A stretch of DNA of 64,000 nucleotides, from the NCBI RefSeq assembly GCF_002216065.1, contig NZ_CP022282.1:3348001-3412000 (forward strand), in the 5' to 3' direction. The position numbers and the translations under genes are program-made. Positions 1 through 64,000 of this stretch are shown here, in pieces. Positions within the stretch are counted from its first letter, which is position 1. The number at the start of each line of letters is the position of its first letter. The notes beneath the pieces are model-generated. The model had not been told where the DNA came from, made no database searches, and worked only from the letters and a program-made list of their open reading frames with translations. The DNA is from Chryseobacterium sp. T16E-39. GTDB taxonomy: Bacteria > Bacteroidota > Bacteroidia > Flavobacteriales > Weeksellaceae.

Positions 1-987
1 TATTGAGATCAGCACCACATTCTTTTTGAGTTCAGGCTGTTCTGAGATTATTTTTCTTGTAAGGTTAGGCTCTGAATACTGGCTTAAGAAATTACTTTCT
101 GCTTTCTTTTGATCGATTTGAGGATAAAACTGGAAATAATCTAATTCATTGTGGGTAAATGCCCAATAAAATTTTGGAAATCCGTTTGCCTCAATCTCTT
201 CAGCAAATACATTGGAAGATCTTATCTGCGTAGTGAACGTTAAACATATTAAGCTGATGCCGGCAAGTAGAATAAAAGAACCTAATAGAATCAATTTTTG
301 TTTGAAATTGGGAAGATCTTTGAGTTCATTTTTTGTTTTCTTGTAAATAAACCAGGTAATCGCTGATGTAATAGCAAATATAATCAGGAACAGGGGAACT
401 ACAGGATAGCTCTCCATAATGTTTCCTATTACTTCATTGGTGTAAATAAGATAATCTACCGCAATGAAATTATAGCGTAATCCAAACTCATTATAAAAGA
501 AATATTCGCTTACGGCATTAAATACAATAAGCAATACATATAAAAATAAAGTAATGAAGTAGAGAACATTCCTGATCTTAATTCTTTGGGATGGAAGAAA
601 CAACATTAAAGCAAAGAAGATGATTTTTAAGCCTATAAAAGCAAGTGCTATTTCTGCTATCGACCCACCATATTGCTTAAAAATATTATTTGGAATAAGC
701 AGGATGTAGAAAAAAAGGAGCAGTAAAGCTCCCAATATTATTTGTCCGTAAGGCTTTTTATATTTTGAATCTGAAAGAAACAGGAAATACAAAGCCAGAA
801 AGGAACTTGCTAAAATGAATACAAAAATATCATTGGCAAGCCCCACTACCAAAACTTTCAGTACCTCAAAAAAGCCAAAGCTTGCGGTAGTTATCGGGTG
901 AAAAAAGAATACTACTCTTACAATCAATGATACGATAAGATAAAAATATCCCAGGTATAAGAATGGTTTTATTTTTTGAGGATACAT
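1..987 (-). CDS. LTA synthase family / sulfatase-fold membrane transferase, N-terminal part (cut by window edge)
   Basis: The frame starts at an ATG at 987 and runs off the left edge, leaving 329 codons. The visible part is a hydrophobic region with several membrane helices (roughly residues 10-30, 40-72, 80-98, 110-130, 140-165 and 235-255), then a soluble stretch. The last visible residues, KKNVVLIS, match the point where the sulfatase-like phosphoglycerol transferase domain begins in LTA-synthase family proteins. Gram-negative members usually transfer head groups such as phosphoglycerol or phosphoethanolamine to envelope glycans. The catalytic Thr and metal ligands lie outside the window, so the activity is inferred. 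It follows ribH by 13 nt and is probably the last gene of the TPR-ribH operon. Confidence 0.75.
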   Translation of the reverse strand, partial: MYPQKIKPFLYLGYFYLIVSLIVRVVFFFHPITTASFGFFEVLKVLVVGLANDIFVFILASSFLALYFLFLSDSKYKKPYGQIILGALLLLFFYILLIPNNIFKQYGGSIAEIALAFIGLKIIFFALMLFLPSQRIKIRNVLYFITLFLYVLLIVFNAVSEYFFYNEFGLRYNFIAVDYLIYTNEVIGNIMESYPVVPLFLIIFAITSAITWFIYKKTKNELKDLPNFKQKLILLGSFILLAGISLICLTFTTQIRSSNVFAEEIEANGFPKFYWAFTHNELDYFQFYPQIDQKKAESNFLSQYSEPNLTRKIISEQPELKKNVVLISI

Positions 988-1000
988 AATGATTTAGGTT

Positions 1001-1519
1001 TTAAGAATTTCCAAAGCCAATATTAGTCTTTTTTTCAGATAGTTTCCTTTTAAAATCTATCATTCTTAGGGCTGTAACGGCAGCTTCAACACCTTTATTG
1101 CCTAAATCTCCGCCGCTACGTGCGATAGATTGCTCTTTGGTGTCATCAGTAAGAACACAGAAAATGGTTGGAGTATCCGTTAGAATGTTACAGTCTTTTA
1201 TTCCCTGAGCTACTCCTGCAGATACGAAATCAAAGTGAGGAGTCTCTCCTCTGATAATACATCCTATTGCAATTACTGCATCGAATTTTCGTTCTTTGCA
1301 AAGCTGCATACTTGCATAATTTAATTCAAATGCTCCGGGAACGGTAAAAAGTTTTATATTTTCTTTTTTTACTCCTTCTTTTTCAAGGATTTCTAAAGCT
1401 GCATCACGAAGATTGTAAGTTACAAAGTCATTCCACTCAGAAAAAACAATGCCGATAGAAAAATCTTCGGCATTGGTTATATGAAGTGGCTTGTAATCGG
1501 AAAGATTAACTGTTGCCAT
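1001..1519 (-). CDS. ribH: 6,7-dimethyl-8-ribityllumazine synthase
   Basis: This is the penultimate enzyme of riboflavin synthesis; it condenses 5-amino-6-ribitylaminouracil with 3,4-dihydroxy-2-butanone 4-phosphate in the cytoplasm. At 172 residues it is a normal length. Family signatures are complete: the substrate-stacking aromatic region around W29, PGAFE at 61-65, the catalytic segment GCIIRGETPHFD at 86-97 with H95, and the phosphate-binding ARSGGDLGNKG region near 133-143. Its ATG lies 3 nt beyond the stop of the upstream TPR gene, so the two are almost certainly cotranscribed. No other rib gene is in the window. Confidence 0.97.
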   Translation of the reverse strand: MATVNLSDYKPLHITNAEDFSIGIVFSEWNDFVTYNLRDAALEILEKEGVKKENIKLFTVPGAFELNYASMQLCKERKFDAVIAIGCIIRGETPHFDFVSAGVAQGIKDCNILTDTPTIFCVLTDDTKEQSIARSGGDLGNKGVEAAVTALRMIDFKRKLSEKKTNIGFGNS

Positions 1520-1522
1520 TTT

Positions 1523-2230
1523 TTAATAATATTTAGTCATTTCAATATAAGAGTCAGACATTCCGTTGTCGTAGTCCTGATATTTTTCTTCAATAGATGA
1601 AAAGTATTTTTTAGCGTCTGCATTTTTCTTTAATCCTAATGCAACGATCCCTGCTTTTCTTGTAAAATAATATGAAGTATAAGGATCAGAAGAGGCTGTA
1701 GAAGCTTTGTCTAATAAGGATAGAGCTTCATCATTTTTATTAAGACCTGATTTAGCGTCTGCCATAGCTCCGTATTTCATAGCCATTAATGTTTTGTTAT
1801 CTGAAGAAAACTGATCTAAAAGATCATAAGCTTCCTGGAATTTTCCTTCTTTGAATTTTAATAAACCAGCATTATAACCAGCAAGTTTACCTATGTCAGT
1901 AGAAGAGAAGTCATTGTAAGTTCCAATAAAACCTGGGTTTGCAGCAGACTTACCCCCTAGAGCTTCTTTATCTTTACCTTCAGTAAGATTTTTTTGAGCG
2001 GCAAGGAATGTTTTTACTGCTTCAGTATTTTGAGGAGCAACTACAAATTGTTTGTATGCGAAAAAACCTAGAACTCCTAAAACTAAAGCCCCAAAAACAA
2101 TACCTAGAGGTTTTGAGTACTTTTCAAGGAATCTTTCTGTGTTTAAAGCCTCTCTGTCAAGATCTTTAAAAAATTCCACTGTTTCTTTACCTTCTTGCTC
2201 TTTTTGAGCATTCTTTGCAAGTTTTGCCAT
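1523..2230 (-). CDS. TPR-repeat protein with one N-terminal membrane anchor (YfgM-like)
   Basis: 235 residues. A charged N-terminal tail of about 40 residues precedes a single membrane helix (about 41-65), then helical repeats of TPR type (about 75-230). This matches the type II membrane TPR proteins related to YfgM, which act as envelope or Sec-associated chaperones; the specific role here is unknown. A well-formed promoter lies directly upstream (2252-2282), so this gene probably leads a TPR-ribH-LTA-synthase-like operon. The link to riboflavin synthesis is positional only. Confidence 0.8.
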   Translation of the reverse strand: MAKLAKNAQKEQEGKETVEFFKDLDREALNTERFLEKYSKPLGIVFGALVLGVLGFFAYKQFVVAPQNTEAVKTFLAAQKNLTEGKDKEALGGKSAANPGFIGTYNDFSSTDIGKLAGYNAGLLKFKEGKFQEAYDLLDQFSSDNKTLMAMKYGAMADAKSGLNKNDEALSLLDKASTASSDPYTSYYFTRKAGIVALGLKKNADAKKYFSSIEEKYQDYDNGMSDSYIEMTKYY

Positions 2231-2251
2231 AAATTCTTAAAAATTGAATTG

Positions 2252-2282
2252 CAAATTTAATTGTTTCTGAGGGATTTACAAA
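2252..2282 (-). promoter_or_regulatory. Bacteroidota-type promoter for the TPR-ribH operon
   Basis: On the minus strand TTTG (2282-2279) is followed by 19 nt and then TAAATTTG (2259-2252). This matches the Bacteroidota housekeeping consensus TTTG-N19-TAnnTTTG. It sits 22 nt upstream of the ATG at 2230. Confidence 0.75.
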
Positions 2283-2300
2283 ATACTTTGAATGTATTAT

Positions 2301-2837
2301 TTAATATTCTAAAATATGATAGATTTCCGCGTTGAATTTTTTTAGTTTTTCATCACCATTTAAATCTTTTAAAGCAGTTAAAAAACTGAACTGTGTTACT
2401 TTCGCACCTTGTTTTTCAACTAATTTTGCAGCAGCTTCCGTTGTTCCTCCAGTTGCAAGCAAGTCATCATGAATTAGAATTCGTTGTCCTTTTTTTATCT
2501 GGCCTTCGCGGGTTTCTATTTCTGCGCTTCCATATTCCAGATCATACTTTTCTGAAATTATGGGTGGCGGTAGTTTCCCTTTTTTTCTAATTAAGATAAA
2601 TGGAACCTCCAGAGCGACTGCTATGGCAATTCCGAAAAGATATCCACGACTTTCAATCCCACAAACGGCATCTATTTTTCCTTTACTGAATTTAACAAGA
2701 TCTTCAATTACATCTTCATACAACTTTGGATTAAGAAAGATAGGTGAAATGTCTTTAAACTGAATTCCGGGAATCGGAAAGTCAGGGACATTTTCAATCG
2801 TATTTTCCAGTTGCTGTATTAATTCCTGTGAGGCCAT
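2301..2837 (-). CDS. apt: Adenine phosphoribosyltransferase
   Basis: Salvages adenine and PRPP to AMP in the cytoplasm. 178 residues, the usual length. The PRPP-binding signature ILIHDDLLATGGTTEA is at about 120-135, and the N-terminal VPDFPIPGIQFKDI stretch is typical of Apt. The ATG at 2837 abuts the stop codon of the upstream lipoprotein gene with no intervening base, implying translational coupling or at least cotranscription. There is no obvious terminator between this gene and the next promoter at 2282. Confidence 0.97.
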   Translation of the reverse strand: MASQELIQQLENTIENVPDFPIPGIQFKDISPIFLNPKLYEDVIEDLVKFSKGKIDAVCGIESRGYLFGIAIAVALEVPFILIRKKGKLPPPIISEKYDLEYGSAEIETREGQIKKGQRILIHDDLLATGGTTEAAAKLVEKQGAKVTQFSFLTALKDLNGDEKLKKFNAEIYHILEY

Positions 2838-4031
2838 TTATGGATTTATTTTATAACTGGAAATTTTCCAGTCGCCGTTTACATTCTTAAGGCCGAAAGT
2901 TACTTTCAGAGAAGTTGTTTTTCCGTTTTTGTCTGTAACATCGTATGTCGCATTTACACTTGAGCTGCTTGTGTTGGTTGCATTCGTAGTGATATTTTTA
3001 ACGCTAACATTCTTTACTGATCCAAATCCTGAAGTAGGGTTTGAAAAAGATTCATAACTTCCCCAGCTTGGATTATTTGAAGCATCAAATGCTGCTTTTA
3101 AATTCTGTGAACTTACGTTATTTAAAAATTTAGTTACAGTGTTTTTTGGATCTGCTACTGGTTGTTTAGGTGTAGCAGGCACTGGAGTTGCAGAAGGATC
3201 TGTCGGCGAAGGAGCAGTTCCTGTCGGATTGTTAGGATCAATTACTGCGTTTGGATCTGTATTTACTACTGTTGAGTCTGTTTTTGGAGGTGCAGGAACT
3301 TTTAATGCTGAAGGATTAACATCCAATCCGATCTTAGACATTTTGAAAGTTTTCGCTGTCGTCTTAACAGAAACTGTGATATCTATTTTGTTATCTACAA
3401 CTTTTGAGGCTAAGAGTGACGAAAATCTCAAATTGAATCCTTTAAAATTATTATCCGTCATTAGGTTTTTAGCTGTTGAAAGTTTTACACCATTACTGAA
3501 AACTTCCAAGGTTGCCTCAAGTCCTGCACCGGTAAATGTAACTGGATTTCCAGCATTATCTACAAGTTTAGGAATGATTTGAATTGCTGTTGCACCATTT
3601 CCATCGTCAGCTGATGGTCTTGTGATAATACTCAATGAATTAGCTTTAACATCATTAGGATCGCTTTCTTTTGCTTTTTCATCTCCAAAGATATTCATTT
3701 CACCAAGTGAAGGAGGGGCAGTACTTGCCCATTCGATATTGTTTTTTTGAGCAACTTCATCAGCCATAGACAAAATTTCAGGAACTTTTTTTCCATCAAT
3801 AAGTTTACCCAGGGCCTTCACTTCATTGATATCGCCATCTGCATCTACTCCAAATGTTTTGAGGATGTAAAGCGCTTCATTAAACTTGATCTGTTTAATG
3901 GTAGAAAGGCTGGAAGCCATGTCGTTGATACTTGACTGTAAAGTTTTTGTACTCGTAGCATCTACATGATCTTTCTTGCATGCTGTAAAAAGCAATAAAC
4001 TAAAAATTAGTAGAAGAGAAAACTTTTTCAT
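2838..4031 (-). CDS. Lipoprotein with proline/threonine-rich linker, unknown function
   Basis: 397 residues with a lipoprotein signal (lipobox FTAC, C18) and a KKD sequence after the cysteine. I do not recognise the N-terminal half (about 30-235). Residues about 245-300 are low-complexity Pro/Thr/Asp/Asn, a flexible linker. The last about 100 residues (300-397) form a compact alpha+beta segment ending in GDWKISSYKI, which resembles the NTF2-like/DUF4878 type of small lipoprotein domain; that similarity is inferred. The gene stop directly abuts the apt start, but nothing suggests a purine role. Confidence 0.7.
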   Translation of the reverse strand: MKKFSLLLIFSLLLFTACKKDHVDATSTKTLQSSINDMASSLSTIKQIKFNEALYILKTFGVDADGDINEVKALGKLIDGKKVPEILSMADEVAQKNNIEWASTAPPSLGEMNIFGDEKAKESDPNDVKANSLSIITRPSADDGNGATAIQIIPKLVDNAGNPVTFTGAGLEATLEVFSNGVKLSTAKNLMTDNNFKGFNLRFSSLLASKVVDNKIDITVSVKTTAKTFKMSKIGLDVNPSALKVPAPPKTDSTVVNTDPNAVIDPNNPTGTAPSPTDPSATPVPATPKQPVADPKNTVTKFLNNVSSQNLKAAFDASNNPSWGSYESFSNPTSGFGSVKNVSVKNITTNATNTSSSSVNATYDVTDKNGKTTSLKVTFGLKNVNGDWKISSYKINP

Positions 4032-4048
4032 TTTTATTTGGTTTGTTA

Positions 4049-4078
4049 CAAATTTAGTAAAACCTTTATTAATAGAAA
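4049..4078 (-). promoter_or_regulatory. Probable promoter of the lipoprotein-apt operon
   Basis: On the minus strand TTTC (4078-4075), 18 nt, then TAAATTTG (4056-4049). The -7 element is perfect and the -33 element is one base off. It lies 18 nt upstream of the ATG at 4031. Confidence 0.6.
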
Positions 4079-4133
4079 TTTTTTATTTTTTATTTTCTTT
4101 CTGAGACCATCCATTTCATATAAAAAGTTGATT

Positions 4134-5150
4134 TTATTTTTTGTTAAGCTGCTCTTTAAGGTCGCCTTTAAAAAAATTACTGAAAATAGTTTGCATATTA
4201 GGAAACGATGCATCTTGCCAGAATTTTGTTTGATAATTGCTGTTATCCTTATCATATCTTACTTTTTCGATATCGTTGTTATTTTCGAAACTGAATTCAG
4301 TAGGATAGAAGTTTGAATAAGCGATTATTTGATTAAAGTTCGGCTCACTTTTATGTTTTAATTTAATAAAGTTAAGTTCATTATACTCCAGAAAATCTTT
4401 TAAGGTTTTGGAGGAGCCTTGTTCAAATGAAAGATTCAGAATTGTTCTTAGATCGTAGAATCGAAATCCCAGGAAGGCAAACTCTTTCTCCTGCAACAAA
4501 CCACCGGAAATTTCTATTTGATCTTTTCGTTCTCCTTTGAGCTCTTTTATTGCTGTCATTCTTGTTTTATACTCTTCAGGATTCCCGATATGTTTTAATT
4601 TTGGAAGATTTAAAGAATTTCCATAATCCCATGATGAAGTATGTTTTTTTTCATTTTTAGGATCTTCTAATCTATAAATTCTATATTGTTGAACATTCGT
4701 GCTTTTTAACTTTTTACTTTTATTGTCAAAAATGTATGTTATAATTCCGTCAGCATAAGCATTGAGTTTGTTATTGACAGTTACATATGAATTGAAATTG
4801 CCTTTTATAAAAATATATTTTGCAGGTTTATTATTCTTGATAATAACGGGCTCAATTTCCTTGATACGATCATTGATCTTTATTACATCATGATCAAGTT
4901 CTGCATATGAAAGTGATGCTACCGAGAAATTATCATAGATTAATTGAAACTTTTCCTGAGTTGGATCTAATGTCTTTTTATCTATTTTACCCTCAATGTC
5001 AGAATAAGCCAAGATGCTTCCATCTTTTCCAAATACTGAGACTCTCGGAAGAGGTTTATTGTCTTTTTCTGAAACAAAAGTAATAGTCTGCGCATGGGTC
5101 AGATTAAGTATGAGTGTAAAAAGAATTTGTAATAAATAGTTTGTTTTCAT
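4134..5150 (-). CDS. Secreted protein with an N-terminal carboxypeptidase-regulatory-like domain
   Basis: 338 residues. Residues 1-20 are a Sec signal peptide ending at THAQ. About 22-75 read like the start of a CarboxypepD-regulatory-like beta-sandwich (motifs such as DNKPLPRVSVFGKDG and YSDIEGKI), common in exported Bacteroidota proteins. The rest is not recognisable to me. There is no sorting domain at the C-terminus. It stands between the lipoprotein-apt operon and the end of the Act operon, with 145 nt and a terminator separating it from actF, so it is not part of the respiratory operon. Confidence 0.65.
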   Translation of the reverse strand: MKTNYLLQILFTLILNLTHAQTITFVSEKDNKPLPRVSVFGKDGSILAYSDIEGKIDKKTLDPTQEKFQLIYDNFSVASLSYAELDHDVIKINDRIKEIEPVIIKNNKPAKYIFIKGNFNSYVTVNNKLNAYADGIITYIFDNKSKKLKSTNVQQYRIYRLEDPKNEKKHTSSWDYGNSLNLPKLKHIGNPEEYKTRMTAIKELKGERKDQIEISGGLLQEKEFAFLGFRFYDLRTILNLSFEQGSSKTLKDFLEYNELNFIKLKHKSEPNFNQIIAYSNFYPTEFSFENNNDIEKVRYDKDNSNYQTKFWQDASFPNMQTIFSNFFKGDLKEQLNKK

Positions 5151-5241
5151 AGTAAATAATGGGTGTTTACTGATTGGTATTTATATGTAAGACAACATAT
5201 TTCCTGAATGGTTGCATGAAAACCCGATTTTTTGCATAAAA

Positions 5242-5270
5242 AAAGACTGATTATTTAATAATCAGTCTTT
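5242..5270 (-). terminator. Rho-independent terminator of the act operon
   Basis: A near-perfect inverted repeat (AAAGACTGATTATT and its complement) forms a stem of about 12 bp with a small loop. On the minus strand it is followed by a run of T. It lies 26 nt past the actF stop. Confidence 0.8.
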
Positions 5271-5295
5271 TATAGTTTTATTTTGTTACAAGTCC

Positions 5296-6627
5296 TTAGA
5301 AAGGATACTCATAAATTTCAGATTCGTGTAAGAACGGGTTTCCTGTAGGAATTAGTTTCAGTTTAGATAATGCTGTCATTACAGTAAACATGAACAACCC
5401 AACTACAAATAAGATAGATCCCAGTATTAAAATGAATACCTCAGGAGTTTTCCAGTATGGTCCAACCGTTCCAGGCATTACCATATTGAAGTAATCTAAA
5501 ATATGTCCTAAAATAACAACCACCGCCATTACAGTAACTACTTTATAGTTTCTCTTAATGCTACTACTTACTAATACTAATAAAGGTAATAGGAAGTTGA
5601 TAATTAACATTGGTAAGAATGTTGGTGAATAGTGTTGGAATCTTCCAAAGAAGTAGTTAACCTCTTCTGGTACGTTTGCATACCAATAAAGCATAAACTG
5701 TGCAAACCATGTATACGTCCAAAGCATACTTGTAGCGAAAAGGAATACCCCAAGATCGTGCAAGTGATTATCATTGAACTGAGGTAAGAATCCGTTTTTC
5801 TTAAGATATACACTGATCAAAATAATCACAGCAATACCACTAGAAAGACAACTTACCATTGAATACCAGATATACATTGTAGAATACCAGTGAGGGTCAA
5901 TAGACATCAACCAGTCCCAAGCCCAAGCAGCTGAACAGAAGCCGAAGAATACGATATATCCTACTGCCCATCTGTAAAGGAATTGATACTCTACTCTTGA
6001 TTTTGTCTCATCCACTTTTTTAGACTGCGCTTTCAGTTTCCATGCAAAGAAAGAAGCTCCAATTACATATAAGAAAGTTCTGAATGCATAGAAAGGGATA
6101 TTTAAGAATCTTTTCTTTTCAAATAAGATCACATCAAAGTGCGGGGAATCCGGGTTTGTCAACTCAGGATCCATCCAGTGGAATAAGTGCCCTTGGTGAT
6201 AGATATTTAATAACATAAGGATAATCAGAATTGCTCCTCCATATGGAATATAAGAAGCAATCGCTTCCATTACTCTTGTAATAATGATTGGCCAACCTGC
6301 ATGAGCAGCATGCTGAATACAGTAGAAAAATAATACTGCACAACTTACTCCAAAGAAAAATACAGCTACAAAGTGTAATGATGCCAAAGGTTGGTTGTGA
6401 ACCTGTAATTCTGCATGCTCTAAATGAGCAGCATGATCCTGAGGACCTACCATCTCACTTGAATGAGTAGGAGCATTATGACCTGAAGCATGAACAGCTT
6501 CCATCATCTGTTCAATTTTCTCTGTGCTGATTCCTTTGTTCAAGAAAAAACCAATACTAAATAGAACTAAACCTACTACAAGTAGTATTATAGAAATTGA
6601 TTTTAATTTTGGTGAAAAAGTATACAT
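5296..6627 (-). CDS. actF: Alternative complex III subunit ActF (quinol:cytochrome c oxidoreductase, NrfD-like membrane subunit 2)
   Basis: 443 residues with about ten membrane helices, the NrfD/PsrC-type fold expected of ActF. ActC and ActF are the two integral subunits of alternative complex III, which oxidises menaquinol and reduces a c-type cytochrome or the terminal oxidase. The order actA-B-C-D-E-F is complete and colinear here. Helix 1 (about 12-30) is followed by an unusual His-rich segment at 46-77 with seven histidines. It is the last operon gene, followed by the terminator at 5242-5270; no cytochrome oxidase genes follow it. Confidence 0.93.
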   Translation of the reverse strand: MYTFSPKLKSISIILLVVGLVLFSIGFFLNKGISTEKIEQMMEAVHASGHNAPTHSSEMVGPQDHAAHLEHAELQVHNQPLASLHFVAVFFFGVSCAVLFFYCIQHAAHAGWPIIITRVMEAIASYIPYGGAILIILMLLNIYHQGHLFHWMDPELTNPDSPHFDVILFEKKRFLNIPFYAFRTFLYVIGASFFAWKLKAQSKKVDETKSRVEYQFLYRWAVGYIVFFGFCSAAWAWDWLMSIDPHWYSTMYIWYSMVSCLSSGIAVIILISVYLKKNGFLPQFNDNHLHDLGVFLFATSMLWTYTWFAQFMLYWYANVPEEVNYFFGRFQHYSPTFLPMLIINFLLPLLVLVSSSIKRNYKVVTVMAVVVILGHILDYFNMVMPGTVGPYWKTPEVFILILGSILFVVGLFMFTVMTALSKLKLIPTGNPFLHESEIYEYPF

Positions 6628-6635
6628 TTCTTTTC

Positions 6636-7334
6636 TTATTTTTTAGTTGCGGTAGTAGTCTCTGTTGTTGCTGCAGCTGGTGTAGCTGGAGCTGTTGTAG
6701 CTGCTGCAGGTGCTGCATTTTTCTTGAAAGCACTGATTACATACATTGCTACTCTCCATCTGTCTCCTGCGTTCAATTGTCCCGCATAAGAACCCATTGC
6801 ATTTCTACCGTTTGTTAATACATAATGAACAGATCCTACAGTAATTTCTCTGTCAGCGTAATTAGGTACACCAGAGAAAGCACCGCTTTGTACAATTGGA
6901 CCTTGTCCATCTCCTCCTGTTCCATGACATGCTGCACAAGTACGATCAAACAACATTTTACCTCTTTCAATATCCTTAGCTGCATTAGCTGGATTTAAAG
7001 GTGAAGCTGTCAGTTTTTTTGATGCATCATATCCTGCATTGTACTCATCTACATTTTTCGGAAGTAAACTTTCTTCGAAAACTCCGTCTTTATTTTGAGC
7101 AACACTTCCTTCTACCGGAGCAAGTCCTGTTGCAAAGCTATTTTTTACAAACGCTGGAATTTCATTCTCATGATCTGAATAAGCGTCCTGAGCTTTCATC
7201 AATGGATCATAAGCTACCGGGAAATACATATCCGGGAAATATACCAGGGGTGCATTTTCTTTCGGTCCGCAAGAATTAAGTAAAACTGTTGTTAAACCTA
7301 AGATTGCAGTAATTCTTAGTACATTCTTTTTCAT
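6636..7334 (-). CDS. actE: Alternative complex III subunit ActE (monoheme cytochrome c lipoprotein)
   Basis: 232 residues. The signal ends in a lipobox LLNSC (C22), so it is membrane-anchored at the outer face of the inner membrane. One heme site, CAACH, is at 133-137, with the likely axial methionine near M180 in NAMGSY. The C-terminal tail (about 205-232) is Ala/Thr/Pro-rich low-complexity sequence. Its stop is 8 nt before the actF start, and its start is 1 nt past the actD stop, a tight operon arrangement. Confidence 0.93.
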   Translation of the reverse strand: MKKNVLRITAILGLTTVLLNSCGPKENAPLVYFPDMYFPVAYDPLMKAQDAYSDHENEIPAFVKNSFATGLAPVEGSVAQNKDGVFEESLLPKNVDEYNAGYDASKKLTASPLNPANAAKDIERGKMLFDRTCAACHGTGGDGQGPIVQSGAFSGVPNYADREITVGSVHYVLTNGRNAMGSYAGQLNAGDRWRVAMYVISAFKKNAAPAAATTAPATPAAATTETTTATKK

Positions 7335-7335
7335 T

Positions 7336-7857
7336 TTAAGCGTCTTTAACAGTTATTTCTTCAACTCCAGTTTCAATAAGTAGCTGTTTTACAGATTCTA
7401 CATCTTCAGTTACAAACTCCATCATGAATTTGTCATCTGTAGTTCTTGGATCTGGATTTTGTGCCGGAGCTCCAGGATACATCTTATTTCTAACTAAGAA
7501 GGTAAGAGACATCATGTGAGCAGCACAGAATACCATTAATTCAAACATTGGAACTACGAATGCCGGCATGTTATGTCCCCAATCAAAAGCTGGTTTACCA
7601 CCAATATTTTGAGGCCAGTCATGATTCATTACGTACCAGGTTACAGTCGCACCGATGGTAACACCATAAAGTGCATAGAAGAAAGCAGCATCAGAAATTC
7701 TGGTTTTCTTTAAACCTAAAGCTTTATCTAGTCCGTGAACAGGGAATGGAGTATAAACTTCGTTTATCGTTATTCCTTTATCGTTGAATGCTTTAACGCC
7801 GTTCATTAAATCGTCGTCATCAGCATAAAGTCCGTATACAATTTTAGTGGTGCTCAT
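7336..7857 (-). CDS. actD: Alternative complex III subunit ActD (DUF3341)
   Basis: I place the start at the ATG at 7857 (MSTTKIVYGL), giving 173 residues; an in-frame upstream start at 7884 would add nine residues and lengthen the overlap with actC. The chosen start overlaps the actC end by 14 nt. Family features are an N-terminal soluble ferredoxin-like part with a YADDDD stretch, two membrane helices (about 73-95 and 108-130) and a short C-terminal domain. ActD is a small membrane subunit without cofactors. Confidence 0.9.
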   Translation of the reverse strand: MSTTKIVYGLYADDDDLMNGVKAFNDKGITINEVYTPFPVHGLDKALGLKKTRISDAAFFYALYGVTIGATVTWYVMNHDWPQNIGGKPAFDWGHNMPAFVVPMFELMVFCAAHMMSLTFLVRNKMYPGAPAQNPDPRTTDDKFMMEFVTEDVESVKQLLIETGVEEITVKDA

Positions 7858-9241
7858 CTCCTTCTTTTGCTTTATAAGTTTCACCTGAGATTTTCAAAAT
7901 CGATTTTAATTCAGCCTGTGCAATTACAGGGAATGTTCTCGCATATAATAAGAATAATACAGAGAAGAATCCGATTGTTCCTAAATATACACCCACGTCA
8001 ATAATCGTTGGTTTAAACATCGTCCATGATCCTGGCAAGTAATCTCTTGAAAGGTTGATAACGATGATATCAAAACGCTCAAACCACATACCGATGTTGA
8101 TAATTAATGCAACAATAAATGTCCAGATAATATTCGTTCTTGCTCTTTTGAACCAGAAAGAAGCCGGGATAATTAAGTTACAAGTAATCAACGCCCAGAA
8201 AGCCCACCAGTAAGGTCCTGTTGCAGCACCTGGAGAAAGATAAGTAAAGTCTTCAAATCTTGATCCGGAATACCATCCGATGAAATATTCAGTTGCATAT
8301 GCTACGGTTACCATACCACCTGTTACAACGATTACGATGTTCATAATCTCGATGTGATACATCGTGATATAATCTTCTAAGTGGCAAACTTTTCTAGCAA
8401 TTAACAATAGTGTTTGTACCATTGCGAATCCTGAGAAAATCGCACCTGCAACGAAGTAAGGAGGATAGATCGTAGAGTGCCATCCTTTAATAACCGAAGT
8501 TGCGAAGTCAAAAGATACGGTAGTGTGTACTGAGAATACAAGTGGAGTTGCTAAACCTGCCAATACCAAAGATAGTTCTTCGAATCTCTGCCAGTGTTTT
8601 GCTTTACCACCCCAACCGAATGCAAGGAATGTATAAATTTTTCTTGTCCAAGGCGTTTTAGCTCTATCTCTGATCATTGCAAAGTCAGGGATTAATCCCA
8701 TAAACCAGAATACTGTAGATACTGAGAAATACGTAGAGATTGCAAATACGTCCCAAAGTAGAGGAGAGTTAAAGTTCCCCCAAAGAGAACCAAACTGGTT
8801 AGGAAGAGGGAATACCCAATATCCAACCCAAACTCTACCCATGTGAATTACAGGGAAGATTGCTGCCTGTACAACTGCGAAGATCGTCATCGCTTCAGCT
8901 GAACGGTTTACAGACATTCTCCAACGCTGTCTAAATAATAATAATACCGCTGAGATTAAGGTTCCGGCGTGACCAATACCTACCCACCATACGAAGTTGG
9001 TAATATCCCAACCCCAGTTAATAGTTCTATTAAGCCCCCATGCTCCAATACCTGTTCCGATAGTATAAGCGATACACCCGAATCCATAGATGAATAGAAC
9101 TAATGCTGCATATAGTGATACCCACCATAATTTACCTGCTCTTTCTTCGATAGGTCGTGCAATATCTTCTGTGATATCGTGATAAGTTTTGTGACCAATA
9201 ATTAGAGGTTCCCTTATCGGAGCTTCGTAATGTCCTGACAT
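7844..9241 (-). CDS. actC: Alternative complex III subunit ActC (NrfD/PsrC-like quinol-binding membrane subunit)
   Basis: 465 residues, about ten membrane helices, strongly Trp-rich as usual for NrfD-type subunits of this complex. It is the proposed quinol oxidation site beside the ActB iron-sulfur subunit. Segments such as WWVGIGHAGTLISAVL and the WFERFDIIV stretch near 385 are typical ActC sequence. It starts 25 nt after the actB stop and its end overlaps actD. Confidence 0.95.
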   Translation of the reverse strand: MSGHYEAPIREPLIIGHKTYHDITEDIARPIEERAGKLWWVSLYAALVLFIYGFGCIAYTIGTGIGAWGLNRTINWGWDITNFVWWVGIGHAGTLISAVLLLFRQRWRMSVNRSAEAMTIFAVVQAAIFPVIHMGRVWVGYWVFPLPNQFGSLWGNFNSPLLWDVFAISTYFSVSTVFWFMGLIPDFAMIRDRAKTPWTRKIYTFLAFGWGGKAKHWQRFEELSLVLAGLATPLVFSVHTTVSFDFATSVIKGWHSTIYPPYFVAGAIFSGFAMVQTLLLIARKVCHLEDYITMYHIEIMNIVIVVTGGMVTVAYATEYFIGWYSGSRFEDFTYLSPGAATGPYWWAFWALITCNLIIPASFWFKRARTNIIWTFIVALIINIGMWFERFDIIVINLSRDYLPGSWTMFKPTIIDVGVYLGTIGFFSVLFLLYARTFPVIAQAELKSILKISGETYKAKEGDEHH

Positions 9242-9266
9242 TTTTTACCTATTTATTATTTAAACT

Positions 9267-12200
9267 TTATTTTTCTACTCTGTTTCTTACTTTAGTGTGA
9301 TAGAACACATTTGGCTTGGTTCCGATCTCTTCCAGTAAATAATATCTTCTGTTACTAGAATATAATTCTCTAACTTCAGACTCTTTATCATTCATGTCCC
9401 CGAAAGTCATAGATCCGGTAGAACAAGCCGCAGCACAAGCACAAGAGGCTTTAAATTCAGCATCTGATACTTTTCTGTTGTCTCTCTTAGCAGCTAAGAT
9501 TGTAGCTTGAGTTTCCTGGATACACATTGAACATTTCTCCATTACCCCTCTTGTTCTTACAACCACATCTGGATTAAGTACCATTCTTCCTAAATCATTG
9601 TTCATGTTGAAGTCGAACTTATCATTCAGGTTATACGTAAACCAGTTGAAACGTCTTACTTTGTAAGGACAGTTGTTTGCACAATATCTGGTACCAATAC
9701 ATCTGTTGTAAGCCATGTGGTTTTGTCCTTGCTTACCATGAGAAGTAGCCGCTACCGGACATACAGTTTCACATGGAGCGTGGTTACAGTGCTGACACAT
9801 TACCGGTTGGAAAATCACATCTGGACTTTCGTTTGGTTCGATTAAGATGTCATATAGGTTAGGAACATTTAATCCTCTGTCAATACCTTCTTTAGTTTCG
9901 ATTTTCTCTTTAGCAGAGTAGTAACGGTCAATTCTTAACCAGTACATATCTCTTGACATTCTGATCTCTTCTTTACCTACAACAGGAACGTTGTTTTCTG
10001 CCTGACAAGCAATGATACATGCTCCACAACCAGTACAAGAGTTCAAGTCGATTGATAAGTTAAAGTGAGGTCCGTCTGTATCATCAAAAGCATCCCAAAG
10101 ATCTATCTTTCTTGCAGGAAGAGCTCCACTGATTGTGTGGTACTCCAAAGGTTTATTCCATCCTTTGTGCTCATCATCGAATGCTACATTTAAGTATTCT
10201 GTTAAAGGAACTTCCTTAGCAATTTCATAACGACCCATTAGAGTGTTTTGAAGCTGAATACCTGCAAACTCATGATCTTCACCTGTTTTTTCTATTTTAG
10301 CGTTTGATACTACTAAATTAGAACCATCAAATAAAGGATATGCATTTACTCCTGTATCAGCAGTTGCTCCAGAATCCTTTTTACCATACCCAAGTGCAAG
10401 ACCTACTGATCCGTCTGCCTGACCTGGTTGAATAAATACAGGAACATCTTTTATTACTACTCCGTTTACAGTAAGATTTACGATAGAACCATCTAACTGC
10501 ATTCTTGCATTAAGATCATTCTCTATTCCTAATCTTTCAGCATCTTTAGGAGAGATTGTCAAATAATTATCCCAAGACATTCTAGTCAATGGATCAGGTA
10601 ATTCTTGCAACCAAGGGTTGTTAGCCTGAGTACCATCTCCAATTGAAGTCTTAGTATACAATACCAATTCTAAATCAGAAGCTTTAAAGTTTCCTAACTC
10701 AGCAACAGCCTGAGCTGCATTTCCTCCAGCGTAAGACAACGTTGTTGCATTGTTTGAAGGAACGATACCATTATATAGAGCTTTGTTGAAAGAAGTCGCT
10801 CCTAAGATAGAAGCAGCACTAGCTTTTAAATAGTCATAGTAGTTGTTTGCAGCATTGTTTTTTCCATTTTTCCAAACCAATAGAGACTCTTCAATCTGTC
10901 TTGATTTATAGATTTTCTGGATAGTAGGCTGCATTAATGTATAAACTCCAGTCTGAGGTTCCATATCCCCCCAAGATTCCAGCCAGTTTGCTACAGGAAT
11001 TACAGCTTTCGCTGCTTTATACATTGCGTTTTTCTTATCAGCAACTGCAATTACGTAAGGAACGTTTTTAATTGCTTTTTCAAATTCAGCACCTTTATAG
11101 TGAGAATAAATAGGATCTACATTGTTTGTAATTAAAACTCCAACCTGTCCTGCATTTACCCATCCTAAGAATTCCTGATATCTTGCTTTATCAAATTCTT
11201 TTAAGAAGTTCGCTTTACCAGTGAAAGCAACAGATCCTAATTTCTGATTAATTAAGTGAGCTAAAACTTGAGCTGCTTTAGAACCGTCTGCAAATACAAC
11301 AGCTTTGCTGCCTTTTGCTTTAAGTTCTTTTACAATTTCAGTAGCTGTTTTATCAGATGTAGCACCGCCACCCACAATTGCATTGTAAACTTCCACTAAT
11401 GTTTTGTTTACTGCACTTGGTTTTAGTCTGTATCTTGAGTCAGCGTTAGCACCAGTTAAAGACATGTTAGATTCCACCTGGATATGTCTCAACATGTTTG
11501 CTCCCGGTTTTCTAGCTTCAGCATAAGATGTTTCTAAGCTTGCAGCATTGTATTCTCCTAAGAAATCTGCCTGGAAAGAAACGATCAGCTCAGAACCTTT
11601 AAGATCGTAAACCGGTAATGCTCTTTGTCCGAATACTTCCTGAGCAGCATCTAATGCAGCAGAGTAAGGGAAAGCATCATAAGTTACAAGTTCAGCTGTA
11701 GGATATTTAGCTTTAAACTCAGCAAATAACTTTTTAAAAGTTGGTGAAGCAAAAGACTGAGATAAAAGGACAATCTTTTTACCAGCTGCCTGAGCCTCTC
11801 CTAAACCTTTAAGAACAAAATCATCTACTTTGTCAAAAGTTTCGTCTTTACCATCCAGCTTAGGCTGTTTTACTTTATCATTATCATAAAGAGAAAGTAC
11901 ACTTGCCTGAGCTCTTGCGTTAGTTTTACCTAAATCGCCTGCTGCTGGGTTTGGATCAATTTTAATTGGTCTTCCTTCACGTGTTTTTACTAAAACGCTG
12001 GCGAAATCGAAACCATCAAAATATGTTGAAGCGTAGTAATTAGGAACCCCAGGAATGATATCGTGAGGTTTTACCACGTAAGGAATCGTTTTAATTACCG
12101 GAGCTTCACAAGCAGCAAGTGTTACTGCTGCAGTAGAAAATCCTAATAATTTTAAGAAATCTCTTCTTGAAGTACCTGATCCGTTTTGTTCAGCATCTCC

Positions 12201-12314
12201 AAGGAAATCCTCTACCGGAATTTCTTCCTGAAACTCTTTTTGAGCCAGCTTATTATTTAAAGCTGGGTCTTTAAGTTCATGAATACTTCTAAATTGTATT
12301 TTGTTTGAAGCCAT
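9267..12314 (-). CDS. actB: Alternative complex III subunit ActB (molybdopterin-oxidoreductase-like plus iron-sulfur domain)
   Basis: 1015 residues. The N-terminus carries a variant twin-arginine motif SRRDFLKLLGF at 49-59, followed by a hydrophobic stretch and C69, the arrangement described as TAT-variant in this family. The central part (about 90-720) is the molybdopterin-oxidoreductase fold, which in ActB lacks the cofactor. The C-terminal part (about 750-1000) is a 4x cubane ferredoxin domain with cysteine clusters CTGCGACIIAC, CQHCNHAPCETVC, CIGTRYCANNC and CSMC. It passes electrons from quinol towards the heme subunits. Confidence 0.96.
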   Translation of the reverse strand: MASNKIQFRSIHELKDPALNNKLAQKEFQEEIPVEDFLGDAEQNGSGTSRRDFLKLLGFSTAAVTLAACEAPVIKTIPYVVKPHDIIPGVPNYYASTYFDGFDFASVLVKTREGRPIKIDPNPAAGDLGKTNARAQASVLSLYDNDKVKQPKLDGKDETFDKVDDFVLKGLGEAQAAGKKIVLLSQSFASPTFKKLFAEFKAKYPTAELVTYDAFPYSAALDAAQEVFGQRALPVYDLKGSELIVSFQADFLGEYNAASLETSYAEARKPGANMLRHIQVESNMSLTGANADSRYRLKPSAVNKTLVEVYNAIVGGGATSDKTATEIVKELKAKGSKAVVFADGSKAAQVLAHLINQKLGSVAFTGKANFLKEFDKARYQEFLGWVNAGQVGVLITNNVDPIYSHYKGAEFEKAIKNVPYVIAVADKKNAMYKAAKAVIPVANWLESWGDMEPQTGVYTLMQPTIQKIYKSRQIEESLLVWKNGKNNAANNYYDYLKASAASILGATSFNKALYNGIVPSNNATTLSYAGGNAAQAVAELGNFKASDLELVLYTKTSIGDGTQANNPWLQELPDPLTRMSWDNYLTISPKDAERLGIENDLNARMQLDGSIVNLTVNGVVIKDVPVFIQPGQADGSVGLALGYGKKDSGATADTGVNAYPLFDGSNLVVSNAKIEKTGEDHEFAGIQLQNTLMGRYEIAKEVPLTEYLNVAFDDEHKGWNKPLEYHTISGALPARKIDLWDAFDDTDGPHFNLSIDLNSCTGCGACIIACQAENNVPVVGKEEIRMSRDMYWLRIDRYYSAKEKIETKEGIDRGLNVPNLYDILIEPNESPDVIFQPVMCQHCNHAPCETVCPVAATSHGKQGQNHMAYNRCIGTRYCANNCPYKVRRFNWFTYNLNDKFDFNMNNDLGRMVLNPDVVVRTRGVMEKCSMCIQETQATILAAKRDNRKVSDAEFKASCACAAACSTGSMTFGDMNDKESEVRELYSSNRRYYLLEEIGTKPNVFYHTKVRNRVEK

Positions 12315-12336
12315 TTATACTTCTAATTTTTAGTTA

Positions 12337-13692
12337 TTAATAATGACATTTACCACACTCAAGACCTCCAATTGCATCTACAGTAATCTTACCACCATCT
12401 TTAGGGTATTGTTTTTTCAACTTGTCGTGTAGATTTTTGAAGTATTCTTTATTATAACCGTTGTTCATATCAACTTCAGTAGTTCTGTGACACTCGATAC
12501 ACCATCCCATAGTGAAATCATTAGCCATTTGAACAACATTCATTGTATCTATTTTTCCGTGACAAGCTTTACAAACAACATCAATTTTGTTATTTGGATT
12601 TTTCTTGTTGAAAGAGTTGATAATTGCTTGCTCACCTGCAACAACGTGCTGAGAGTGATTGAAATATACGAAATCCGGCATATTGTGGATTCTTGTCCAC
12701 TCTACGGGTTCAGTTTTTCCTGTATATTGTTGTTTCGCAGGATCCCAGCCTGTATGCTGATAAATCTTTTGAATTTCACCGTCGTAGAATGCCTTATCTT
12801 TTCCAGGCTCCATATAGTGTTTTGCATTGTATTCAGAAATTGTTCTGTGACAGTTCATACAAACGTTCATAGAAGGGATTTCAGAAACCTTACCATATTT
12901 AGCACTTGAGTGACATAATTGACAGTCAATTTTTTGTTCTCCAGCGTGAATTTTGTGTGAGAAATAGATAGGCTGATCTGGCTTATATCCTTTGTAAACC
13001 CCGATCCACATGATCCAGTTCCAAATTCCATAAGTTGCCAAAATAGCTAGAATTGCAAGCAATCCTTTACCTATATAATGGTATTTTTCGTAGATTTCAC
13101 TGAATGAACGAACTCTAGTTGCGTTTAATCCAGCTAAGTCTTCAGATTGACCTAACTTAACTAATTGTCTTAGTTTAAGTAAGATCCAAACCAATAAACC
13201 TGCAATCGCTAAAAGTGAAATGATTACCACATTGGTTGTTGTTTTGTCTGCTGGCGCCGCTGCTGCTGTGTCTGTTGCAGTGGTAGCAGTTGGTTCCGGT
13301 TCTGGAGCCGGAGGATTAGTTGTAAAAGCTAAAATATCATCAATATCCTTCTCTGTAAGATTAGGAAACTGTAACATTTCAGTTTTATTAAATTTTTCAA
13401 AAATCTCGTTGGCGTATTTATCCCCAGAAGCCCTTAGAGCTTTATTGTCTTTGATCCACTTATGAAGCCAATCTCTGTCTTTACCACCCTCTGTCTTTAC
13501 TCGTTCTACAACTCCTTTTAAAGGAGGTCCTATCACTTGTTTATCCAGAGCGTGACATGCAGTACAATTCGCTTTGAAAAGTTTCTCGCCGTTTTTAGGA
13601 TCGCCGTCTTGCCCGTAAAATGAAGCACTGGTTGATAGCAATAAGCCTATTGCGATCAACGTTTGTTTATAATGCTTTCTCCAACTAATCAT
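12337..13692 (-). CDS. actA: Alternative complex III subunit ActA, fused to an N-terminal cytochrome c domain
   Basis: 451 residues and six CxxCH heme motifs. CTACH at 43-47 belongs to an N-terminal class I cytochrome c domain after a signal peptide. It is followed by an Ala/Thr/Pro-rich linker, two hydrophobic helices (about 155-175 and 210-235), and a pentaheme region with CQLCH, CMNCH, CKACH, CIECH and CGKCH. The stand-alone ActA of other phyla is only the pentaheme part, so this is the fused Bacteroidota form. It is the first gene of the act operon and is divergent from the SPOR gene at 13878. Confidence 0.93.
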   Translation of the reverse strand: MISWRKHYKQTLIAIGLLLSTSASFYGQDGDPKNGEKLFKANCTACHALDKQVIGPPLKGVVERVKTEGGKDRDWLHKWIKDNKALRASGDKYANEIFEKFNKTEMLQFPNLTEKDIDDILAFTTNPPAPEPEPTATTATDTAAAAPADKTTTNVVIISLLAIAGLLVWILLKLRQLVKLGQSEDLAGLNATRVRSFSEIYEKYHYIGKGLLAILAILATYGIWNWIMWIGVYKGYKPDQPIYFSHKIHAGEQKIDCQLCHSSAKYGKVSEIPSMNVCMNCHRTISEYNAKHYMEPGKDKAFYDGEIQKIYQHTGWDPAKQQYTGKTEPVEWTRIHNMPDFVYFNHSQHVVAGEQAIINSFNKKNPNNKIDVVCKACHGKIDTMNVVQMANDFTMGWCIECHRTTEVDMNNGYNKEYFKNLHDKLKKQYPKDGGKITVDAIGGLECGKCHY

Positions 13693-13739
13693 TTAAATTA
13701 TCTTATGTTAGTAAAATATTGAACATTCAATCAATCCCG

Positions 13740-13747
13740 CAAAAATA
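13740..13747 (-). promoter_or_regulatory. Candidate -7 element of the act operon
   Basis: TATTTTTG on the minus strand matches TAnnTTTG and lies 48 nt upstream of the actA start. I see no good -33 partner. Confidence 0.4.
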
Positions 13748-13830
13748 ATATTTTTAACAGGAATTTAACGGCATAAGGAAAGGGGAAAATATCATTTACG
13801 TTTAATTTGTATTGATTCTAAATAACTCTG

Positions 13831-13862
13831 TTTGGTATAATTTTTTAATTTGTATAAATTTG
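13831..13862 (+). promoter_or_regulatory. Promoter of the SPOR-domain gene
   Basis: TTTG (13831-13834), 20 nt, TAAATTTG (13855-13862): a full match to the Bacteroidota consensus, 15 nt before the ATG at 13878. Confidence 0.75.
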
Positions 13863-13877
13863 CGGAAACAAGTTTAA

Positions 13878-14414
13878 ATGAAAAATTTAATCAAAATATT
13901 GTCAATACTGTCCTTTTTTGGATTTTATAAGATTGAAGCCCAGCAGGTTGTAAAGAAGGATACGTTATCTGGAACGGAACTCATAATGTCTATGGATCCT
14001 AAAGTAAAAGATGCTTTAGAGAACTTAGAAGACAAATGTTCAAGAGTGGTTACCACTACAACTCCCAGAGACAATAGTGAAGAAACTTATACAAAACCTA
14101 CAAAAATATATGTTCCGAATAGGGAATTGACCAATGCTGAAATCTGTAGAAAGAATCCAAGGATTCTTGGGTACAAAATACAGATTACAACTGTGAAAAG
14201 TAACGATGAAGCAAACGAAATTAAATCGTATTTTAGAAAAAGGTTTCCTAATTTAAAGGTTGAAACGGATGCTTCATTAAGACCTAATTATAAAATTTTA
14301 GCGGGTAGTTATTTTACAAAACAGAGCGCGTCTTCAGACCTTTCCAAAATTAGAGAATACTTTAAATCTGCTGTAGCAGTGCAATATAGAATATTCTGTG
14401 CGGAAGCAAAATAA
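13878..14414 (+). CDS. Secreted SPOR-domain protein
   Basis: 178 residues. A signal peptide (about 1-20, ending IEAQ) precedes a low-complexity region, then a SPOR-like domain at about 95-175 (GYKIQITTVKSNDEANEI and the YKILAGSYFTKQSASSDL repeat). SPOR domains bind denuded septal peptidoglycan. A SPOR gene divergent from the act operon is a recurrent flavobacterial arrangement as far as I recall. It has its own promoter and a shared terminator downstream. Confidence 0.85.
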   Translation: MKNLIKILSILSFFGFYKIEAQQVVKKDTLSGTELIMSMDPKVKDALENLEDKCSRVVTTTTPRDNSEETYTKPTKIYVPNRELTNAEICRKNPRILGYKIQITTVKSNDEANEIKSYFRKRFPNLKVETDASLRPNYKILAGSYFTKQSASSDLSKIREYFKSAVAVQYRIFCAEAK

Positions 14415-14440
14415 GTTTTGTTTTGACCTAAAATAAAAAA

Positions 14441-14463
14441 GCTGAGAAGATCTTCTTCTCAGC
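14441..14463. terminator. Bidirectional terminator
   Basis: A perfect 10-bp stem (GCTGAGAAGA and its complement) with a 3-nt loop, flanked by A6 on one side and T6 on the other, sits between convergent genes ending at 14414 and 14468. Confidence 0.85.
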
Positions 14464-14467
14464 TTTT

Positions 14468-15742
14468 TTATTGATAATAAGAATTTAAAAACCAGAAAAA
14501 TTCTGTCATCCTGATGTAATTATTTATCGCAAGATAAATGAATAATATTCCTATTGTAACTGTTAAAAACGATAATATTTTGGGAGAAGATCTGTACGAA
14601 TAAAATAGCCACCCTAATAAAATTGGAAATACAAAAACAAAATGCCCACCATAAATGTATGAAGTATGCAACCCAAACCTCATGATACAATGAATGATAA
14701 TATCCAGAATAAACGAGATCATGACTATTTGAACCAGTTTATTTTTGAAGTTTCTAAAATAACTCCACAATATCAACCCTAATAAAAGGGCGATAAATAC
14801 ATAGGGGATCCATGAGGAATAGACATCCATAATTAATCCTTTGAAATTAAATCCCTTCATATTGTGCTTGTCGCGTATAATGAAACTTGAAAACAGGATG
14901 TTACCACCGAAAAAATAGGATAGTATCATATCCCAGATTGGGGTTGATTTTACATTAGAAAATTTTTCATACTGTTCATTGGTCTTGTTAAAGATGTTTT
15001 CATACTTAAAATGAATGCGGTTTAAGTAAAGAAGAATAAAACATATACAGGTAAGGATTGTCCGAAAAGTGGCATCTCCAAATTTTTTCCAATTTCTGAA
15101 CAGGCCTTTTTCAAATACTACAGGAATAAAAGCTTTAACAATATTTGTAATGGTAAGCCCGCCGATTGAAATTCCAGCGAATATGAGTGCTAAACCAGAT
15201 ATTTTTTCTTCTTTTTTAAGTTTAATAGCTGCATAATGATTATACAGGCAAAGAAGAAGAAGAGTATACGTGAAATTTTCCGGCGTGAAAGAAAGTAAAA
15301 TACATGTTGAGAAGAAGCTGAAGAATAATATAATTAATAGGTTAATCATCAAAGGAATTCTGATGATGTTCTTTAAATATTTAAAGACCTGTAATACGCT
15401 TAAACTGACAGCAGTAGTGCTTAGCCATGCTAATACTAACCGGAAAGTAGCATCTGTTTTTCCGTTAGATACTAAAAATGCAAATTCTCTTATCCAATTA
15501 AAAAAGTAATAGGAGAGCGGGTGTCTCTCAAAGCTTCCGCCTGTCATTACAATAGAGCGGTTGTCAAAACTAAAGTAGGCATCCCACGGAATCCGATCAT
15601 CAAAAATAATGGTGTAATTAAAAGCGATATAAGAGCTTAAAATTCCATATGCTATCATAAAAAATAGAAACACCCATAATTCAATTAAGGATGAAGGAAA
15701 TATAAGCCGGAAAAAATCGATCAGTTTAGATTTGAAGTTCAC
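14468..15742 (-). CDS. Polytopic membrane protein, GT-C-glycosyltransferase-like, unknown function
   Basis: 424 residues with roughly ten membrane helices. The region after the first helix contains a periplasmic loop with acidic residues (IIFDDRIPWDAYFSFD, about 45-60) and the stretch RHPLSYYFFNWIREF, reminiscent of GT-C glycosyltransferases, where an acidic residue in the first loop is catalytic. This is inference; no family is identified with confidence. It is transcribed alone, bounded by terminators on both sides. Confidence 0.6.
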   Translation of the reverse strand: MNFKSKLIDFFRLIFPSSLIELWVFLFFMIAYGILSSYIAFNYTIIFDDRIPWDAYFSFDNRSIVMTGGSFERHPLSYYFFNWIREFAFLVSNGKTDATFRLVLAWLSTTAVSLSVLQVFKYLKNIIRIPLMINLLIILFFSFFSTCILLSFTPENFTYTLLLLCLYNHYAAIKLKKEEKISGLALIFAGISIGGLTITNIVKAFIPVVFEKGLFRNWKKFGDATFRTILTCICFILLYLNRIHFKYENIFNKTNEQYEKFSNVKSTPIWDMILSYFFGGNILFSSFIIRDKHNMKGFNFKGLIMDVYSSWIPYVFIALLLGLILWSYFRNFKNKLVQIVMISFILDIIIHCIMRFGLHTSYIYGGHFVFVFPILLGWLFYSYRSSPKILSFLTVTIGILFIYLAINNYIRMTEFFWFLNSYYQ

Positions 15743-15759
15743 TTTATTTAAAGTTTTTG

Positions 15760-15767
15760 CAAAAGTA
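15760..15767 (-). promoter_or_regulatory. Candidate -7 element of the membrane protein gene
   Basis: TACTTTTG on the minus strand, 17 nt upstream of the ATG at 15742. Confidence 0.45.
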
Positions 15768-15776
15768 AAATAAAAA

Positions 15777-15796
15777 ACTCACCAACAATGGTGAGT
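15777..15796 (-). terminator. Terminator after the T9SS cargo gene
   Basis: A 7-bp perfect stem (ACTCACC/GGTGAGT) with a 6-nt loop, followed on the minus strand by a T run. It lies 23 nt past the stop at 15820. Confidence 0.75.
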
Positions 15797-15819
15797 TTTG
15801 TTCTATATGATAAAAGTTA

Positions 15820-16773
15820 TTATTCTTTAATTACTTTTTCTGTAGATGAAGTTCCATCGGCAAATTCAATTTGCAGTAAATAAGTTCCTTTAGAGAACGA
15901 AGAAAGATCTTGTTTTGCTGATGTTGTTTTTAAAACGGATCTACCAGAAACATCAAAAATGGAAACTGATTTTATTTTTTTATCTGTTTTAATTTCAACT
16001 TCTCCTTTAGTAGGATTAGGGTAAACACTTGCTTTGGTTTTGGAAGAAACTTCATTTGTTGAAAGGGTCCCTGTCGTGATTTTAACATCATCTACCATAA
16101 ACATATATTTATCGGAAGACATGTACTGGATACCTATTCTTATTGTTTGTCCACTATAAGCGTCAAGGTTTTGAGTAGCTTGTTGCCATGCCGCATACGG
16201 AGCAACTAAGGGGCTGGCCCCGGAAATTATGGTGAAATTAGCCGCAGCTGTAGGAGTGCCACTACCAACATATACACCTATTTTATAATTTTCAACATAG
16301 TCTGGAGAAAGAGCTTTTACCCAAAGGCTTAGTTGGTTACCGCCCGCTCCTAGTGTTACCGGAGGAGAAATAAGCCAGTCATTATTTACGGGAACACCAC
16401 CTGGTAGAGATGCTGCCCAAGATACTGCGGTTTTTAGTCCTCCATGTGGCGTGAAATTTCTTACTTCTTCATCAACGCCTGTTACTGCTGTAAGATTATT
16501 TGTGGCGTTACTTGCAGAAGGATTAAAGATCTGAAATGCCATTGGAGCTCCGGCATTGGTCCAGTTGGCGGTCCAACCAGGTACAGTAGTTCCTCCAACT
16601 ACAGGTCCACCTCCCGTATAAGTATCTAAGCCATCTAAGTCTAAGGTTTTCCAGTTACCAATCCCAGTGATTGCAAAGTCAGTATAAGATTCGAAGCCTT
16701 CTTCTAACAGAACGGTTTGGGCGTTCCCCCAAATCCCTGCGAATAATACTAAAGAAAGTAAAGTCTTTTTCAT
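15820..16773 (-). CDS. Secreted choice-of-anchor-J domain protein with T9SS type A sorting signal
   Basis: 317 residues from the ATG at 16773. An upstream in-frame start at 16815 is rejected because it lies upstream of the TATTTTTG box at 16795-16802, and the sequence from 16773 is a clean signal peptide (MKKTLLSLVLFAGIW to NAQ). The middle (about 20-235) is a jelly-roll adhesin-type domain with many Gly, Thr and Trp. The last about 75 residues form a type A sorting domain (ASVYPNPTKGEVEI, then FDVSGR and SFSKGTYLLQI), the signal for T9SS export and surface attachment. Confidence 0.88.
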   Translation of the reverse strand: MKKTLLSLVLFAGIWGNAQTVLLEEGFESYTDFAITGIGNWKTLDLDGLDTYTGGGPVVGGTTVPGWTANWTNAGAPMAFQIFNPSASNATNNLTAVTGVDEEVRNFTPHGGLKTAVSWAASLPGGVPVNNDWLISPPVTLGAGGNQLSLWVKALSPDYVENYKIGVYVGSGTPTAAANFTIISGASPLVAPYAAWQQATQNLDAYSGQTIRIGIQYMSSDKYMFMVDDVKITTGTLSTNEVSSKTKASVYPNPTKGEVEIKTDKKIKSVSIFDVSGRSVLKTTSAKQDLSSFSKGTYLLQIEFADGTSSTEKVIKE

Positions 16774-16794
16774 AATGCTATTATTAAATTGTAC

Positions 16795-16802
16795 CAAAAA
16801 TA
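16795..16802 (-). promoter_or_regulatory. Candidate -7 element of the T9SS cargo gene
   Basis: TATTTTTG on the minus strand, 21 nt upstream of the ATG at 16773; it helps decide that start. Confidence 0.5.
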
Positions 16803-16848
16803 AGCATTTTTTCAATAAGAGTTACATATCTTAATTAATATTATAAAC

Positions 16849-18387
16849 TTACGAGCTGCATGATAAAGTGGAGCATCCTGAAATGTCATCATAGTCTATT
16901 GGCCTCCTTGCAGAAAATTCTGTATAAATTTCTTCATACGGATTTTCTAAAGCATGAGTTAGTTTTTTTAATAAGTCTGTTTTGCCATCATTAATTTCTT
17001 CGATGCATTGATATAAAAGATAGTTTCTTAGAATAAATTTTGGATTTGCCTTTTGCATTAATTTGAAAGATTCTTCTTTTGTGATGGTATTTTTTGAGAG
17101 TCTTTCATTGTATTTTGTAATAAAACTTTCAAATTTTCTTAGTAGGTCATCATGTAAATGGATATAAGAAATGTTTTTAATTAATTCGTTGTTATTTTCT
17201 ACTTTCAGCTTTTCAAGCACGTTAAAAAATAAAGTATGATCAAGTCGTAATTCCTGCATCAATCCTTGCCAGTTGCCAAAAAACTCCTCATCTCCTTCCA
17301 ATAATTGATCGAAACCAAACTTTTTACAAAGCATTTTATCATGAGCTTCCCAGAAATAGGTGCCATAATTATTAAGGGTATCCTCAAGGAACTTTTCATC
17401 TTTTATTAATGGATGGAGAGCGTTTGCAAGCTGCCAAAGATTCCATTGTGAGATCTGGCCTTGTTTTCCAAACGCATATCTTCTTCCAGGTAGATCGGTC
17501 GTATTGGGTGTGAAATTCAAATTATATTCATCCATCATCGAATAGGGACCATAATCAATGGTCAGACCAAGAATAGACATGTTGTCTGTGTTCATGACTC
17601 CATGCACGAATCCTACTCTGAGCCATTCTGTAATCATATCTGCAGTTCTAGTGCAAACACTTTTAAAAAAGTCTTTGTATTTGTCAGTATCTAATGATGT
17701 GACCTCAGGAAAATAGTTCTTGATGGTAAAATCAACAAGATCTTGTAATGTTTTATATTCCTGTTGAGCTGAAGCTAATTCAAAATGACCAAATCGAAGA
17801 AAGCTTTCTGCAGTTCTGATAACTACAGCTCCTTTTTCTTTCTGTGGATTTCCGTCGTACATCATGTCTCTTATGACATCTTCTCCCGTAAAGCATAAAC
17901 TTAAGGCTCTCGTAGTTGGAACTCCTAAATGATACATCGCCTCACTCATAAGATACTCTCTGACTGAAGACCTCAGTACAGCTCTTCCATCAGCATGTCT
18001 TGAGTAAGGAGTGGCTCCGGATCCCTTCCATTGAATTTCATTTTTTTGCCCGGATTCGTTTATTATCTCTCCGGCTAGTATCGCCCTGCCATCCCCGAGT
18101 TGTCCTGCCCAGTTCCCAAACTGATGACCTGCATAAGCAGTGGCATACGACTGAATATTTGCCGGAAGATTATTTCCAACAAGAAAATCGAGATCAGTGT
18201 CTTCATAAGTTCCCAAACCAATTTCCTCCGAAAGTTTTTCATTAAAAACAATTAATTGAGGATTTTCAAAACCTGCCGGATAGGTGGTTGAAAAGAGAAC
18301 TTTTGGAGTAACTCTTTGCATTGGGTTTTCCGAGAAATCTCCGGGAAAAGCTTTTATAAAGGGTTGTCGGATGTCTTTAATATTCAT
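16849..18387 (-). CDS. selO: SelO/YdiU protein adenylyltransferase (pseudokinase-fold AMPylase)
   Basis: 512 residues, full length for the family. SelO transfers AMP from ATP to Ser/Thr/Tyr of target proteins and is linked to oxidative stress. Recognisable segments are YAGHQFGNWAGQLGDGRA (about 83-100, nucleotide loop), KGSGATPYSRHADGRAVL (about 120-137), FGHFE and the catalytic-loop-like HGVMNTDNMSILGLTIDYGP (about 263-283). The extreme C-terminus is CSTLSCSS, the redox-active cysteine tail where eukaryotic SelO carries selenocysteine; cysteine is used here. It stands alone with its own promoter box. Confidence 0.95.
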   Translation of the reverse strand: MNIKDIRQPFIKAFPGDFSENPMQRVTPKVLFSTTYPAGFENPQLIVFNEKLSEEIGLGTYEDTDLDFLVGNNLPANIQSYATAYAGHQFGNWAGQLGDGRAILAGEIINESGQKNEIQWKGSGATPYSRHADGRAVLRSSVREYLMSEAMYHLGVPTTRALSLCFTGEDVIRDMMYDGNPQKEKGAVVIRTAESFLRFGHFELASAQQEYKTLQDLVDFTIKNYFPEVTSLDTDKYKDFFKSVCTRTADMITEWLRVGFVHGVMNTDNMSILGLTIDYGPYSMMDEYNLNFTPNTTDLPGRRYAFGKQGQISQWNLWQLANALHPLIKDEKFLEDTLNNYGTYFWEAHDKMLCKKFGFDQLLEGDEEFFGNWQGLMQELRLDHTLFFNVLEKLKVENNNELIKNISYIHLHDDLLRKFESFITKYNERLSKNTITKEESFKLMQKANPKFILRNYLLYQCIEEINDGKTDLLKKLTHALENPYEEIYTEFSARRPIDYDDISGCSTLSCSS

Positions 18388-18391
18388 GATT

Positions 18392-18399
18392 CAAAGATA
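18392..18399 (-). promoter_or_regulatory. Candidate -7 element of selO, directly at the start codon
   Basis: TATCTTTG on the minus strand ends only 4 nt before the ATG at 18387, which would make the mRNA leaderless or nearly so if the box is used. Confidence 0.4.
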
Positions 18400-18412
18400 C
18401 AATAATAAAAAA

Positions 18413-18439
18413 AGACCTTTCAAATTGCTTGAAAGGTCT
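18413..18439 (-). terminator. Terminator of the ricT-gldH-PBP1a operon
   Basis: A perfect 11-bp stem (AGACCTTTCAA and its complement) with a 5-nt loop and a T7 run on the minus strand, 22 nt past the PBP1a stop. Confidence 0.85.
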
Positions 18440-18460
18440 CATGTATTTGTAAAAGAGAAA

Positions 18461-20842
18461 TTATTTATTAAAATCTATATCTTCATTTTTATTGAGATTG
18501 TCATTTACGTTTTCTTCTTTTTTAGTAGAATTGTTTTTTGGTGTCGGATCAACAGGTTTTGGATTTTTAATCTCATCAATGGTCTGTAAACCACCATCGT
18601 CACCGTAGCCTCCGCTTAGCCCTTTAAGGTCTGAGCATCCGTCTTTCCAATCAGATGGTTTTGTGAATTTATCGTCCGGAGTGACTCCTAAACTCTTATC
18701 AGCCCAAACTTTTTTCATGAAAATAGCCCAAATTGGTAAAGCCATTCTAGCTCCCTGCCCTTCACCAGTTCCATAGAAGTGCGTTGCTCTGTCTTCCCAT
18801 CCAACCCACGCTCCTGTAGCAAGTTTTGGAGTAATACCCATAAACCAACCATCAGAGTTATTCTGTGTTGTACCCGTTTTTGCTGCAATTTCTACGGCTT
18901 TCGAAATACCCCTTCTTGAAAGTTCTCCGGAAGCGGTACCAAACTGGGCAACTCCTTTCATCAATTCAATCATAGTATAGGCATAACGAGGATTCATTAC
19001 TTCTTTTGGATTTACATTGACTTCCTTAATAACCCTGCTGTTGGCATCTTCAATCCTCCAGATCATTTCCGGTTTATTGTAGTTACCATAATTAGCAAAA
19101 GTACTGTAGGCACCTAGCATCTCGTAGATTGTAATATCAGAAGAACCTAATGCAATAGTATTGTTTCTTGGTATTTCTTCAGTAACTCCCAGATCTCTTG
19201 CGGTCTGTATTACTGCATCAACACCCGTCATTTCGATCAGTCTGGCTGCAACAGGGTTTTGAGAGTGTGCTAAAGCATCTTTCAATGTCAACATTCCTCC
19301 TCTACCAGGAACATGCCATCCATTATGATCGTAAGTTCCATTTGAAACTGCTGAACAAGGAGTCATGCCAAGTTTCATAATCGCTGTTGCATATACGAAA
19401 GGCTTAAACGTGGAACCTACCTGTCTCTTTCCTTGTTTAATATGGTCGTATTGGAAATGTTGCCAGTCAATTCCTCCTACCCAGGCTTTAATTTCACCTG
19501 TTCCCGGAACCATTGACATTAGCCCTGCCTGAGCAATTTGTTTGTGATATCTGATAGAATCCCAAGGTGACATTTCAACTTCTTCCTCCCCATTCCAGGT
19601 AAAACGTGATGTTTTTATTGGCTTGTGGAATTCCATTAAAATTGAATCCTCAGAAACTCCGGCAGCTTTTAGAAGTTTATAACGCCCGGTTCTTTTCATC
19701 GCCTGGGTCATTACACCACTAATTTGCTTATCCGTTAAGTAGTAGAAAGGTCTGTTTTTTCTTCCTCTTTGCTCTGCATCAAATCTTTTTTGCAGATCCG
19801 TTAAGTGTTCCTTGATCGCTTCTTCTGCATATTTTTGCATTTTAGAATCAAGGGTTACATATATTTTTAGACCGTCTTTGTAAAGGTTTAATTTCTTTCC
19901 GGTTTCTTTTTCGTGATCTTTAAGATAAGTGTCGATTTCTTTCTTTAAATAAAACTTATAGTAAGCAGAGTAGTCATCGTTGATGTTTTTGATTGGATGA
20001 TAATCTAAAGTAATAGGGGTTGCTACTGCCTTGTCATACGTACTCTGATCAATATATCCTGTTTTCTGCATTTGTTCTAAAACAACATCTCTTCTTGCCT
20101 TTGCTCTTGTTTCATTACGCATCGGATTGTTTTTTACCGGATTTTCCAGCATAGCAACAAACATAGCAGCCTCAGGAAGTGTAAGCTGATTTGTACTTTT
20201 ATTAAAGTAGATTTTTGAAGCCATTTCAATTCCGTTTGCATTGTATAAAAAGTCAAACTTATTGAAATATAGGGTGACGATTTCTTCTTTCGTATATCTT
20301 CTTTCAAGGCTTACTGCTACAACCCATTCCTTTAACTTTTGAAATGCTCTTGCAAGTTTGTTTTGCGAAGCACCTCCTGTGAAAAGTAATTTTGCAAGCT
20401 GTTGAGTAATCGTAGATCCTCCACCTCTTCCACCACCATAAACCACAGCTCTTGCAATTGATTGTAAATCAATTCCTGAATGTTCTTTAAAGCGCTCATC
20501 CTCTTTAGCCTGTAAAGCATAAACTAGAAAAGGAGGAAGATCTTTATAAGTGATCGGTTGGGTCTTTTCTTTTTCAAATTTGCCTAATAGAACCCCATCT
20601 GCAGAAAAAATTTGAGAAGCAACATAAATATCAGGATTCTCAAGTTCTTCTACATCTGGCATTTCACCAAGAAAGCCTTGTGAAACAGCAAAGAAAGTTC
20701 CTGAAATTCCTAAAACAGCTACAATAAGTCCAAGCCAAATAAATCTAACCCATTTCTTCCAACCGGTATTTTTATTATTCTTTTTGGGGGGAAGAGGAAA
20801 TGTTTTTCCTTTAGTCCCTGTGTTTTTTTTGTTTTCTTCCAT
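18461..20842 (-). CDS. Class A penicillin-binding protein 1A (peptidoglycan glycosyltransferase/transpeptidase)
   Basis: 793 residues. A short cytoplasmic tail and one membrane helix (about 32-52) lead to a GT51 transglycosylase domain (EDERFKEHSGID near 113, GGSTITQQLAK near 140) and a transpeptidase domain with SxxK at S477 (GSTFKPF), an SxN motif (SQN, about 530) and KTGT near 655. The C-terminal tail is a Lys/Asn/Asp-rich low-complexity stretch. It polymerises and cross-links peptidoglycan at the inner membrane. It follows gldH by 6 nt; the ricT-gldH-PBP1a order is familiar from gliding flavobacteria. Confidence 0.95.
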   Translation of the reverse strand: MEENKKNTGTKGKTFPLPPKKNNKNTGWKKWVRFIWLGLIVAVLGISGTFFAVSQGFLGEMPDVEELENPDIYVASQIFSADGVLLGKFEKEKTQPITYKDLPPFLVYALQAKEDERFKEHSGIDLQSIARAVVYGGGRGGGSTITQQLAKLLFTGGASQNKLARAFQKLKEWVVAVSLERRYTKEEIVTLYFNKFDFLYNANGIEMASKIYFNKSTNQLTLPEAAMFVAMLENPVKNNPMRNETRAKARRDVVLEQMQKTGYIDQSTYDKAVATPITLDYHPIKNINDDYSAYYKFYLKKEIDTYLKDHEKETGKKLNLYKDGLKIYVTLDSKMQKYAEEAIKEHLTDLQKRFDAEQRGRKNRPFYYLTDKQISGVMTQAMKRTGRYKLLKAAGVSEDSILMEFHKPIKTSRFTWNGEEEVEMSPWDSIRYHKQIAQAGLMSMVPGTGEIKAWVGGIDWQHFQYDHIKQGKRQVGSTFKPFVYATAIMKLGMTPCSAVSNGTYDHNGWHVPGRGGMLTLKDALAHSQNPVAARLIEMTGVDAVIQTARDLGVTEEIPRNNTIALGSSDITIYEMLGAYSTFANYGNYNKPEMIWRIEDANSRVIKEVNVNPKEVMNPRYAYTMIELMKGVAQFGTASGELSRRGISKAVEIAAKTGTTQNNSDGWFMGITPKLATGAWVGWEDRATHFYGTGEGQGARMALPIWAIFMKKVWADKSLGVTPDDKFTKPSDWKDGCSDLKGLSGGYGDDGGLQTIDEIKNPKPVDPTPKNNSTKKEENVNDNLNKNEDIDFNK

Positions 20843-20848
20843 TTATGG

Positions 20849-21310
20849 TTACGGTTTAGCCGTTTCTATTTTTACTCCTACATCTTCAATTCCAGGAAGG
20901 AAGTCGTTTCTCATCGCTTGTATCAATCCGATTTCATATTTTCCCTTTTCAGGAAATTTATAATTCAATTTATACTGAAAGAGTGTTTCCTTCGTGTCTC
21001 CAAAACCTGTTCCAAGCCATTCTCCATTCGGTTTTGTAAGGACATAATTCAATGTGTCAGTCTCTTTTTTCTTGTTTTGAAGATTAGTGAAATTAACAAT
21101 AAATCTTATATTGCTATAAGGATAATCGTTATTATTTCTTACAACAAATATAATATTTTTAGGATTCTGTGGGTCTGAAATTTCAAGATTAAATTTTTGC
21201 TCACTTTTCTTATTCCATTTGTTATCAACAGAATTCATTGTTACATTTTCTCCTGAAGAATTACAACTCAAGAAAAGAATAAGGGATAATAATCCTAAAA
21301 ATTTATGCAT
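20849..21310 (-). CDS. gldH: Gliding motility lipoprotein GldH
   Basis: 153 residues with a lipobox FLSC (C16). The body matches GldH: DNKWNK near the N-terminus, a conserved YPYSNIRFIVNF segment near 80-91, the GEWLGTGFGDTKETLFQYK segment near 110-127 and the KGKYEIGLIQAMRNDFLPGI segment near 130-150. GldH is required for gliding and stability of the T9SS/Gld machinery in Flavobacterium johnsoniae, although many Chryseobacterium do not glide. Its start overlaps the ricT stop by 8 nt, indicating coupling. Confidence 0.93.
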   Translation of the reverse strand: MHKFLGLLSLILFLSCNSSGENVTMNSVDNKWNKKSEQKFNLEISDPQNPKNIIFVVRNNNDYPYSNIRFIVNFTNLQNKKKETDTLNYVLTKPNGEWLGTGFGDTKETLFQYKLNYKFPEKGKYEIGLIQAMRNDFLPGIEDVGVKIETAKP

Positions 21311-22673
21311 TGTTGTCTTTTTTTGGAGGAAATTTCTTTTTAAATTTTTTCTTATTTGGACCTTGTTGCGGCTTTTTATCAGGATCAGAATTTGCTTCGG
21401 TTTTTTCTAAATGCTGCACTTTTGGCTGTTGAGGCCTTGGTTGCTTTGGATTGTGATTAGAATTTGCCTGAGCATTTTCAGATCTTTCAGGTCTGTTTTT
21501 TCTTGGACCCTGATTATTGTTTGATCTGTTCTGGTTATTATTCTGATTATGGTTTTGGTTGCGGTTTTTATTGAAGTTTTTATTCTTCTTTTCAAATCTG
21601 TCAACACTATTTTCCTGAATCAAATCAATGCTTTGCAATGGAATATCGGGTTGTTTAAGGTCTTCCAACGGTTGGATCCTTTCCCCTCTTTTATTTTTGG
21701 AAATAAATTGTTTTACCAGGTCGATATCAAAATCATACCATGCAACAGAGCTGTCAACATAAGCAAACCACATTTTCTTTTTAAACACATCAATTTTAAT
21801 ACAGAAAGCTCTTCCTTTTTCTGTATCCAATGTTGTAGAAGAAGATGGGAAATTGCTTAATGCATCAAGATAGCTGTCTAGTTCATAATTAAGACAACAT
21901 TTTAATTTGCCACATTGTCCTGCCAGTTTTTGTGGGTTTATACTCAGCTGTTGATATCTTGCTACGTTTGTATTTACAGATCTGAAATCTGTAAGCCATG
22001 TCGAGCAGCAAAGCTCTCGTCCACATGAACCAATTCCTCCGATTTTTGCAGCTTCTTGTCTGAAACCGATCTGTTTCATATCGATCTTGGTTCGGAAAGT
22101 AGAGGCGTATTCTTTTATTAACTGCCTGAAATCTATTCGGTTATCAGCCGTGTAATAAAAAGTTACTTTTGAAGCATCACCCTGATATTCAACATCGGTA
22201 ACTTTCATTTCAAGCCCAATGTTGTGCGCAATTTTCCGTGCCTGTATCTTTACACTATCTTCTTTCTTTCTCGCTTCCTGCCAAACTTCAATATCTTTTT
22301 GATTGGCCAATCTATATATTTTTAGTGAGTTCTCTTCAGAAGATTTTTTCTTTTTCATCTGAATTTTCACTAATTCACCGGTGAGACTTACCACACCTAC
22401 ATCATGTCCGGGACTTGATTCTACAGTGACTACACTACCTATATGTAAAGGAACATTATTTACATTTTTATAAAATGATTTTCTGTCATTTTTAAATCTA
22501 ACTTCTACAAAATCACACCTGTTAGAGGCGGGATTGTTGATGTTAGATAGCCAATCGAAAACACTTAATTTATAACTATTACCACAGGTATTTACATTTT
22601 CACAACCATTCGCGGATTTCTTGGGTCCGCAAGAATGCGCAGAATCGCCGGATGTTTTACATCCACAACTCAT
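21303..22673 (-). CDS. ricT: RicT/PSP1-domain protein with an extended low-complexity tail
   Basis: 456 residues. The N-terminus has a cysteine-rich head (MSCGCKTSGDSAHSCG plus CENVNTCG, residues 1-31). The PSP1 core (about 55-290) holds CGRELCC and CGKLKCCLNYELDSY clusters; in Bacillus RicT these contribute [4Fe-4S] ligands and the protein acts in mRNA maturation with RicA/RicF and Y-complex RNase Y. The last about 100 residues are Asn/Gln/Lys/Pro-rich with no fold. It leads the operon with gldH and PBP1a. Confidence 0.9.
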   Translation of the reverse strand: MSCGCKTSGDSAHSCGPKKSANGCENVNTCGNSYKLSVFDWLSNINNPASNRCDFVEVRFKNDRKSFYKNVNNVPLHIGSVVTVESSPGHDVGVVSLTGELVKIQMKKKKSSEENSLKIYRLANQKDIEVWQEARKKEDSVKIQARKIAHNIGLEMKVTDVEYQGDASKVTFYYTADNRIDFRQLIKEYASTFRTKIDMKQIGFRQEAAKIGGIGSCGRELCCSTWLTDFRSVNTNVARYQQLSINPQKLAGQCGKLKCCLNYELDSYLDALSNFPSSSTTLDTEKGRAFCIKIDVFKKKMWFAYVDSSVAWYDFDIDLVKQFISKNKRGERIQPLEDLKQPDIPLQSIDLIQENSVDRFEKKNKNFNKNRNQNHNQNNNQNRSNNNQGPRKNRPERSENAQANSNHNPKQPRPQQPKVQHLEKTEANSDPDKKPQQGPNKKKFKKKFPPKKDNNA

Positions 22674-22949
22674 ATAACTAATATTTAATCTTGCAAATTT
22701 ATATATTTTTATCTTTATGTAATTCTAAAAAATTCAAATATTCATTAACATCCTTGATTAATATTAAACAAAAATGATAATCGTCGGATGAAATATTATC
22801 AATGTACTAGTATATATGCTTTTAAGGTGAGTTTTCCTTAAAGTATTATTTTAAACATAGTTTTCTTTTGGGATTCTGTTTAAAATATTAAGAAATATTA
22901 ACAGACGTATTCAAAATAATTTTATATTTGGATTATATAATAATAGTCT
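22674..22949. promoter_or_regulatory. Divergent intergenic region between ricT and the FadL-type gene
   Basis: 276 nt of AT-rich DNA. TAAATTTG on the minus strand (22694-22701) fits a -7 box for ricT. TATATTTG on the plus strand (22923-22930) fits one for the porin gene. A perfect 10-bp inverted repeat ATTTTAAACA/TGTTTAAAAT lies at 22848-22857 and 22877-22886, a possible operator. Confidence 0.45.
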
Positions 22950-24185
22950 ATGAAAAAAATATTAGTATCAACTGCTTTATTGGCAGGTGTTTTATCTTAC
23001 GCTGGAGGCTTCAGAGTTTCTTTGCAAGGGGTAAAACAATTGGCAATGGCACATACTAGTGCTCATGCTGAAGATGCAAGTGTGGCGTTTTTTAACCCTG
23101 CAGGTATGTCATTCATTCCTTCCAAGCTAAGTATAGTTGCCGGAGGATTTGGAGCAAGTAATAAAGTTACTTTTCAAAATTTAAATACTTTAGAAAGTAC
23201 AGAAACTGATAACCCTCTTGGGACACCAATTTATGCGGCTATTGCTTATAAACCACTTGAGAATTTATCAGTTGGTTTCAGTTTTTCAACTCCATTCGGG
23301 AGTACTATAAAATGGCCAAGTAATTGGGAAGGAAAAGAAATGGTTCAGAAATTAGAACTAAAAAGTTTCTATTTCCAACCTATGGTCTCTGTAAAATTAG
23401 CCCCTTGGTTGGCTTTTGGAGCAAGCTATATTTATGCCCGCGGAAAAGTGGATTGGGATAAAGCGGTTACTCAGTTTGGAGGACAGATTAATATTAATGA
23501 TGAAAAAGCAAGTGGTCACGGATATGGTTTTGGTTTTTACTTCAGACCTGAAGATAAGCTGGACGTAAGTATTGCTTATCGATCTCCGGTAGACATGAAA
23601 GCTAAAAAAGGAACGGCTACATTTACATTCCCTTCACAATCCATCTATTCTTTATTAGGGTTAGGTGCCAACGGTCAGGATGGCTTTTCAGCAACACTTC
23701 CTTTAGTAGAAGAATATACTCTGGGTTTAACCTACAAAATTACTCCTAAATGGTTGGTCTCTGCTGATTTTAACTATCATGGATGGCAAAGATACAGCAA
23801 GTTAACATTGGATTTTGCAAATGCTCCGATTGGAAACCAGGCAGATCCTACCATTCTTGTTACGCCGAAAAACTTTAGAAATACCAAAACCTTCAGACTG
23901 GGAACTCAATATGCATTCAGTAATATGATCTTCGGTCGTTTAGGTGCATACTATGATGAGTCTCCATATTCTGACGATAACTTTGTCGCTGAAACACCTT
24001 CATTTAATACGTATGTAGTAACCGGTGGGGTTGGTATCAAATTAAAACAATTTGGAGTAGATATCGCAGGAGGTTATGCGATGCCTCAAGCTAGAGACGT
24101 AAATAATACTAACCTTGGGTTTGTTGGACAAGCTAAGGCTACCGCGTTTTATTTTGGTCTAGGTTTATCTTATAACCCTTTTTAA
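22950..24185 (+). CDS. OmpP1/FadL/TodX-family outer membrane channel
   Basis: 411 residues with a signal peptide (about 1-19). The mature N-terminus GGFRVSLQGVKQLAMAHTSA plus the EDASVAFFNPAGMSF segment (about 43-57) is the FadL-type plug or hatch signature. The rest alternates as beta strands and ends in an aromatic (NPF), as expected for an outer-membrane barrel. FadL proteins take up long-chain fatty acids and other hydrophobic compounds. An SGNH hydrolase lipoprotein follows 10 nt downstream in the same direction, which suggests lipid or ester use by the pair. Confidence 0.92.
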   Translation: MKKILVSTALLAGVLSYAGGFRVSLQGVKQLAMAHTSAHAEDASVAFFNPAGMSFIPSKLSIVAGGFGASNKVTFQNLNTLESTETDNPLGTPIYAAIAYKPLENLSVGFSFSTPFGSTIKWPSNWEGKEMVQKLELKSFYFQPMVSVKLAPWLAFGASYIYARGKVDWDKAVTQFGGQININDEKASGHGYGFGFYFRPEDKLDVSIAYRSPVDMKAKKGTATFTFPSQSIYSLLGLGANGQDGFSATLPLVEEYTLGLTYKITPKWLVSADFNYHGWQRYSKLTLDFANAPIGNQADPTILVTPKNFRNTKTFRLGTQYAFSNMIFGRLGAYYDESPYSDDNFVAETPSFNTYVVTGGVGIKLKQFGVDIAGGYAMPQARDVNNTNLGFVGQAKATAFYFGLGLSYNPF

Positions 24186-24195
24186 TTGAAAGACT

Positions 24196-25746
24196 ATGAA
24201 AAAAATTATAATTTCTACAATCGCTGTTTCTGCCCTTTTATTTACGACAAGCTGCGAAAATGATTTTGATACGGATGTAAAAGATATCCAGGTGGAAAAG
24301 GGTGAAGCAAACTTTTCTAAATATGTTGCATTGGGTAATTCACTTACTTCAGGATATAGAGATGGTGCTCTTTATTTAGATGGGCAAAATGAATCTTATC
24401 CATCTATGATTGCTCAACAAATGAAACTTGTTGGAGGAGGTGACTTCAAGCAACCATTAATGGGTGATAATAATGGTGGATTAATTTTAAATAGCCTGGC
24501 AGGTCCCGTTCAGATCGCGGACACAAAACTATTTATCAATGCCTTTGTAAATGGCTCACCAGATATAAAAAATGCAAATAATAATGCTGCTACCACAGTA
24601 GTTAATACAATTCTAACAGGACCTTTCAATAATATGGGAGTACCTGGAGCAAAAGTAGCTCATTTGCTGGCTCCGGGTTATGGAAATATTCAGGGAATTC
24701 CTACAAAAACAGCTAATCCTTATTTTGTAAGATTTGCTTCAAGTCCTACAACATCTGTTATTGCTGATTTTAAAGCACAAAATCCTACCTTCTTTTCATT
24801 ATGGATAGGAAATAATGATGCCTTATTATATGCTCTTGCGGGAGGAGATACTGCAATTGAAACCCTTACTCCACCTGCACAGTTCACACAATATTACAAC
24901 GCACTAATTAATGAAATAGCATCAACGAATGCTAAAGGGGTGATCGCGAATATTCCTAGCGTTACTTCTATTCCTTCATTAACAACCGTGCCTTACAATC
25001 CATTGACGGCTGCCGTTCTTGGAGGAGGAAATGTAACGGTAGGTAATGCAACAATAGATAATTTAAATGCTAATTTATATGGGCCACTCAGCCAAATATT
25101 AACAGCAATAGGAGCAGGGGATAGAATAAAATTACTTTCTAAAACAGATGCAAATCCTTTGCTTATAGTTGATGAAAGCTTAGCTCCTTTAGGAACTCAG
25201 ATTACTGGAGCAGCATTAGCTTCTGGTAATCCAACCTTGATTGCTTTAGCTCCTTACCTTGGTGCTACTTATGGACAAGCGAGACAGGCTAAAGCTGGAG
25301 ATCTAGTTCCTTTAACTTCAAAAGCGGCGATAGGCACCCTTCAGACTTTGCCTCCGGGAGTTCCTGCAACACTTGGAGCAAGAGGGATTGCTTACCCATT
25401 TGCTGATAAATATGTATTAACACAAACTGAAGTTACAGATGTGAATACTACTATTGATGCTTATAATGTTACCATTAAAGCGGCAGCAGATGCTAAAGGA
25501 TATGCTTTTGTCGATGCCAATAAGAAAATGGTTGAACTTAATAGTCAATCAGGAATTTCATTTGATGGAGTAAAATTTACTGCAAAATTTGTGACAGGTG
25601 GCGCTTTTTCTCTTGATGGGGTTCACCTAACAGGAAGAGGATATGCTATCGTTGCAAATGAATTTATTAAATCGATTAACGCGAAGTATAAATCGACACT
25701 ACCACAGGTAAGTGTTAATAATTATTCGGGTGTAAAATTCCCATAA
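24196..25746 (+). CDS. SGNH/GDSL-family hydrolase lipoprotein
   Basis: 516 residues. Lipobox TTSC at C20. Block I is ALGNSLTSG (Ser49 in GNSL replaces the classical GDSL), block III is WIGNNDAL (about 205), and block V is DGVHLTGRGY (about 480-489) with the catalytic Asp-x-x-His. Three catalytic residues are therefore visible. It is longer than typical single-domain SGNH proteins because of a Gly/Ala/Thr-rich insert between blocks III and V. It is probably an outer-membrane lipoprotein esterase cotranscribed with the FadL-type channel. A strong terminator follows. Confidence 0.9.
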   Translation: MKKIIISTIAVSALLFTTSCENDFDTDVKDIQVEKGEANFSKYVALGNSLTSGYRDGALYLDGQNESYPSMIAQQMKLVGGGDFKQPLMGDNNGGLILNSLAGPVQIADTKLFINAFVNGSPDIKNANNNAATTVVNTILTGPFNNMGVPGAKVAHLLAPGYGNIQGIPTKTANPYFVRFASSPTTSVIADFKAQNPTFFSLWIGNNDALLYALAGGDTAIETLTPPAQFTQYYNALINEIASTNAKGVIANIPSVTSIPSLTTVPYNPLTAAVLGGGNVTVGNATIDNLNANLYGPLSQILTAIGAGDRIKLLSKTDANPLLIVDESLAPLGTQITGAALASGNPTLIALAPYLGATYGQARQAKAGDLVPLTSKAAIGTLQTLPPGVPATLGARGIAYPFADKYVLTQTEVTDVNTTIDAYNVTIKAAADAKGYAFVDANKKMVELNSQSGISFDGVKFTAKFVTGGAFSLDGVHLTGRGYAIVANEFIKSINAKYKSTLPQVSVNNYSGVKFP

Positions 25747-25770
25747 TATTTCAAGAAAATAAAAACTTAG

Positions 25771-25797
25771 AAACCACAAGACAAATTCTTGTGGTTT
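25771..25797 (+). terminator. Terminator after the FadL-SGNH operon
   Basis: A perfect 10-bp stem (AAACCACAAG/CTTGTGGTTT) with a 7-nt loop, followed by T's. Confidence 0.85.
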
Positions 25798-25802
25798 TTT
25801 TT

Positions 25803-25810
25803 TAAATTTG
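25803..25810 (+). promoter_or_regulatory. Candidate -7 element of prs
   Basis: TAAATTTG, 20 nt before the ATG at 25831 and immediately after the preceding terminator. A -33 box would fall inside the terminator stem. Confidence 0.5.
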
Positions 25811-25830
25811 CAAAATCTTAAAAAGTAAAA

Positions 25831-26769
25831 ATGGCCGATCAGTTAAGTTATCTATTTAGTACAAGAACCAGTAAGGACTTGGCAGAAAAAATTGCTCAGC
25901 ATTATGGGCAAGGATTAGGGAAAATAAACTTCCAGGAGTTTAGTGACGGGGAATTTGAGCCCGTATTAGACGAGTCTGTAAGAGGTGGAAGAGTTTTTCT
26001 AATAGGATCTACATTCCCACCGGCAGACAATCTTTTAGAACTTCTTCTAATGATTGACGCTGCAAAAAGAGCTTCTGCAAAAAGTATTACTGTTGTGCTT
26101 CCATATTTTGGGCTTGCAAGACAGGATAGAAAGGATAAACCAAGAGCTCCGATAGGTGCTAAATTGGTTGCTAATCTTTTAACTGCTGCAGGAGCGACAA
26201 GAATTATGACCATGGATCTGCATGCAGATCAGATTCAAGGATTCTTTGAAATTCCTGTTGATCATCTTTATGCTTCTACTATTTTTGTAGATTACATCAG
26301 AGATCTGAATTTGGATAACCTTACTATTGCTTCACCAGATATGGGAGGAGCTAAAAGAGCTAAAAACTATGCAGGACATTTAGGTGCTGAAGTTGTAATT
26401 GCTTATAAAGAAAGAAAAAAAGCAAATGTCGTAGAGGAGATGTTCCTGATTGGAGATGTAGTTGGTAAAAACGTTATTCTTATTGACGATATGATCGATA
26501 CTGCGGGAACGCTTTGTAAGGCGGCAGATATTTTAATGGAAAAAGGAGCAAAAACAGTACGAGCGATGGCTACTCATGGAGTACTTTCAGGAAAGGCTTA
26601 CGAGAATATTGAGAAGTCTCAATTATTGGAAGTTATTGTAACTGACTCAATTCCTGTGAAAAATAGTTTGTCATCTAAAATAAAAGTGCTATCTTGCGCC
26701 CCATTATTTGCAGACGTTATGAAGATGGTTCATGAGCATCAGTCAATCAGTAGTAAATTTGTTATCTAA
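25831..26769 (+). CDS. prs: Ribose-phosphate pyrophosphokinase
   Basis: 312 residues, normal length. It makes PRPP from ribose 5-phosphate and ATP, supplying purine, pyrimidine, His and Trp synthesis. Visible signatures are the FSDGEFEPVLDESVRGG flexible-loop region (about 37-53), DLHADQIQGFFEIPVDHLYA (about 129-148) and the PRPP loop IDDMIDTAGTL (about 217-227). It is followed 55 nt later by rplY, a gene order (prs-rplY) common across bacteria. Confidence 0.97.
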   Translation: MADQLSYLFSTRTSKDLAEKIAQHYGQGLGKINFQEFSDGEFEPVLDESVRGGRVFLIGSTFPPADNLLELLLMIDAAKRASAKSITVVLPYFGLARQDRKDKPRAPIGAKLVANLLTAAGATRIMTMDLHADQIQGFFEIPVDHLYASTIFVDYIRDLNLDNLTIASPDMGGAKRAKNYAGHLGAEVVIAYKERKKANVVEEMFLIGDVVGKNVILIDDMIDTAGTLCKAADILMEKGAKTVRAMATHGVLSGKAYENIEKSQLLEVIVTDSIPVKNSLSSKIKVLSCAPLFADVMKMVHEHQSISSKFVI

Positions 26770-26824
26770 TTGATTATTTGCGGTTTGCGAGTTTATTTTA
26801 AAACAAAATTTTAAATTTTTATAA

Positions 26825-27481
26825 ATGAAATCTATTACAATTCAAGGTACAAAAAGAGAAAGCGTGGGCAAAAAGTCGACAAAAGCTTTACGTGATGCTG
26901 AATTAGTTCCTTGTGTTGTCTATGGAGGTACAGAGCCATTGAACTTCTCTGCAGAAGAGAAAGCTTTCAAAGGTTTAGTATATACTCCTGAAGCACACAC
27001 GGTATCTATTGAAGTTGACGGACAAACAATTCCAGCAGTTCTTCAGGATATTCAGTTCCACCCAATTACGGACAAAATTCTTCACGCTGACTTCTATCAG
27101 TTATCTGCTGATAAGCCAGTTGTTATGGAAGTTCCTGTAAAAGTTACAGGTCGTTCTAAAGGTGTTGTAGCTGGTGGTGTTTTACGTCAGTCTTTCAGAA
27201 AATTAAAAGTGAAAGCGATTCCTGCAAACTTGCCGGATGAGATCGTAATTGATATTACTTCACTTAAAATTGGTAACAAATTATATGTTGGTGCCATTAA
27301 AACAGAAGGATATTCTTTCATGCACCCTGACAATGCAGTTGTTGTAGCTGTTAAGATGTCTAGAAATGCAATGAAAGGAGGTGCAGCAGCAGCTGATGAT
27401 GATGATGATGAAGAAGCAGTAGAAGAAGTACAGACTCAATCTCCTGACGTTCCAACAACAGAAGAAAAATCTGCAGAATAA
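26825..27481 (+). CDS. rplY: 50S ribosomal protein L25 / general stress protein Ctc
   Basis: 218 residues, the long CTC form with an N-terminal 5S-rRNA-binding L25 domain (about 1-95, starting [20 protein letters not shown]) and a C-terminal beta domain (about 96-185). The tail from about 190 is strongly acidic (DDDDDEE and more Glu), ending without structure. It binds 5S rRNA in the large ribosomal subunit. Position after prs and the terminator at 27505 mark the end of the unit. Confidence 0.96.
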
Positions 27482-27504
27482 TAATTTCTGAAGATAAAAT
27501 AAAG

Positions 27505-27531
27505 AAAACCTGTCAATTTTTGACAGGTTTT
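27505..27531 (+). terminator. Terminator after prs-rplY
   Basis: A 12-bp inverted repeat (AAAACCTGTCAA and its complement) with a 3-nt loop, then T's. Confidence 0.85.
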
Positions 27532-27588
27532 TTATTTTAGATTACATCTATCATACTATTCATTCTTTACCCTTTCCAAAAAAAGCTG

Positions 27589-27596
27589 TAAATTTG
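27589..27596 (+). promoter_or_regulatory. Candidate -7 element of sufS
   Basis: TAAATTTG, 44 nt before the ATG at 27641. Confidence 0.5.
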
Positions 27597-27640
27597 AAGT
27601 GTTCTAAATAAGAACGCCATAATTGTAAAATTTATAATAA

Positions 27641-28861
27641 ATGTTTGACATTCAAGAAATAAGAAGTCAGTTTCCTATATTAGATCAGAAGGTGAATGGT
27701 AAACCATTGGTTTATCTGGATAATGCTGCGACCTCTCAAAAGCCAAATTCTGTTCTGGAGGTTTGGAATCAATACTATACTGAAATTAATGCAAATGTTC
27801 ATAGAGGGATTCACACATTAAGTCAGCTTGCTACGGAAGAAATGGAGCTTTCAAGAAGAAAGATTCAAAAATTCATTAATGCAAAGCATGATTTTGAGGT
27901 GATCTTTACAAAAGGAACAACCGAAGGATTAAACCTCATCGCTTATATTCTTACCCAAGAACTAAAAAAGGATGATGAAATTATTATTTCATACTTAGAG
28001 CACCATTCTAATATTGTTCCTTGGCAATTGTTGTGTGAAAGAACCGGAGCAAAGCTTCGGGTGATTCCAATTAACGAGGAAGGTATTCTGCAGTTAGATT
28101 ATCTGGATCAGTACTTAAGTGAAAAAACAAAAATTGTTTCAGTAAATCAGGTTTCTAATGCGTTGGGAATTGTAAACCCTATTGAAGAGATTATTTCTAA
28201 AACCAGAAAAGACTCCAATGCTTATATTGTAATTGATGGAGCACAATCGGCTCCGCATTTTAGTATTGACGTTCAGAAATTAGATTGTGATTTCTTTGTG
28301 TTTTCAGGACATAAAATGTATGCCCCTATGGGAACTGGAGTTCTTTATGGAAAGCAAAAGGTATTGGAAGCGCTGCCACCATTTCATGGAGGTGGGGAAA
28401 TGATCGCCGTTTGTTCTTTTGATAAAACGACTTATGCCGGATTGCCATTTAAATATGAAGCAGGGACTCCAAATGTGGGTGGAAATATAGCATTAGGCGC
28501 TGCGGTTGATTTTATTGAACGAGTAGGACAGGAAAATATTCAAAGACATGAAAATGTCCTTTTAGAGTATGCTCAGAAACAGCTTTTAGAGATAGAAAAC
28601 CTTAAGATCTATGGAGAGAAAGCGAATAGAACCGGAGTAGTCTCTTTTAATCTGGAAGGAGTCGGTATTTCTTCTGATGTAGGGATGATCTTAGATAAAA
28701 TGGGTGTCGCTGTAAGAACGGGACATCACTGTACACAGCCTATTATGGATTTCTTTAATATTGCGGGAACAGTAAGAGCTAGTTTTGCAGTATATAATAC
28801 TTTTCAGGAAATCGATTTGTTGGTAGAAGGCGTAAAGAAAGCTAAGAAGATGCTTAGCTAA
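27641..28861 (+). CDS. sufS: SufS-type cysteine desulfurase
   Basis: 406 residues, PLP-dependent type II (SufS/CsdA) desulfurase that gives persulfide sulfur for Fe-S cluster assembly. The N-terminus YLDNAATSQKP (about 25-35), the PLP-lysine segment SGHKMYAPMGTGVLYG (about 223-238) and the catalytic RTGHHCTQP with C364 are all present. No other suf genes are adjacent, so it is separated from any sufBCD operon. A strong hairpin follows immediately. Confidence 0.95.
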   Translation: MFDIQEIRSQFPILDQKVNGKPLVYLDNAATSQKPNSVLEVWNQYYTEINANVHRGIHTLSQLATEEMELSRRKIQKFINAKHDFEVIFTKGTTEGLNLIAYILTQELKKDDEIIISYLEHHSNIVPWQLLCERTGAKLRVIPINEEGILQLDYLDQYLSEKTKIVSVNQVSNALGIVNPIEEIISKTRKDSNAYIVIDGAQSAPHFSIDVQKLDCDFFVFSGHKMYAPMGTGVLYGKQKVLEALPPFHGGGEMIAVCSFDKTTYAGLPFKYEAGTPNVGGNIALGAAVDFIERVGQENIQRHENVLLEYAQKQLLEIENLKIYGEKANRTGVVSFNLEGVGISSDVGMILDKMGVAVRTGHHCTQPIMDFFNIAGTVRASFAVYNTFQEIDLLVEGVKKAKKMLS

Positions 28862-28867
28862 AAAATA

Positions 28868-28891
28868 AAAAGCAGTTGAAAAACTGCTTTT
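28868..28891. terminator. Bidirectional terminator between sufS and the minus-strand mini-peptide
   Basis: A perfect 10-bp stem (AAAAGCAGTT/AACTGCTTTT) with GAAA loop and T run; it serves sufS and, on the other strand, the peptide gene ending at 28900. Confidence 0.8.
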
Positions 28892-28899
28892 TTTATTTT

Positions 28900-29028
28900 T
28901 TAAAATTCCCAAGGAACACATTGACATCTTCCCTGGATAATAACCTGATAATAACCATAAGCACATTCAAGGCAGATTTCACCTCCTGCGATGATCGATT
29001 TCATCTCTTTTTTGTCTAGTTTTTTCAT
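28900..29028 (-). CDS. GG-leader bacteriocin-like mini-peptide (42 aa)
   Basis: A 42-residue frame read directly from the minus strand: leader MKKLDKKEMKSIIAGG followed by a 26-residue core EICLECAYGYYQVIIQGRCQ plus CVPWEF. The leader with its basic start and double-glycine end matches the class of GG-leader natural product precursors seen in Chryseobacterium and Bacteroidales; the core has four cysteines in two pairs (CLEC, CQC). A promoter box lies upstream and the sufS terminator downstream, so it is a stand-alone transcription unit. No peptidase-transporter or modifying enzyme is nearby. Function unknown. Confidence 0.75.
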   Translation of the reverse strand: MKKLDKKEMKSIIAGGEICLECAYGYYQVIIQGRCQCVPWEF

Positions 29029-29054
29029 AGTGATTGTTTTAAAGTGTTAGTAAT

Positions 29055-29082
29055 CAAATATAAATATAAATTGTAGTACAAT
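29055..29082 (-). promoter_or_regulatory. Promoter of the 42-aa peptide gene
   Basis: On the minus strand ATTG (29082-29079), 16 nt, TATATTTG (29062-29055), 26 nt upstream of the ATG at 29028. Confidence 0.55.
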
Positions 29083-29219
29083 GAAAATTATATTTGTATG
29101 CTTGAAAAACAACATGGTTAACCGAAGACAACGACTTTAAACGACTTGTGTATAGTTGTTGTTTTTTCATTAAAACTGTTTATTATGTTAAATTTAATAA
29201 TTAATGTTTCTTTAATTGT

Positions 29220-29227
29220 TAAATTTG
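29220..29227 (+). promoter_or_regulatory. Candidate -7 element of the second T9SS cargo gene
   Basis: TAAATTTG, 21 nt before the ATG at 29249. Confidence 0.5.
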
Positions 29228-29248
29228 TTACAACTAATAAATTGAATC

Positions 29249-30067
29249 ATGAAAAAATATTTACTTTTTTTACTTTTCATCTGCGGAGTATGTAGTGCGC
29301 AGGTTTTCTCTGAGAATTTCAATGGAGCTGTTTTACCTGCCGGGTGGACTACGGAGAATCCCGATACCTCTTTCAACTGGGGAGTAGGGAATGAAAATGG
29401 GTTTGCTTCATTTCCTAACGGAGCAGCATTTTTTGATGATGATGACGCAGGACCTAATGGTATCAATACAAATGCGAGATTAGTTTCTCCGGTTATCAAT
29501 CTTTCAGGAGTTTCAAATCCAAGGCTTTCATTTAAGTATGCCAACCAGATCTACAATGATGATACAACCCTGAAAGTAGAAGTGTTTAATGGAACCTCAT
29601 GGGTGCAGGCATTTACTTATTCAGGCGATGCAGGAACCTGGGATATTGATCTTAGCACTCTTACCTTAATACTTACTGATTATGATGCTGCGACTAATAT
29701 CGATCTGACTCCTTATGCCAATGCTAATTTTCAGATGAGATTTGTATATGATGATGTGGGGGACTATTCGTATGGAGTAGTGGTAGATGATATTGTTATT
29801 ACATCAGGATTGTTGGGAACTTCAGAGGTTTCTCAGGCAGATAAGATGGAAGTTTATCCAAATCCTGTGAAAGATTTTGTGCATATCCAATCTGGAAACT
29901 TGAAATTTGATTCCAAAATTACAGTGCTTGATATGGCAGGAAGGAAGGTCAAAAGTTTTGTCGGGGAAGCAGATGGATACAATCTTTCTGATTTGCCGAA
30001 AGGAAACTATCTGATTCTAATCGATAATAAAAAAGAAATTATTAGCAAAAAGATTATAAAAGAATAA
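29249..30067 (+). CDS. Secreted choice-of-anchor-J domain protein with T9SS type A sorting signal
   Basis: 272 residues. Signal peptide 1-18 ends CSAQ. About 19-190 is one jelly-roll (cleaved-adhesin type) domain: ENFNGAVLPAGWTTENPD, an acidic DDDDAG loop near 64 and VVDDIVITSG at the end. The last about 78 residues are a type A sorting domain (EVYPNPVKDFVHI, LDMAGRKV, DLPKGNYLILI, ending KKIIKE). It is a domain-level relative of the 16773-15820 protein, with a shorter body. It is exported by T9SS to the surface; the ligand is unknown. Confidence 0.88.
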   Translation: MKKYLLFLLFICGVCSAQVFSENFNGAVLPAGWTTENPDTSFNWGVGNENGFASFPNGAAFFDDDDAGPNGINTNARLVSPVINLSGVSNPRLSFKYANQIYNDDTTLKVEVFNGTSWVQAFTYSGDAGTWDIDLSTLTLILTDYDAATNIDLTPYANANFQMRFVYDDVGDYSYGVVVDDIVITSGLLGTSEVSQADKMEVYPNPVKDFVHIQSGNLKFDSKITVLDMAGRKVKSFVGEADGYNLSDLPKGNYLILIDNKKEIISKKIIKE

Positions 30068-30088
30068 CGTATATAATCACTTCATAAA

Positions 30089-30116
30089 AAATCCCTTTCA
30101 ACATTGAAAGGGATTT
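30089..30116. terminator. Bidirectional terminator
   Basis: A long inverted repeat (AAATCCCTTTCAA and its complement) between the convergent T9SS cargo gene and hemE. Confidence 0.85.
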
Positions 30117-30164
30117 TGTTATTTCATATTGCAATCAGCTCGGATTACAATTATTCATATGTTT

Positions 30165-31196
30165 TTAGATGTTTGGTTTCCAATCCACAACTGCTCTAAT
30201 AAATGCCTCTGCATTTTCCACAGGAATATTAGGTAAAATTCCATGGCCAAGATTCGCTATATATCGATCTTTTCCAAAACGGTTAATCATCTCATGAACC
30301 ATCTTTTTGATGGTTTCAGGAGTCGAATGTAATCTTGCAGGGTCAAAATTTCCCTGAAGTGTCATCGTATGATTGGTTAAGGTTCTTGCAAATTCAGGTT
30401 TAATAGTCCAGTCAACTCCCAGAGCTGAAGCTTTAGACATTGTCATATCTTCTAGAGCAAACCAACATCCTTTTCCGAATACCACAACATGTGAAAGCGG
30501 GCTTAGAGCCTCCACGATCTGGTTGATATATTGCCATGAAAATTCCTGATAGTCTGTAGGGGAAAGCATTCCACCCCATGAATCGAATATTTGAACCGCA
30601 GAAACCCCTTTTTCAACTTTTCTTTTTAAATAGGCAATGGTGGTATCTGTAATTTTTTGAAGAAGTAAATGAGCAGCTTCCGGCTGTTGGAAACAGAATG
30701 ACTTAGCGATATCAAAAGCTTTACTTCCTTTTCCTTCTACGCAATAACAAAGAATAGTCCATGGAGATCCTGCAAAACCGATCAATGGAATTTCATTGTC
30801 TAATTTTAGAAGGGTTAATTCGATCGCATCAAAAACGTATCCTAAAGTATCATTCACATCGGGAACGACCACATTCTGAACCTGCTCCATCGTTCTGATC
30901 GGGTTATCCAACCATGGACCTACTGATTCTTTCATTTTAAAATCAATTCCCATTGCCTGAGGAACCACTAAAATGTCTGAAAATAAAATGGCAGCATCCA
31001 ATGGAAACCTTCTAATGGGTTGCACGGTAATTTCAGCAGCTAGTTCCGGCGTCTGGCATCTTGTGAAAAAATCATATTGATCACGAAGAGCAATAAATTC
31101 TGGAAGATATCTTCCGGCTTGTCTCATCATCCAGACAGGAGGTCTTTCTACGGTCTCTCCGCGAAGTGCTTTTAAATATAGGTCGTTCTTAATCAT
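30165..31196 (-). CDS. hemE: Uroporphyrinogen decarboxylase
   Basis: 343 residues. It decarboxylates the four acetate side chains of uroporphyrinogen III to give coproporphyrinogen III. The signature [16 protein letters not shown] (about 18-33), the [15 protein letters not shown] segment (about 70-84), GFAGSPWTI (about 139-147) and the C-terminal [17 protein letters not shown] are all present. It is the last gene of the hemA-hemC-hemD-hemE unit, 47 nt after hemD. Confidence 0.97.
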
Positions 31197-31243
31197 AATT
31201 TATTTAAACTAATCTGTAATGTGTTGATCTTGTGTAGACCCCA

Positions 31244-31927
31244 TTACAGGTTGCTGTTAATTTCTCTTCTGATCATCTCTAAAATAGAGATTAGATTGTT
31301 GTCTTCAGAAGTGAAAATTTTATGTTGGGTATGTTTTTTTATCTCGTTGGAAGTTGTTTCTCCGATGGAAAAAATTTTCATACCATCCAATGAATTTTGT
31401 TTTGCAAAACTACGAACTCCACTTGGACTGAAAAAAACTATAGCATGATATTTTTCAGTTATTAAGGGATTGATCTCTTCTGTGTTGTAAACAGTTACTT
31501 TTCGGTATTTGATATTCTGTAATGGAAGCTCATTATCTAAAACATCAATCGCTAAATTTCCACAAAAATGAATGAAGTGTTCATGAGGACAATGTCCAAT
31601 AATAAATTCGGAAAGAGCCTCTGCATTTTTTAAAACTTTGAAGGTTCCATAACCATGTTTTCTTAGGGCTCTTTTCGTTTTCTCGCCAACACAATAGATT
31701 TTGTTGTAATTCTTTGCTGTACAATCTTCACATGGCTTAAACTGGTTTTGAAAAAAGGAGCTCACCCCATTAGTGCTTGTGAAAATAAGGGAATGATTTT
31801 TTAAGTCAAATGATTTTACCCTTACAGGAGTAATCTTAATTACTTCAATACAATCAATCACCGCATCCTCTCCTAAATCTTTGGATAAAATGGATGGGTC
31901 TATATTTTTGGTAAATAAGATTTTCAT
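31244..31927 (-). CDS. hemD: Uroporphyrinogen-III synthase
   Basis: 227 residues. HemD proteins are weakly conserved; the call rests on position between hemC and hemE and on segments typical of the fold, including LIFTSTNGVSSFF (about 47-59), YCVGEKTKRALRKHGY (about 78-93), FFSPSGVRSFA (about 170-180) and the FSIGETTSNEIKK segment (about 186-198). It closes and inverts ring D of hydroxymethylbilane. It starts 33 nt after the hemC stop. Confidence 0.9.
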   Translation of the reverse strand: MKILFTKNIDPSILSKDLGEDAVIDCIEVIKITPVRVKSFDLKNHSLIFTSTNGVSSFFQNQFKPCEDCTAKNYNKIYCVGEKTKRALRKHGYGTFKVLKNAEALSEFIIGHCPHEHFIHFCGNLAIDVLDNELPLQNIKYRKVTVYNTEEINPLITEKYHAIVFFSPSGVRSFAKQNSLDGMKIFSIGETTSNEIKKHTQHKIFTSEDNNLISILEMIRREINSNL

Positions 31928-31960
31928 TGAATGTAACCTGGATAAGCAAAAAAAGTGAGA

Positions 31961-32869
31961 TTATATCTGGCTTTTTATTTCTGTCATCAGTTCTTTTCCA
32001 CCGTTTTCAAGAATTACTTTTGCATATTTCTCTCCAAAATTTTCGGAATCGTTGTATACAAAACTTTCGTCTGTGGCAATGCAATTTTTTCCGTCTAGTG
32101 AACAAAGTGCTGCTTTGAAGCGGATCTGATCATCAAATATTTCTGCAAAAGCTCCAATTGGCGCAGTACATCCTCCTTCAAGAGTACTTAAGAAGTTTCT
32201 TTCAATTTCTACACAAATCTGTGTCTGCTTATGATTGATTTTACTTACAATCTCGTTGATTTCCTTTTTATCCGAATGTCCTGCGATTGTAATAACTCCC
32301 TGGGAAGGCGCTGAAATCATCAAAGGAAGCATTTCGTAATCAATGTCCATCTTCATTCTTTTGATCCCTGCTAAAGATAATATGGTGGCATCAAAATCCT
32401 GCTCTTCTAATTTTTGAAGGCGGGTCTGAATATTTCCTCTGATATCTGAAAAAGTGGCGTCCGGATAATATTTCAACCAGAATGCTCTTCTTCTTAAACT
32501 GCTTGTTGCAAGCTTAAGTTCGTGAAATTCTTTATTTTTAGAGGATTCTTTTCTTATTAAGACATCCTGTGGGTAATCTCTTTCTAGATAAGCAATAAGC
32601 TCAATGTTCTCTGGCAATTTAGTGGGTACATCTTTTAGGGAGTGTACGGCAATATCTATTTCGTCGTTTAATAATGCAGTATCCAGATCTTTTGTAAAAA
32701 CACCTGTGATTCCTAAAGCGTAGAGAGGTTGGTTGAGATTTTTATCCCCTGAAGATAGGATGGGAACAATCTCAGTCATGTAATTGTTGTTTTGCAAATA
32801 TCTTGCAACTTCTCTTGCCTGCCAAAGAGCAAGTGCGGAATTTCTGGTTCCAATTCTAATGCTTTTCAT
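31961..32869 (-). CDS. hemC: Hydroxymethylbilane synthase (porphobilinogen deaminase)
   Basis: 302 residues from the ATG at 32869 (MKSIRIGTRNSALALWQ); an in-frame ATG at 32893 would add eight residues that the family lacks. The frame overlaps the hemA end by 14 nt. SLKDVPT (substrate binding), SSLRRRAFWLKYYPDATFSD and RGNIQTRL are visible, and the dipyrromethane cofactor cysteine sits in EGGCTAPIGAFAE. It polymerises four porphobilinogens. Confidence 0.96.
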   Translation of the reverse strand: MKSIRIGTRNSALALWQAREVARYLQNNNYMTEIVPILSSGDKNLNQPLYALGITGVFTKDLDTALLNDEIDIAVHSLKDVPTKLPENIELIAYLERDYPQDVLIRKESSKNKEFHELKLATSSLRRRAFWLKYYPDATFSDIRGNIQTRLQKLEEQDFDATILSLAGIKRMKMDIDYEMLPLMISAPSQGVITIAGHSDKKEINEIVSKINHKQTQICVEIERNFLSTLEGGCTAPIGAFAEIFDDQIRFKAALCSLDGKNCIATDESFVYNDSENFGEKYAKVILENGGKELMTEIKSQI

Positions 32870-34130
32870 TGAATTCGTTGTTAGGTTGTTCAACTAATAT
32901 TTCGTGCATTAATTTACTAATTTCTTCGGCTTTCAAAGGATTGTCTATAATATATTTTGCAAAACGGTTGGTAATTTTCTGAATCATCTTTTCAGAAAGA
33001 GCCATATCGTCTATATTGATGTATTTATTTTTTCTGTAAAACTGGTGCATTTCATTGCGTTCCATGTTTTTTAAAACAGCCTTAAAATGATGGATATTAG
33101 GTGCTAATTTTCTCTTTTTCTCCCATTCAAGGAAATCTTTTGCCATTTCTTTAATAATCAATTCCGCCTTTGGAATTTCTTTTTCTCTCTGTTGAATCGT
33201 TTCCTGGATTTGTTTTGAAAGCTCATCCACATCAATTAATGTTACATTTTTATTATCCGTAACATTTTTTTCAACATTATGAGGAATGGAAAGGTCGATT
33301 ACCAGGGTTTCTTTTCCATTAGGGAAATGAGAGGCATTCACAATAGGATGTTTTGCTCCCGTGGCAACGATCAGAATGTCCGTGTTTTTCAATTCTTTAT
33401 CGAACTCGGCATAATCAACATGGGGAATAGCATATTTCTCAGAAATTTTCTCTGCCTTTTCCTGTGTTCTGTTGGTGATTTTTATTTTAGGTTGGTAAAC
33501 GTGCTTTACAAGATTTTCAACCGTATTCTGTCCGATTTCTCCTACTCCTAAAAGTAAAATATTTTTCTCTGTAATTCTTTTCTGATTATTTAGAATATAA
33601 TGAACCGCTGCGTAAGAAACAGAGGCAGCTCCGTTAGAAATGCCGGTTTCATTTTTAATTCTTTTTGAAATCTGAATCGCAGAGTTGATCGCTCTTTCCA
33701 GATAAGGATTGGAATTTTGTCTTTCTTTTTTAAAACGACTGTATGCTTTTTTGATCTGTCCTATAATTTCAAAATCTCCGATGATCTGACTTTCGAGTCC
33801 GGCAGCAACTCGGAATAGATGGGTTAGTGCCTCTTCTTTTGTCAGAATATTAGCAAATTGCAAAAAGTCTGTGATATTTACTCCAATTGTTTTACAATAC
33901 TCCTCTGCAACTAAGAGGTAATTGGATGTAGTCGTGTAGATCTCGGTTCTGTTGCAGGTAGAAACTACAAAAGCATCCCCTAAGTTTTCATCATGGATTC
34001 TGGTGACGAAATTTTTTATGTTTTCATCAAAAAACGCAAATTTTCCTCGTGTTTCCCCATCAGCCTTTTCATAGCTTATGGAAAGTACGGCAAAATTTGA
34101 AGTTTGATTTGTATGAGTGTATTGTAACAT
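32856..34130 (-). CDS. hemA: Glutamyl-tRNA reductase
   Basis: 424 residues from the ATG at 34130; an in-frame TTG at 34142 is part of the TAAATTTG box at 34140-34147 and is unlikely to be translated. It reduces Glu-tRNA to glutamate-1-semialdehyde, the entry to C5-pathway heme synthesis. The catalytic cysteine is in VVSTCNRTEIY (about 50-60), the Rossmann motif is LLGVGEIGQN (about 185-194), and the C-terminal dimerisation helices are present. hemL and hemB are not in this operon. Confidence 0.96.
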   Translation of the reverse strand: MLQYTHTNQTSNFAVLSISYEKADGETRGKFAFFDENIKNFVTRIHDENLGDAFVVSTCNRTEIYTTTSNYLLVAEEYCKTIGVNITDFLQFANILTKEEALTHLFRVAAGLESQIIGDFEIIGQIKKAYSRFKKERQNSNPYLERAINSAIQISKRIKNETGISNGAASVSYAAVHYILNNQKRITEKNILLLGVGEIGQNTVENLVKHVYQPKIKITNRTQEKAEKISEKYAIPHVDYAEFDKELKNTDILIVATGAKHPIVNASHFPNGKETLVIDLSIPHNVEKNVTDNKNVTLIDVDELSKQIQETIQQREKEIPKAELIIKEMAKDFLEWEKKRKLAPNIHHFKAVLKNMERNEMHQFYRKNKYINIDDMALSEKMIQKITNRFAKYIIDNPLKAEEISKLMHEILVEQPNNEFNEKH

Positions 34131-34139
34131 ATCCAGGCG

Positions 34140-34147
34140 CAAATTTA
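34140..34147 (-). promoter_or_regulatory. Candidate -7 element of the hem operon
   Basis: TAAATTTG on the minus strand, ending 9 nt before the hemA ATG; the 5' leader would be only a few nucleotides. Confidence 0.45.
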
Positions 34148-34340
34148 CGTTTTTTTTAATTAAACACTTTCTGAAATTGTGTATGATAATTATCGTGAAA
34201 AACTATAAATCGGCTGCTGTTCTGAGTTTGAATTTAGTATGATAAGAAATTAAATTAATCGTTAAAGAATTATTTTAAATTTTAATAAAATTTTAACCAA
34301 ATTATATGCTCGTCAAATTTTATTAGTAGTGTTTAATTTA

Positions 34341-34348
34341 TATCTTTG
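34341..34348 (+). promoter_or_regulatory. Candidate -7 element of the mre operon
   Basis: TATCTTTG, 22 nt before the ATG at 34371. An alternative upstream start at 34329 would lie upstream of this box, which supports the later start. Confidence 0.55.
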
Positions 34349-34370
34349 TAAACTTAATCAGAAGAAAAAT

Positions 34371-35396
34371 ATGAGTTTATTCGATATGTTTACGCAAGAA
34401 ATTGCGATAGACCTGGGAACTGCTAACACACTTATCATCCATAATAATAAAATTGTTATTGACCAGCCTTCAATTGTTGCAATTGAACGATCTACTGGCA
34501 GACCGATAGCTGTGGGCGAACAGGCAAAACATATGCAGGGAAAAACCCATGAAGATATCAAAACGATACGTCCATTGAAAGATGGGGTTATCGCCGATTT
34601 TCATGCTTCTGAGCACATGATTAAAGAATTTATCAAAAAAATTCCTGGGATTAAAGGTAAGTTTATCCAACCTGCCTTAAGAATCGTAATCTGCATCCCT
34701 TCCGGAATTACCGAAGTGGAGAAAAGAGCCGTAAGAGACTCTGCACAGAAAGTAAATGCGAAAGAAGTAAGGTTGATTTATGAGCCAATGGCTGCTGCAA
34801 TAGGAGTTGGGATAGATGTACAGAAGCCTGAAGGGAATATGATCATCGATATAGGTGGAGGTACTACTGAAATTGCAGTGGTAGCTTTAGGAGGGATCGT
34901 TTGTGACAAATCAGTAAAAATTGCTGGAGATGTATTTACGAATGATATTGCGTACTTCCTAAGAACACATCATAACCTTTATATCGGTGAAAGAACTGCT
35001 GAAAGAGTGAAAATTGAAGTAGGATCTGCAGTTGAAGATTTAGACGTTGACATTGAAGATATCCCGGTACAAGGTAGAGACCTTATTACAGGTAAGCCAA
35101 AAGAAATCATGGTGGGTTACAAAGAAATTGCCCGTGCATTAGACAAATCTATTATCAGAATTGAAGATGCAGTGATGGAAACTCTTTCATTGACTCCACC
35201 GGAATTGGCTGCTGATATTTATAAAACTGGTATTTATCTTGCAGGAGGAGGTGCATTATTGAGAGGTCTTGCAGACAGGTTACACAAGAAAACAGGACTT
35301 CCTGTTTTTGTAGCTGAGGATCCGCTAAGAGCGGTGGTTCGTGGGACTGGTATTGCGCTTAAGAATATGGATAAATTCAATTTCTTAATTAAATAA
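34371..35396 (+). CDS. mreB: Rod shape-determining protein MreB (actin homologue)
   Basis: 341 residues from the ATG at 34371 (MSLFDMFTQEIAIDLGTANT), the usual MreB start. ATP-binding elements are DLGTANTLI (phosphate 1), IDIGGGTTEIAVVALGG (phosphate 2, about 159-175) and GIYLAGGGALLRGL (adenosine, about 283-296). It forms filaments along the inner membrane that guide the elongasome. It is the first gene of mreB-mreC-mreD-mrdA-rodA. Confidence 0.98.
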   Translation: MSLFDMFTQEIAIDLGTANTLIIHNNKIVIDQPSIVAIERSTGRPIAVGEQAKHMQGKTHEDIKTIRPLKDGVIADFHASEHMIKEFIKKIPGIKGKFIQPALRIVICIPSGITEVEKRAVRDSAQKVNAKEVRLIYEPMAAAIGVGIDVQKPEGNMIIDIGGGTTEIAVVALGGIVCDKSVKIAGDVFTNDIAYFLRTHHNLYIGERTAERVKIEVGSAVEDLDVDIEDIPVQGRDLITGKPKEIMVGYKEIARALDKSIIRIEDAVMETLSLTPPELAADIYKTGIYLAGGGALLRGLADRLHKKTGLPVFVAEDPLRAVVRGTGIALKNMDKFNFLIK

Positions 35397-35423
35397 TTTT
35401 AACTTTTTACGAACACTATCTGA

Positions 35424-36278
35424 ATGGGATTTTTGCTGAGATTATTTTCGAAGAACGCTCTTTTTGTCTTCTTTATTTTCTTGCAAATAATTGCTCTGGT
35501 TCTTATATTCTCTAAGAATGCCATGCAGAAATCATGGATTGCAGGCCAGTCGGCAGCATTAAATTCTTGGGTTTCAGGATATATTGATGAAGGGGTTTCT
35601 TATTTGAAACTCAAGCAGATCAACGAAGATCTTGTTGCACAGAACAAAGCTTTAATGATTGAACTGTATGGAAAAGACGGGTCGAAAAAACCTGTTTTCA
35701 GAAAGGTTCATGACACGTTAGGAGGTGGACAGATTTATACATTCGTAGATGGTGAAATTGTTTTCAATAGCATTAATAGACGAAATAATTATTTTACAAT
35801 CAACCGTGGTCGTAGAGATGGAGTATTCCCACAAATGGGGGTCATGGCACCGAAGGGGGTTGCTGGAATAGTAATTAATTCTACTGATAGCTATGCTTTG
35901 GTTCAATCGGTCTTAAGTGTAAACAGAATCAGGATCAACGCTTCTTTAAAAAAATCAGGATATTTTGGGACATTAACCTGGAGTGGAGATAATTCCCGCG
36001 TCATGCATTTGGCGGATATTCCAAAATATGTGGCCTTGAAAATTGGAGATACTATTGTTACTGATGGTAAATCTGCCATTTTTCCGAAAGGAGTAATGAT
36101 TGGTACTATTGCAGGATATTCTGTAGATAATAAAACTGGTTTTTGGGATATTTCAGTAGAGCTAAGTGAGAAGATGGGATCTCTGAGCAAGGTATATGTT
36201 GTAAAAAGTCTCAAAAAAGCTGAAGTTCAAAAGATTCAAGATACATTACAAGCAGTAATAAAAAAAGAAAATGATTAG
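35424..36278 (+). CDS. mreC: Rod shape-determining protein MreC
   Basis: 284 residues. One N-terminal membrane helix (about 10-30), a short coiled coil (about 60-85, EDLVAQNKALMIELYG) and the two beta-barrel domains characteristic of MreC (about 100-270; FFPQMGVMAPKGVAGIV-like glycine-rich core, DTIVTDGKSAIFPKGVMIG). It bridges MreB and the periplasmic synthases. Its last 8 nt overlap the mreD start. Confidence 0.95.
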   Translation: MGFLLRLFSKNALFVFFIFLQIIALVLIFSKNAMQKSWIAGQSAALNSWVSGYIDEGVSYLKLKQINEDLVAQNKALMIELYGKDGSKKPVFRKVHDTLGGGQIYTFVDGEIVFNSINRRNNYFTINRGRRDGVFPQMGVMAPKGVAGIVINSTDSYALVQSVLSVNRIRINASLKKSGYFGTLTWSGDNSRVMHLADIPKYVALKIGDTIVTDGKSAIFPKGVMIGTIAGYSVDNKTGFWDISVELSEKMGSLSKVYVVKSLKKAEVQKIQDTLQAVIKKEND

Positions 36279-36777
36279 TAGAACACTCTTTACAGATATT
36301 TTGATCATGATTTTTCTTGTTGCATTACAAATTTTTGTTTTGAACAGAATTACCTTGTTTGGAAAGTACACTCCTGTATTGTATCCTGTCTTTGTAATGT
36401 TCTATCCTTTCTTTAGAAATAAATTTCAATTTTTAGCATTAAGTTTTTTAATAGGACTGTCTATAGATGCTTTCTTATATTCCTGGGGAATAAATGCTCT
36501 TGCGACTACGCTTATAGCTTATTTCAGGACATTAATTTTCAGGACGTCTACCGACACGTCCACAGACTTCTTTTCATTTCAGTCCCTTCAGTGGGGACAG
36601 TTTTTACTGTTTCTCTTTTCAAGTATCTTCCTGCACCAGCTTTTAGTGCAGTATATTGAGTTCTTCAAGTTCAGCAGATTTTTTGAAATATTGTTTAATG
36701 TGTTGGTAACAAGTGTAATTTCCTTTATATTTATAGTTATTTACGCACTAATATTTAAAATCAAACAAAAAGTTTGA
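36271..36777 (+). CDS. mreD: Rod shape-determining protein MreD
   Basis: 168 residues, almost entirely membrane helices (about five), as expected for MreD, whose sequence is poorly conserved. The call rests on its position between mreC and mrdA and on hydropathy. It overlaps mreC by 8 nt and the next gene by 4 nt (TTGA), so the three are translationally coupled. Confidence 0.92.
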   Translation: MISRTLFTDILIMIFLVALQIFVLNRITLFGKYTPVLYPVFVMFYPFFRNKFQFLALSFLIGLSIDAFLYSWGINALATTLIAYFRTLIFRTSTDTSTDFFSFQSLQWGQFLLFLFSSIFLHQLLVQYIEFFKFSRFFEILFNVLVTSVISFIFIVIYALIFKIKQKV

Positions 36778-38804
36778 ACACACGTTATTTAAAAATCTTT
36801 GCCGTTGTTGCCGTTATTGCCCTGATCTTTGTGGCAAGGTTGGCTTATTTGCAATTATTTACCGACCGGTATGCATTGAATGCAGCCAATACCTCTATTA
36901 AGATAGAATACGTGATCCCACAGAGGGGCGTTATTTTTGACAGGAATGGTAAAATTATGGTGGGTAATCAGCCTGCCTATGAAATTTCTTTTACACAGGC
37001 ATTAATGAAGCCTGATTTTGATACTCTTGGATTCTGTAATTTAATGAAAGTAAGCAAGTCTGATTTCATTAATAAGATCAATACTATTAAGAAAGAAAAG
37101 TATTATTCTAAGCTGACTCCAATGACATTTATTAAGGACCTCAGCCGTGAAGATATTGCTAGAGTTCAGGAAATTATATTCAAGTATCCTGCTTTTAGCA
37201 TTGTTTCCAGACCTCAGCGTCAGTACGAGGTTTCTACTTCAGGAAATCTTTTGGGATATACAAGTGAAGTTAACGAACGGGAGATCAAAAAGGATTCTCT
37301 CTACTATCTTCCTGGGGACTTCATTGGAAAGACCGGTGTTGAAAAGTCTTATGAGAAAGAACTTCGGGGTGTAAAGGGAATGAAGTATATCCAGAAAGAT
37401 ATTAGACTCCGGAACATTGGATCCTATAAAAACGGAACGCTTGATAAAGATGTTGTTACCGGAAAAGATATTACTTTAACCATTGATTACGATCTTCAGA
37501 GAATGGCGGAAGAAATGATGGTTAATAAACACGGAGCAATTGTTGCTTTAGATCCTAATAACGGGGAGGTTTTAGTTGCTGCAACAGGTCCGGATATTGA
37601 TCCAAATCTTTTTAAGGGACCGGCCAAATCAAAAAACTTATACGCTTTATCTAAAGATACGATTTACGAAAACAAACCTACCTTTGACAGGTCTCTTCAG
37701 GCTGCATATCCTCCGGGATCTACTTTTAAGCTACTGACTGCTTTAGCCGGTATGCAAATGGGAGTGATGGATGAAAATACGGTTTTTCCTTGTGGAGGGG
37801 GATTTAATTACAGAGGTTTAAGAATTAAAGGCCATGGTGGAGCAATTCCTTTGATTCCTTCCATACAAGTTTCCAGTAACTGTTATTTCTCCTATGCGTT
37901 TCTGGCTATTGTCAATAAATATCCGGGAAATCCTTCAAAAGGAGTTGATGAGTGGAAATCCATCATGAGTAGCTTCGGGGTAGGAGAATTCCTGAATAAT
38001 GATTTTGCAGTGGGAGCTAAAGGTAGAATTCCATCAGGGGAATTTTATGAAAAAAGGATGGGTAACATCCTTAAAGCGAGTGGTTCCAAAAAAGATGCAA
38101 AAAATTGGGATGTTTTAGCGACCGGTGCGGTTTTCAATGGAATGGGGCAAGGGGATGTTATGGTTACACCTCTTCAATTGGCTAACTATGTTGGTGCTAT
38201 TGCAAATAAAGGATGGTATTACACACCACATATTGTGAAATCCATTGATGGAAAACCAAATCCTGATCCAAGATTTAAAAAGAAACATAAAACTTTAGTT
38301 GACCCTAAACACTTTGGTCCTGTTTTAAAAGGGATGGAAGCTGTGGTTCTAAATGGAACAGCAAGAGGATTAAAATCAAATGACTTTACCCAATTGGCAA
38401 AAACGGGTACGGCACAGGTTCCTCAGGGAAAAGATAATTCAATTTTTGTACTGATTGCACCGGCGGATAAACCTAAAATTGTGGTGGTCGCGGTAATGGA
38501 ACATGCTGGTTTCGGAGCGACATGGGCTGGTCCGGCCAGTACGGTCATTGCCGAAAAATATATTACCGGAGATTTAAAAAGAGAGAATTTATATAAAAAG
38601 ATGACCTCAGCCAGTTTCATGCCTGAATATAAAAGGCAGTGGATTGTTGATTTAAAACGTAAAGGTTTATATAAAGACCCTAAACAAGATTCTGTAAAAC
38701 TTAAAAAAATACAGGACAGTCTTGATTTTATCAAAAAACAGAAGGAAAAACTACAGAAACAAATAGACGCAGAAATTCAAACTAAAAAACCTCAAAAGCA
38801 ATGA
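36774..38804 (+). CDS. mrdA: Penicillin-binding protein 2 (elongasome transpeptidase), TTG start
   Basis: 676 residues. The start is a TTG at 36774 that shares bases with the mreD stop codon (TTGA), and the sequence from there (NTRYLKIFAVVAVIALIFVARL) runs straight into the expected membrane helix. The dimerisation domain (about 50-230) includes RGVIFDRNGKIM, and the transpeptidase domain has SxxK at S316 (PPGSTFKL), SSN near 370 and KTGT at K543. The C-terminal tail is Lys-rich. It cross-links lateral-wall peptidoglycan with RodA. Confidence 0.95.
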   Translation: MNTRYLKIFAVVAVIALIFVARLAYLQLFTDRYALNAANTSIKIEYVIPQRGVIFDRNGKIMVGNQPAYEISFTQALMKPDFDTLGFCNLMKVSKSDFINKINTIKKEKYYSKLTPMTFIKDLSREDIARVQEIIFKYPAFSIVSRPQRQYEVSTSGNLLGYTSEVNEREIKKDSLYYLPGDFIGKTGVEKSYEKELRGVKGMKYIQKDIRLRNIGSYKNGTLDKDVVTGKDITLTIDYDLQRMAEEMMVNKHGAIVALDPNNGEVLVAATGPDIDPNLFKGPAKSKNLYALSKDTIYENKPTFDRSLQAAYPPGSTFKLLTALAGMQMGVMDENTVFPCGGGFNYRGLRIKGHGGAIPLIPSIQVSSNCYFSYAFLAIVNKYPGNPSKGVDEWKSIMSSFGVGEFLNNDFAVGAKGRIPSGEFYEKRMGNILKASGSKKDAKNWDVLATGAVFNGMGQGDVMVTPLQLANYVGAIANKGWYYTPHIVKSIDGKPNPDPRFKKKHKTLVDPKHFGPVLKGMEAVVLNGTARGLKSNDFTQLAKTGTAQVPQGKDNSIFVLIAPADKPKIVVVAVMEHAGFGATWAGPASTVIAEKYITGDLKRENLYKKMTSASFMPEYKRQWIVDLKRKGLYKDPKQDSVKLKKIQDSLDFIKKQKEKLQKQIDAEIQTKKPQKQ

Positions 38805-40030
38805 AATGGACAGAAGGATTAGATAAATTAGGCCTTGGTTTATATTTCCTGCTTTGCATCTTTGCGATAGCAAATATCTACAGTGTTGAGCCTGCCAGTG
38901 GGACGAGACAGGCAGTTTGGTTTGGAGTATCTGTATTTGTAGGTCTGATCATTTTCTTTACCCGTACCAAATTTTTTGAGAATATGGCGGGGATCATTTA
39001 TATAATTGGAGTCCTCCTATTGATCGGTCTGTTTCCTTTCGGTAAAGAGGTTTTAGGACAAAAGAACTGGTATAAATTCGGACCATTAAGTTTGCAGCCG
39101 GTAGAATTTGCCAAGCTTGGTACAGCTTTAATGTTAGCGAATTATGTTTCGGGGCCTGATTTCAACCTGGGGAATAGAAAATCACTCTTAACATCATTAG
39201 CGATCGTAGGGATTCCCGCAGTAGTTGTACTGGCAATTCCGGATGTAGGATCATTACTTGTTTTTGTAGCGTTCTTCATTGCTTTATATAGAGAAGGATT
39301 AAGTGGATTGCTTTTTGGAATTGGATTTCTTTTTGCGGGTGTTTTCTTAGTTTCATTAGCTGTAGATCCCATTTATGTTGTGATTGCCATTTTGGTGATT
39401 GCCGGAATTTTAATAGCGATGAACTATTATAAGATGTCATGGAATATCATATCGATTTCAAGTATCGCAGGATCCATTATATTATTATGCGGTCTGGCTT
39501 TTGCGACCCCCTTCATTTTAGAAAAATTACCTAAGCACCAGAGAGAAAGAATTGAAGTTCTCTATAAGGGTGAAAAGGCATTTAGAGATACTTCAGGCTA
39601 CAACTTACTTTATTCTAAGACAGCGATTGGTTCAGGTGGACTTTTGGGAAAAGGATATCGTGAAGGGTCTGTGACCCAAGGGAAATTTGTACCGGAACAA
39701 AGTACTGACTATATTTTCTGTACCGTGGGAGAAGAATGGGGATTTTTAGGAAGCGCCGGATTAGTCTTGTGTTACATGCTATACATTGGACGCATTTATT
39801 ATCTCGCAGAAAAGCAGAAATCTATTTTTAACAGGGTATTCGGCTATTGCTTTGCTTCGATCCTGCTTATGCACTTTTCTATCAATTTGGGGATGGTTAT
39901 GGGGCTTTTCCCAACCGTTGGAATTCCTTTACCTTATTTCAGTTATGGAGGAAGTTCGTTGCTGGCATTTTCTACGATGACTTTTATCTTTTTTAAACTT
40001 AATTACTCGGATAAGAACAGTTTGGTGTAA
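38801..40030 (+). CDS. rodA: RodA SEDS-family peptidoglycan polymerase
   Basis: 409 residues, about ten membrane helices. SEDS signatures are visible: KEVLGQKNWYKFGPLSLQP followed by EFAKLG (about 80-106), and near the C-terminus the GVMMGLFPTVGIPLPYFSYGGSS-type signature, here NLGMVMGLFPTVGIPLPYFS and then YGGSSLLA. Its ATG overlaps the mrdA stop (ATGA). With PBP2 it forms the elongasome synthase. Confidence 0.96.
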   Translation: MKWTEGLDKLGLGLYFLLCIFAIANIYSVEPASGTRQAVWFGVSVFVGLIIFFTRTKFFENMAGIIYIIGVLLLIGLFPFGKEVLGQKNWYKFGPLSLQPVEFAKLGTALMLANYVSGPDFNLGNRKSLLTSLAIVGIPAVVVLAIPDVGSLLVFVAFFIALYREGLSGLLFGIGFLFAGVFLVSLAVDPIYVVIAILVIAGILIAMNYYKMSWNIISISSIAGSIILLCGLAFATPFILEKLPKHQRERIEVLYKGEKAFRDTSGYNLLYSKTAIGSGGLLGKGYREGSVTQGKFVPEQSTDYIFCTVGEEWGFLGSAGLVLCYMLYIGRIYYLAEKQKSIFNRVFGYCFASILLMHFSINLGMVMGLFPTVGIPLPYFSYGGSSLLAFSTMTFIFFKLNYSDKNSLV

Positions 40031-40139
40031 TTTGTATTTTGGTTAAAATGCGAAGTGGTAGAAAGGCTAGAATATATAATTATTTAAAAGATCTGCCAAA
40101 GTGTAGGCTATCCTGTTGTTTACAACTCTTATATACATA

Positions 40140-40721
40140 ATGAAAGATACATATATTCTTGATCAGAGCTTTGAGAACATTGACTTTACACAACAGCCTT
40201 TTGATAGGGGAGAATACGAAAATTGTACATTTACGAATTGCAATTTTGAATATTCTGATCTTTCCGGATTCAATTTTAATGACTGCGAATTTACCGGATG
40301 TAATCTAAGTATGATAAAACTGGTATCTACTGCTTTTAGAGATGTTACTTTCAAGGAGTGTAAGATGCTTGGGCTGCAGTTTACTGACTGTAATGAGTTT
40401 GGCTTATCCTTCAAGTTTGAAGGTTGTACATTAAATAACTCTGTATTCTATAAAACATCACTTAAGAAAACGGTATTTAAAAATTCAAAATTAATTGAAG
40501 TGGACTGGACAGAGTGTGATTTATCAAATGCATTTTTTATGAATTGTGATTTATCCGGAGCTATCTTTGAAAATACTAATCTGGAAAAAGCGGATCTTAG
40601 GACTTCCATCAATTATAACATTGATCCTTTCTCCAATAGGCTAAAGAAGGCTAAATTTTCACTTTCTGAGGTGCATGGTCTCCTTTATAGGTTAGATATA
40701 GAGATCGATAAGAATAGTTAG
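40140..40721 (+). CDS. Pentapeptide-repeat protein (Qnr/McbG-like)
   Basis: 193 residues from the ATG at 40140; an in-frame alternative at 40116 has no supporting sequence. From residue about 12 to 160 it shows A(D/N)LxF-type five-residue repeats (for example YENCTFTNCNFEYSDLSGFN and CDLSNAFFMNCDLSGAIFEN), forming a right-handed quadrilateral helix. The C-terminal stretch SINYNIDPFSNRLKKAKFSL is typical of the Qnr/McbG branch, whose members can protect gyrase from quinolones or microcins. Whether this one does so is not shown. It is monocistronic. Confidence 0.88.
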   Translation: MKDTYILDQSFENIDFTQQPFDRGEYENCTFTNCNFEYSDLSGFNFNDCEFTGCNLSMIKLVSTAFRDVTFKECKMLGLQFTDCNEFGLSFKFEGCTLNNSVFYKTSLKKTVFKNSKLIEVDWTECDLSNAFFMNCDLSGAIFENTNLEKADLRTSINYNIDPFSNRLKKAKFSLSEVHGLLYRLDIEIDKNS

Positions 40722-40733
40722 TTTTGTAAGGGG

Positions 40734-40761
40734 GAAAGTTGAAAGTTGAAAATGGAAAGTT
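40734..40761. repeat. Short GAAAGTT tandem element
   Basis: GAAAGTT occurs twice in direct succession and then as GGAAAGTT after a short spacer, in the gap between the pentapeptide gene and its terminator. Similar GAAAGTTGAAAG strings recur in intergenic DNA of Chryseobacterium genomes from memory. Confidence 0.4.
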
Positions 40762-40789
40762 TTAACTCCGGGGAATTTAATAAAAAGAA

Positions 40790-40815
40790 AAAGCCATCAA
40801 ACATTTGATGGCTTT
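40790..40815. terminator. Bidirectional terminator
   Basis: An 11-bp perfect stem (AAAGCCATCAA/TTGATGGCTTT) with a 4-nt loop between convergent genes. Confidence 0.8.
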
Positions 40816-40844
40816 CTTTATTTAAATCAATTATTTATTTAAAA

Positions 40845-41555
40845 TTAAAAACTTGTTGCTGATGATGCTGTAGTTGCAGCTAAGTTGTTATATGCATCAC
40901 CTTCTTCATTAATTACTCTCTTTGCAAACCTGAACTTTGGTGCCCAATAAGAATCATTAAGGGATGAAATCATAACTCCTTTTGAAGTGGCTGCGTGAAT
41001 AAACTTAATTTCACCATCTTCAGAAACACTTTCTACAATACCTACGTGAGAAATTCTTCTTCCATGTGAAAAGAAAATCAAATCTCCTTTTTGTAGATCT
41101 TCCTTTTCTATTCTTTCTCCTTCCTGAGATTGAGAAGCAGCTACTCTAGGTAAGCTAAGGCCTGCTGCAGCTCCGAATACAGAAAGAACGAAAGCTGAAC
41201 AATCAATACCGTTTCTTGTTGTTCCTCCGTATCTGTAAGGAGTTCCAAGGTATGTTTGAGCTTCGTTAAGGATATTGTCGATTGTTTTATTGTGTTTGAT
41301 TGCTTTAGCAATCTCAGAATTTTTTAAAGTATTTCTTGCATTAGATAAAACGGCCGCCTTTTCAGAGATAAAAGAGCTGATTAACTGCTTTTTATCTTGT
41401 TCCATTTTCTTAGTATCTATAGAAGCTAGTTTGGCATCTGTTTTGTATTCTTTAGTGTAAGTTGCTGGTTTTGAAACCACGTAGTTCGTAACGCAAGATT
41501 GTAGAGACACCGTAGAAACTAAAGCAACTAAATAAAACAAGACTCTTTTCTTCAT
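40845..41555 (-). CDS. NlpC/P60-family lipoprotein endopeptidase (C40)
   Basis: 236 residues with lipobox LQSC at C21. A helical linker (about 45-95) precedes the NlpC/P60 papain-like domain (about 97-215). The catalytic triad is visible: C119 in NGIDCSAF, H170 in RRISHVGIV and H187 in FIHAAT. Such enzymes cut the D-Glu to diamino-acid bond in peptidoglycan stems at the inner face of the outer membrane. It is monocistronic, with a TACTTTTG box upstream. Confidence 0.93.
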   Translation of the reverse strand: MKKRVLFYLVALVSTVSLQSCVTNYVVSKPATYTKEYKTDAKLASIDTKKMEQDKKQLISSFISEKAAVLSNARNTLKNSEIAKAIKHNKTIDNILNEAQTYLGTPYRYGGTTRNGIDCSAFVLSVFGAAAGLSLPRVAASQSQEGERIEKEDLQKGDLIFFSHGRRISHVGIVESVSEDGEIKFIHAATSKGVMISSLNDSYWAPKFRFAKRVINEEGDAYNNLAATTASSATSF

Positions 41556-41607
41556 ATATATTTGATTATCCGTGTTAAATAAGGAATATTTATTTCCAAA
41601 AGCATTA

Positions 41608-41615
41608 CAAAAGTA
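41608..41615 (-). promoter_or_regulatory. Candidate -7 element of the NlpC/P60 gene
   Basis: TACTTTTG on the minus strand, 52 nt upstream of the ATG at 41555. Confidence 0.4.
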
Positions 41616-41707
41616 GAGATTCCAACCAGAAGAGCTTTGATATGATTAATGTCAGGTTCTTACTTTAACACATTTTAACATATTATTTAAGTATGTTAAA
41701 GAAAAAC

Positions 41708-41744
41708 AAACCGCAACATCCCTTTTTTGGTGATACTGCGGTTT
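41708..41744 (-). terminator. Candidate terminator of the RND efflux operon
   Basis: An 8-bp stem (AAACCGCA/TGCGGTTT) with a long 21-nt loop and, on the minus strand, a T-rich tract. The 303-nt gap 41556-41858 holds nothing else apart from the promoter box at 41608. Confidence 0.5.
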
Positions 41745-41858
41745 TTTTTATTAAGATTCTTTAACAAAGTAAATTCGTAATCCTTTGTTCATGGGTTTTA
41801 TTTTATGCTTTATCAAAAAACGGATAGAAAATATCTTTAACAACCATTTAAGGTTTAT

Positions 41859-42965
41859 TTACTTTGAAAGCTTTACTTTGATGTTCTGTCCATCACGGAT
41901 TTCTTCCGTAGCCGTTTTGATAATCACATCATTAGGAGTCACCTCACCAATGATCGTTGTGGTATCACTATTTGAAATACCGGCCGTAACAGGAATCCAA
42001 TGCGCTATATTTTTTTCTACCCTGATGACAAATACACCTAACGTAGAATTTAGAACCGCTGAAGTAGGAACTGATAAAGCTTTGTTATTATCGCTTAATG
42101 GAAGGATTACATTGGCAACCATTCCGGGGAGTAGTTTTTTGTCATTATTATATACGTCCATTTCTACGGATTGAGAACGTAAGCGATTATCCAATGCACC
42201 AGCGAATCTTGATACTTTAGCCGTAAAGGTTTCTCCCGGGATAGATTGTACAGAAAACTTTATTTCTCCGTTTTTGTTCAGACTTCCTGTATATGATTCA
42301 GGAACATTAACCGTCAAACGTAATTTGTTTTGCTGTACAAGACTGAAGAGTGGAAACTCAGATCCTTTTCCGGATGGACCTACATAAGCTCCTGCGCTCA
42401 CATTTCTTGTTACAATATTTCCGCTAAACGGTGCCTTGATCTGCAGATAATTTTTTACATCCATTACTTCGCGATAAGAAGCCTTTGCTGCTTCCAGCTG
42501 AGCAATGTCAGACTGTTGTGCCGCAAGAGCCTGCTCAAGATCAAGAGCTGATATTGTTCCGGGAGTTTTGCTTGTTTCTTTTAATCTGTTGTATTTTGCT
42601 TTACTTGCAATATATATAGCTTCCTTCGATTTTAATGTGGAAGCGGCAGCATTTTGCTGTGCATTCATTTCAGGGGCTTCTAAAGTAGCCAAAAGTTGAC
42701 CAGCCACCACTTCATTTCCTACATCTACATACAGCTTCTTAACAAAACTGTTTATTTTAGCATACACATCAACCTTTTGAAAAGGCTGAAGCTCTCCCGG
42801 GATCGTAGTTGAAGATGCAAAATCTCCCTGCTTAGGATTAATGGCTTCTATTTCTGGTGCTGAAGGGGTTGTGGTTTTTTTTACTTCTGCCTTGTTCTCT
42901 CCGCAGCTTTGTAAAGTGAAAACTAAAACTACTGCCGGAATGAAATATTGATATAATCGGTTCAT
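41859..42965 (-). CDS. RND efflux periplasmic adaptor lipoprotein (HlyD/MFP family)
   Basis: 368 residues from the ATG at 42965; upstream in-frame codons up to 43121 lie inside the RND gene and read as nonsense. Lipobox LQSC at about C21. The lipoyl/barrel-sandwich halves (KINSFVKKLYVDVGNEVVAGQLLAT near 70-95 and IKAPFSGNIVTRNVSAGAYVG near 165-185) flank a helical hairpin, followed by a beta-barrel domain. It couples the inner-membrane RND pump (upstream gene) to the outer-membrane TolC-like channel. Its start is 31 nt after the RND stop. Confidence 0.95.
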   Translation of the reverse strand: MNRLYQYFIPAVVLVFTLQSCGENKAEVKKTTTPSAPEIEAINPKQGDFASSTTIPGELQPFQKVDVYAKINSFVKKLYVDVGNEVVAGQLLATLEAPEMNAQQNAAASTLKSKEAIYIASKAKYNRLKETSKTPGTISALDLEQALAAQQSDIAQLEAAKASYREVMDVKNYLQIKAPFSGNIVTRNVSAGAYVGPSGKGSEFPLFSLVQQNKLRLTVNVPESYTGSLNKNGEIKFSVQSIPGETFTAKVSRFAGALDNRLRSQSVEMDVYNNDKKLLPGMVANVILPLSDNNKALSVPTSAVLNSTLGVFVIRVEKNIAHWIPVTAGISNSDTTTIIGEVTPNDVIIKTATEEIRDGQNIKVKLSK

Positions 42966-42996
42966 ATTTAAATTTTTAATAGCCGTTAGGTTATTT

Positions 42997-45900
42997 TTAT
43001 TTTGATAGTTCTGGAATAAAATGGATACTCTCCTCGTCTTCAGGATCAAGTGACACGCTCTGTGTTGATGTTTTTCCTTGTCCCCATGCAAAAGCCAATG
43101 GCAGGATAAATAAGGCCGCAAATGTAGAAGCGATCAGACCTCCGATTACGGCACGTCCTAAAGGGGAAACCTGGTCCCCGGCCTCACCTAGTCCTAAAGC
43201 CATAGGAACCATTCCTACTACCATTGCTAAAGCTGTCATAACAATAGGTCTTATTCTTAAGGCAGCAGCTTCTTTGGCTGAAAGCAAGGCGTCGCCGTTA
43301 TGTTTTCTCAACTGTTCAGCATTGGTGATCAATAATACCGCATTTGAAATAGATACCCCGACCGACATGATAATTCCCATATAGGATTGAAGGTTAAGAG
43401 TGGACCCTGCAATAATTAAGAGAGCAAGTGATCCCAGTAATACGGCAGGTACGGTAACCAGCACAACTCCGGAAACTTTAAAAGACTGGAAATTGGCAGC
43501 CAGCATCAGGAAGATAACCAGAATGGCAATAATTAAACTGCTTTGCAGACTGCTTAAAGTGTCATTCAGTGTTTGGCTTAAACCAATTAATCCTACGTTA
43601 AGTCCTCTTGGCAACTCGCCGAGATTATTGATAACTTTCTGGACATCTTTTGAAGCCCTGCCGAGATCCGTATGATTTAGGTTGGCGGTCACGGTAAGCA
43701 TTGGCATGGCACCAAGGTTATCGGTTTCGCCATACGTATAGCTGTCTTTTATGGTTGCTACATCTCCCAGGTTAGGTCTGTTAGAGTTTTTCTGTAACGG
43801 AATTCCGGCAATCTGAGCTTTGCTGTTCATTTTGTTTTCAGGAATCTGTACCTGAACGTTATAACTGTAGCCGGCCTTTTCATCAGTCCAGATATTTTTT
43901 TCAGTATACCGGGATGAGGACGTGGAAGCTACCAACGAACGTGAAATATCAGTCATATCCACTCCCAGCTGAGCCGCTCTGATACGGTCTATATTAATAT
44001 CAATGGAAGGGTACTTTATTGACTGACCTATTTGTACATCCCGCAGATAAGGGATCTTTTTAAGTTCTATCTCAATTTTTTTTGCATATGCTTCATTTAA
44101 TTCTTTACTTCTTCCGGAGAGTCGCACTTCAATAGGAGTTGGAGATCCCTGGCTCAGGATTTTTTCTGTTAATTCTATAGGCTCAAATGAAAGCCTCATT
44201 TCAGGATTAATACTTTTAGCTTTTTCTCTGATCTTATCTTTAAGGTCGTCTAAGTTGGCATGGAATCCTTCTTTTAGTCCAACCTGTAATACGGTTTCAT
44301 GAGAACCTGCCATCCAAAGATATATGGGGCTTACTGAGAAAAGGTTAGGGTGATTTCCTACATATGCTGAAGTAATGGAGACGTTGGCTTTTCCTACAAT
44401 ATCTTTAATTCCATCGAGTAATTTTAAAGTTTGAAGTTCAGTGGTTTCGATTCGGGTACCATCCGGGATACGGGTTCGGACCTGAAACTGGGAGCCGTTC
44501 ACCTGAGGTAATACATCTCGTCCAATACTGTTCAGAAGTAATGCAACAAATCCCATTGCGACTAAGATATAAGCGGAAACGATTATCTTTCTGAAAGGCA
44601 TGATCCGATCCAGAAACTTCAGATAGCGGAATCTCATTTTCTCGAACATGCTGACTTTGCCGTCTCTGTTACTATCCATATTTTTCAGCAATATTTCCTT
44701 TTGGCTCCAGGTATCACCTTCATCACTTAAGCCAGCGGCTTCTAATTCCTCTGCTTCTGTCATAATATGTCCATCTTTTGCTTTATGATGTTTTACTTTC
44801 ATGATCCAGTTGGCCATAACCGGTACGAAGGTCTGTGCAAGGAAATAAGAAATGATCATACTAAAGCCTATCGCTAATGCAAGGGGTAGGAATAGAGATC
44901 CCGGAATCCCTTCCATTGTAAATGCAGGCGCAAAAACGGCAAGGATACAGAATAAGATCAACAGCTTAGGGAAAGCAATTTCCTTACAGGCATCCCATAT
45001 AGCTAATGCTTTCGGTTTACCCATATCCAGGTGCTGATGTATGTTTTCAATGGTTACTGTACTTTCGTCGACGAGGATACCAATCGCCAGCGCGAGCCCG
45101 CTTAAGGTCATGATGTTGATAGTCTGCCCGAAAAGGTTCAGAAACAGGACTGCTGAAATAATAGAAATAGGGATGGTAAGAATGACAATAATAGCCCCGC
45201 GTATGTCTCCGAGGAATAAAATCACCATCAATCCTGTGAGTAAGGCTCCGATTGTTCCTTCACTCATCAAGCTTTTAACGGAATTGATTACATATGTAGA
45301 CTGGTCGAATTCAAAACTTACTTTTACATCGTCCGGAAGATTCGATTGGATCTGTGGAAGCTGTTTTTTAAGGTTCTGAACAACGTCCCAGGTTGATGCA
45401 TCAGCACTTTTGGCAATACTTAAATAAACGGAGCGTCGGCCATTGACCAATGCATAACCAGATGTCATATCTGCCCCATCCGTTACGGTTGCTACATCTT
45501 TTAAATAAAGATTTTGTACTCCACCCTTATATAAAGGAATGTTTCCAAAATCTTTTACATTTTTGATCATGGTGTTCGTTGGGGTGATATAATACTTATC
45601 ACCAATACGGACATTTCCTGATGGAGCAGTTTGATTGTTCAATCGCAATGCTTCTACCAGTTGATCGGGAGTTAAATTATGTTGACGGAGTAAATCCGGG
45701 TTTGCATTGATTACTACGGTTCGTATGTTTCCTCCAAATGGTGGTGAGGAAACAATTCCGGGAATAGAAGTGAAAGTAGAACGGACGTAAACATTTGCCA
45801 GATCAAGAAGTTCATTGTTGCTTCTTTTGTCACTACTTAGAACAAGTTGCCCAACAGGTAATGTAGAGGCATCAAAACGAATGATAAATGGAGGGTTTGA

Positions 45901-46266
45901 ACCTTGCGGGAATGCTGCCTGGATTCTGGTTGAAAATGAATTGAGCTCGGCTGCAGCCTGGGCCATATTGGTTCCCGGATAAAAATTGATTTTCATCAAA
46001 GTGAGTCCCTGGATGTTTTTGGTTTCAATACTTTTGACTCCATTCACAAACAGGAAAATATTGATGTACTGTTTAGCGAAAAATGCCTCCATCTGTTGTG
46101 GGGTATATCCGCTAAACGGGTGTGAAACATAAATAACCGGAAGATCCAGTTTGGGAAAGATATCGACTTTGATAGAGCTTGCTGACCGTATTCCAAAGAA
46201 AAACAGCCCTGCTACAAGTACCAGAATCGTAATGGGTTTTCTTAATGCAAATCTTATTAAGTTCAT
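42997..46266 (-). CDS. RND-family inner-membrane efflux pump (AcrB/MdtF-like) with an EF-hand-like insert
   Basis: 1089 residues, the usual length plus a small insertion. Twelve membrane helices and two large periplasmic loops are evident from hydropathy. TM4 has GLALAIGILVDESTVTIENI (about 390-410), with a single acidic residue pattern, and the C-terminal half repeats it as the GVSISNAVLLITNA segment, lacking the paired charges. Between TM6 and TM7 is an acidic insertion (about 500-550) with a canonical EF-hand loop at 531-542 (DSNRDGKVSMFE). Substrate unknown; the lack of second-half charges is common in metal or drug RND pumps of Bacteroidota. Confidence 0.94.
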   Translation of the reverse strand: MNLIRFALRKPITILVLVAGLFFFGIRSASSIKVDIFPKLDLPVIYVSHPFSGYTPQQMEAFFAKQYINIFLFVNGVKSIETKNIQGLTLMKINFYPGTNMAQAAAELNSFSTRIQAAFPQGSNPPFIIRFDASTLPVGQLVLSSDKRSNNELLDLANVYVRSTFTSIPGIVSSPPFGGNIRTVVINANPDLLRQHNLTPDQLVEALRLNNQTAPSGNVRIGDKYYITPTNTMIKNVKDFGNIPLYKGGVQNLYLKDVATVTDGADMTSGYALVNGRRSVYLSIAKSADASTWDVVQNLKKQLPQIQSNLPDDVKVSFEFDQSTYVINSVKSLMSEGTIGALLTGLMVILFLGDIRGAIIVILTIPISIISAVLFLNLFGQTINIMTLSGLALAIGILVDESTVTIENIHQHLDMGKPKALAIWDACKEIAFPKLLILFCILAVFAPAFTMEGIPGSLFLPLALAIGFSMIISYFLAQTFVPVMANWIMKVKHHKAKDGHIMTEAEELEAAGLSDEGDTWSQKEILLKNMDSNRDGKVSMFEKMRFRYLKFLDRIMPFRKIIVSAYILVAMGFVALLLNSIGRDVLPQVNGSQFQVRTRIPDGTRIETTELQTLKLLDGIKDIVGKANVSITSAYVGNHPNLFSVSPIYLWMAGSHETVLQVGLKEGFHANLDDLKDKIREKAKSINPEMRLSFEPIELTEKILSQGSPTPIEVRLSGRSKELNEAYAKKIEIELKKIPYLRDVQIGQSIKYPSIDINIDRIRAAQLGVDMTDISRSLVASTSSSRYTEKNIWTDEKAGYSYNVQVQIPENKMNSKAQIAGIPLQKNSNRPNLGDVATIKDSYTYGETDNLGAMPMLTVTANLNHTDLGRASKDVQKVINNLGELPRGLNVGLIGLSQTLNDTLSSLQSSLIIAILVIFLMLAANFQSFKVSGVVLVTVPAVLLGSLALLIIAGSTLNLQSYMGIIMSVGVSISNAVLLITNAEQLRKHNGDALLSAKEAAALRIRPIVMTALAMVVGMVPMALGLGEAGDQVSPLGRAVIGGLIASTFAALFILPLAFAWGQGKTSTQSVSLDPEDEESIHFIPELSK

Positions 46267-46299
46267 TGATCTATTGTTGAATGTAATTTATAATTAGAC

Positions 46300-47691
46300 T
46301 TACAGTTCACTTTCAAAAACTGTAAAATCACCTGTTGCAGCTGCTTTTAATAGTAAGGCATTCCATACGTTGCTAATGGCGATGTCTCTGTCAGTCTCAG
46401 CTCTGATCAATGCATAAATGGACTGAGAGAGATCGACCAGATCAGTTAGCCCGTTTTTGTAAAGCGCAGACCTTTGGATGTAAGCGTCACTAGCGGATTT
46501 TAACTGGGTGGGAACCTGATCGTAAACTGTCAGCGCGTTGTTCCATTTATTTTCTGATAGCTCTAATTGAGCTTTTAACTGTTGTTCTGCTAAGTCATAT
46601 TCGTGTTTTAATCCCTGGCTTACATAATCCTGGGCACTGATCTCTTTGGATAGTCTGAAAGTCTGTGTGAAATTCCATGACACTCCTAATCCAATCAGAT
46701 AGTTGCTTCGTGTAGGATGAATCCCATCCCAGTAAGAGGTAGAATAATCATTCTGATTCTGGGCGTATCCGTTTCCGAATCCTGATGCCCTGGTCTGTAT
46801 GATCCCCACCATAGAAAATGATGGGTAGTATTGAGTTTTCAAAAAGTTTTTTTCCTCTTCACTAACGTCAATACGGCTTTTATAGAAGGCTAAAAGAGGA
46901 TGGTCTTTTAAAACAGATGTTGTTTCTGATGGAAGATCAGCCGGAATTCTTTTAAGTATAGTGCTGTCCAGTGTGAACTCCTGAGCAGGAATACCCATAA
47001 GCTGAGCTAACTTATTCTCCTGTTCCTGTTCATTGTCCCTGGATTTTGTATAAGTAATCATAGCATTAGCGTAATCTGCTTTTGCAAGAGAGAGGTCAAC
47101 TCCAGGAACAAGACCATTTCTTTCTTTTACCTCAACGATCCTTCTTATAGTATCAGTTCTTCCTACATTTTTCTCGTAGGATAATTTTAATTTTTTAGCG
47201 GCAAGTACATTAAGATAAGCTGCTGCTACTTTTATTTTGTGTTGAAAGATCTCATCAGAAAGGTCTCTGGTATCTCTTTGGTTTTTGAATTGGGCAACCT
47301 TTACTCTTTGTTTGGCTTTACCAAATGAGAAAAACTCCCAGTTGACATTAGCAAGATACAAGGCACCAAACGAGGCGTTCCAGTTTTGTTCAGGAAGAGG
47401 AAGTCCGGATGATGCAACACCGTATCCTCCAAATCCGTATAACGGCCCATTCTGCCCATTTACAGTTCCAAAATCCTGCTGGACGCTGAGGTTCAGATTA
47501 GGTAAATACTGTCTCTTTGCCAATTCTACAGATTCCTGAGAGGACAAGCGATAGGACTCCTTTGCTTTAATTGTTCCATAATTGTGAACGGCTGTCTCAA
47601 GGGCAGATTGTAAAGAAATAACTTCCTGCGCATTTACTTTGTTGATTAAAAAAATCGTTGAGACGGATAGAATAAAAGCTCTTAAAAGCAT
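46300..47691 (-). CDS. TolC-family outer-membrane efflux protein
   Basis: 463 residues with a signal peptide (about 1-21, ending VNAQ). Two TolC-type helical repeats, each about 200 residues, are visible (SLQSALETAVHNYGTIKAKE at the start; the NGLVPGVDLSLAKADYANA segment near 190-208; NGLTDLVDLSQSIYALIRAE near 418-437). It forms the trimeric outer-membrane channel of the tripartite pump. It is the first gene of the efflux operon; the sensor kinase ends 102 nt upstream on the same strand. Confidence 0.95.
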   Translation of the reverse strand: MLLRAFILSVSTIFLINKVNAQEVISLQSALETAVHNYGTIKAKESYRLSSQESVELAKRQYLPNLNLSVQQDFGTVNGQNGPLYGFGGYGVASSGLPLPEQNWNASFGALYLANVNWEFFSFGKAKQRVKVAQFKNQRDTRDLSDEIFQHKIKVAAAYLNVLAAKKLKLSYEKNVGRTDTIRRIVEVKERNGLVPGVDLSLAKADYANAMITYTKSRDNEQEQENKLAQLMGIPAQEFTLDSTILKRIPADLPSETTSVLKDHPLLAFYKSRIDVSEEEKNFLKTQYYPSFSMVGIIQTRASGFGNGYAQNQNDYSTSYWDGIHPTRSNYLIGLGVSWNFTQTFRLSKEISAQDYVSQGLKHEYDLAEQQLKAQLELSENKWNNALTVYDQVPTQLKSASDAYIQRSALYKNGLTDLVDLSQSIYALIRAETDRDIAISNVWNALLLKAAATGDFTVFESEL

Positions 47692-47793
47692 CTAATATAT
47701 TTTTTTCTTTATTCAAAGTAAAAAACACATTTTGAAGCAAATTTGAAGTTCCCTATAAATTAATCAAATAAGTTGATTGGGATAATGGATTTT

Positions 47794-49149
47794 TTATTTG
47801 GCAAAATGAAATGCAGGCTGCATATTTTCAGTTTCAGTCAATGGACTTTTATAAGGTGTTGAGAGAATAGGACAGTTGTGGTTTTCGATTTTTTTGAAAT
47901 ATACCGTAATACTATGCCAGCCATTTTTAAAATCATAATAAACAGGAAATGCATTGACTTCACAAATTTGTTTTACAATAGATAGCCCAAGTCCTATGCT
48001 TTCTGTGGATTGATTGCTTTTCTTGAATCTTTTAAATAATTCCTGAGTAGGAATATCCGGAGGTAAACCTGTATTGCTAATCTGAAAGGATTGATGGGTA
48101 AGTGAGATTTCTATATTCCCATTTTTTACATTATGTCGAATGGCATTGGATAAAAGATTGCTTAGGAGAATTTCTGCCAAAGCCGGATGGATTTTTATAA
48201 ATACATCTTTTTCACACTGTCTGTTAAGAGTGATGTTCTTTAGTGCAATATGATCAGAATATGCAGATATTGCTTCTTTTTCGACTCTGCAGAATTTTAG
48301 TTTCTCATCGGTTAAAAATTCCTGATTATTAAGTTTGGTCAGTAGAACCAATGAACGGTTGATTCGGCTAAGCTTATCTATGGAATTTTGAATGTCTGTA
48401 AGTAAAGCAGCTTGTTTTCCATTAATTTCTGTTTCAGCTAAAAGTTCAATCTTACTTTGTATAACAGCTAAAGGTGTTTGTACCTCATGAGAAGCATTTT
48501 CGCTGAATTCTTTAACAGAAGTATAGTCTTCAATCGCTTTGTCTGTCATTAACCGAAGAAACTCGTTGAGCTTTTTAAACTCATTAGTACTTGTGGGAAG
48601 TAATTGGAGTGGTTCCCGTTTTTGAATGTTAAATTGATGAATAGTATCGATGGCATGATGAAAAGGCTTTAATATGTATCGCGATAATATTCTGGCAGTA
48701 ACGAAAACAATAAAAGTAATGAGTAATACTTTTAGAATTAAGGCACTTAGCATGCCTTTCATAATTTGTTCTGTAGAGGTTATATAGCTGTACGAAGAAA
48801 TTTTATAGGTTTTGTTGGCTGCTGTTACAAAGGAATTGATCTGTATTTTGCATTCGTTACGCGAAGCTCCACTGTTATCGAGGCATGTGTGGATGATTTC
48901 CGGATTTGTGGGAATGATCCCACTTCCTGCATAGGGTTTGATGGATATGGGTAAACCCTGGGATGTTTTCTCAGGAGTTTCGCCTCTTTTTAATTGGTTT
49001 GCCACATAATTATTTACGGATCTCAGGCGCTCTATTTCAACATTATCCAATCTTTTTTTAATGTTAGTATAAGATATATACATACTGAGAGGGGTGACCA
49101 ATAGCACAATTGTAATAAACCAAATGGATATTTTATTTAATAAATTCAT
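47794..49149 (-). CDS. Two-component sensor histidine kinase
   Basis: 451 residues. Two membrane helices (about 8-30 and 131-153) bracket a 100-residue periplasmic sensor region with two cysteines (CLDNSGASRNEC). A HAMP-like linker leads to the HisKA domain with the phosphoacceptor H221 (FSENASHEVQTPLAVI), and a HATPase_c domain with N box NLLSNAIRHNV, and G box GLGLSIVKQI. The last about 25 residues (PLTETENMQPAFHFAK) form an extra tail. The start overlaps the regulator stop by one base, and the efflux operon follows directly, so it probably senses the pump substrate. Confidence 0.93.
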   Translation of the reverse strand: MNLLNKISIWFITIVLLVTPLSMYISYTNIKKRLDNVEIERLRSVNNYVANQLKRGETPEKTSQGLPISIKPYAGSGIIPTNPEIIHTCLDNSGASRNECKIQINSFVTAANKTYKISSYSYITSTEQIMKGMLSALILKVLLITFIVFVTARILSRYILKPFHHAIDTIHQFNIQKREPLQLLPTSTNEFKKLNEFLRLMTDKAIEDYTSVKEFSENASHEVQTPLAVIQSKIELLAETEINGKQAALLTDIQNSIDKLSRINRSLVLLTKLNNQEFLTDEKLKFCRVEKEAISAYSDHIALKNITLNRQCEKDVFIKIHPALAEILLSNLLSNAIRHNVKNGNIEISLTHQSFQISNTGLPPDIPTQELFKRFKKSNQSTESIGLGLSIVKQICEVNAFPVYYDFKNGWHSITVYFKKIENHNCPILSTPYKSPLTETENMQPAFHFAK

Positions 49150-49838
49150 CAGCTGATGTATTTTAATGCATTAAACTTATAGCCCAAACCATAAATAGTT
49201 TCTACATAATCATTGCCCTGTGCAGTCGCTATTTTTTTTCTGAGGTTCTTAACGTGTTGATAAACAAAATCAAAATTAGCTAAATTATCTGTATAATCTC
49301 CCCAAAGATGATTCGCTATTGACTGTTTGGATAAAACGCGGTTTTTATTAACTAAAAAATAAAGTAATAATTCAAATTCCTTTTGAGTAACTTCTAATCT
49401 TGTCTCATGAATGAAAACTTCAAGGGTATCGGTGTTTAGTATGATTTCGTTAAACCTTACATCATTGTACCCGTCCATTTTTTTTCTGCGGTAGACGGCT
49501 CTGAGTCTGGCGTGTAATTCCGGTAAGTGAAAAGGCTTGGTGATATAGTCGTCGGCTCCTTTTTCAAGGCCTTTGATTTTATCGTCCAGAGCATCTTTAG
49601 CAGAGATAATTAATACACCACTATTGATCTTCTCGTTTTTTATATAATTTAACAGATTCAGCCCGTTTCCATCCGGAAGCATGATGTCCAGTAATAAGCA
49701 GTCGTAAGTATTAAAGCTCAGGCGTTCCAAAGCTTCATTATAATTAAAGGCGCATTCGCAGATGTAATGTTCTTCTTCGAGATAATAAGACATGCTTTGA
49801 GCGAGTTCTTTATTATCTTCAATGATCAGGATTTTCAT
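49149..49838 (-). CDS. OmpR/PhoB-type response regulator
   Basis: 229 residues. Receiver domain 1-115 with acidic pocket E7/D8, phosphoacceptor D51 (LLLDIMLPDG), and K100 in DDYITKPF. Winged-helix DNA-binding domain 130-225 (EVTQKEFELLLYFLVNKNRV, RKKIATAQGNDYVETIYGLG). It is first in the regulator-kinase pair, which precedes the RND operon; the pair plausibly controls its transcription. Confidence 0.95.
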   Translation of the reverse strand: MKILIIEDNKELAQSMSYYLEEEHYICECAFNYNEALERLSFNTYDCLLLDIMLPDGNGLNLLNYIKNEKINSGVLIISAKDALDDKIKGLEKGADDYITKPFHLPELHARLRAVYRRKKMDGYNDVRFNEIILNTDTLEVFIHETRLEVTQKEFELLLYFLVNKNRVLSKQSIANHLWGDYTDNLANFDFVYQHVKNLRKKIATAQGNDYVETIYGLGYKFNALKYIS

Positions 49839-49845
49839 AAGGAAG

Positions 49846-49872
49846 CAAAGTTAAATCTAAATTTTATATCAA
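49846..49872 (-). promoter_or_regulatory. Promoter of the two-component system
   Basis: On the minus strand TTG (49872-49870), 16 nt, TAACTTTG (49853-49846), 8 nt upstream of the ATG at 49838. Confidence 0.5.
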
Positions 49873-49930
49873 TCTTGAAGTTGGGTAAAATATTGGTTTT
49901 GAGAATGAAATTAATTGATATTTAAATAAA

Positions 49931-49957
49931 AAACTCCCCGAATAAATCGAGGAGTTT
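49931..49957 (-). terminator. Terminator of glnN
   Basis: An 11-bp stem with one mismatch (AAACTCCCCGA/TCGAGGAGTTT), 5-nt loop, and a T run on the minus strand, 24 nt past the glnN stop. Confidence 0.8.
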
Positions 49958-49980
49958 CACTAATATGGACTATACAAATG

Positions 49981-52176
49981 TTACTTTGTAAATAACATTT
50001 CTCTGTATTTTGTCATTGGCCAAAGCTCATCATCCACCATCATTTCAAGGTTGTCAGAAGCTTCTCTGATTCCTTCAAACAATGGGATCACTTTGTTACA
50101 GTAATCTTCAGCTTGCTTTTGGCTGTTAGAAACTGCTTTTGCTGCTTCTCTTGCTTTGATAAGAGCCTCAACTCCCAATTTAATTATAGAAACATTTTCA
50201 GAAATGTGGGTAATCAAACTCATTTGCTCTTTCGCTAATGTTTTGAATTCTTTGTCTCCAAAAATCTCTTTAAGACCTTTTACGTTCTCAATTAATCTGT
50301 TTTGATATTTTAAAGCAGAAGGAATGATGTGATTTCTTGCGATATCACTTAAAACTCTCGCTTCAATATCAATAACTGTAGAATATTTTTCAAGTTTGAT
50401 CTCGTTTCTTGCTTCTACTTCTCTGTGAGTAAATACTCCTATTTCTTCATATAACGCAAGGAATTTTTTATCCATTTCCTGTTTAAGAGCTTCAGGAGTA
50501 GTCTTCAAATTGTTCAGACCTCTCTTTTTAGCTTCTTTTGCCCAGTCATCAGAATATCCATCCCCTTCAAACATGATGTTTTTACACTGCTTGATGTATT
50601 CTCTTAAAACATTGAAGATCGCTTCGTCTTTCTTCAATCCTGTTTCGATCAATGCATCAACTTCTTTTTTGAAATCATTCAATTGTTTTGCCGCAATCGT
50701 GTTCATTACAGTCATAGATTCTGCGCAGTTTGCAGAAGATCCTACCGCTCTGATCTCAAATTTATTTCCTGTAAATGCAAATGGAGATGTTCTGTTTCTA
50801 TCCGTGTTATCTAATAAGATTTCAGGGATTTTTCCAACTACATTTAATTTTAATTCTGTTTTTTCTTCAGGAGATAGTTTCCCGTTGGTTACTTTCTCTA
50901 ATTCTTCTAAAACTCTAAACAACTGACTTCCGATAAATACAGAAATAATTGCTGGTGGAGCTTCATTAGCACCTAGTCTGTGATCATTACTCGCTGATGC
51001 AATACTAGCTCTTAAAAGGTCAGCATATTCGTGAACTGCTTTAATCGTGTTAACGAAGAATGTTAAGAACTGTAAGTTTTTCTTAGGGTTCTTCCCTGGA
51101 CTCAACAAGTTTTCTCCTGTGTCTGTAGCCAATGACCAGTTATTGTGTTTTCCGCTTCCGTTTACACCAGCGAATGGCTTCTCATGGAATAAAATATGGA
51201 AGTGGTGCTTGTGGGCAACTCTTGCCATGATATCCATCAATAAAGAGTTGTGGTCTACTGCAACGTTTACTTCTTCAAACATTGGAGCCAGCTCAAACTG
51301 GTTTGGAGCTACCTCGTTGTGTCTTGTCGTTACTGGAATTCCCAATTTCATACATTCTATTTCCAACTCTTTCATGAAGTTCATTACTCTTGTCGGGATA
51401 GATCCGAAATAGTGATCATCCAGCTGTTGTCCTTTTGCAGGTGAGTGACCCAATAAAGTTTTACCTGTCAATACCAAATCAGGACGTGACTGATATAATG
51501 CTGAATCTACTAAGAAATATTCTTGCTCCCATCCTAAGGTAGGAGTTACTTTTGTTACGTTTTTGTCAAAATACTGCATTACGTTTGTTGCAGCTTCATC
51601 CACAGCATTTAGAGCTCTAAGAAGTGGAGCTTTATAATCTAAAGTTTCTCCTGTATAAGAAATAAAGATCGAAGGAATACAAAGTGTAGTTCCCATAATG
51701 AAAGCTGGAGACGTAGGATCCCAAGCTGTATAACCTCTCGCCTCAAATGTGTTTCTGATTCCTCCATTCGGGAAAGAAGATGCATCCGGCTCTTGCTGAA
51801 TAAGTAAATTTCCACTAAATCTTTCAATAGCTCTTCCGCCTTCAATTGGTGTGAAGAAAGAGTCGTGCTTTTCAGCAGTTGTACCTGTTAAAGGCTGAAA
51901 CCAGTGTGTGTAGTGTGTTGCCCCTTTGCTCATTGCCCAGTCTTTCATAGCTACTGCTACCTGATCTGCAATGTGTCTCTGGATTTTAGTTCCTTTCTTG
52001 ATAGCATCCATAATAGAGTTGAATGCTTCTTTCGTTAAATATTCTCTCATTGTTTCCTCAGAGAAAACATTTAGACAGAATAGCTCAGACAATTTTGCAG
52101 GAACTTCAATAGAATTATCTTTTCTAAAGTCCTTGAATGGTAATGTTTCTAACGCTTTGAATCTTAAAGTTGACAT
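49981..52176 (-). CDS. glnN: Type III glutamine synthetase
   Basis: 731 residues, the size of GSIII (distinct from the about 450-residue GSI). It makes glutamine from glutamate, ammonia and ATP and is the main ammonium-assimilating enzyme in Bacteroidota. Family segments include THWFQPLTGTTAEKHDSF (about 100-117), GWEQEYFLVD (about 215-224), VTTRHNEVAPNQFELAP (about 276-292) and VNGSGKHNNWSLATD (about 339-353). It is monocistronic with its own terminator; no glnB or amt gene is adjacent. Confidence 0.97.
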   Translation of the reverse strand: MSTLRFKALETLPFKDFRKDNSIEVPAKLSELFCLNVFSEETMREYLTKEAFNSIMDAIKKGTKIQRHIADQVAVAMKDWAMSKGATHYTHWFQPLTGTTAEKHDSFFTPIEGGRAIERFSGNLLIQQEPDASSFPNGGIRNTFEARGYTAWDPTSPAFIMGTTLCIPSIFISYTGETLDYKAPLLRALNAVDEAATNVMQYFDKNVTKVTPTLGWEQEYFLVDSALYQSRPDLVLTGKTLLGHSPAKGQQLDDHYFGSIPTRVMNFMKELEIECMKLGIPVTTRHNEVAPNQFELAPMFEEVNVAVDHNSLLMDIMARVAHKHHFHILFHEKPFAGVNGSGKHNNWSLATDTGENLLSPGKNPKKNLQFLTFFVNTIKAVHEYADLLRASIASASNDHRLGANEAPPAIISVFIGSQLFRVLEELEKVTNGKLSPEEKTELKLNVVGKIPEILLDNTDRNRTSPFAFTGNKFEIRAVGSSANCAESMTVMNTIAAKQLNDFKKEVDALIETGLKKDEAIFNVLREYIKQCKNIMFEGDGYSDDWAKEAKKRGLNNLKTTPEALKQEMDKKFLALYEEIGVFTHREVEARNEIKLEKYSTVIDIEARVLSDIARNHIIPSALKYQNRLIENVKGLKEIFGDKEFKTLAKEQMSLITHISENVSIIKLGVEALIKAREAAKAVSNSQKQAEDYCNKVIPLFEGIREASDNLEMMVDDELWPMTKYREMLFTK

Positions 52177-52458
52177 AATAGGGTTAATTTTTACAGGGCA
52201 AATTTACAAAAAAAATAGATTCAAAATACTTTGGCCCTAAAAATTTTAGGGGTGTTGGTTGAAATTTATAATTTTTAATCGGAAATTTATTTTTTTTAGA
52301 TGGGAATGCCCCAAAAGAGACCGAAGTTTAGAATCCAGGGCGACGAAAAGATTATGCATTCGAAATTTACAAAAAATATCCATATTTTAAACTCCTTATT
52401 AAAAGATAGTTAAAATAAGTTGGAGGGAGATTTTGTATATTTGTGTGAAATTTATTTT
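52177..52458. promoter_or_regulatory. Divergent intergenic region between glnN and the 563-aa gene
   Basis: 282 nt. TAAATTTG on the minus strand (52199-52206) fits a glnN -7 box, with CAAA/TTTG 15 nt further upstream. TATATTTG on the plus strand (52436-52443) fits the divergent gene. The rest is AT-rich with no further structure that I can see. Confidence 0.45.
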
Positions 52459-54150
52459 ATGACAAATTCTAGAGCAAGAGAGACAACAGAGGCTATTGAA
52501 AGATTATACATCTCTATGAGACATTTATTTTATAGAGGATTTTTCAAGCCGGGTGGTGTTTCAGGAGAAAGTATCAGAAGTTTGTTAAAAACAATCAATC
52601 CCGAGATTTATGGTACCATGAATGTTCCCAATAAGCTGGAACTTGATGGTTTGATGTATGTTTTAGACAGACTTCCTGAAGGAATAGAGGAATGTGCTTT
52701 TATTCATCTTACATCAGATGAGGGTTTTGATAAAGGAAGTTTCGAACCTATTGTTCCTAAAAAGAGAAGAAGAAACTGTTATAGAATTGATGAACACCAG
52801 ATGAATATTGAAGTTCTTTTGGGACGTTCAGAGATCTATGATATTCTTACTCACTTAACATTCTTATTTATAGAAGCGGACAAGATCCGTAATCTGGCTT
52901 TCATTCAGGATGAAAACTGGAAACCAACACGTGCCTTTAAAATTATCGAAGAGGTAGTAAAAGGAGAAAAGAAATTCAGCAGAAAAGAAAAAGAGGTAGC
53001 GATTATTCATCTTTCTTCTTTAATAGGAAGAACGTTTGAAGAAACATTAAGGGCTTACAATACTTTTGGTGATGATGAAAATCCTGACCGTCTATTCAAG
53101 ATCATTTACAACTTAGGAAAAGTAAGTCTCGAAGACGCTAAACAAAGCAGGGAAAGAGAAATTCATTTCAGTGCTATATTAAAGGAAAGAGTAGGGCACC
53201 ATTATTTTGGTGAAAAATGGGCCAATACAGTAAAAGAAGTTTTATTTGAAAATAATCTTCATATGCGTCCATTGCATATCATCTCAGCGAACATGCACTC
53301 TGTAAAAAATATGCTGTACGCTAATGATGCATTAAAGAAAAAAGACCACAAAGAAGTAGACTATAAATTATATGGTGATATTTCGGATAAAAAAGACCTT
53401 CGCGATAAAGTTTCAAAATATGCTGCTGATCAGGGGCTGATCTATATCGATGATAAAAGTGGAAGTAATATCGATGTTCAGATCATTGATTTAAGCAAGA
53501 CTGATTTGAAAAATACACCTTTCGGACATATTAAATATTCCGGAGATGATGTGATCATGGTTTTTGATTATGCTTTCGGGGAGCAGGCGTATGAGGTAAT
53601 GGATGAGCTTTTAAGACCCTTTGAACATAAAGGTGAGGTCTATATGATGAAAGTAAAATCTGTTTCCATCATGGGTAAGGCAGGGATTCTTAGTGGAGGG
53701 AAAGGAGATATTATGATTCCTACATCCCACATTTTTGAGGGTACTGCAGATAATTATCCGTTTGAAAATGCTTTAAAATTAGAGGATTTTCAGGATGATG
53801 AACTGAAAACTTTTGAAGGGACAATGATTACTGTTTTAGGAACATCACTTCAAAACAGAGATATTTTATCCTATTTTATGAATACTTCATGGAAGGCAAT
53901 AGGTCTTGAAATGGAAGGTGCACACTATCAAAAAGCAATTCAGGTAGCTTCTAAAATAAGACACCACATTGCACCGGATTTATTCGTGTGTTATGCTTAC
54001 TACGCTTCGGATAACCCACTAGAAACAGGAAGTACCCTTTCTTCAGGAGGATTAGGTCTTACAGGGGTAAAACCAACCTACCTCATCACTTTAAAGATTC
54101 TTGAGAAGATTTTGCAAAGTGGAAAGAAAGAAGTTTCCGCGAAAAAATAA
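52459..54150 (+). CDS. Conserved flavobacterial protein with a nucleoside-phosphorylase-like C-terminal half
   Basis: 563 residues from the ATG at 52459 (MTNSRARETTEAIERLYISM); an in-frame alternative start at 52420 lies upstream of the TATATTTG box at 52436-52443. The N-terminal half (about 1-290) is mostly alpha-helical and unrecognised. The C-terminal half (about 330-555) carries GLEMEGAHY and YYASDNPLETGS, which match the layout of the EMEG/EMEA ribose-binding motif and the SD catalytic-Asp motif of the nucleoside phosphorylase/AMP nucleosidase superfamily. No family name is certain. A terminator follows. Confidence 0.7.
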   Translation: MTNSRARETTEAIERLYISMRHLFYRGFFKPGGVSGESIRSLLKTINPEIYGTMNVPNKLELDGLMYVLDRLPEGIEECAFIHLTSDEGFDKGSFEPIVPKKRRRNCYRIDEHQMNIEVLLGRSEIYDILTHLTFLFIEADKIRNLAFIQDENWKPTRAFKIIEEVVKGEKKFSRKEKEVAIIHLSSLIGRTFEETLRAYNTFGDDENPDRLFKIIYNLGKVSLEDAKQSREREIHFSAILKERVGHHYFGEKWANTVKEVLFENNLHMRPLHIISANMHSVKNMLYANDALKKKDHKEVDYKLYGDISDKKDLRDKVSKYAADQGLIYIDDKSGSNIDVQIIDLSKTDLKNTPFGHIKYSGDDVIMVFDYAFGEQAYEVMDELLRPFEHKGEVYMMKVKSVSIMGKAGILSGGKGDIMIPTSHIFEGTADNYPFENALKLEDFQDDELKTFEGTMITVLGTSLQNRDILSYFMNTSWKAIGLEMEGAHYQKAIQVASKIRHHIAPDLFVCYAYYASDNPLETGSTLSSGGLGLTGVKPTYLITLKILEKILQSGKKEVSAKK

Positions 54151-54170
54151 TATTATTTAAAATTAGATAT

Positions 54171-54199
54171 AAAGCCTTAAGTGTAAAACTTGAGGCTTT
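54171..54199 (+). terminator. Terminator
   Basis: A 12-bp stem with one G:T pair (AAAGCCTTAAGT/ACTTGAGGCTTT) and T8, 20 nt past the stop at 54150. Confidence 0.8.
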
Positions 54200-54230
54200 T
54201 TTTTACCCAGAATAACATAAATTTTTCAGA

Positions 54231-54387
54231 AATAACACAAACATATTTGTGTTTGAAATTGTGCAGGCATTTGTGTCATTTGTGGTTTAGAGTTTTTTTA
54301 CACGGATAACACGAATTTTTTTTTCACCAATACCACGAGCATATTTGTGTTTGAAATTGTGTAAAGACCTGTGTCATTTGTGGTTTA
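54231..54387. repeat. Two imperfect direct copies of a 59-bp intergenic element
   Basis: Copy 1 at 54231-54289 and copy 2 at 54329-54387 share long identical blocks: CATATTTGTGTTTGAAATTG and GTGTCATTTGTGGTTTA. Between and before them are ATAACACGAATTTTT-like strings. The 307-nt gap 54151-54457 is made of this, plus the terminator; no gene fits. Confidence 0.7.
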
Positions 54388-54457
54388 AAAGAATCCGCAA
54401 AATCAGCAAGAGCGAAAATCTCAAATTAATTATCTTTAGAAAAATAAAATTAAAAGC

Positions 54458-54934
54458 ATGAGTACAACCTTACAATTATCAAAAAGATTCAGGGAAGTTC
54501 TGCTTGATGGGACCTGGATTGCTAATACCAATTTTAAAGATCAGCTTTCTAAAGTAAGCTGGGAGCAGGCCATTCGAAAAGTAGATTCTCTCAATACGAT
54601 TGCAATGCTTACTTTTCATATTCATTATTATATTGCCGGGATTGTGAATGTATTTGAAGGGGGTGATCTTGAAATAAAAGACAAATACAGCTTTGATCTT
54701 CCTCCGATTGAATCACAAAAGGACTGGGAGGATTTGCTAAACAGGCTGTGGGTGGATTCGGAAAAGTTTGCCACATTACTTGAACAGATGGCAGATGCTA
54801 AAATGGATGAGGTATTTGTAGATGAAAAATATGGAACATATCGCCGGAATATTGATGGGATGATTGAACATAGTTATTATCATTTGGGACAAGTTGCCTT
54901 AATTAAAAAATTGATTTTGTTTAAATACGAATAA
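54458..54934 (+). CDS. DinB-superfamily (DUF1572-like) protein
   Basis: 158 residues forming an all-helical bundle. Histidines placed as in DinB/YfiT metal sites are visible: LTFHIHYYIAG (about 52-62) and EHSYYHLGQVALIKK (about 138-152). Members are probable metal-dependent thiol transferases or hydrolases; the substrate is unknown. A copy of the CGAATAACACGAAT string covers its last codons and stop, and a similar CGGATAACACGAAT precedes the gene, so the gene is flanked by the same intergenic repeat. Confidence 0.85.
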   Translation: MSTTLQLSKRFREVLLDGTWIANTNFKDQLSKVSWEQAIRKVDSLNTIAMLTFHIHYYIAGIVNVFEGGDLEIKDKYSFDLPPIESQKDWEDLLNRLWVDSEKFATLLEQMADAKMDEVFVDEKYGTYRRNIDGMIEHSYYHLGQVALIKKLILFKYE

Positions 54935-54945
54935 CACGAATATTG

Positions 54946-55590
54946 CTATTCAATATAAACTACTAATTCCGCTGCTTTTTTTAAATCAACATTTTGTAAT
55001 TCTGGGTTAAAATTTAACTCGTCAATAATCATCATATCACCAGATTTCATATTGTAAATCTTTTCCTTAACAGATTTATTAAACTCATCCCCATAATTAA
55101 CTGTAGGTTTCTCATTATTAATTTGATAGCGAAATTTCCCCACCTTCCCTAATTTCATAACAAACTGAGGAATAAAATATTCTATTTTAGAAGTAGCAAG
55201 TTCCTCCTGAGATAAAGTGATTTTTCCGGTTTTGTTTTTGATGCTTGCGAAAGGTTTCTCAATATTTAGTATTCGGAATTCTCTTTTTTCAACCGTTTGC
55301 TTACCATTAATAAAACTAGTTATTGTGATTTCCAATGATGTGCCAGTAGCTGGAGTAATGTAGTATTTATTCTCTTCCTCTTTATAAACTCCTGGTCCAT
55401 TTACTTTAATACTGTCCGATTTGGGAGTATAAATGGTTAAATAATTTCTAATACCCCTATATAAAATATTGAGCTTTTCATTTTCGATTATGGATTTGTT
55501 GCCAGAATCATTTGAAGATGAAATGTGCTTTTTTGGTGTGCAATAAATGCAAACGCAGAAAATGGCAGTATAAAAAATAAATTTTTTCAA
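54946..55590 (-). CDS. Stand-alone GldM C-terminal-domain-like exported protein
   Basis: 214 residues. A short hydrophobic N-terminus with cysteines at 12, 14 and 17 suggests a lipoprotein or signal anchor. The region about 37-110 (LNILYRGIRNYLTIYTP, KYYITPATG, REFRILNIEKPFASI) and about 120-214 (TLSQEELATSKIEYFIPQFV, the SGDMMIIDELNF stretch and VVYIE end) parallels the last two Ig-like domains of GldM, a periplasmic shaft protein of the T9SS motor. The cytoplasmic tail, membrane helix and first domains of GldM are absent. It has a TATCTTTG promoter box at 55614-55621. Function unknown. Confidence 0.7.
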   Translation of the reverse strand: MKKFIFYTAIFCVCIYCTPKKHISSSNDSGNKSIIENEKLNILYRGIRNYLTIYTPKSDSIKVNGPGVYKEEENKYYITPATGTSLEITITSFINGKQTVEKREFRILNIEKPFASIKNKTGKITLSQEELATSKIEYFIPQFVMKLGKVGKFRYQINNEKPTVNYGDEFNKSVKEKIYNMKSGDMMIIDELNFNPELQNVDLKKAAELVVYIE

Positions 55591-55613
55591 TAGAATAATA
55601 GATTATTTTCACT

Positions 55614-55621
55614 CAAAGATA
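55614..55621 (-). promoter_or_regulatory. Candidate -7 element of the GldM-like gene
   Basis: TATCTTTG on the minus strand, 23 nt upstream of the ATG at 55590. Confidence 0.45.
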
Positions 55622-55691
55622 TAAATTCCTGCAATGAATCCCATTTGAGCTTTTTCAAAATTTACCTACCTTTAAAAAAAATAAATTTTAA

Positions 55692-57536
55692 ATGAAAAAG
55701 TCGATTGCAATCATTTTTGCGTTTATCATTTCACAATTTCATGCGCAGCAGAATCCTTATTATCAACAGGCTGCGAAGTACAAGATGGATATTGATGTTA
55801 ATGCAGAAAAATTTACTTACCAGGGAAACCAAACATTACAGTACACCAATAACTCGCCAGATGAGCTGAATGTGGTGTATTTTCATTTGTATTGGAATGC
55901 TTTTAAACCCAACTCAATGATGGATCAAAGGGTAGCAAGCCAGGGTAAAAATGGTGATTCAAGATTGCAAAAGGACGGAATTTCAAGATTGGCTTCAATT
56001 CCTAAAGATCAGGAAGGAGCACAAAATATACACTGGATCAGGCAGAATGGAAAAGATCTGAAGTTTGAGATTCAGGAAACGATTATGAAGGTTTATTTAA
56101 ATGAGCCGATTAAACCGAATTCAACAACATCCTTTACCATGGAATGGGATGCGGTAATTCCACAGCAAATACGAAGAAGTGGAAGAAATAACAAGGAAGG
56201 AGTGGATATGACCATGACTCAATGGTATCCGAAAATTTCTGAATATGATTACGACGGATGGGCAACTTTCGATTATATAGGAAGAGAATTTCACGCGCCG
56301 TTCTCAGACTTTGATGTTACCCTTAAAATAGATAAAGATTATGTAGTGGGTGCCGGAGGGATTCTGGAAAATCCGAACGAAGTTAAAGGTTATGTAGCTA
56401 ATGCTGGTATTAAGGCTGATAAAAATAAAAAGGCTATCTGGAAATGGACGGCTAAAAATATTCTTGATTTTGCATGGAGTGCAGACAGAGATTATGTGGT
56501 GAAAGGATTCGATGTTCCTGATGGACCAAAAGTATATCTTGTTTATCAAAAAAATGATAAAACGAAAGTTTGGGAAGAGGCTCAGCCTTATGTAACCAAG
56601 TATTTCCAGATTATGAATTCTCATTTTGGAAAATATGCTTATCCTACCTACGCTTTTATCCAAGGTGGCGATGGCGGAATGGAGTATGGAATGTGTACGA
56701 TGATTTTGGGAGAGTCAAAAGACATGGAAGACCTGATGGGGCTGATGGCTCATGAAGGATCACATTCATGGTATCAGCAAATGCTGGCTACCAATGAATC
56801 TGTACGCCCCTGGATGGATGAAGGATTTACCAGTTATGCAGAAGGTTACGTAATGAACCAGTTATTCCCACCTAAGGATAAACTTCCTAATCCTTTTGTT
56901 GATAGACTTGATGCGTATAGGAGTTTTGTGAAAAAAGGAATAGAAGAACCTGCGGTATGGTTAGGAGATCATCACGATAATGGGACATCTTACACCTATG
57001 CTTCTTATATAAAAGGGGAATTGTTTCTGGTAGAATTAGGATATATCGTTGGAGAGGAAAATCTATCGGAAATTCTGAAGCAGTATTTTAATACCTGGAA
57101 TTTAAAACATCCAACAGATAGAGATTTTCTGCATATCGCACAAAAGGTTTCCGGAATGGATCTGAAATGGTTTCATCACTATTGGATCAATACGACAAAA
57201 ACAATCGATTACGGAATCAAGGATGTGAAATATGACGCCAAGTCTACTACGATTACTTTAATCAATAACGGACAGGTTCCGATGCCTATTGATTTCAGTG
57301 TGTTGACTAAAGATAAAAAGATCATCACTTATCAGATTCCTACCAATCTTACCCATACATGGAAACAAAAAGACGTATATGGAGATTTCAAAACAATGAA
57401 TTATTGGCCCTGGACACAAAAAGAATATACTTTGACGATTCCATACACTCAATCACAATTGCAGGTTTTGGGAATTGACTTTAGCCAGAGGTTAGCTGAT
57501 GTGAATATAGAAAATAACTTTGTTGAAGTTAAATAA
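55692..57536 (+). CDS. M1-family metallopeptidase (aminopeptidase N-like), secreted
   Basis: 614 residues with a signal peptide (about 1-19, FHAQ). The zinc site is HEGSH at 354-358 with the third ligand E377 in WMDEGFTSYAEG; the general base is E355. The GGMEYGM exopeptidase signature (GGDGGMEYG, about 331-339) is present, just upstream. N-terminal beta domain about 25-230. It cleaves N-terminal residues from peptides in the periplasm or outside the cell. It is monocistronic, with a bidirectional terminator downstream. Confidence 0.95.
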   Translation: MKKSIAIIFAFIISQFHAQQNPYYQQAAKYKMDIDVNAEKFTYQGNQTLQYTNNSPDELNVVYFHLYWNAFKPNSMMDQRVASQGKNGDSRLQKDGISRLASIPKDQEGAQNIHWIRQNGKDLKFEIQETIMKVYLNEPIKPNSTTSFTMEWDAVIPQQIRRSGRNNKEGVDMTMTQWYPKISEYDYDGWATFDYIGREFHAPFSDFDVTLKIDKDYVVGAGGILENPNEVKGYVANAGIKADKNKKAIWKWTAKNILDFAWSADRDYVVKGFDVPDGPKVYLVYQKNDKTKVWEEAQPYVTKYFQIMNSHFGKYAYPTYAFIQGGDGGMEYGMCTMILGESKDMEDLMGLMAHEGSHSWYQQMLATNESVRPWMDEGFTSYAEGYVMNQLFPPKDKLPNPFVDRLDAYRSFVKKGIEEPAVWLGDHHDNGTSYTYASYIKGELFLVELGYIVGEENLSEILKQYFNTWNLKHPTDRDFLHIAQKVSGMDLKWFHHYWINTTKTIDYGIKDVKYDAKSTTITLINNGQVPMPIDFSVLTKDKKIITYQIPTNLTHTWKQKDVYGDFKTMNYWPWTQKEYTLTIPYTQSQLQVLGIDFSQRLADVNIENNFVEVK

Positions 57537-57570
57537 AAAAAAGGGAGTATTGAAAAATACTCCCTTTTTT
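57537..57570. terminator. Bidirectional terminator abutting a peptide gene
   Basis: A perfect 15-bp stem (AAAAAAGGGAGTATT and its complement) with GAAA loop; its right arm touches the stop codon of the minus-strand peptide gene at 57571. Confidence 0.85.
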
Positions 57571-57753
57571 TTATAAACCTCCGTGAGGAGCGCACGCAAC
57601 AGGAATGAGGCAGTTGGGAGTGTTACAAGGATTAGCCGGGCATCTGGTGCCTGGGCATATTGCTGGAACACTGCTTCCAGGTACAGGACAGTTTACATTT
57701 CCTCCTAGTACTGATCTTAATCCGGCTCTTGACATTTTCTTGAAATTTTTCAT
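57571..57753 (-). CDS. GG-leader bacteriocin-like peptide, six-cysteine core (copy 1)
   Basis: 60 residues from the ATG at 57753 (MKNFKKMSRAGLRSVLGG); a longer in-frame reading to 57819 includes the TAGATTTG box (57781-57788) and is rejected. The leader ends in Gly-Gly at 17-18. The about 42-residue core is Pro/Cys-rich with six cysteines and the block CPGTRCPANPC. It shares the leader and the CPGTxCPxxPC block with the next peptide gene, so the two arose by duplication. No transporter or modification enzyme is nearby. Proposed as a secreted, possibly disulfide-bonded or modified peptide; unproven. Confidence 0.8.
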   Translation of the reverse strand: MKNFKKMSRAGLRSVLGGNVNCPVPGSSVPAICPGTRCPANPCNTPNCLIPVACAPHGGL

Positions 57754-57780
57754 AATATTGTTTAGATTAGTTTGATATCT

Positions 57781-57788
57781 CAAATCTA
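57781..57788 (-). promoter_or_regulatory. Candidate -7 element of peptide gene copy 1
   Basis: TAGATTTG on the minus strand, 27 nt upstream of the ATG at 57753. Confidence 0.4.
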
Positions 57789-57940
57789 GTCTAAAAGGGA
57801 TCTTGTATAACAGGACCAATTGATAAGCGTTTTGATAATCTTCATAAGTGTCGCTTAATTACTGTTATCCGTGATTATAGATATAAAAATTAAACCGAAT
57901 AATCTGCCTTATCCATTTTTAATGATTAGAACAGAAAGCA

Positions 57941-57979
57941 AAATAAGGGGGAAGAATTGAAAATTCTTCCCCCTTATTT
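57941..57979 (-). terminator. Very strong terminator of peptide gene copy 2
   Basis: A perfect 18-bp stem (AAATAAGGGGGAAGAATT and its complement) with a GAA loop. It lies 15 nt beyond the stop of the minus-strand peptide gene at 57995 and separates it from copy 1. Confidence 0.85.
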
Positions 57980-57994
57980 TTTTTAAATGCCTGC

Positions 57995-58183
57995 TTATCC
58001 TATCTCAGGAGTCCCACAATCTTCTGAAGATCTTATACAGAATGGTCTTGCCTTACAAGGGTCTGGTGGGCATACTGTTCCGGGACATAGGGCTGGAGTT
58101 CCACTTGGCATGGGGCAGGATACATATGTTCCGCCGTTGATAGATCTTAAGCCGTTTCTTGAAAGTTTTTTCAAATTTTTCAT
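57995..58183 (-). CDS. GG-leader bacteriocin-like peptide, six-cysteine core (copy 2)
   Basis: 62 residues: leader MKNLKKLSRNGLRSINGG with Gly-Gly at 17-18, then a core of about 44 residues with six cysteines (SC, LC, VC, PC, FC, DC) and the block CPGTVCPPDPC. Leader and block match the neighbouring copy 1; the C-terminal part differs. It has its own terminator, so the two copies are separate units. Upstream I see no clear TAnnTTTG box. Function unknown; the same caveats apply as for copy 1. Confidence 0.8.
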   Translation of the reverse strand: MKNLKKLSRNGLRSINGGTYVSCPMPSGTPALCPGTVCPPDPCKARPFCIRSSEDCGTPEIG

Positions 58184-58417
58184 AGTATATATTTGTAAAT
58201 TAGGTTAGTGGTCTTAAATATAATAAATTTTAAAGGAGAGATAAATGATGAATAGATAGCTGTATTGTATTTTTTAATAAGTGTAGCCATGGCACTGTTA
58301 AATGAGAAGCACCCCGGAATCTACTTTCAAAAAATTAATATCATGTTTCATTCAGCTTTTTGATCATAAAGCTTTATTTTTACAATTATTTTCAACCCAT
58401 TTAGTTTAAAAAAATAA

Positions 58418-59176
58418 ATGAATTCTATCGTTATAAATGTAGGAAACAGTAATATCCGATTTGGTCTTTTTGATGATGATAATTGTGATATTTCATGGGT
58501 AATCAATACCAAACCTTACAGGACGGCTGATGAACTTTATGTTCAGATGCTGATGTTGTACCAAACGTATAAAATTGATCCAAAAGATATTGGTAAAGTA
58601 ATTATTGGTTCCGTAGTTCCGCAGCTTACCAAAGTAGTAAGCTCTGCCATAAAAAAGATACATGCTGTAGCTCCTGTTATTGTTGATAGAAGTACCCCAT
58701 CAGGAGTTCAGGCGAAGTCTAAACAGATGGGAACGGATATTTATGCTAATCTTGTAGCAGCACATGTAATGTATCCCGATCGGAAAAAAATTATTATAGA
58801 TTTTGGAACAGCGCTTACTGCCAGCTGTGTAACAGAGACAGGTGAAACTCTGGGGGTAATTATTGCACCGGGGATTGTAACTTCACTAAATTCTCTGATC
58901 AGCCAAACCGCTCAGCTCCCTGAAATCGAATTGAAAAAACCAAAATCAGTTTTGGGTCTTGATACAGTAACATGCATGCAGAGTGGGATGGTATATGGGT
59001 TTTTAGGAATGGTGGAAGGATTTATAGACCGTATTAATGAGGAGGTGAATGATGACTGTTTTGTGATTGCAACAGGAGGTGTTTCTCATGTGTATAAACC
59101 TCTAACCACCAAAATACATATTACAGACAGGCTCCATACTTTGAAAGGACTGTATTTTTTAGGCAAAGATAAATAA
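58418..59176 (+). CDS. coaX: Type III pantothenate kinase
   Basis: 252 residues. It phosphorylates pantothenate in the first step of coenzyme A synthesis. ASKHA-fold motifs: phosphate 1 IVINVGNSNIRFGLF (about 4-18), the GSVVPQLTK segment (about 67-75), the catalytic Asp region IIIDFGTALTASCV (about 126-139) and FVIATGGVSHVY near 215-226. The 234-nt gap upstream (58184-58417) holds no gene or clear promoter that I can identify. Confidence 0.96.
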   Translation: MNSIVINVGNSNIRFGLFDDDNCDISWVINTKPYRTADELYVQMLMLYQTYKIDPKDIGKVIIGSVVPQLTKVVSSAIKKIHAVAPVIVDRSTPSGVQAKSKQMGTDIYANLVAAHVMYPDRKKIIIDFGTALTASCVTETGETLGVIIAPGIVTSLNSLISQTAQLPEIELKKPKSVLGLDTVTCMQSGMVYGFLGMVEGFIDRINEEVNDDCFVIATGGVSHVYKPLTTKIHITDRLHTLKGLYFLGKDK

Positions 59177-59178
59177 TC

Positions 59179-59709
59179 ATGAAAAAATTTCCGGTTATAC
59201 AAACAGAAAGACTTATTCTTTCCCAACTGGAAGAGAATGATATTCCTGATGTGGTTGAGTATCTTCAGGATCAAGTTTTTTCTGAGCTCACGACTAATAT
59301 TCCTTATCCTTACACCGAAAAAGATGCTGAATTTTGGCTGAGAATTTCACAGGAAGCTTTTGAGAATCAATCAGGATATACTTTTGCTATCCGTGATAAA
59401 GAACATCAGATTATTGGGGCTATCGGGATTCATGACAGAGGTGACGATAAAGCTGAATTAGGGTATTGGCTTGCTGTGCCCTTCTGGAATAAAGGCTATG
59501 TAACAGAAGCTGCTTCTGCTGTTGTGGAATTTGGATTTAAAGAATTAGGATATAACAAAATATTTGCGACTCACTTTTTTCATAACCCATCCTCAGGCAG
59601 GATCATGCAAAAAATCGGAATGGAGCAGGAGGCTGTATTAAAGCAGCATCTCAAGAAAGATGGGAAATACTTTGATATTCCGATGTACTCTATTTTTAAA
59701 AAAAAGTAA
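59179..59709 (+). CDS. GNAT-family N-acetyltransferase (RimJ/RimL-like)
   Basis: 176 residues. The start is 2 nt past the coaX stop, so the two are cotranscribed. The N-terminus IQTERLILSQLEENDIPDVV (about 7-26) and the acetyl-CoA loop segment ELGYWLAVPFWNKGYVTEAA (about 93-112) are typical of the Acetyltransf_3 (RimJ/RimL/YdaF) group that acetylates protein N-termini or small amines. The acceptor is unknown. Confidence 0.9.
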   Translation: MKKFPVIQTERLILSQLEENDIPDVVEYLQDQVFSELTTNIPYPYTEKDAEFWLRISQEAFENQSGYTFAIRDKEHQIIGAIGIHDRGDDKAELGYWLAVPFWNKGYVTEAASAVVEFGFKELGYNKIFATHFFHNPSSGRIMQKIGMEQEAVLKQHLKKDGKYFDIPMYSIFKKK

Positions 59710-59766
59710 CTTTTTTTTCTTTATATTAGGAATGACTTTCTTTTTTGAATCTCATAAACTAATTTC

Positions 59767-60723
59767 ATGAAAAAAATAACGAACTGTCTTTTCTTACTAT
59801 TTACTTTAGTTTTCAATGCACAAACAAAAGTTGCCGGGACTTATCATGTCAATTCAGGGAACCCTGATGATGGCGGATACAACTGGATGCTTTTGGAGAA
59901 TCATAATTTTGCCATGGTTACTTTCGGACAGATCATTGCCGGGACGTGGAGTATAGATAAGGATAATCTGATTTCTTTTGTGCCCTCAACCCCAAAATAT
60001 CCTTTTGATGTATATGGAAGATATGATGCTGGCCAGAAAGGAACCAAAATTATGTTTGATAACTTTGACAGGAGTTCCAAAACGTATATGGGAAGTACAG
60101 GGCGGGGGGTACAGCCTGTATTAAATGAGGATGCCAACTGTTTTTCCTATCCGATGGTTAAGGAGTTTAATAATGATTTTAATGATATTGTCTTGTCAGT
60201 CAGGTTGTTTGATCAGCTAAAAGATACTTTTTATGTTGCAGAAAATAAAAAATACAATAATTTTATTATTATGTATTATGCCTCTACGGCAAGGCAACGG
60301 CCATTTACCGCACGCTTGAAAGGAGACCGCCTATATTTCAGAAATGATGACACTCCATCCTCTCCCAGAAAAGATCTACAGCCGGAAGAATTAAAAGAAA
60401 TGAGCAAATTTGTTGCTAATGGATTATCCGGTTTTTCCAAAGAATCTATTATAAGCAACAAGGCGTATAATATTGAGGCCTACGGACCTGGTGAAAGGTC
60501 GATAGAGGAAGACTTTGATGAAGAATCCTATCTTACATACAATTATAATTTTGATAGTTCAAAGGAGATTTATACCGCAAAATATCCGCGAGGGGCTTCG
60601 GAAGATGATGCATACCATGATCTGGATACAATGTATAAGTACAATCGGATTGAACTTAAACCTAATCAAAATTCATATAAAAAAGTAGAAAAGAGCATCT
60701 TTACCATTACCTGTAAGGAATAG
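59767..60723 (+). CDS. Secreted protein of unknown function
   Basis: 318 residues with a signal peptide (about 1-18, FNAQ). No family is recognised. The first about 110 residues look like a small beta-rich domain (VAGTYHVNSGNPDDGGYNWM, GTWSIDKDNLISF), resembling the lipocalin-like or DUF-type domains that describe 'how a property is displayed with time', but this is a weak impression. The C-terminal half (about 130-318) is mixed, with an acidic SIEEDFDEESY stretch. There is no sorting domain. It follows the acetyltransferase gene by 57 nt in the same direction. Confidence 0.6.
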   Translation: MKKITNCLFLLFTLVFNAQTKVAGTYHVNSGNPDDGGYNWMLLENHNFAMVTFGQIIAGTWSIDKDNLISFVPSTPKYPFDVYGRYDAGQKGTKIMFDNFDRSSKTYMGSTGRGVQPVLNEDANCFSYPMVKEFNNDFNDIVLSVRLFDQLKDTFYVAENKKYNNFIIMYYASTARQRPFTARLKGDRLYFRNDDTPSSPRKDLQPEELKEMSKFVANGLSGFSKESIISNKAYNIEAYGPGERSIEEDFDEESYLTYNYNFDSSKEIYTAKYPRGASEDDAYHDLDTMYKYNRIELKPNQNSYKKVEKSIFTITCKE

Positions 60724-60725
60724 TA

Positions 60726-61169
60726 TTACCTTTTTGATCTAAAGAATTCCTTAACAATCGATGAGCATTCATTTTCCATGACTCCTGTTACTATTTCGGT
60801 TTTTGGATGAAGGCTGAGGTGTTTATTGATAAATCCTCTTTGCTCATCCCTTGCTCCAATGACTACTTTTGAGATTTGTGACCATGAAAGAGCTCCGGAG
60901 CACATTACACATGGTTCCAACGTAACATATAATGTACAATTGATCAGGTATTTGCCACCAAGAAAGTTGGCGGCAGAAGTAATAGCCTGCATTTCTGCGT
61001 GGGCGGTCACATCATTTAGGGTTTCTGTGAGATTATGAGCTCTTGCTATAACACGGTTGTTGGAAACCACCACGCAGCCTATGGGAACCTCATCTTTTTC
61101 AAGGGCTAATTCGGCTTCCTGGAAAGCCATCTTCATGAAATATTCGTCAGTAAACATTATATTATTCAA
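60726..61169 (-). CDS. tadA: tRNA-specific adenosine deaminase-type nucleoside deaminase
   Basis: 147 residues. Zinc-binding deaminase with HAE at H57/E59 and PCVMC with C87/C90; the downstream RRGFINKH-like segment and the TadA-typical VIGARDEQRGFINKH stretch are present. TadA converts A34 to inosine in tRNA-Arg. The start at 61169 overlaps the stop of the upstream broken gene (61162) by 8 nt; an internal ATG at 61157 would avoid the overlap and is equally likely. Confidence 0.92.
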   Translation of the reverse strand: MNNIMFTDEYFMKMAFQEAELALEKDEVPIGCVVVSNNRVIARAHNLTETLNDVTAHAEMQAITSAANFLGGKYLINCTLYVTLEPCVMCSGALSWSQISKVVIGARDEQRGFINKHLSLHPKTEIVTGVMENECSSIVKEFFRSKR

Positions 61170-61789
61170 TAGTCATAGTTAGTGGAAGCTTAAACCGATA
61201 CCTTACAGGGTCTCCATTGATGATTGCAGGAGAAAATTTTTCTGAAAGAGAGTATAATGCGATTTGAGCCTGTCGGTTAAAGGTAAAATTATCTCCCTGT
61301 GCTTCTACATGGCTGATGCTTCCATCTTTTTCTACGATAAATGCAACAAGAGCTTTTACGGTTTTAAGTTCTGAATATACACCGTCTATATAAAAAGATG
61401 AGCGACCTCCTGTCGCAAAGCATTAATACCACCTGGATAATCAGCTGATTTATCTGTAATAGGAAATATTTCTGCAGCCTTTTCCGGGAAGTTTTTCTTA
61501 TTTTCTAATTGTAATCTGCTGAGGTCTTCTGTATTCTTTACTTTTAACAAGGCTCCGATCAATGCTACATTTTCAATACTATCCATTTTTTTCATGAAAA
61601 AAGAAAATCCTCTTTAATGGAAGCTTTTTTGAAATTGCCTGTTTCTGCATCGAATTTTTTCTTAAACTCAGTGTTCAGCATATTCCTATGCTGGTTATAG
61701 TAAGATTTCACCATCTTAAATTCTTCCTTCTGCTGAGAAAAGAAAAAGGAGGAAATAAAGCAGCTTAAAAAAAGAAATAACAATTTCAA
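61162..61789 (-). pseudogene. TonB-like energy-transducer protein gene broken by two frameshifts
   Basis: Three frames read in order give one product: signal peptide and N-terminus (61789-61592, MKLLFLFLSC to SIKEDFLF), the middle (61595-61386, MKKMDSIENVALIGALLK to EVAHLF) and the C-terminus (about 61393-61162, DGVYSELKTVKALVAFIVEK to LPLTMTIE). The last part has the shape of a TonB C-terminal domain (VAFIVEKDGSI, then FSPAIINGDPVRYRFKLPL). Restoring one A to the plus-strand A6 run at 61597-61602 and one to the A5 run at 61392-61396 would fuse all three frames. Both breaks are in homopolymers, so sequencing error is a real alternative to true decay. Confidence 0.8.
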
Positions 61790-61844
61790 TTTGGGGATAT
61801 TTATGTAAAAATAGTCAAAAAAACTTAATTTAAATGAAACATAT

Positions 61845-62765
61845 TCAATCCTCCAGATAGCTGTTTAAAGATTCCTTTAAATGATTGCGGATGTCATCAA
61901 CTAAAGACTTAGGTTCTAATACCTTTACCTCTTTTCCATAAGAAAGGATTTCTTGCATAAAGTCATAGGTAGGGTGGAGGAAAAACTCAAAATATATATC
62001 TTCAGGAGTTTCTTTTGTTTCTTTTTGAGATTGGTGAAGCGGGAAGCTCTTTATGTATTCTCCCTGATGTCTCGTACATTTTATAGAGATTTTCTGAGGC
62101 TTTTGTTCTGCCAGATTCATGACTCCGAAAGCATTCTTAAAGTGCTCCCTGAAGTTATAATTGTATTTTTCCCGAAACTTGGTTTTGCTTACATCCAGAT
62201 AATTGATCCGGTCCAATCCAAAAGATTTTAATACTTTATCATTGGTATCTATAGCAATTAGGTACCAGCGGTCTTTAGATTCTTTTAACGCCAAAGGATG
62301 TACTTTTCGCGAAGTCATCAATTTGTTTTTATAATTGTAGTGTTCAAATGAAACCACTCTTTTATTCCGAATGGCAAAAAATAAGTCGTAGAAATGATCT
62401 ACTCCTGTAGGTTTTCGGGATTCGAAGAAAATGTAACCTGAAAAATCGGGATGTAAGTTTAAAGCATTACTTACCTGGAAAGATTCCAGAAGTTTTTGAT
62501 TGTATTCATCCACTTCCATTGTCGGGCGGCTTTCGATATAATAACGGTTGTCGCCTTTCTTTTTATTATGAATAGAAAGGTTAAAAAGATCAGAAATCTC
62601 GCGAATATCTCTCTGCAGTGTACGAATAGAATAACTTTTAATATCCGCATCCTGAAATTCAAAAGAATTTAATAGATAGTCCTCCAGCTGGGAATAGGTA
62701 GCCGGAGCGCTTTCTAATTTTTTGATGATCAGAGCATATCGGGTAAGGTAAAAGTCTTTTTTCAT
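61845..62765 (-). CDS. WYL-domain transcriptional regulator
   Basis: 306 residues from the ATG at 62765 (MKKDFYLTRYALIIKKLE); seven upstream codons are rejected because the TATATTTG box at 62784-62791 lies there. The N-terminal winged helix (about 1-75, YSIRTLQRDIREISDLF) is followed by a WYL domain (about 115-200; VVSFEHYNYKNKLMTSRKVH and RWYLIAIDTNDKVLKSFGLD) and a WCX-like C-terminal extension (about 215-306). WYL regulators bind nucleotide or nucleic acid ligands and often control DNA-damage or phage-defence genes. An 18-bp dyad overlaps its promoter. Confidence 0.93.
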   Translation of the reverse strand: MKKDFYLTRYALIIKKLESAPATYSQLEDYLLNSFEFQDADIKSYSIRTLQRDIREISDLFNLSIHNKKKGDNRYYIESRPTMEVDEYNQKLLESFQVSNALNLHPDFSGYIFFESRKPTGVDHFYDLFFAIRNKRVVSFEHYNYKNKLMTSRKVHPLALKESKDRWYLIAIDTNDKVLKSFGLDRINYLDVSKTKFREKYNYNFREHFKNAFGVMNLAEQKPQKISIKCTRHQGEYIKSFPLHQSQKETKETPEDIYFEFFLHPTYDFMQEILSYGKEVKVLEPKSLVDDIRNHLKESLNSYLED

Positions 62766-62783
62766 GGGGTTATATTTCTGTAA

Positions 62784-62818
62784 CAAATATAGAATCTTAC
62801 TGCGACAAAACGTGTCGT
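62784..62818 (-). promoter_or_regulatory. Promoter plus dyad element of the WYL regulator
   Basis: TATATTTG on the minus strand (62791-62784) preceded, 9 nt upstream, by an 18-bp element that reads TGCGACAAAACGTGTCGT on the plus strand (62801-62818). CGACA and TGTCG form a perfect dyad with a 5-nt centre. The element would cover the -33 region, a typical repressor or autoregulatory position. Confidence 0.65.
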
Positions 62819-62867
62819 GTTTTATTTTTGTGGATAAGTTTTATAATTGATTTAATTAATAAGTCCC

Positions 62868-62938
62868 AGCTATCCAATAATTGTGAATGGGTGTTCAAAT
62901 ACATTATGGAGTTAAAATTGATTAATTATCGGATAGCT
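62868..62938. repeat. 15-bp inverted repeat between the acidic-peptide gene and the WYL gene
   Basis: AGCTATCCAATAATT (62868-62882) and AATTATCGGATAGCT (62924-62938) pair along 15 positions with one A:C pair on this strand, which is a G:U pair in the minus-strand transcript. The loop is 41 nt. It lies just beyond the acidic-protein stop and before the WYL promoter. Confidence 0.6.
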
Positions 62939-62963
62939 ATAGAACTTGATTACTAACATGTGT

Positions 62964-63137
62964 TTATAAATAGATATCCCCTTCGAGGATTTCATTATCA
63001 AAATCTTCTTTGAAGAAGAGTTCAATGTCGTCGAGATAGTTTTCATAGTCTATCTCTACATTTTCGATATCACTCCACTCAATAGTGTAGAGATCTGTAT
63101 CGAAAATTATATCTGGATTGTGATTTGGTGTTTCCAT
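62964..63137 (-). CDS. Small highly acidic protein (57 aa), unknown function
   Basis: 57 residues from the ATG at 63137 (METPNHNPDIIFDTDLY); upstream in-frame codons to a TTG at 63200 are unlikely. By my count 19 of the 57 residues are Asp or Glu and only one is Lys, with no Arg, so the protein is strongly anionic. Aromatics and Ile/Leu alternate with the acids (WSDIENVEIDYENYLDDIEL), suggesting amphipathic structure. I do not recognise a family. Promoter and operator match those of the WYL gene downstream. Confidence 0.65.
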   Translation of the reverse strand: METPNHNPDIIFDTDLYTIEWSDIENVEIDYENYLDDIELFFKEDFDNEILEGDIYL

Positions 63138-63250
63138 GTTTGGTGTTTTATGGGTTGAACATATTTCTGGCTGTCCAGCATTAATTAATGGTGAATTCAA
63201 TAGTTTTTAAAAGTTTTTAAAGATTGTCTTTTGTGTCTTGTTTTATATCT

Positions 63251-63285
63251 CAAAAGTAGGAACGAGGTGCGACAAAACTTGACGT
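63251..63285 (-). promoter_or_regulatory. Promoter plus second dyad element, upstream of the acidic protein gene
   Basis: TACTTTTG on the minus strand (63258-63251), and again 9 nt upstream an 18-bp element reading TGCGACAAAACTTGACGT (63268-63285). It matches the WYL-gene copy at 16 of 18 positions, and CGACA/TGACG retains most of the dyad. The geometry relative to the -7 box is identical in both places. Confidence 0.65.
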
Positions 63286-63323
63286 ATAAAAAAAATAACT
63301 CAAAAAAATGAGTTATTTTAGTT

Positions 63324-63881
63324 TTAGGAAAAATCGTTGATATCTATCTCATCCCCGATCAATAGGATGATATCCATTTCCGAAAGCATTGATTTAAGCT
63401 TCACACCACCAATATTCAGATCCGGGTTTGAAAGGATATGCCACCATACTTTTTGAATAAAATCTTCAAAATTCATTTCTGAAGTATAATGTTGGGTTTT
63501 GGTTTGTGCCGTTAATGCTAATAATTGCTTTGTAATATCCCGGCATTCATTCATTTTTCCTTCATGAGGCAGCAAAACGTTGAGTACACAATTTTGTGCA
63601 TTATAAAGAAGGTTTGCTGCAATTTTCACTTGATTTTTCTTGCCATTAAATCCCCTTTCTTCACTGATCTTTCCTGCTAGTATATTAGCTCTAAAACCGG
63701 CTATTTCAGAAACCTCACTGATGTTATTATTGGAAAAGATTTCCTCTGCTGATTTTAACCATGAAAGTGTCTTTTCAACAAAAAAAGGATCTTTTTTTTC
63801 TAATGAAGAAACGATGCCCGGAAATTCCATCAGTTTTTCTTTTAGCTGGCTAACTAAAATAAATTGTGATTTTTTGACCAT
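63324..63881 (-). CDS. Helical protein of unknown function
   Basis: 185 residues, predicted by composition to be mainly alpha-helical and cytoplasmic (no signal peptide or membrane segment). A Trp pair (KVWWHILSNPDLNIGG, near 143-158) and an acidic C-terminus (IGDEIDINDFS) are the only landmarks. No family recognised. Its ATG is 1 nt after the stop of the upstream partial gene, so they form an operon. Confidence 0.6.
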   Translation of the reverse strand: MVKKSQFILVSQLKEKLMEFPGIVSSLEKKDPFFVEKTLSWLKSAEEIFSNNNISEVSEIAGFRANILAGKISEERGFNGKKNQVKIAANLLYNAQNCVLNVLLPHEGKMNECRDITKQLLALTAQTKTQHYTSEMNFEDFIQKVWWHILSNPDLNIGGVKLKSMLSEMDIILLIGDEIDINDFS

Positions 63882-63882
63882 A

Positions 63883-64000
63883 TTATTCAGGGATTAAAGT
63901 TTCTATAATATTTCCATTGATATCTTCATATCTTGACCATTCCATGCCTGCTTCGCTAACGCTCATTTTAGCATAAATCAAACACTTTACATCCAGCTCC
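63883..64000 (-). CDS. C-terminus of a protein cut by the right edge
   Basis: A minus-strand frame enters from the right edge and ends at TAA at 63885-63883; the visible residues end MEWSRYEDINGNIIETLIPE. Too short to identify. It is immediately upstream of, and presumably cotranscribed with, the 185-residue gene. Confidence 0.55.
   Translation of the reverse strand, partial: ELDVKCLIYAKMSVSEAGMEWSRYEDINGNIIETLIPE

Follow-up and report, generated by a model that had tools for sequence, protein, structure and literature searches.

A 35-bp promoter element marks a candidate WYL-activated regulon of secreted toxin-like genes in Chryseobacterium

To our knowledge, WYL regulators are widespread and few of them have a known regulon. 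In Chryseobacterium sp. T16E-39 we describe a promoter class in which an 18-bp dyad is followed at a fixed distance by a TAnnTTTG box, and which is found upstream of a WYL regulator gene and of a set of genes spread over the genome. The motif, its spacing, its position in promoters, its conservation, its co-occurrence with the WYL gene and the target set are read here from sequence comparison, and from these we infer binding by the WYL protein, its dimeric state and activation rather than repression. On balance, the WYL protein is likely to be an activator that takes over the role of the -33 box and switches on its own gene along with secreted toxin-like genes. In the proposed mechanism, the regulator would bind the elements as a dimer on the dyad CGnC-N7-GnCG (-38 to -24), and the bound protein would replace the missing -33 box and recruit the housekeeping polymerase, whose sigma factor would read TAnnTTTG at -12 to -5. 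The regulator would thereby activate its own gene, an adjoining cluster (acidic protein, DUF2589, patatin and M15 peptidase) and scattered genes mostly for secreted proteins, above all type IX and RHS/DUF6443 toxin-like operons.

The stretch of DNA analysed (the window) comprises 64,000 nucleotides and contains two such elements, both on the minus strand. The first (62801..62818, in gene sense ACGACACGTTTTGTCGCA) lies upstream of the WYL gene; the second (63268..63285, in gene sense ACGTCAAGTTTTGTCGCA) lies upstream of an ORF for an acidic protein of 57 aa (62964..63137, minus strand), a putative regulon member to which no family is assigned. The two 18-mers are identical at 16 of 18 positions, and exactly 9 nt separate each from the -7 box that follows it, so that the minus strand reads ACGACACGTTTTGTCGCA-N9-TATATTTG at the WYL promoter and ACGTCAAGTTTTGTCGCA-N9-TACTTTTG at the other. 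The boxes occupy 62791-62784 and 63258-63251, with predicted transcription starts at 62779 and 63246 and leaders of 14 and 109 nt, respectively. In its positions, identities, spacing and gene assignments the preliminary description of this DNA was accurate, and its view that so duplicated a geometry is no accident agrees with the counts that follow.

The bare 18-mer, taken alone, is only moderately unusual. With up to three mismatches it matches twice in the window against 0.26 expected (3 of 100 shuffles reach two), and 38 times in the whole genome against 22 for the reversed control, so many of the loose matches are chance, and only those that also fit the -7 box were counted. With the box included, as the composite pattern ACGWCRnGTTTTGKCGYA-N9-TAnnTTTG (35 bp, up to three mismatches), the genome search that had been proposed earlier returns 16 copies and the reversed control none. 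A fortuitous resemblance of two AT-rich promoters, which the modest rarity of the bare 18-mer would allow, was rejected as having next to no probability given these 16 copies against zero and the presence of the site at all 80 orthologous loci described below. One palindrome, at G000:C1:1043479 (L014, L015, L038), lacks a -7 box at +9 and was put down to chance.

Many copies scattered without regard to promoters, the outcome that would have spoken against a regulon, are not what the genome holds: all 16 copies lie outside ORFs of at least 100 aa, and each is followed by an ORF on the same strand (two sites share one ORF). The distance from box to ATG is 18 nt at the WYL gene and 20 to 441 nt at the other 15 sites. 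In a logo of the 16 copies the dyad core is CGnC-N7-GnCG, with CGnC at positions 2, 3 and 5 and GnCG at positions 13, 15 and 16 in every copy; the centre is T-rich, an A/T-rich stretch lies upstream, TAnnTTT is present in all 16 with a final G in 14, and an A stands at the would-be +1 in 14. The copies were selected by a pattern holding the motif bases, with up to three mismatches, and hence only the upstream A/T stretch and the +1 A are independent of that choice. The 9-nt spacing is likewise built into the composite pattern (used for the genome, family, order and G350 counts) and into the test of 40 further WYL genes, and evidence on spacing comes only from dyad scans made free of the box and from the reading of the best 18-mer matches. 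Among 142 distinct dyads found without reference to the box, in the window and 80 orthologue loci, 130 have an exact TAnnTTTG at +9, and any other offset between -60 and +60 occurs at most once. With one box mismatch and up to three site mismatches allowed, 182 boxes fall at offset 9, 13 at offset 11 (these are the overlapping TATATATTTG) and 5 elsewhere. Because many of these are orthologous copies the cases are not fully independent, although they cover several different genes.

TAnnTTTG has been mapped at -12 to -5 in Flavobacterium psychrophilum, according to the available excerpt of that study (PMC9723704). If the T of TA is set at -12, the dyad covers -38 to -24, is centred near -31 and has its right arm, GnCG, at -27 to -24. 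No TTTG stands at -33 in the logo of the 16 sites, and the ordinary -33 spacing gives no peak among 60 boxes; the corresponding count over orthologue loci is distorted by orthologous copies and was left unused. The preliminary description had put forward two readings, a regulon of the WYL protein and, as an alternative, a special promoter class in which the dyad takes the place of the -33 box. The former is supported by comparative genomics (80 of 80 promoters, copy number and genome G350, below) and the latter is probably also right; as replacement of the box by the dyad is how such a WYL regulon would work, the two readings become one.

The regulator gene (61845..62765, minus strand) encodes 306 aa from the ATG at 62765, arranged as an N-terminal winged helix-turn-helix (wHTH), a WYL and a WCX domain; the queries used 61845-62768, with one extra leading Pro codon. 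It passes the Pfam cut-offs for WYL (PF13280, 5e-13) and WCX (PF25583, 5.4e-09), and its AF2 model has a mean pLDDT of 83.7 and a pTM of 0.68. PafB and DriD are its nearest sequence relatives in the PDB (PafBC entries 7p5x, 9fnd and 6sj9). Foldseek places DriD and PafBC (E 7e-13 to 2e-10) above BrxR and CapW (E 2e-09 to 5e-07), and VIA-align ranks DriD first with PafC and BrxR scored equally high; given this tie and the large rmsd of the whole-model superpositions, structure supports the family and not the mechanism. PADLOC returns CRISPR-associated WYL models, with weaker matches to Cas3c, AbiEii and CARF-WYL over the same part. Five WYL genes are present in the genome, none adjoining this one, and the other four have no such site upstream.

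DriD of Caulobacter crescentus is a WYL activator of an SOS-independent DNA damage response, and ssDNA is a precedent as signal for WYL activators. A preprint available in excerpt (PMC12340889) describes for DriD a 20-bp pseudo-palindrome that overlaps the -35 at constant distance from the -10, poor -35 boxes in the activated promoters, and targets that include didA, bapE, recJ and dnaG. Our regulator is also a single wHTH-WYL-WCX chain with DriD among its best Foldseek matches, and here too the dyad overlaps the -35 region (-38 to -24) at a constant distance from the box. The box is TAnnTTTG, however, and the likeness between the sites is one of geometry; the regulator gene carries a site, whereas DriD reportedly, in what is available of its description, does not activate its own promoter; and the targets of DriD are not secreted toxin-like genes, unlike the mostly secreted proteins of the regulon proposed here. 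The mycobacterial PafBC, an example of sigma adaptation, offers a second comparison: its RecA-NDp consensus is TTGTC, 12 nt, TA, the same spacing as TTGTC-N12-TA here, and its -26 motif can be set beside the right arm GnCG at -27 to -24. PafBC inserts between the promoter and sigma domain 4, PafB reading the -26 motif and PafC holding sigma domain 4 (PMC11804915, in excerpt), and acts as a heterodimer on a non-palindromic motif (PMC6789036, likewise). Here, by contrast, there is one WYL gene with no adjoining partner WYL gene, and the site is palindromic (CGnC-N7-GnCG in 16 of 16 pattern-selected copies); the PafBC regulon, moreover, is a DNA damage response. As the site covers the stretch used by DriD and PafBC at constant distance from the box, and TTTG is absent from -33, we infer an activator that replaces the -33 contact.

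The main rival reading keeps the WYL protein as the cognate regulator and makes it a repressor like BrxR or CapW, with the genes off until a signal releases them. We give this a minor share of the probability. These phage-defence regulators belong to the same domain family and have inverted-repeat sites, and BrxR, according to the excerpt available (PMC9122601), binds such repeats and represses the promoter that precedes its gene; autoregulation and costly targets would suit repression, the co-occurrence evidence fits it equally well, and VIA-align scored BrxR as high as PafC. There is no need, however, for a repressor to keep an exact distance from the -7 box, as 130 of 142 dyads do. The BrxR repeats (pEFER) also lie downstream of the predicted -10 box according to the same excerpt (PMC9122601), whereas the dyads here are upstream of the -7 box; BrxR and CapW rank lower in Foldseek, and the nearest solved sequence relatives, PafB and DriD, are both activators.

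The association of site and regulator is consistent across relatives. The site lies upstream of the WYL gene at 80 of 80 orthologue loci (the best 80 of 137 relatives; 79 are Chryseobacterium, the closest being sp. ISL-6 at 97%), and upstream of the acidic ORF in 22 of 23 homologues, so that the conservation of both sites, which the preliminary description had suggested checking, is borne out. Using an orthologue cut-off of 57% identity (below it is a visible gap down to 39%), 39 of 148 genomes of the family have an orthologue and average 11.6 sites (2 to 28), against 0.76 (0 to 4) for the 109 without; the reversed control gives 16 matches in all 148 together. In each of five mixed genera every orthologue-bearing genome has more sites than every genome without, and none of 20000 within-genus permutations reaches the observed sum. 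When only sites more than 25 kb from the WYL gene are counted in genus g9, the effect is weaker and in the same direction (p 0.02). At up to one mismatch, 28 orthologue-bearing genomes of this genus have 7 to 26 sites and genome G350 has none; at up to three, G350 has a single match, with three mismatches, against 17 to 23 in eight others. G350 (two contigs, 100% complete) has as its best WYL match one that is 24% identical over part of the protein, and shows no DUF6443 match, so sites and targets are missing together there.

More distant WYL genes tell a similar story. Upstream sites of the same geometry stand at 17 of 40 further WYL genes from relatives (6 of the 8 that are 57 to 79% identical and 11 of the 32 at 29 to 40%); 200 shuffles yield 0.065 on average and never more than 1. 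One of the 40 (L230) has almost no upstream sequence, and two of the accepted sites (L210, L241) match the full motif poorly. The site also occurs in nine genomes of another family (f7), and in 7 of 8 tested a WYL homologue (26 to 39% identical) lies within about 4 kb of one. The order-level scan covered 296 genomes, with WYL genes checked in the 148 family genomes and in a set of 18 genomes; this check left out the f7 genome G200 and single site matches in f3 and f9. In two sequences upstream of distant WYL genes (L229, L247), one palindromic dyad is flanked on both sides, at 9 nt, by a -7 box, as if it served a divergent promoter pair.

These patterns also bear on whether something else reads the element, an alternative sigma factor or a co-inherited but unlinked activator, with the WYL gene merely one target. 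In favour of this, the WYL protein is a candidate binder, and its gene has the site just as any other target might. The box, however, is the housekeeping TAnnTTTG. The WYL gene has the site at all 80 loci, whereas the neighbouring cluster genes turned up, in the 6 kb beside each WYL gene, at just 11 to 25 of them. Site number tracks the orthologue within genera, a site is also common at distant WYL genes of other genera, and 7 of the 8 tested f7 genomes have a WYL homologue near one. We regard such another reader as improbable, and activation by the WYL protein remains the preferred reading.

Four more sites lie near the WYL gene, ahead of the acidic 57-aa ORF, a DUF2589 gene (followed by two ORFs without an assigned family), a patatin-like phospholipase gene and an M15 peptidase gene. 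Homologues of the acidic protein occur at 23 of the 80 orthologue loci, in the 6 kb beside each gene. At these loci a site (up to four mismatches) lies within 450 nt upstream of 22 of 23 acidic ORFs, 11 of 11 DUF2589 genes, 24 of 24 patatin genes and 22 of 22 M15 genes, and in 183 of 5000 random 450-nt stretches of the same loci. An internal negative control is provided by a 185-aa ORF (63324..63881, minus strand) at the end of the DUF2589 gene group, which has no site of its own (that of the group is at G000:C1:3413417-3413451, just outside the window) and whose homologues have a site within 450 nt upstream in 0 of 11 cases. Neither the acidic protein nor the 185-aa protein has a Pfam or NCBIfam family over the curated cut-off or a PADLOC match. 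For small genes of this cluster without assigned function, the proposed regulon supplies a context.

The set is genome-wide, with 11 of the 16 sites distant from the WYL gene; among the distant targets, operons that encode secreted toxin-like proteins are the most conserved. Four of these sites precede operons headed by a protein of about 540 aa (with a type IX secretion tail in the one tested) and continuing with two or three RHS-like proteins (about 1000-1200 aa each), the last being a DUF6443 protein; one DUF6443 protein ends in a JAB-like toxin domain. Three sites precede a neighbouring pair of giant ORFs (1246 and 1313 aa), and the remaining ones precede a 233-aa ORF, a 457-aa lipoprotein-like ORF, a 203-aa ORF and a 497-aa type IX surface protein. 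In seven chosen genomes with complete site lists, 30 of 38 DUF6443 genes (six matches below 100 bits excluded) have a same-strand site within 10 kb upstream against 0.75 expected; for 26 of the 30 it lies 4.6 to 5.6 kb upstream, which in the present genome is the operon head. No family over the curated cut-off was found for the 227-aa, 203-aa, 233-aa and 457-aa proteins (Pfam, NCBIfam) or for the 1246-aa protein (Pfam), and our literature search listed no paper on DUF6443 and one on DUF2589. Judged by their sequences, the targets resemble an arsenal for antagonism or for the cell surface.

The giant ORFs (L200, G000:C1:1640500-1660400) are related and both begin MPSLAYFTS; two sites stand before the first and one before the second. 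The 203-aa ORF (L036:5446-6057, site G000:C1:3161241) has a C-terminus that is rich in Gly and Ala and bacteriocin-like. At L204:9767-14878, a second pair of a type IX gene and a large ORF has no site (the best upstream match has nine mismatches), and adjoins an operon that has one.

Among the literature matches listed (with most subscription journals and bioRxiv outside the search), no WYL regulon is described in Flavobacterium or Chryseobacterium, nor any that links WYL to type IX secretion or to a Bacteroidetes activator or motif. Consisting of a single protein, a single promoter code of 35 bp and a defined set of targets, the proposed regulon would be readable from sequence in dozens of genomes, and the natural loss in G350, together with the genera of mixed WYL presence, makes a comparative resource. 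It would predict which RHS and type IX toxin-like operons share regulation, offer a handle on the triggers of toxin deployment in the phylum, and turn the generality of DriD- and PafBC-style activation into a question of promoter spacing. As to the signal, we suggest tentatively that the WYL protein of Chryseobacterium and relatives might sense ssDNA or a similar sign of distress and fire, across the genome, an arsenal of secreted polymorphic toxins and envelope-acting enzymes through promoters whose -33 box is replaced by the dyad. The targets of the 16 sites include no recognised DNA-repair gene, and no LexA passes the curated cut-off in this genome, which has one weak match of 162 aa. If the distress reading were true, the system would be a WYL counterpart of SOS-driven colicin release in a genome lacking a LexA over that cut-off, and WYL activators across phyla would share sigma adaptation as a general mode of action.

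Two further pairs of small ORFs lie in the window on the minus strand. At 61386-61789, two short ORFs overlap in different frames and may be one interrupted gene. At 57571-57819 and 57995-58183, two small ORFs have related leaders ending in Gly-Gly and Cys/Pro-rich tails, and resemble precursors of secreted (bacteriocin-like) peptides.
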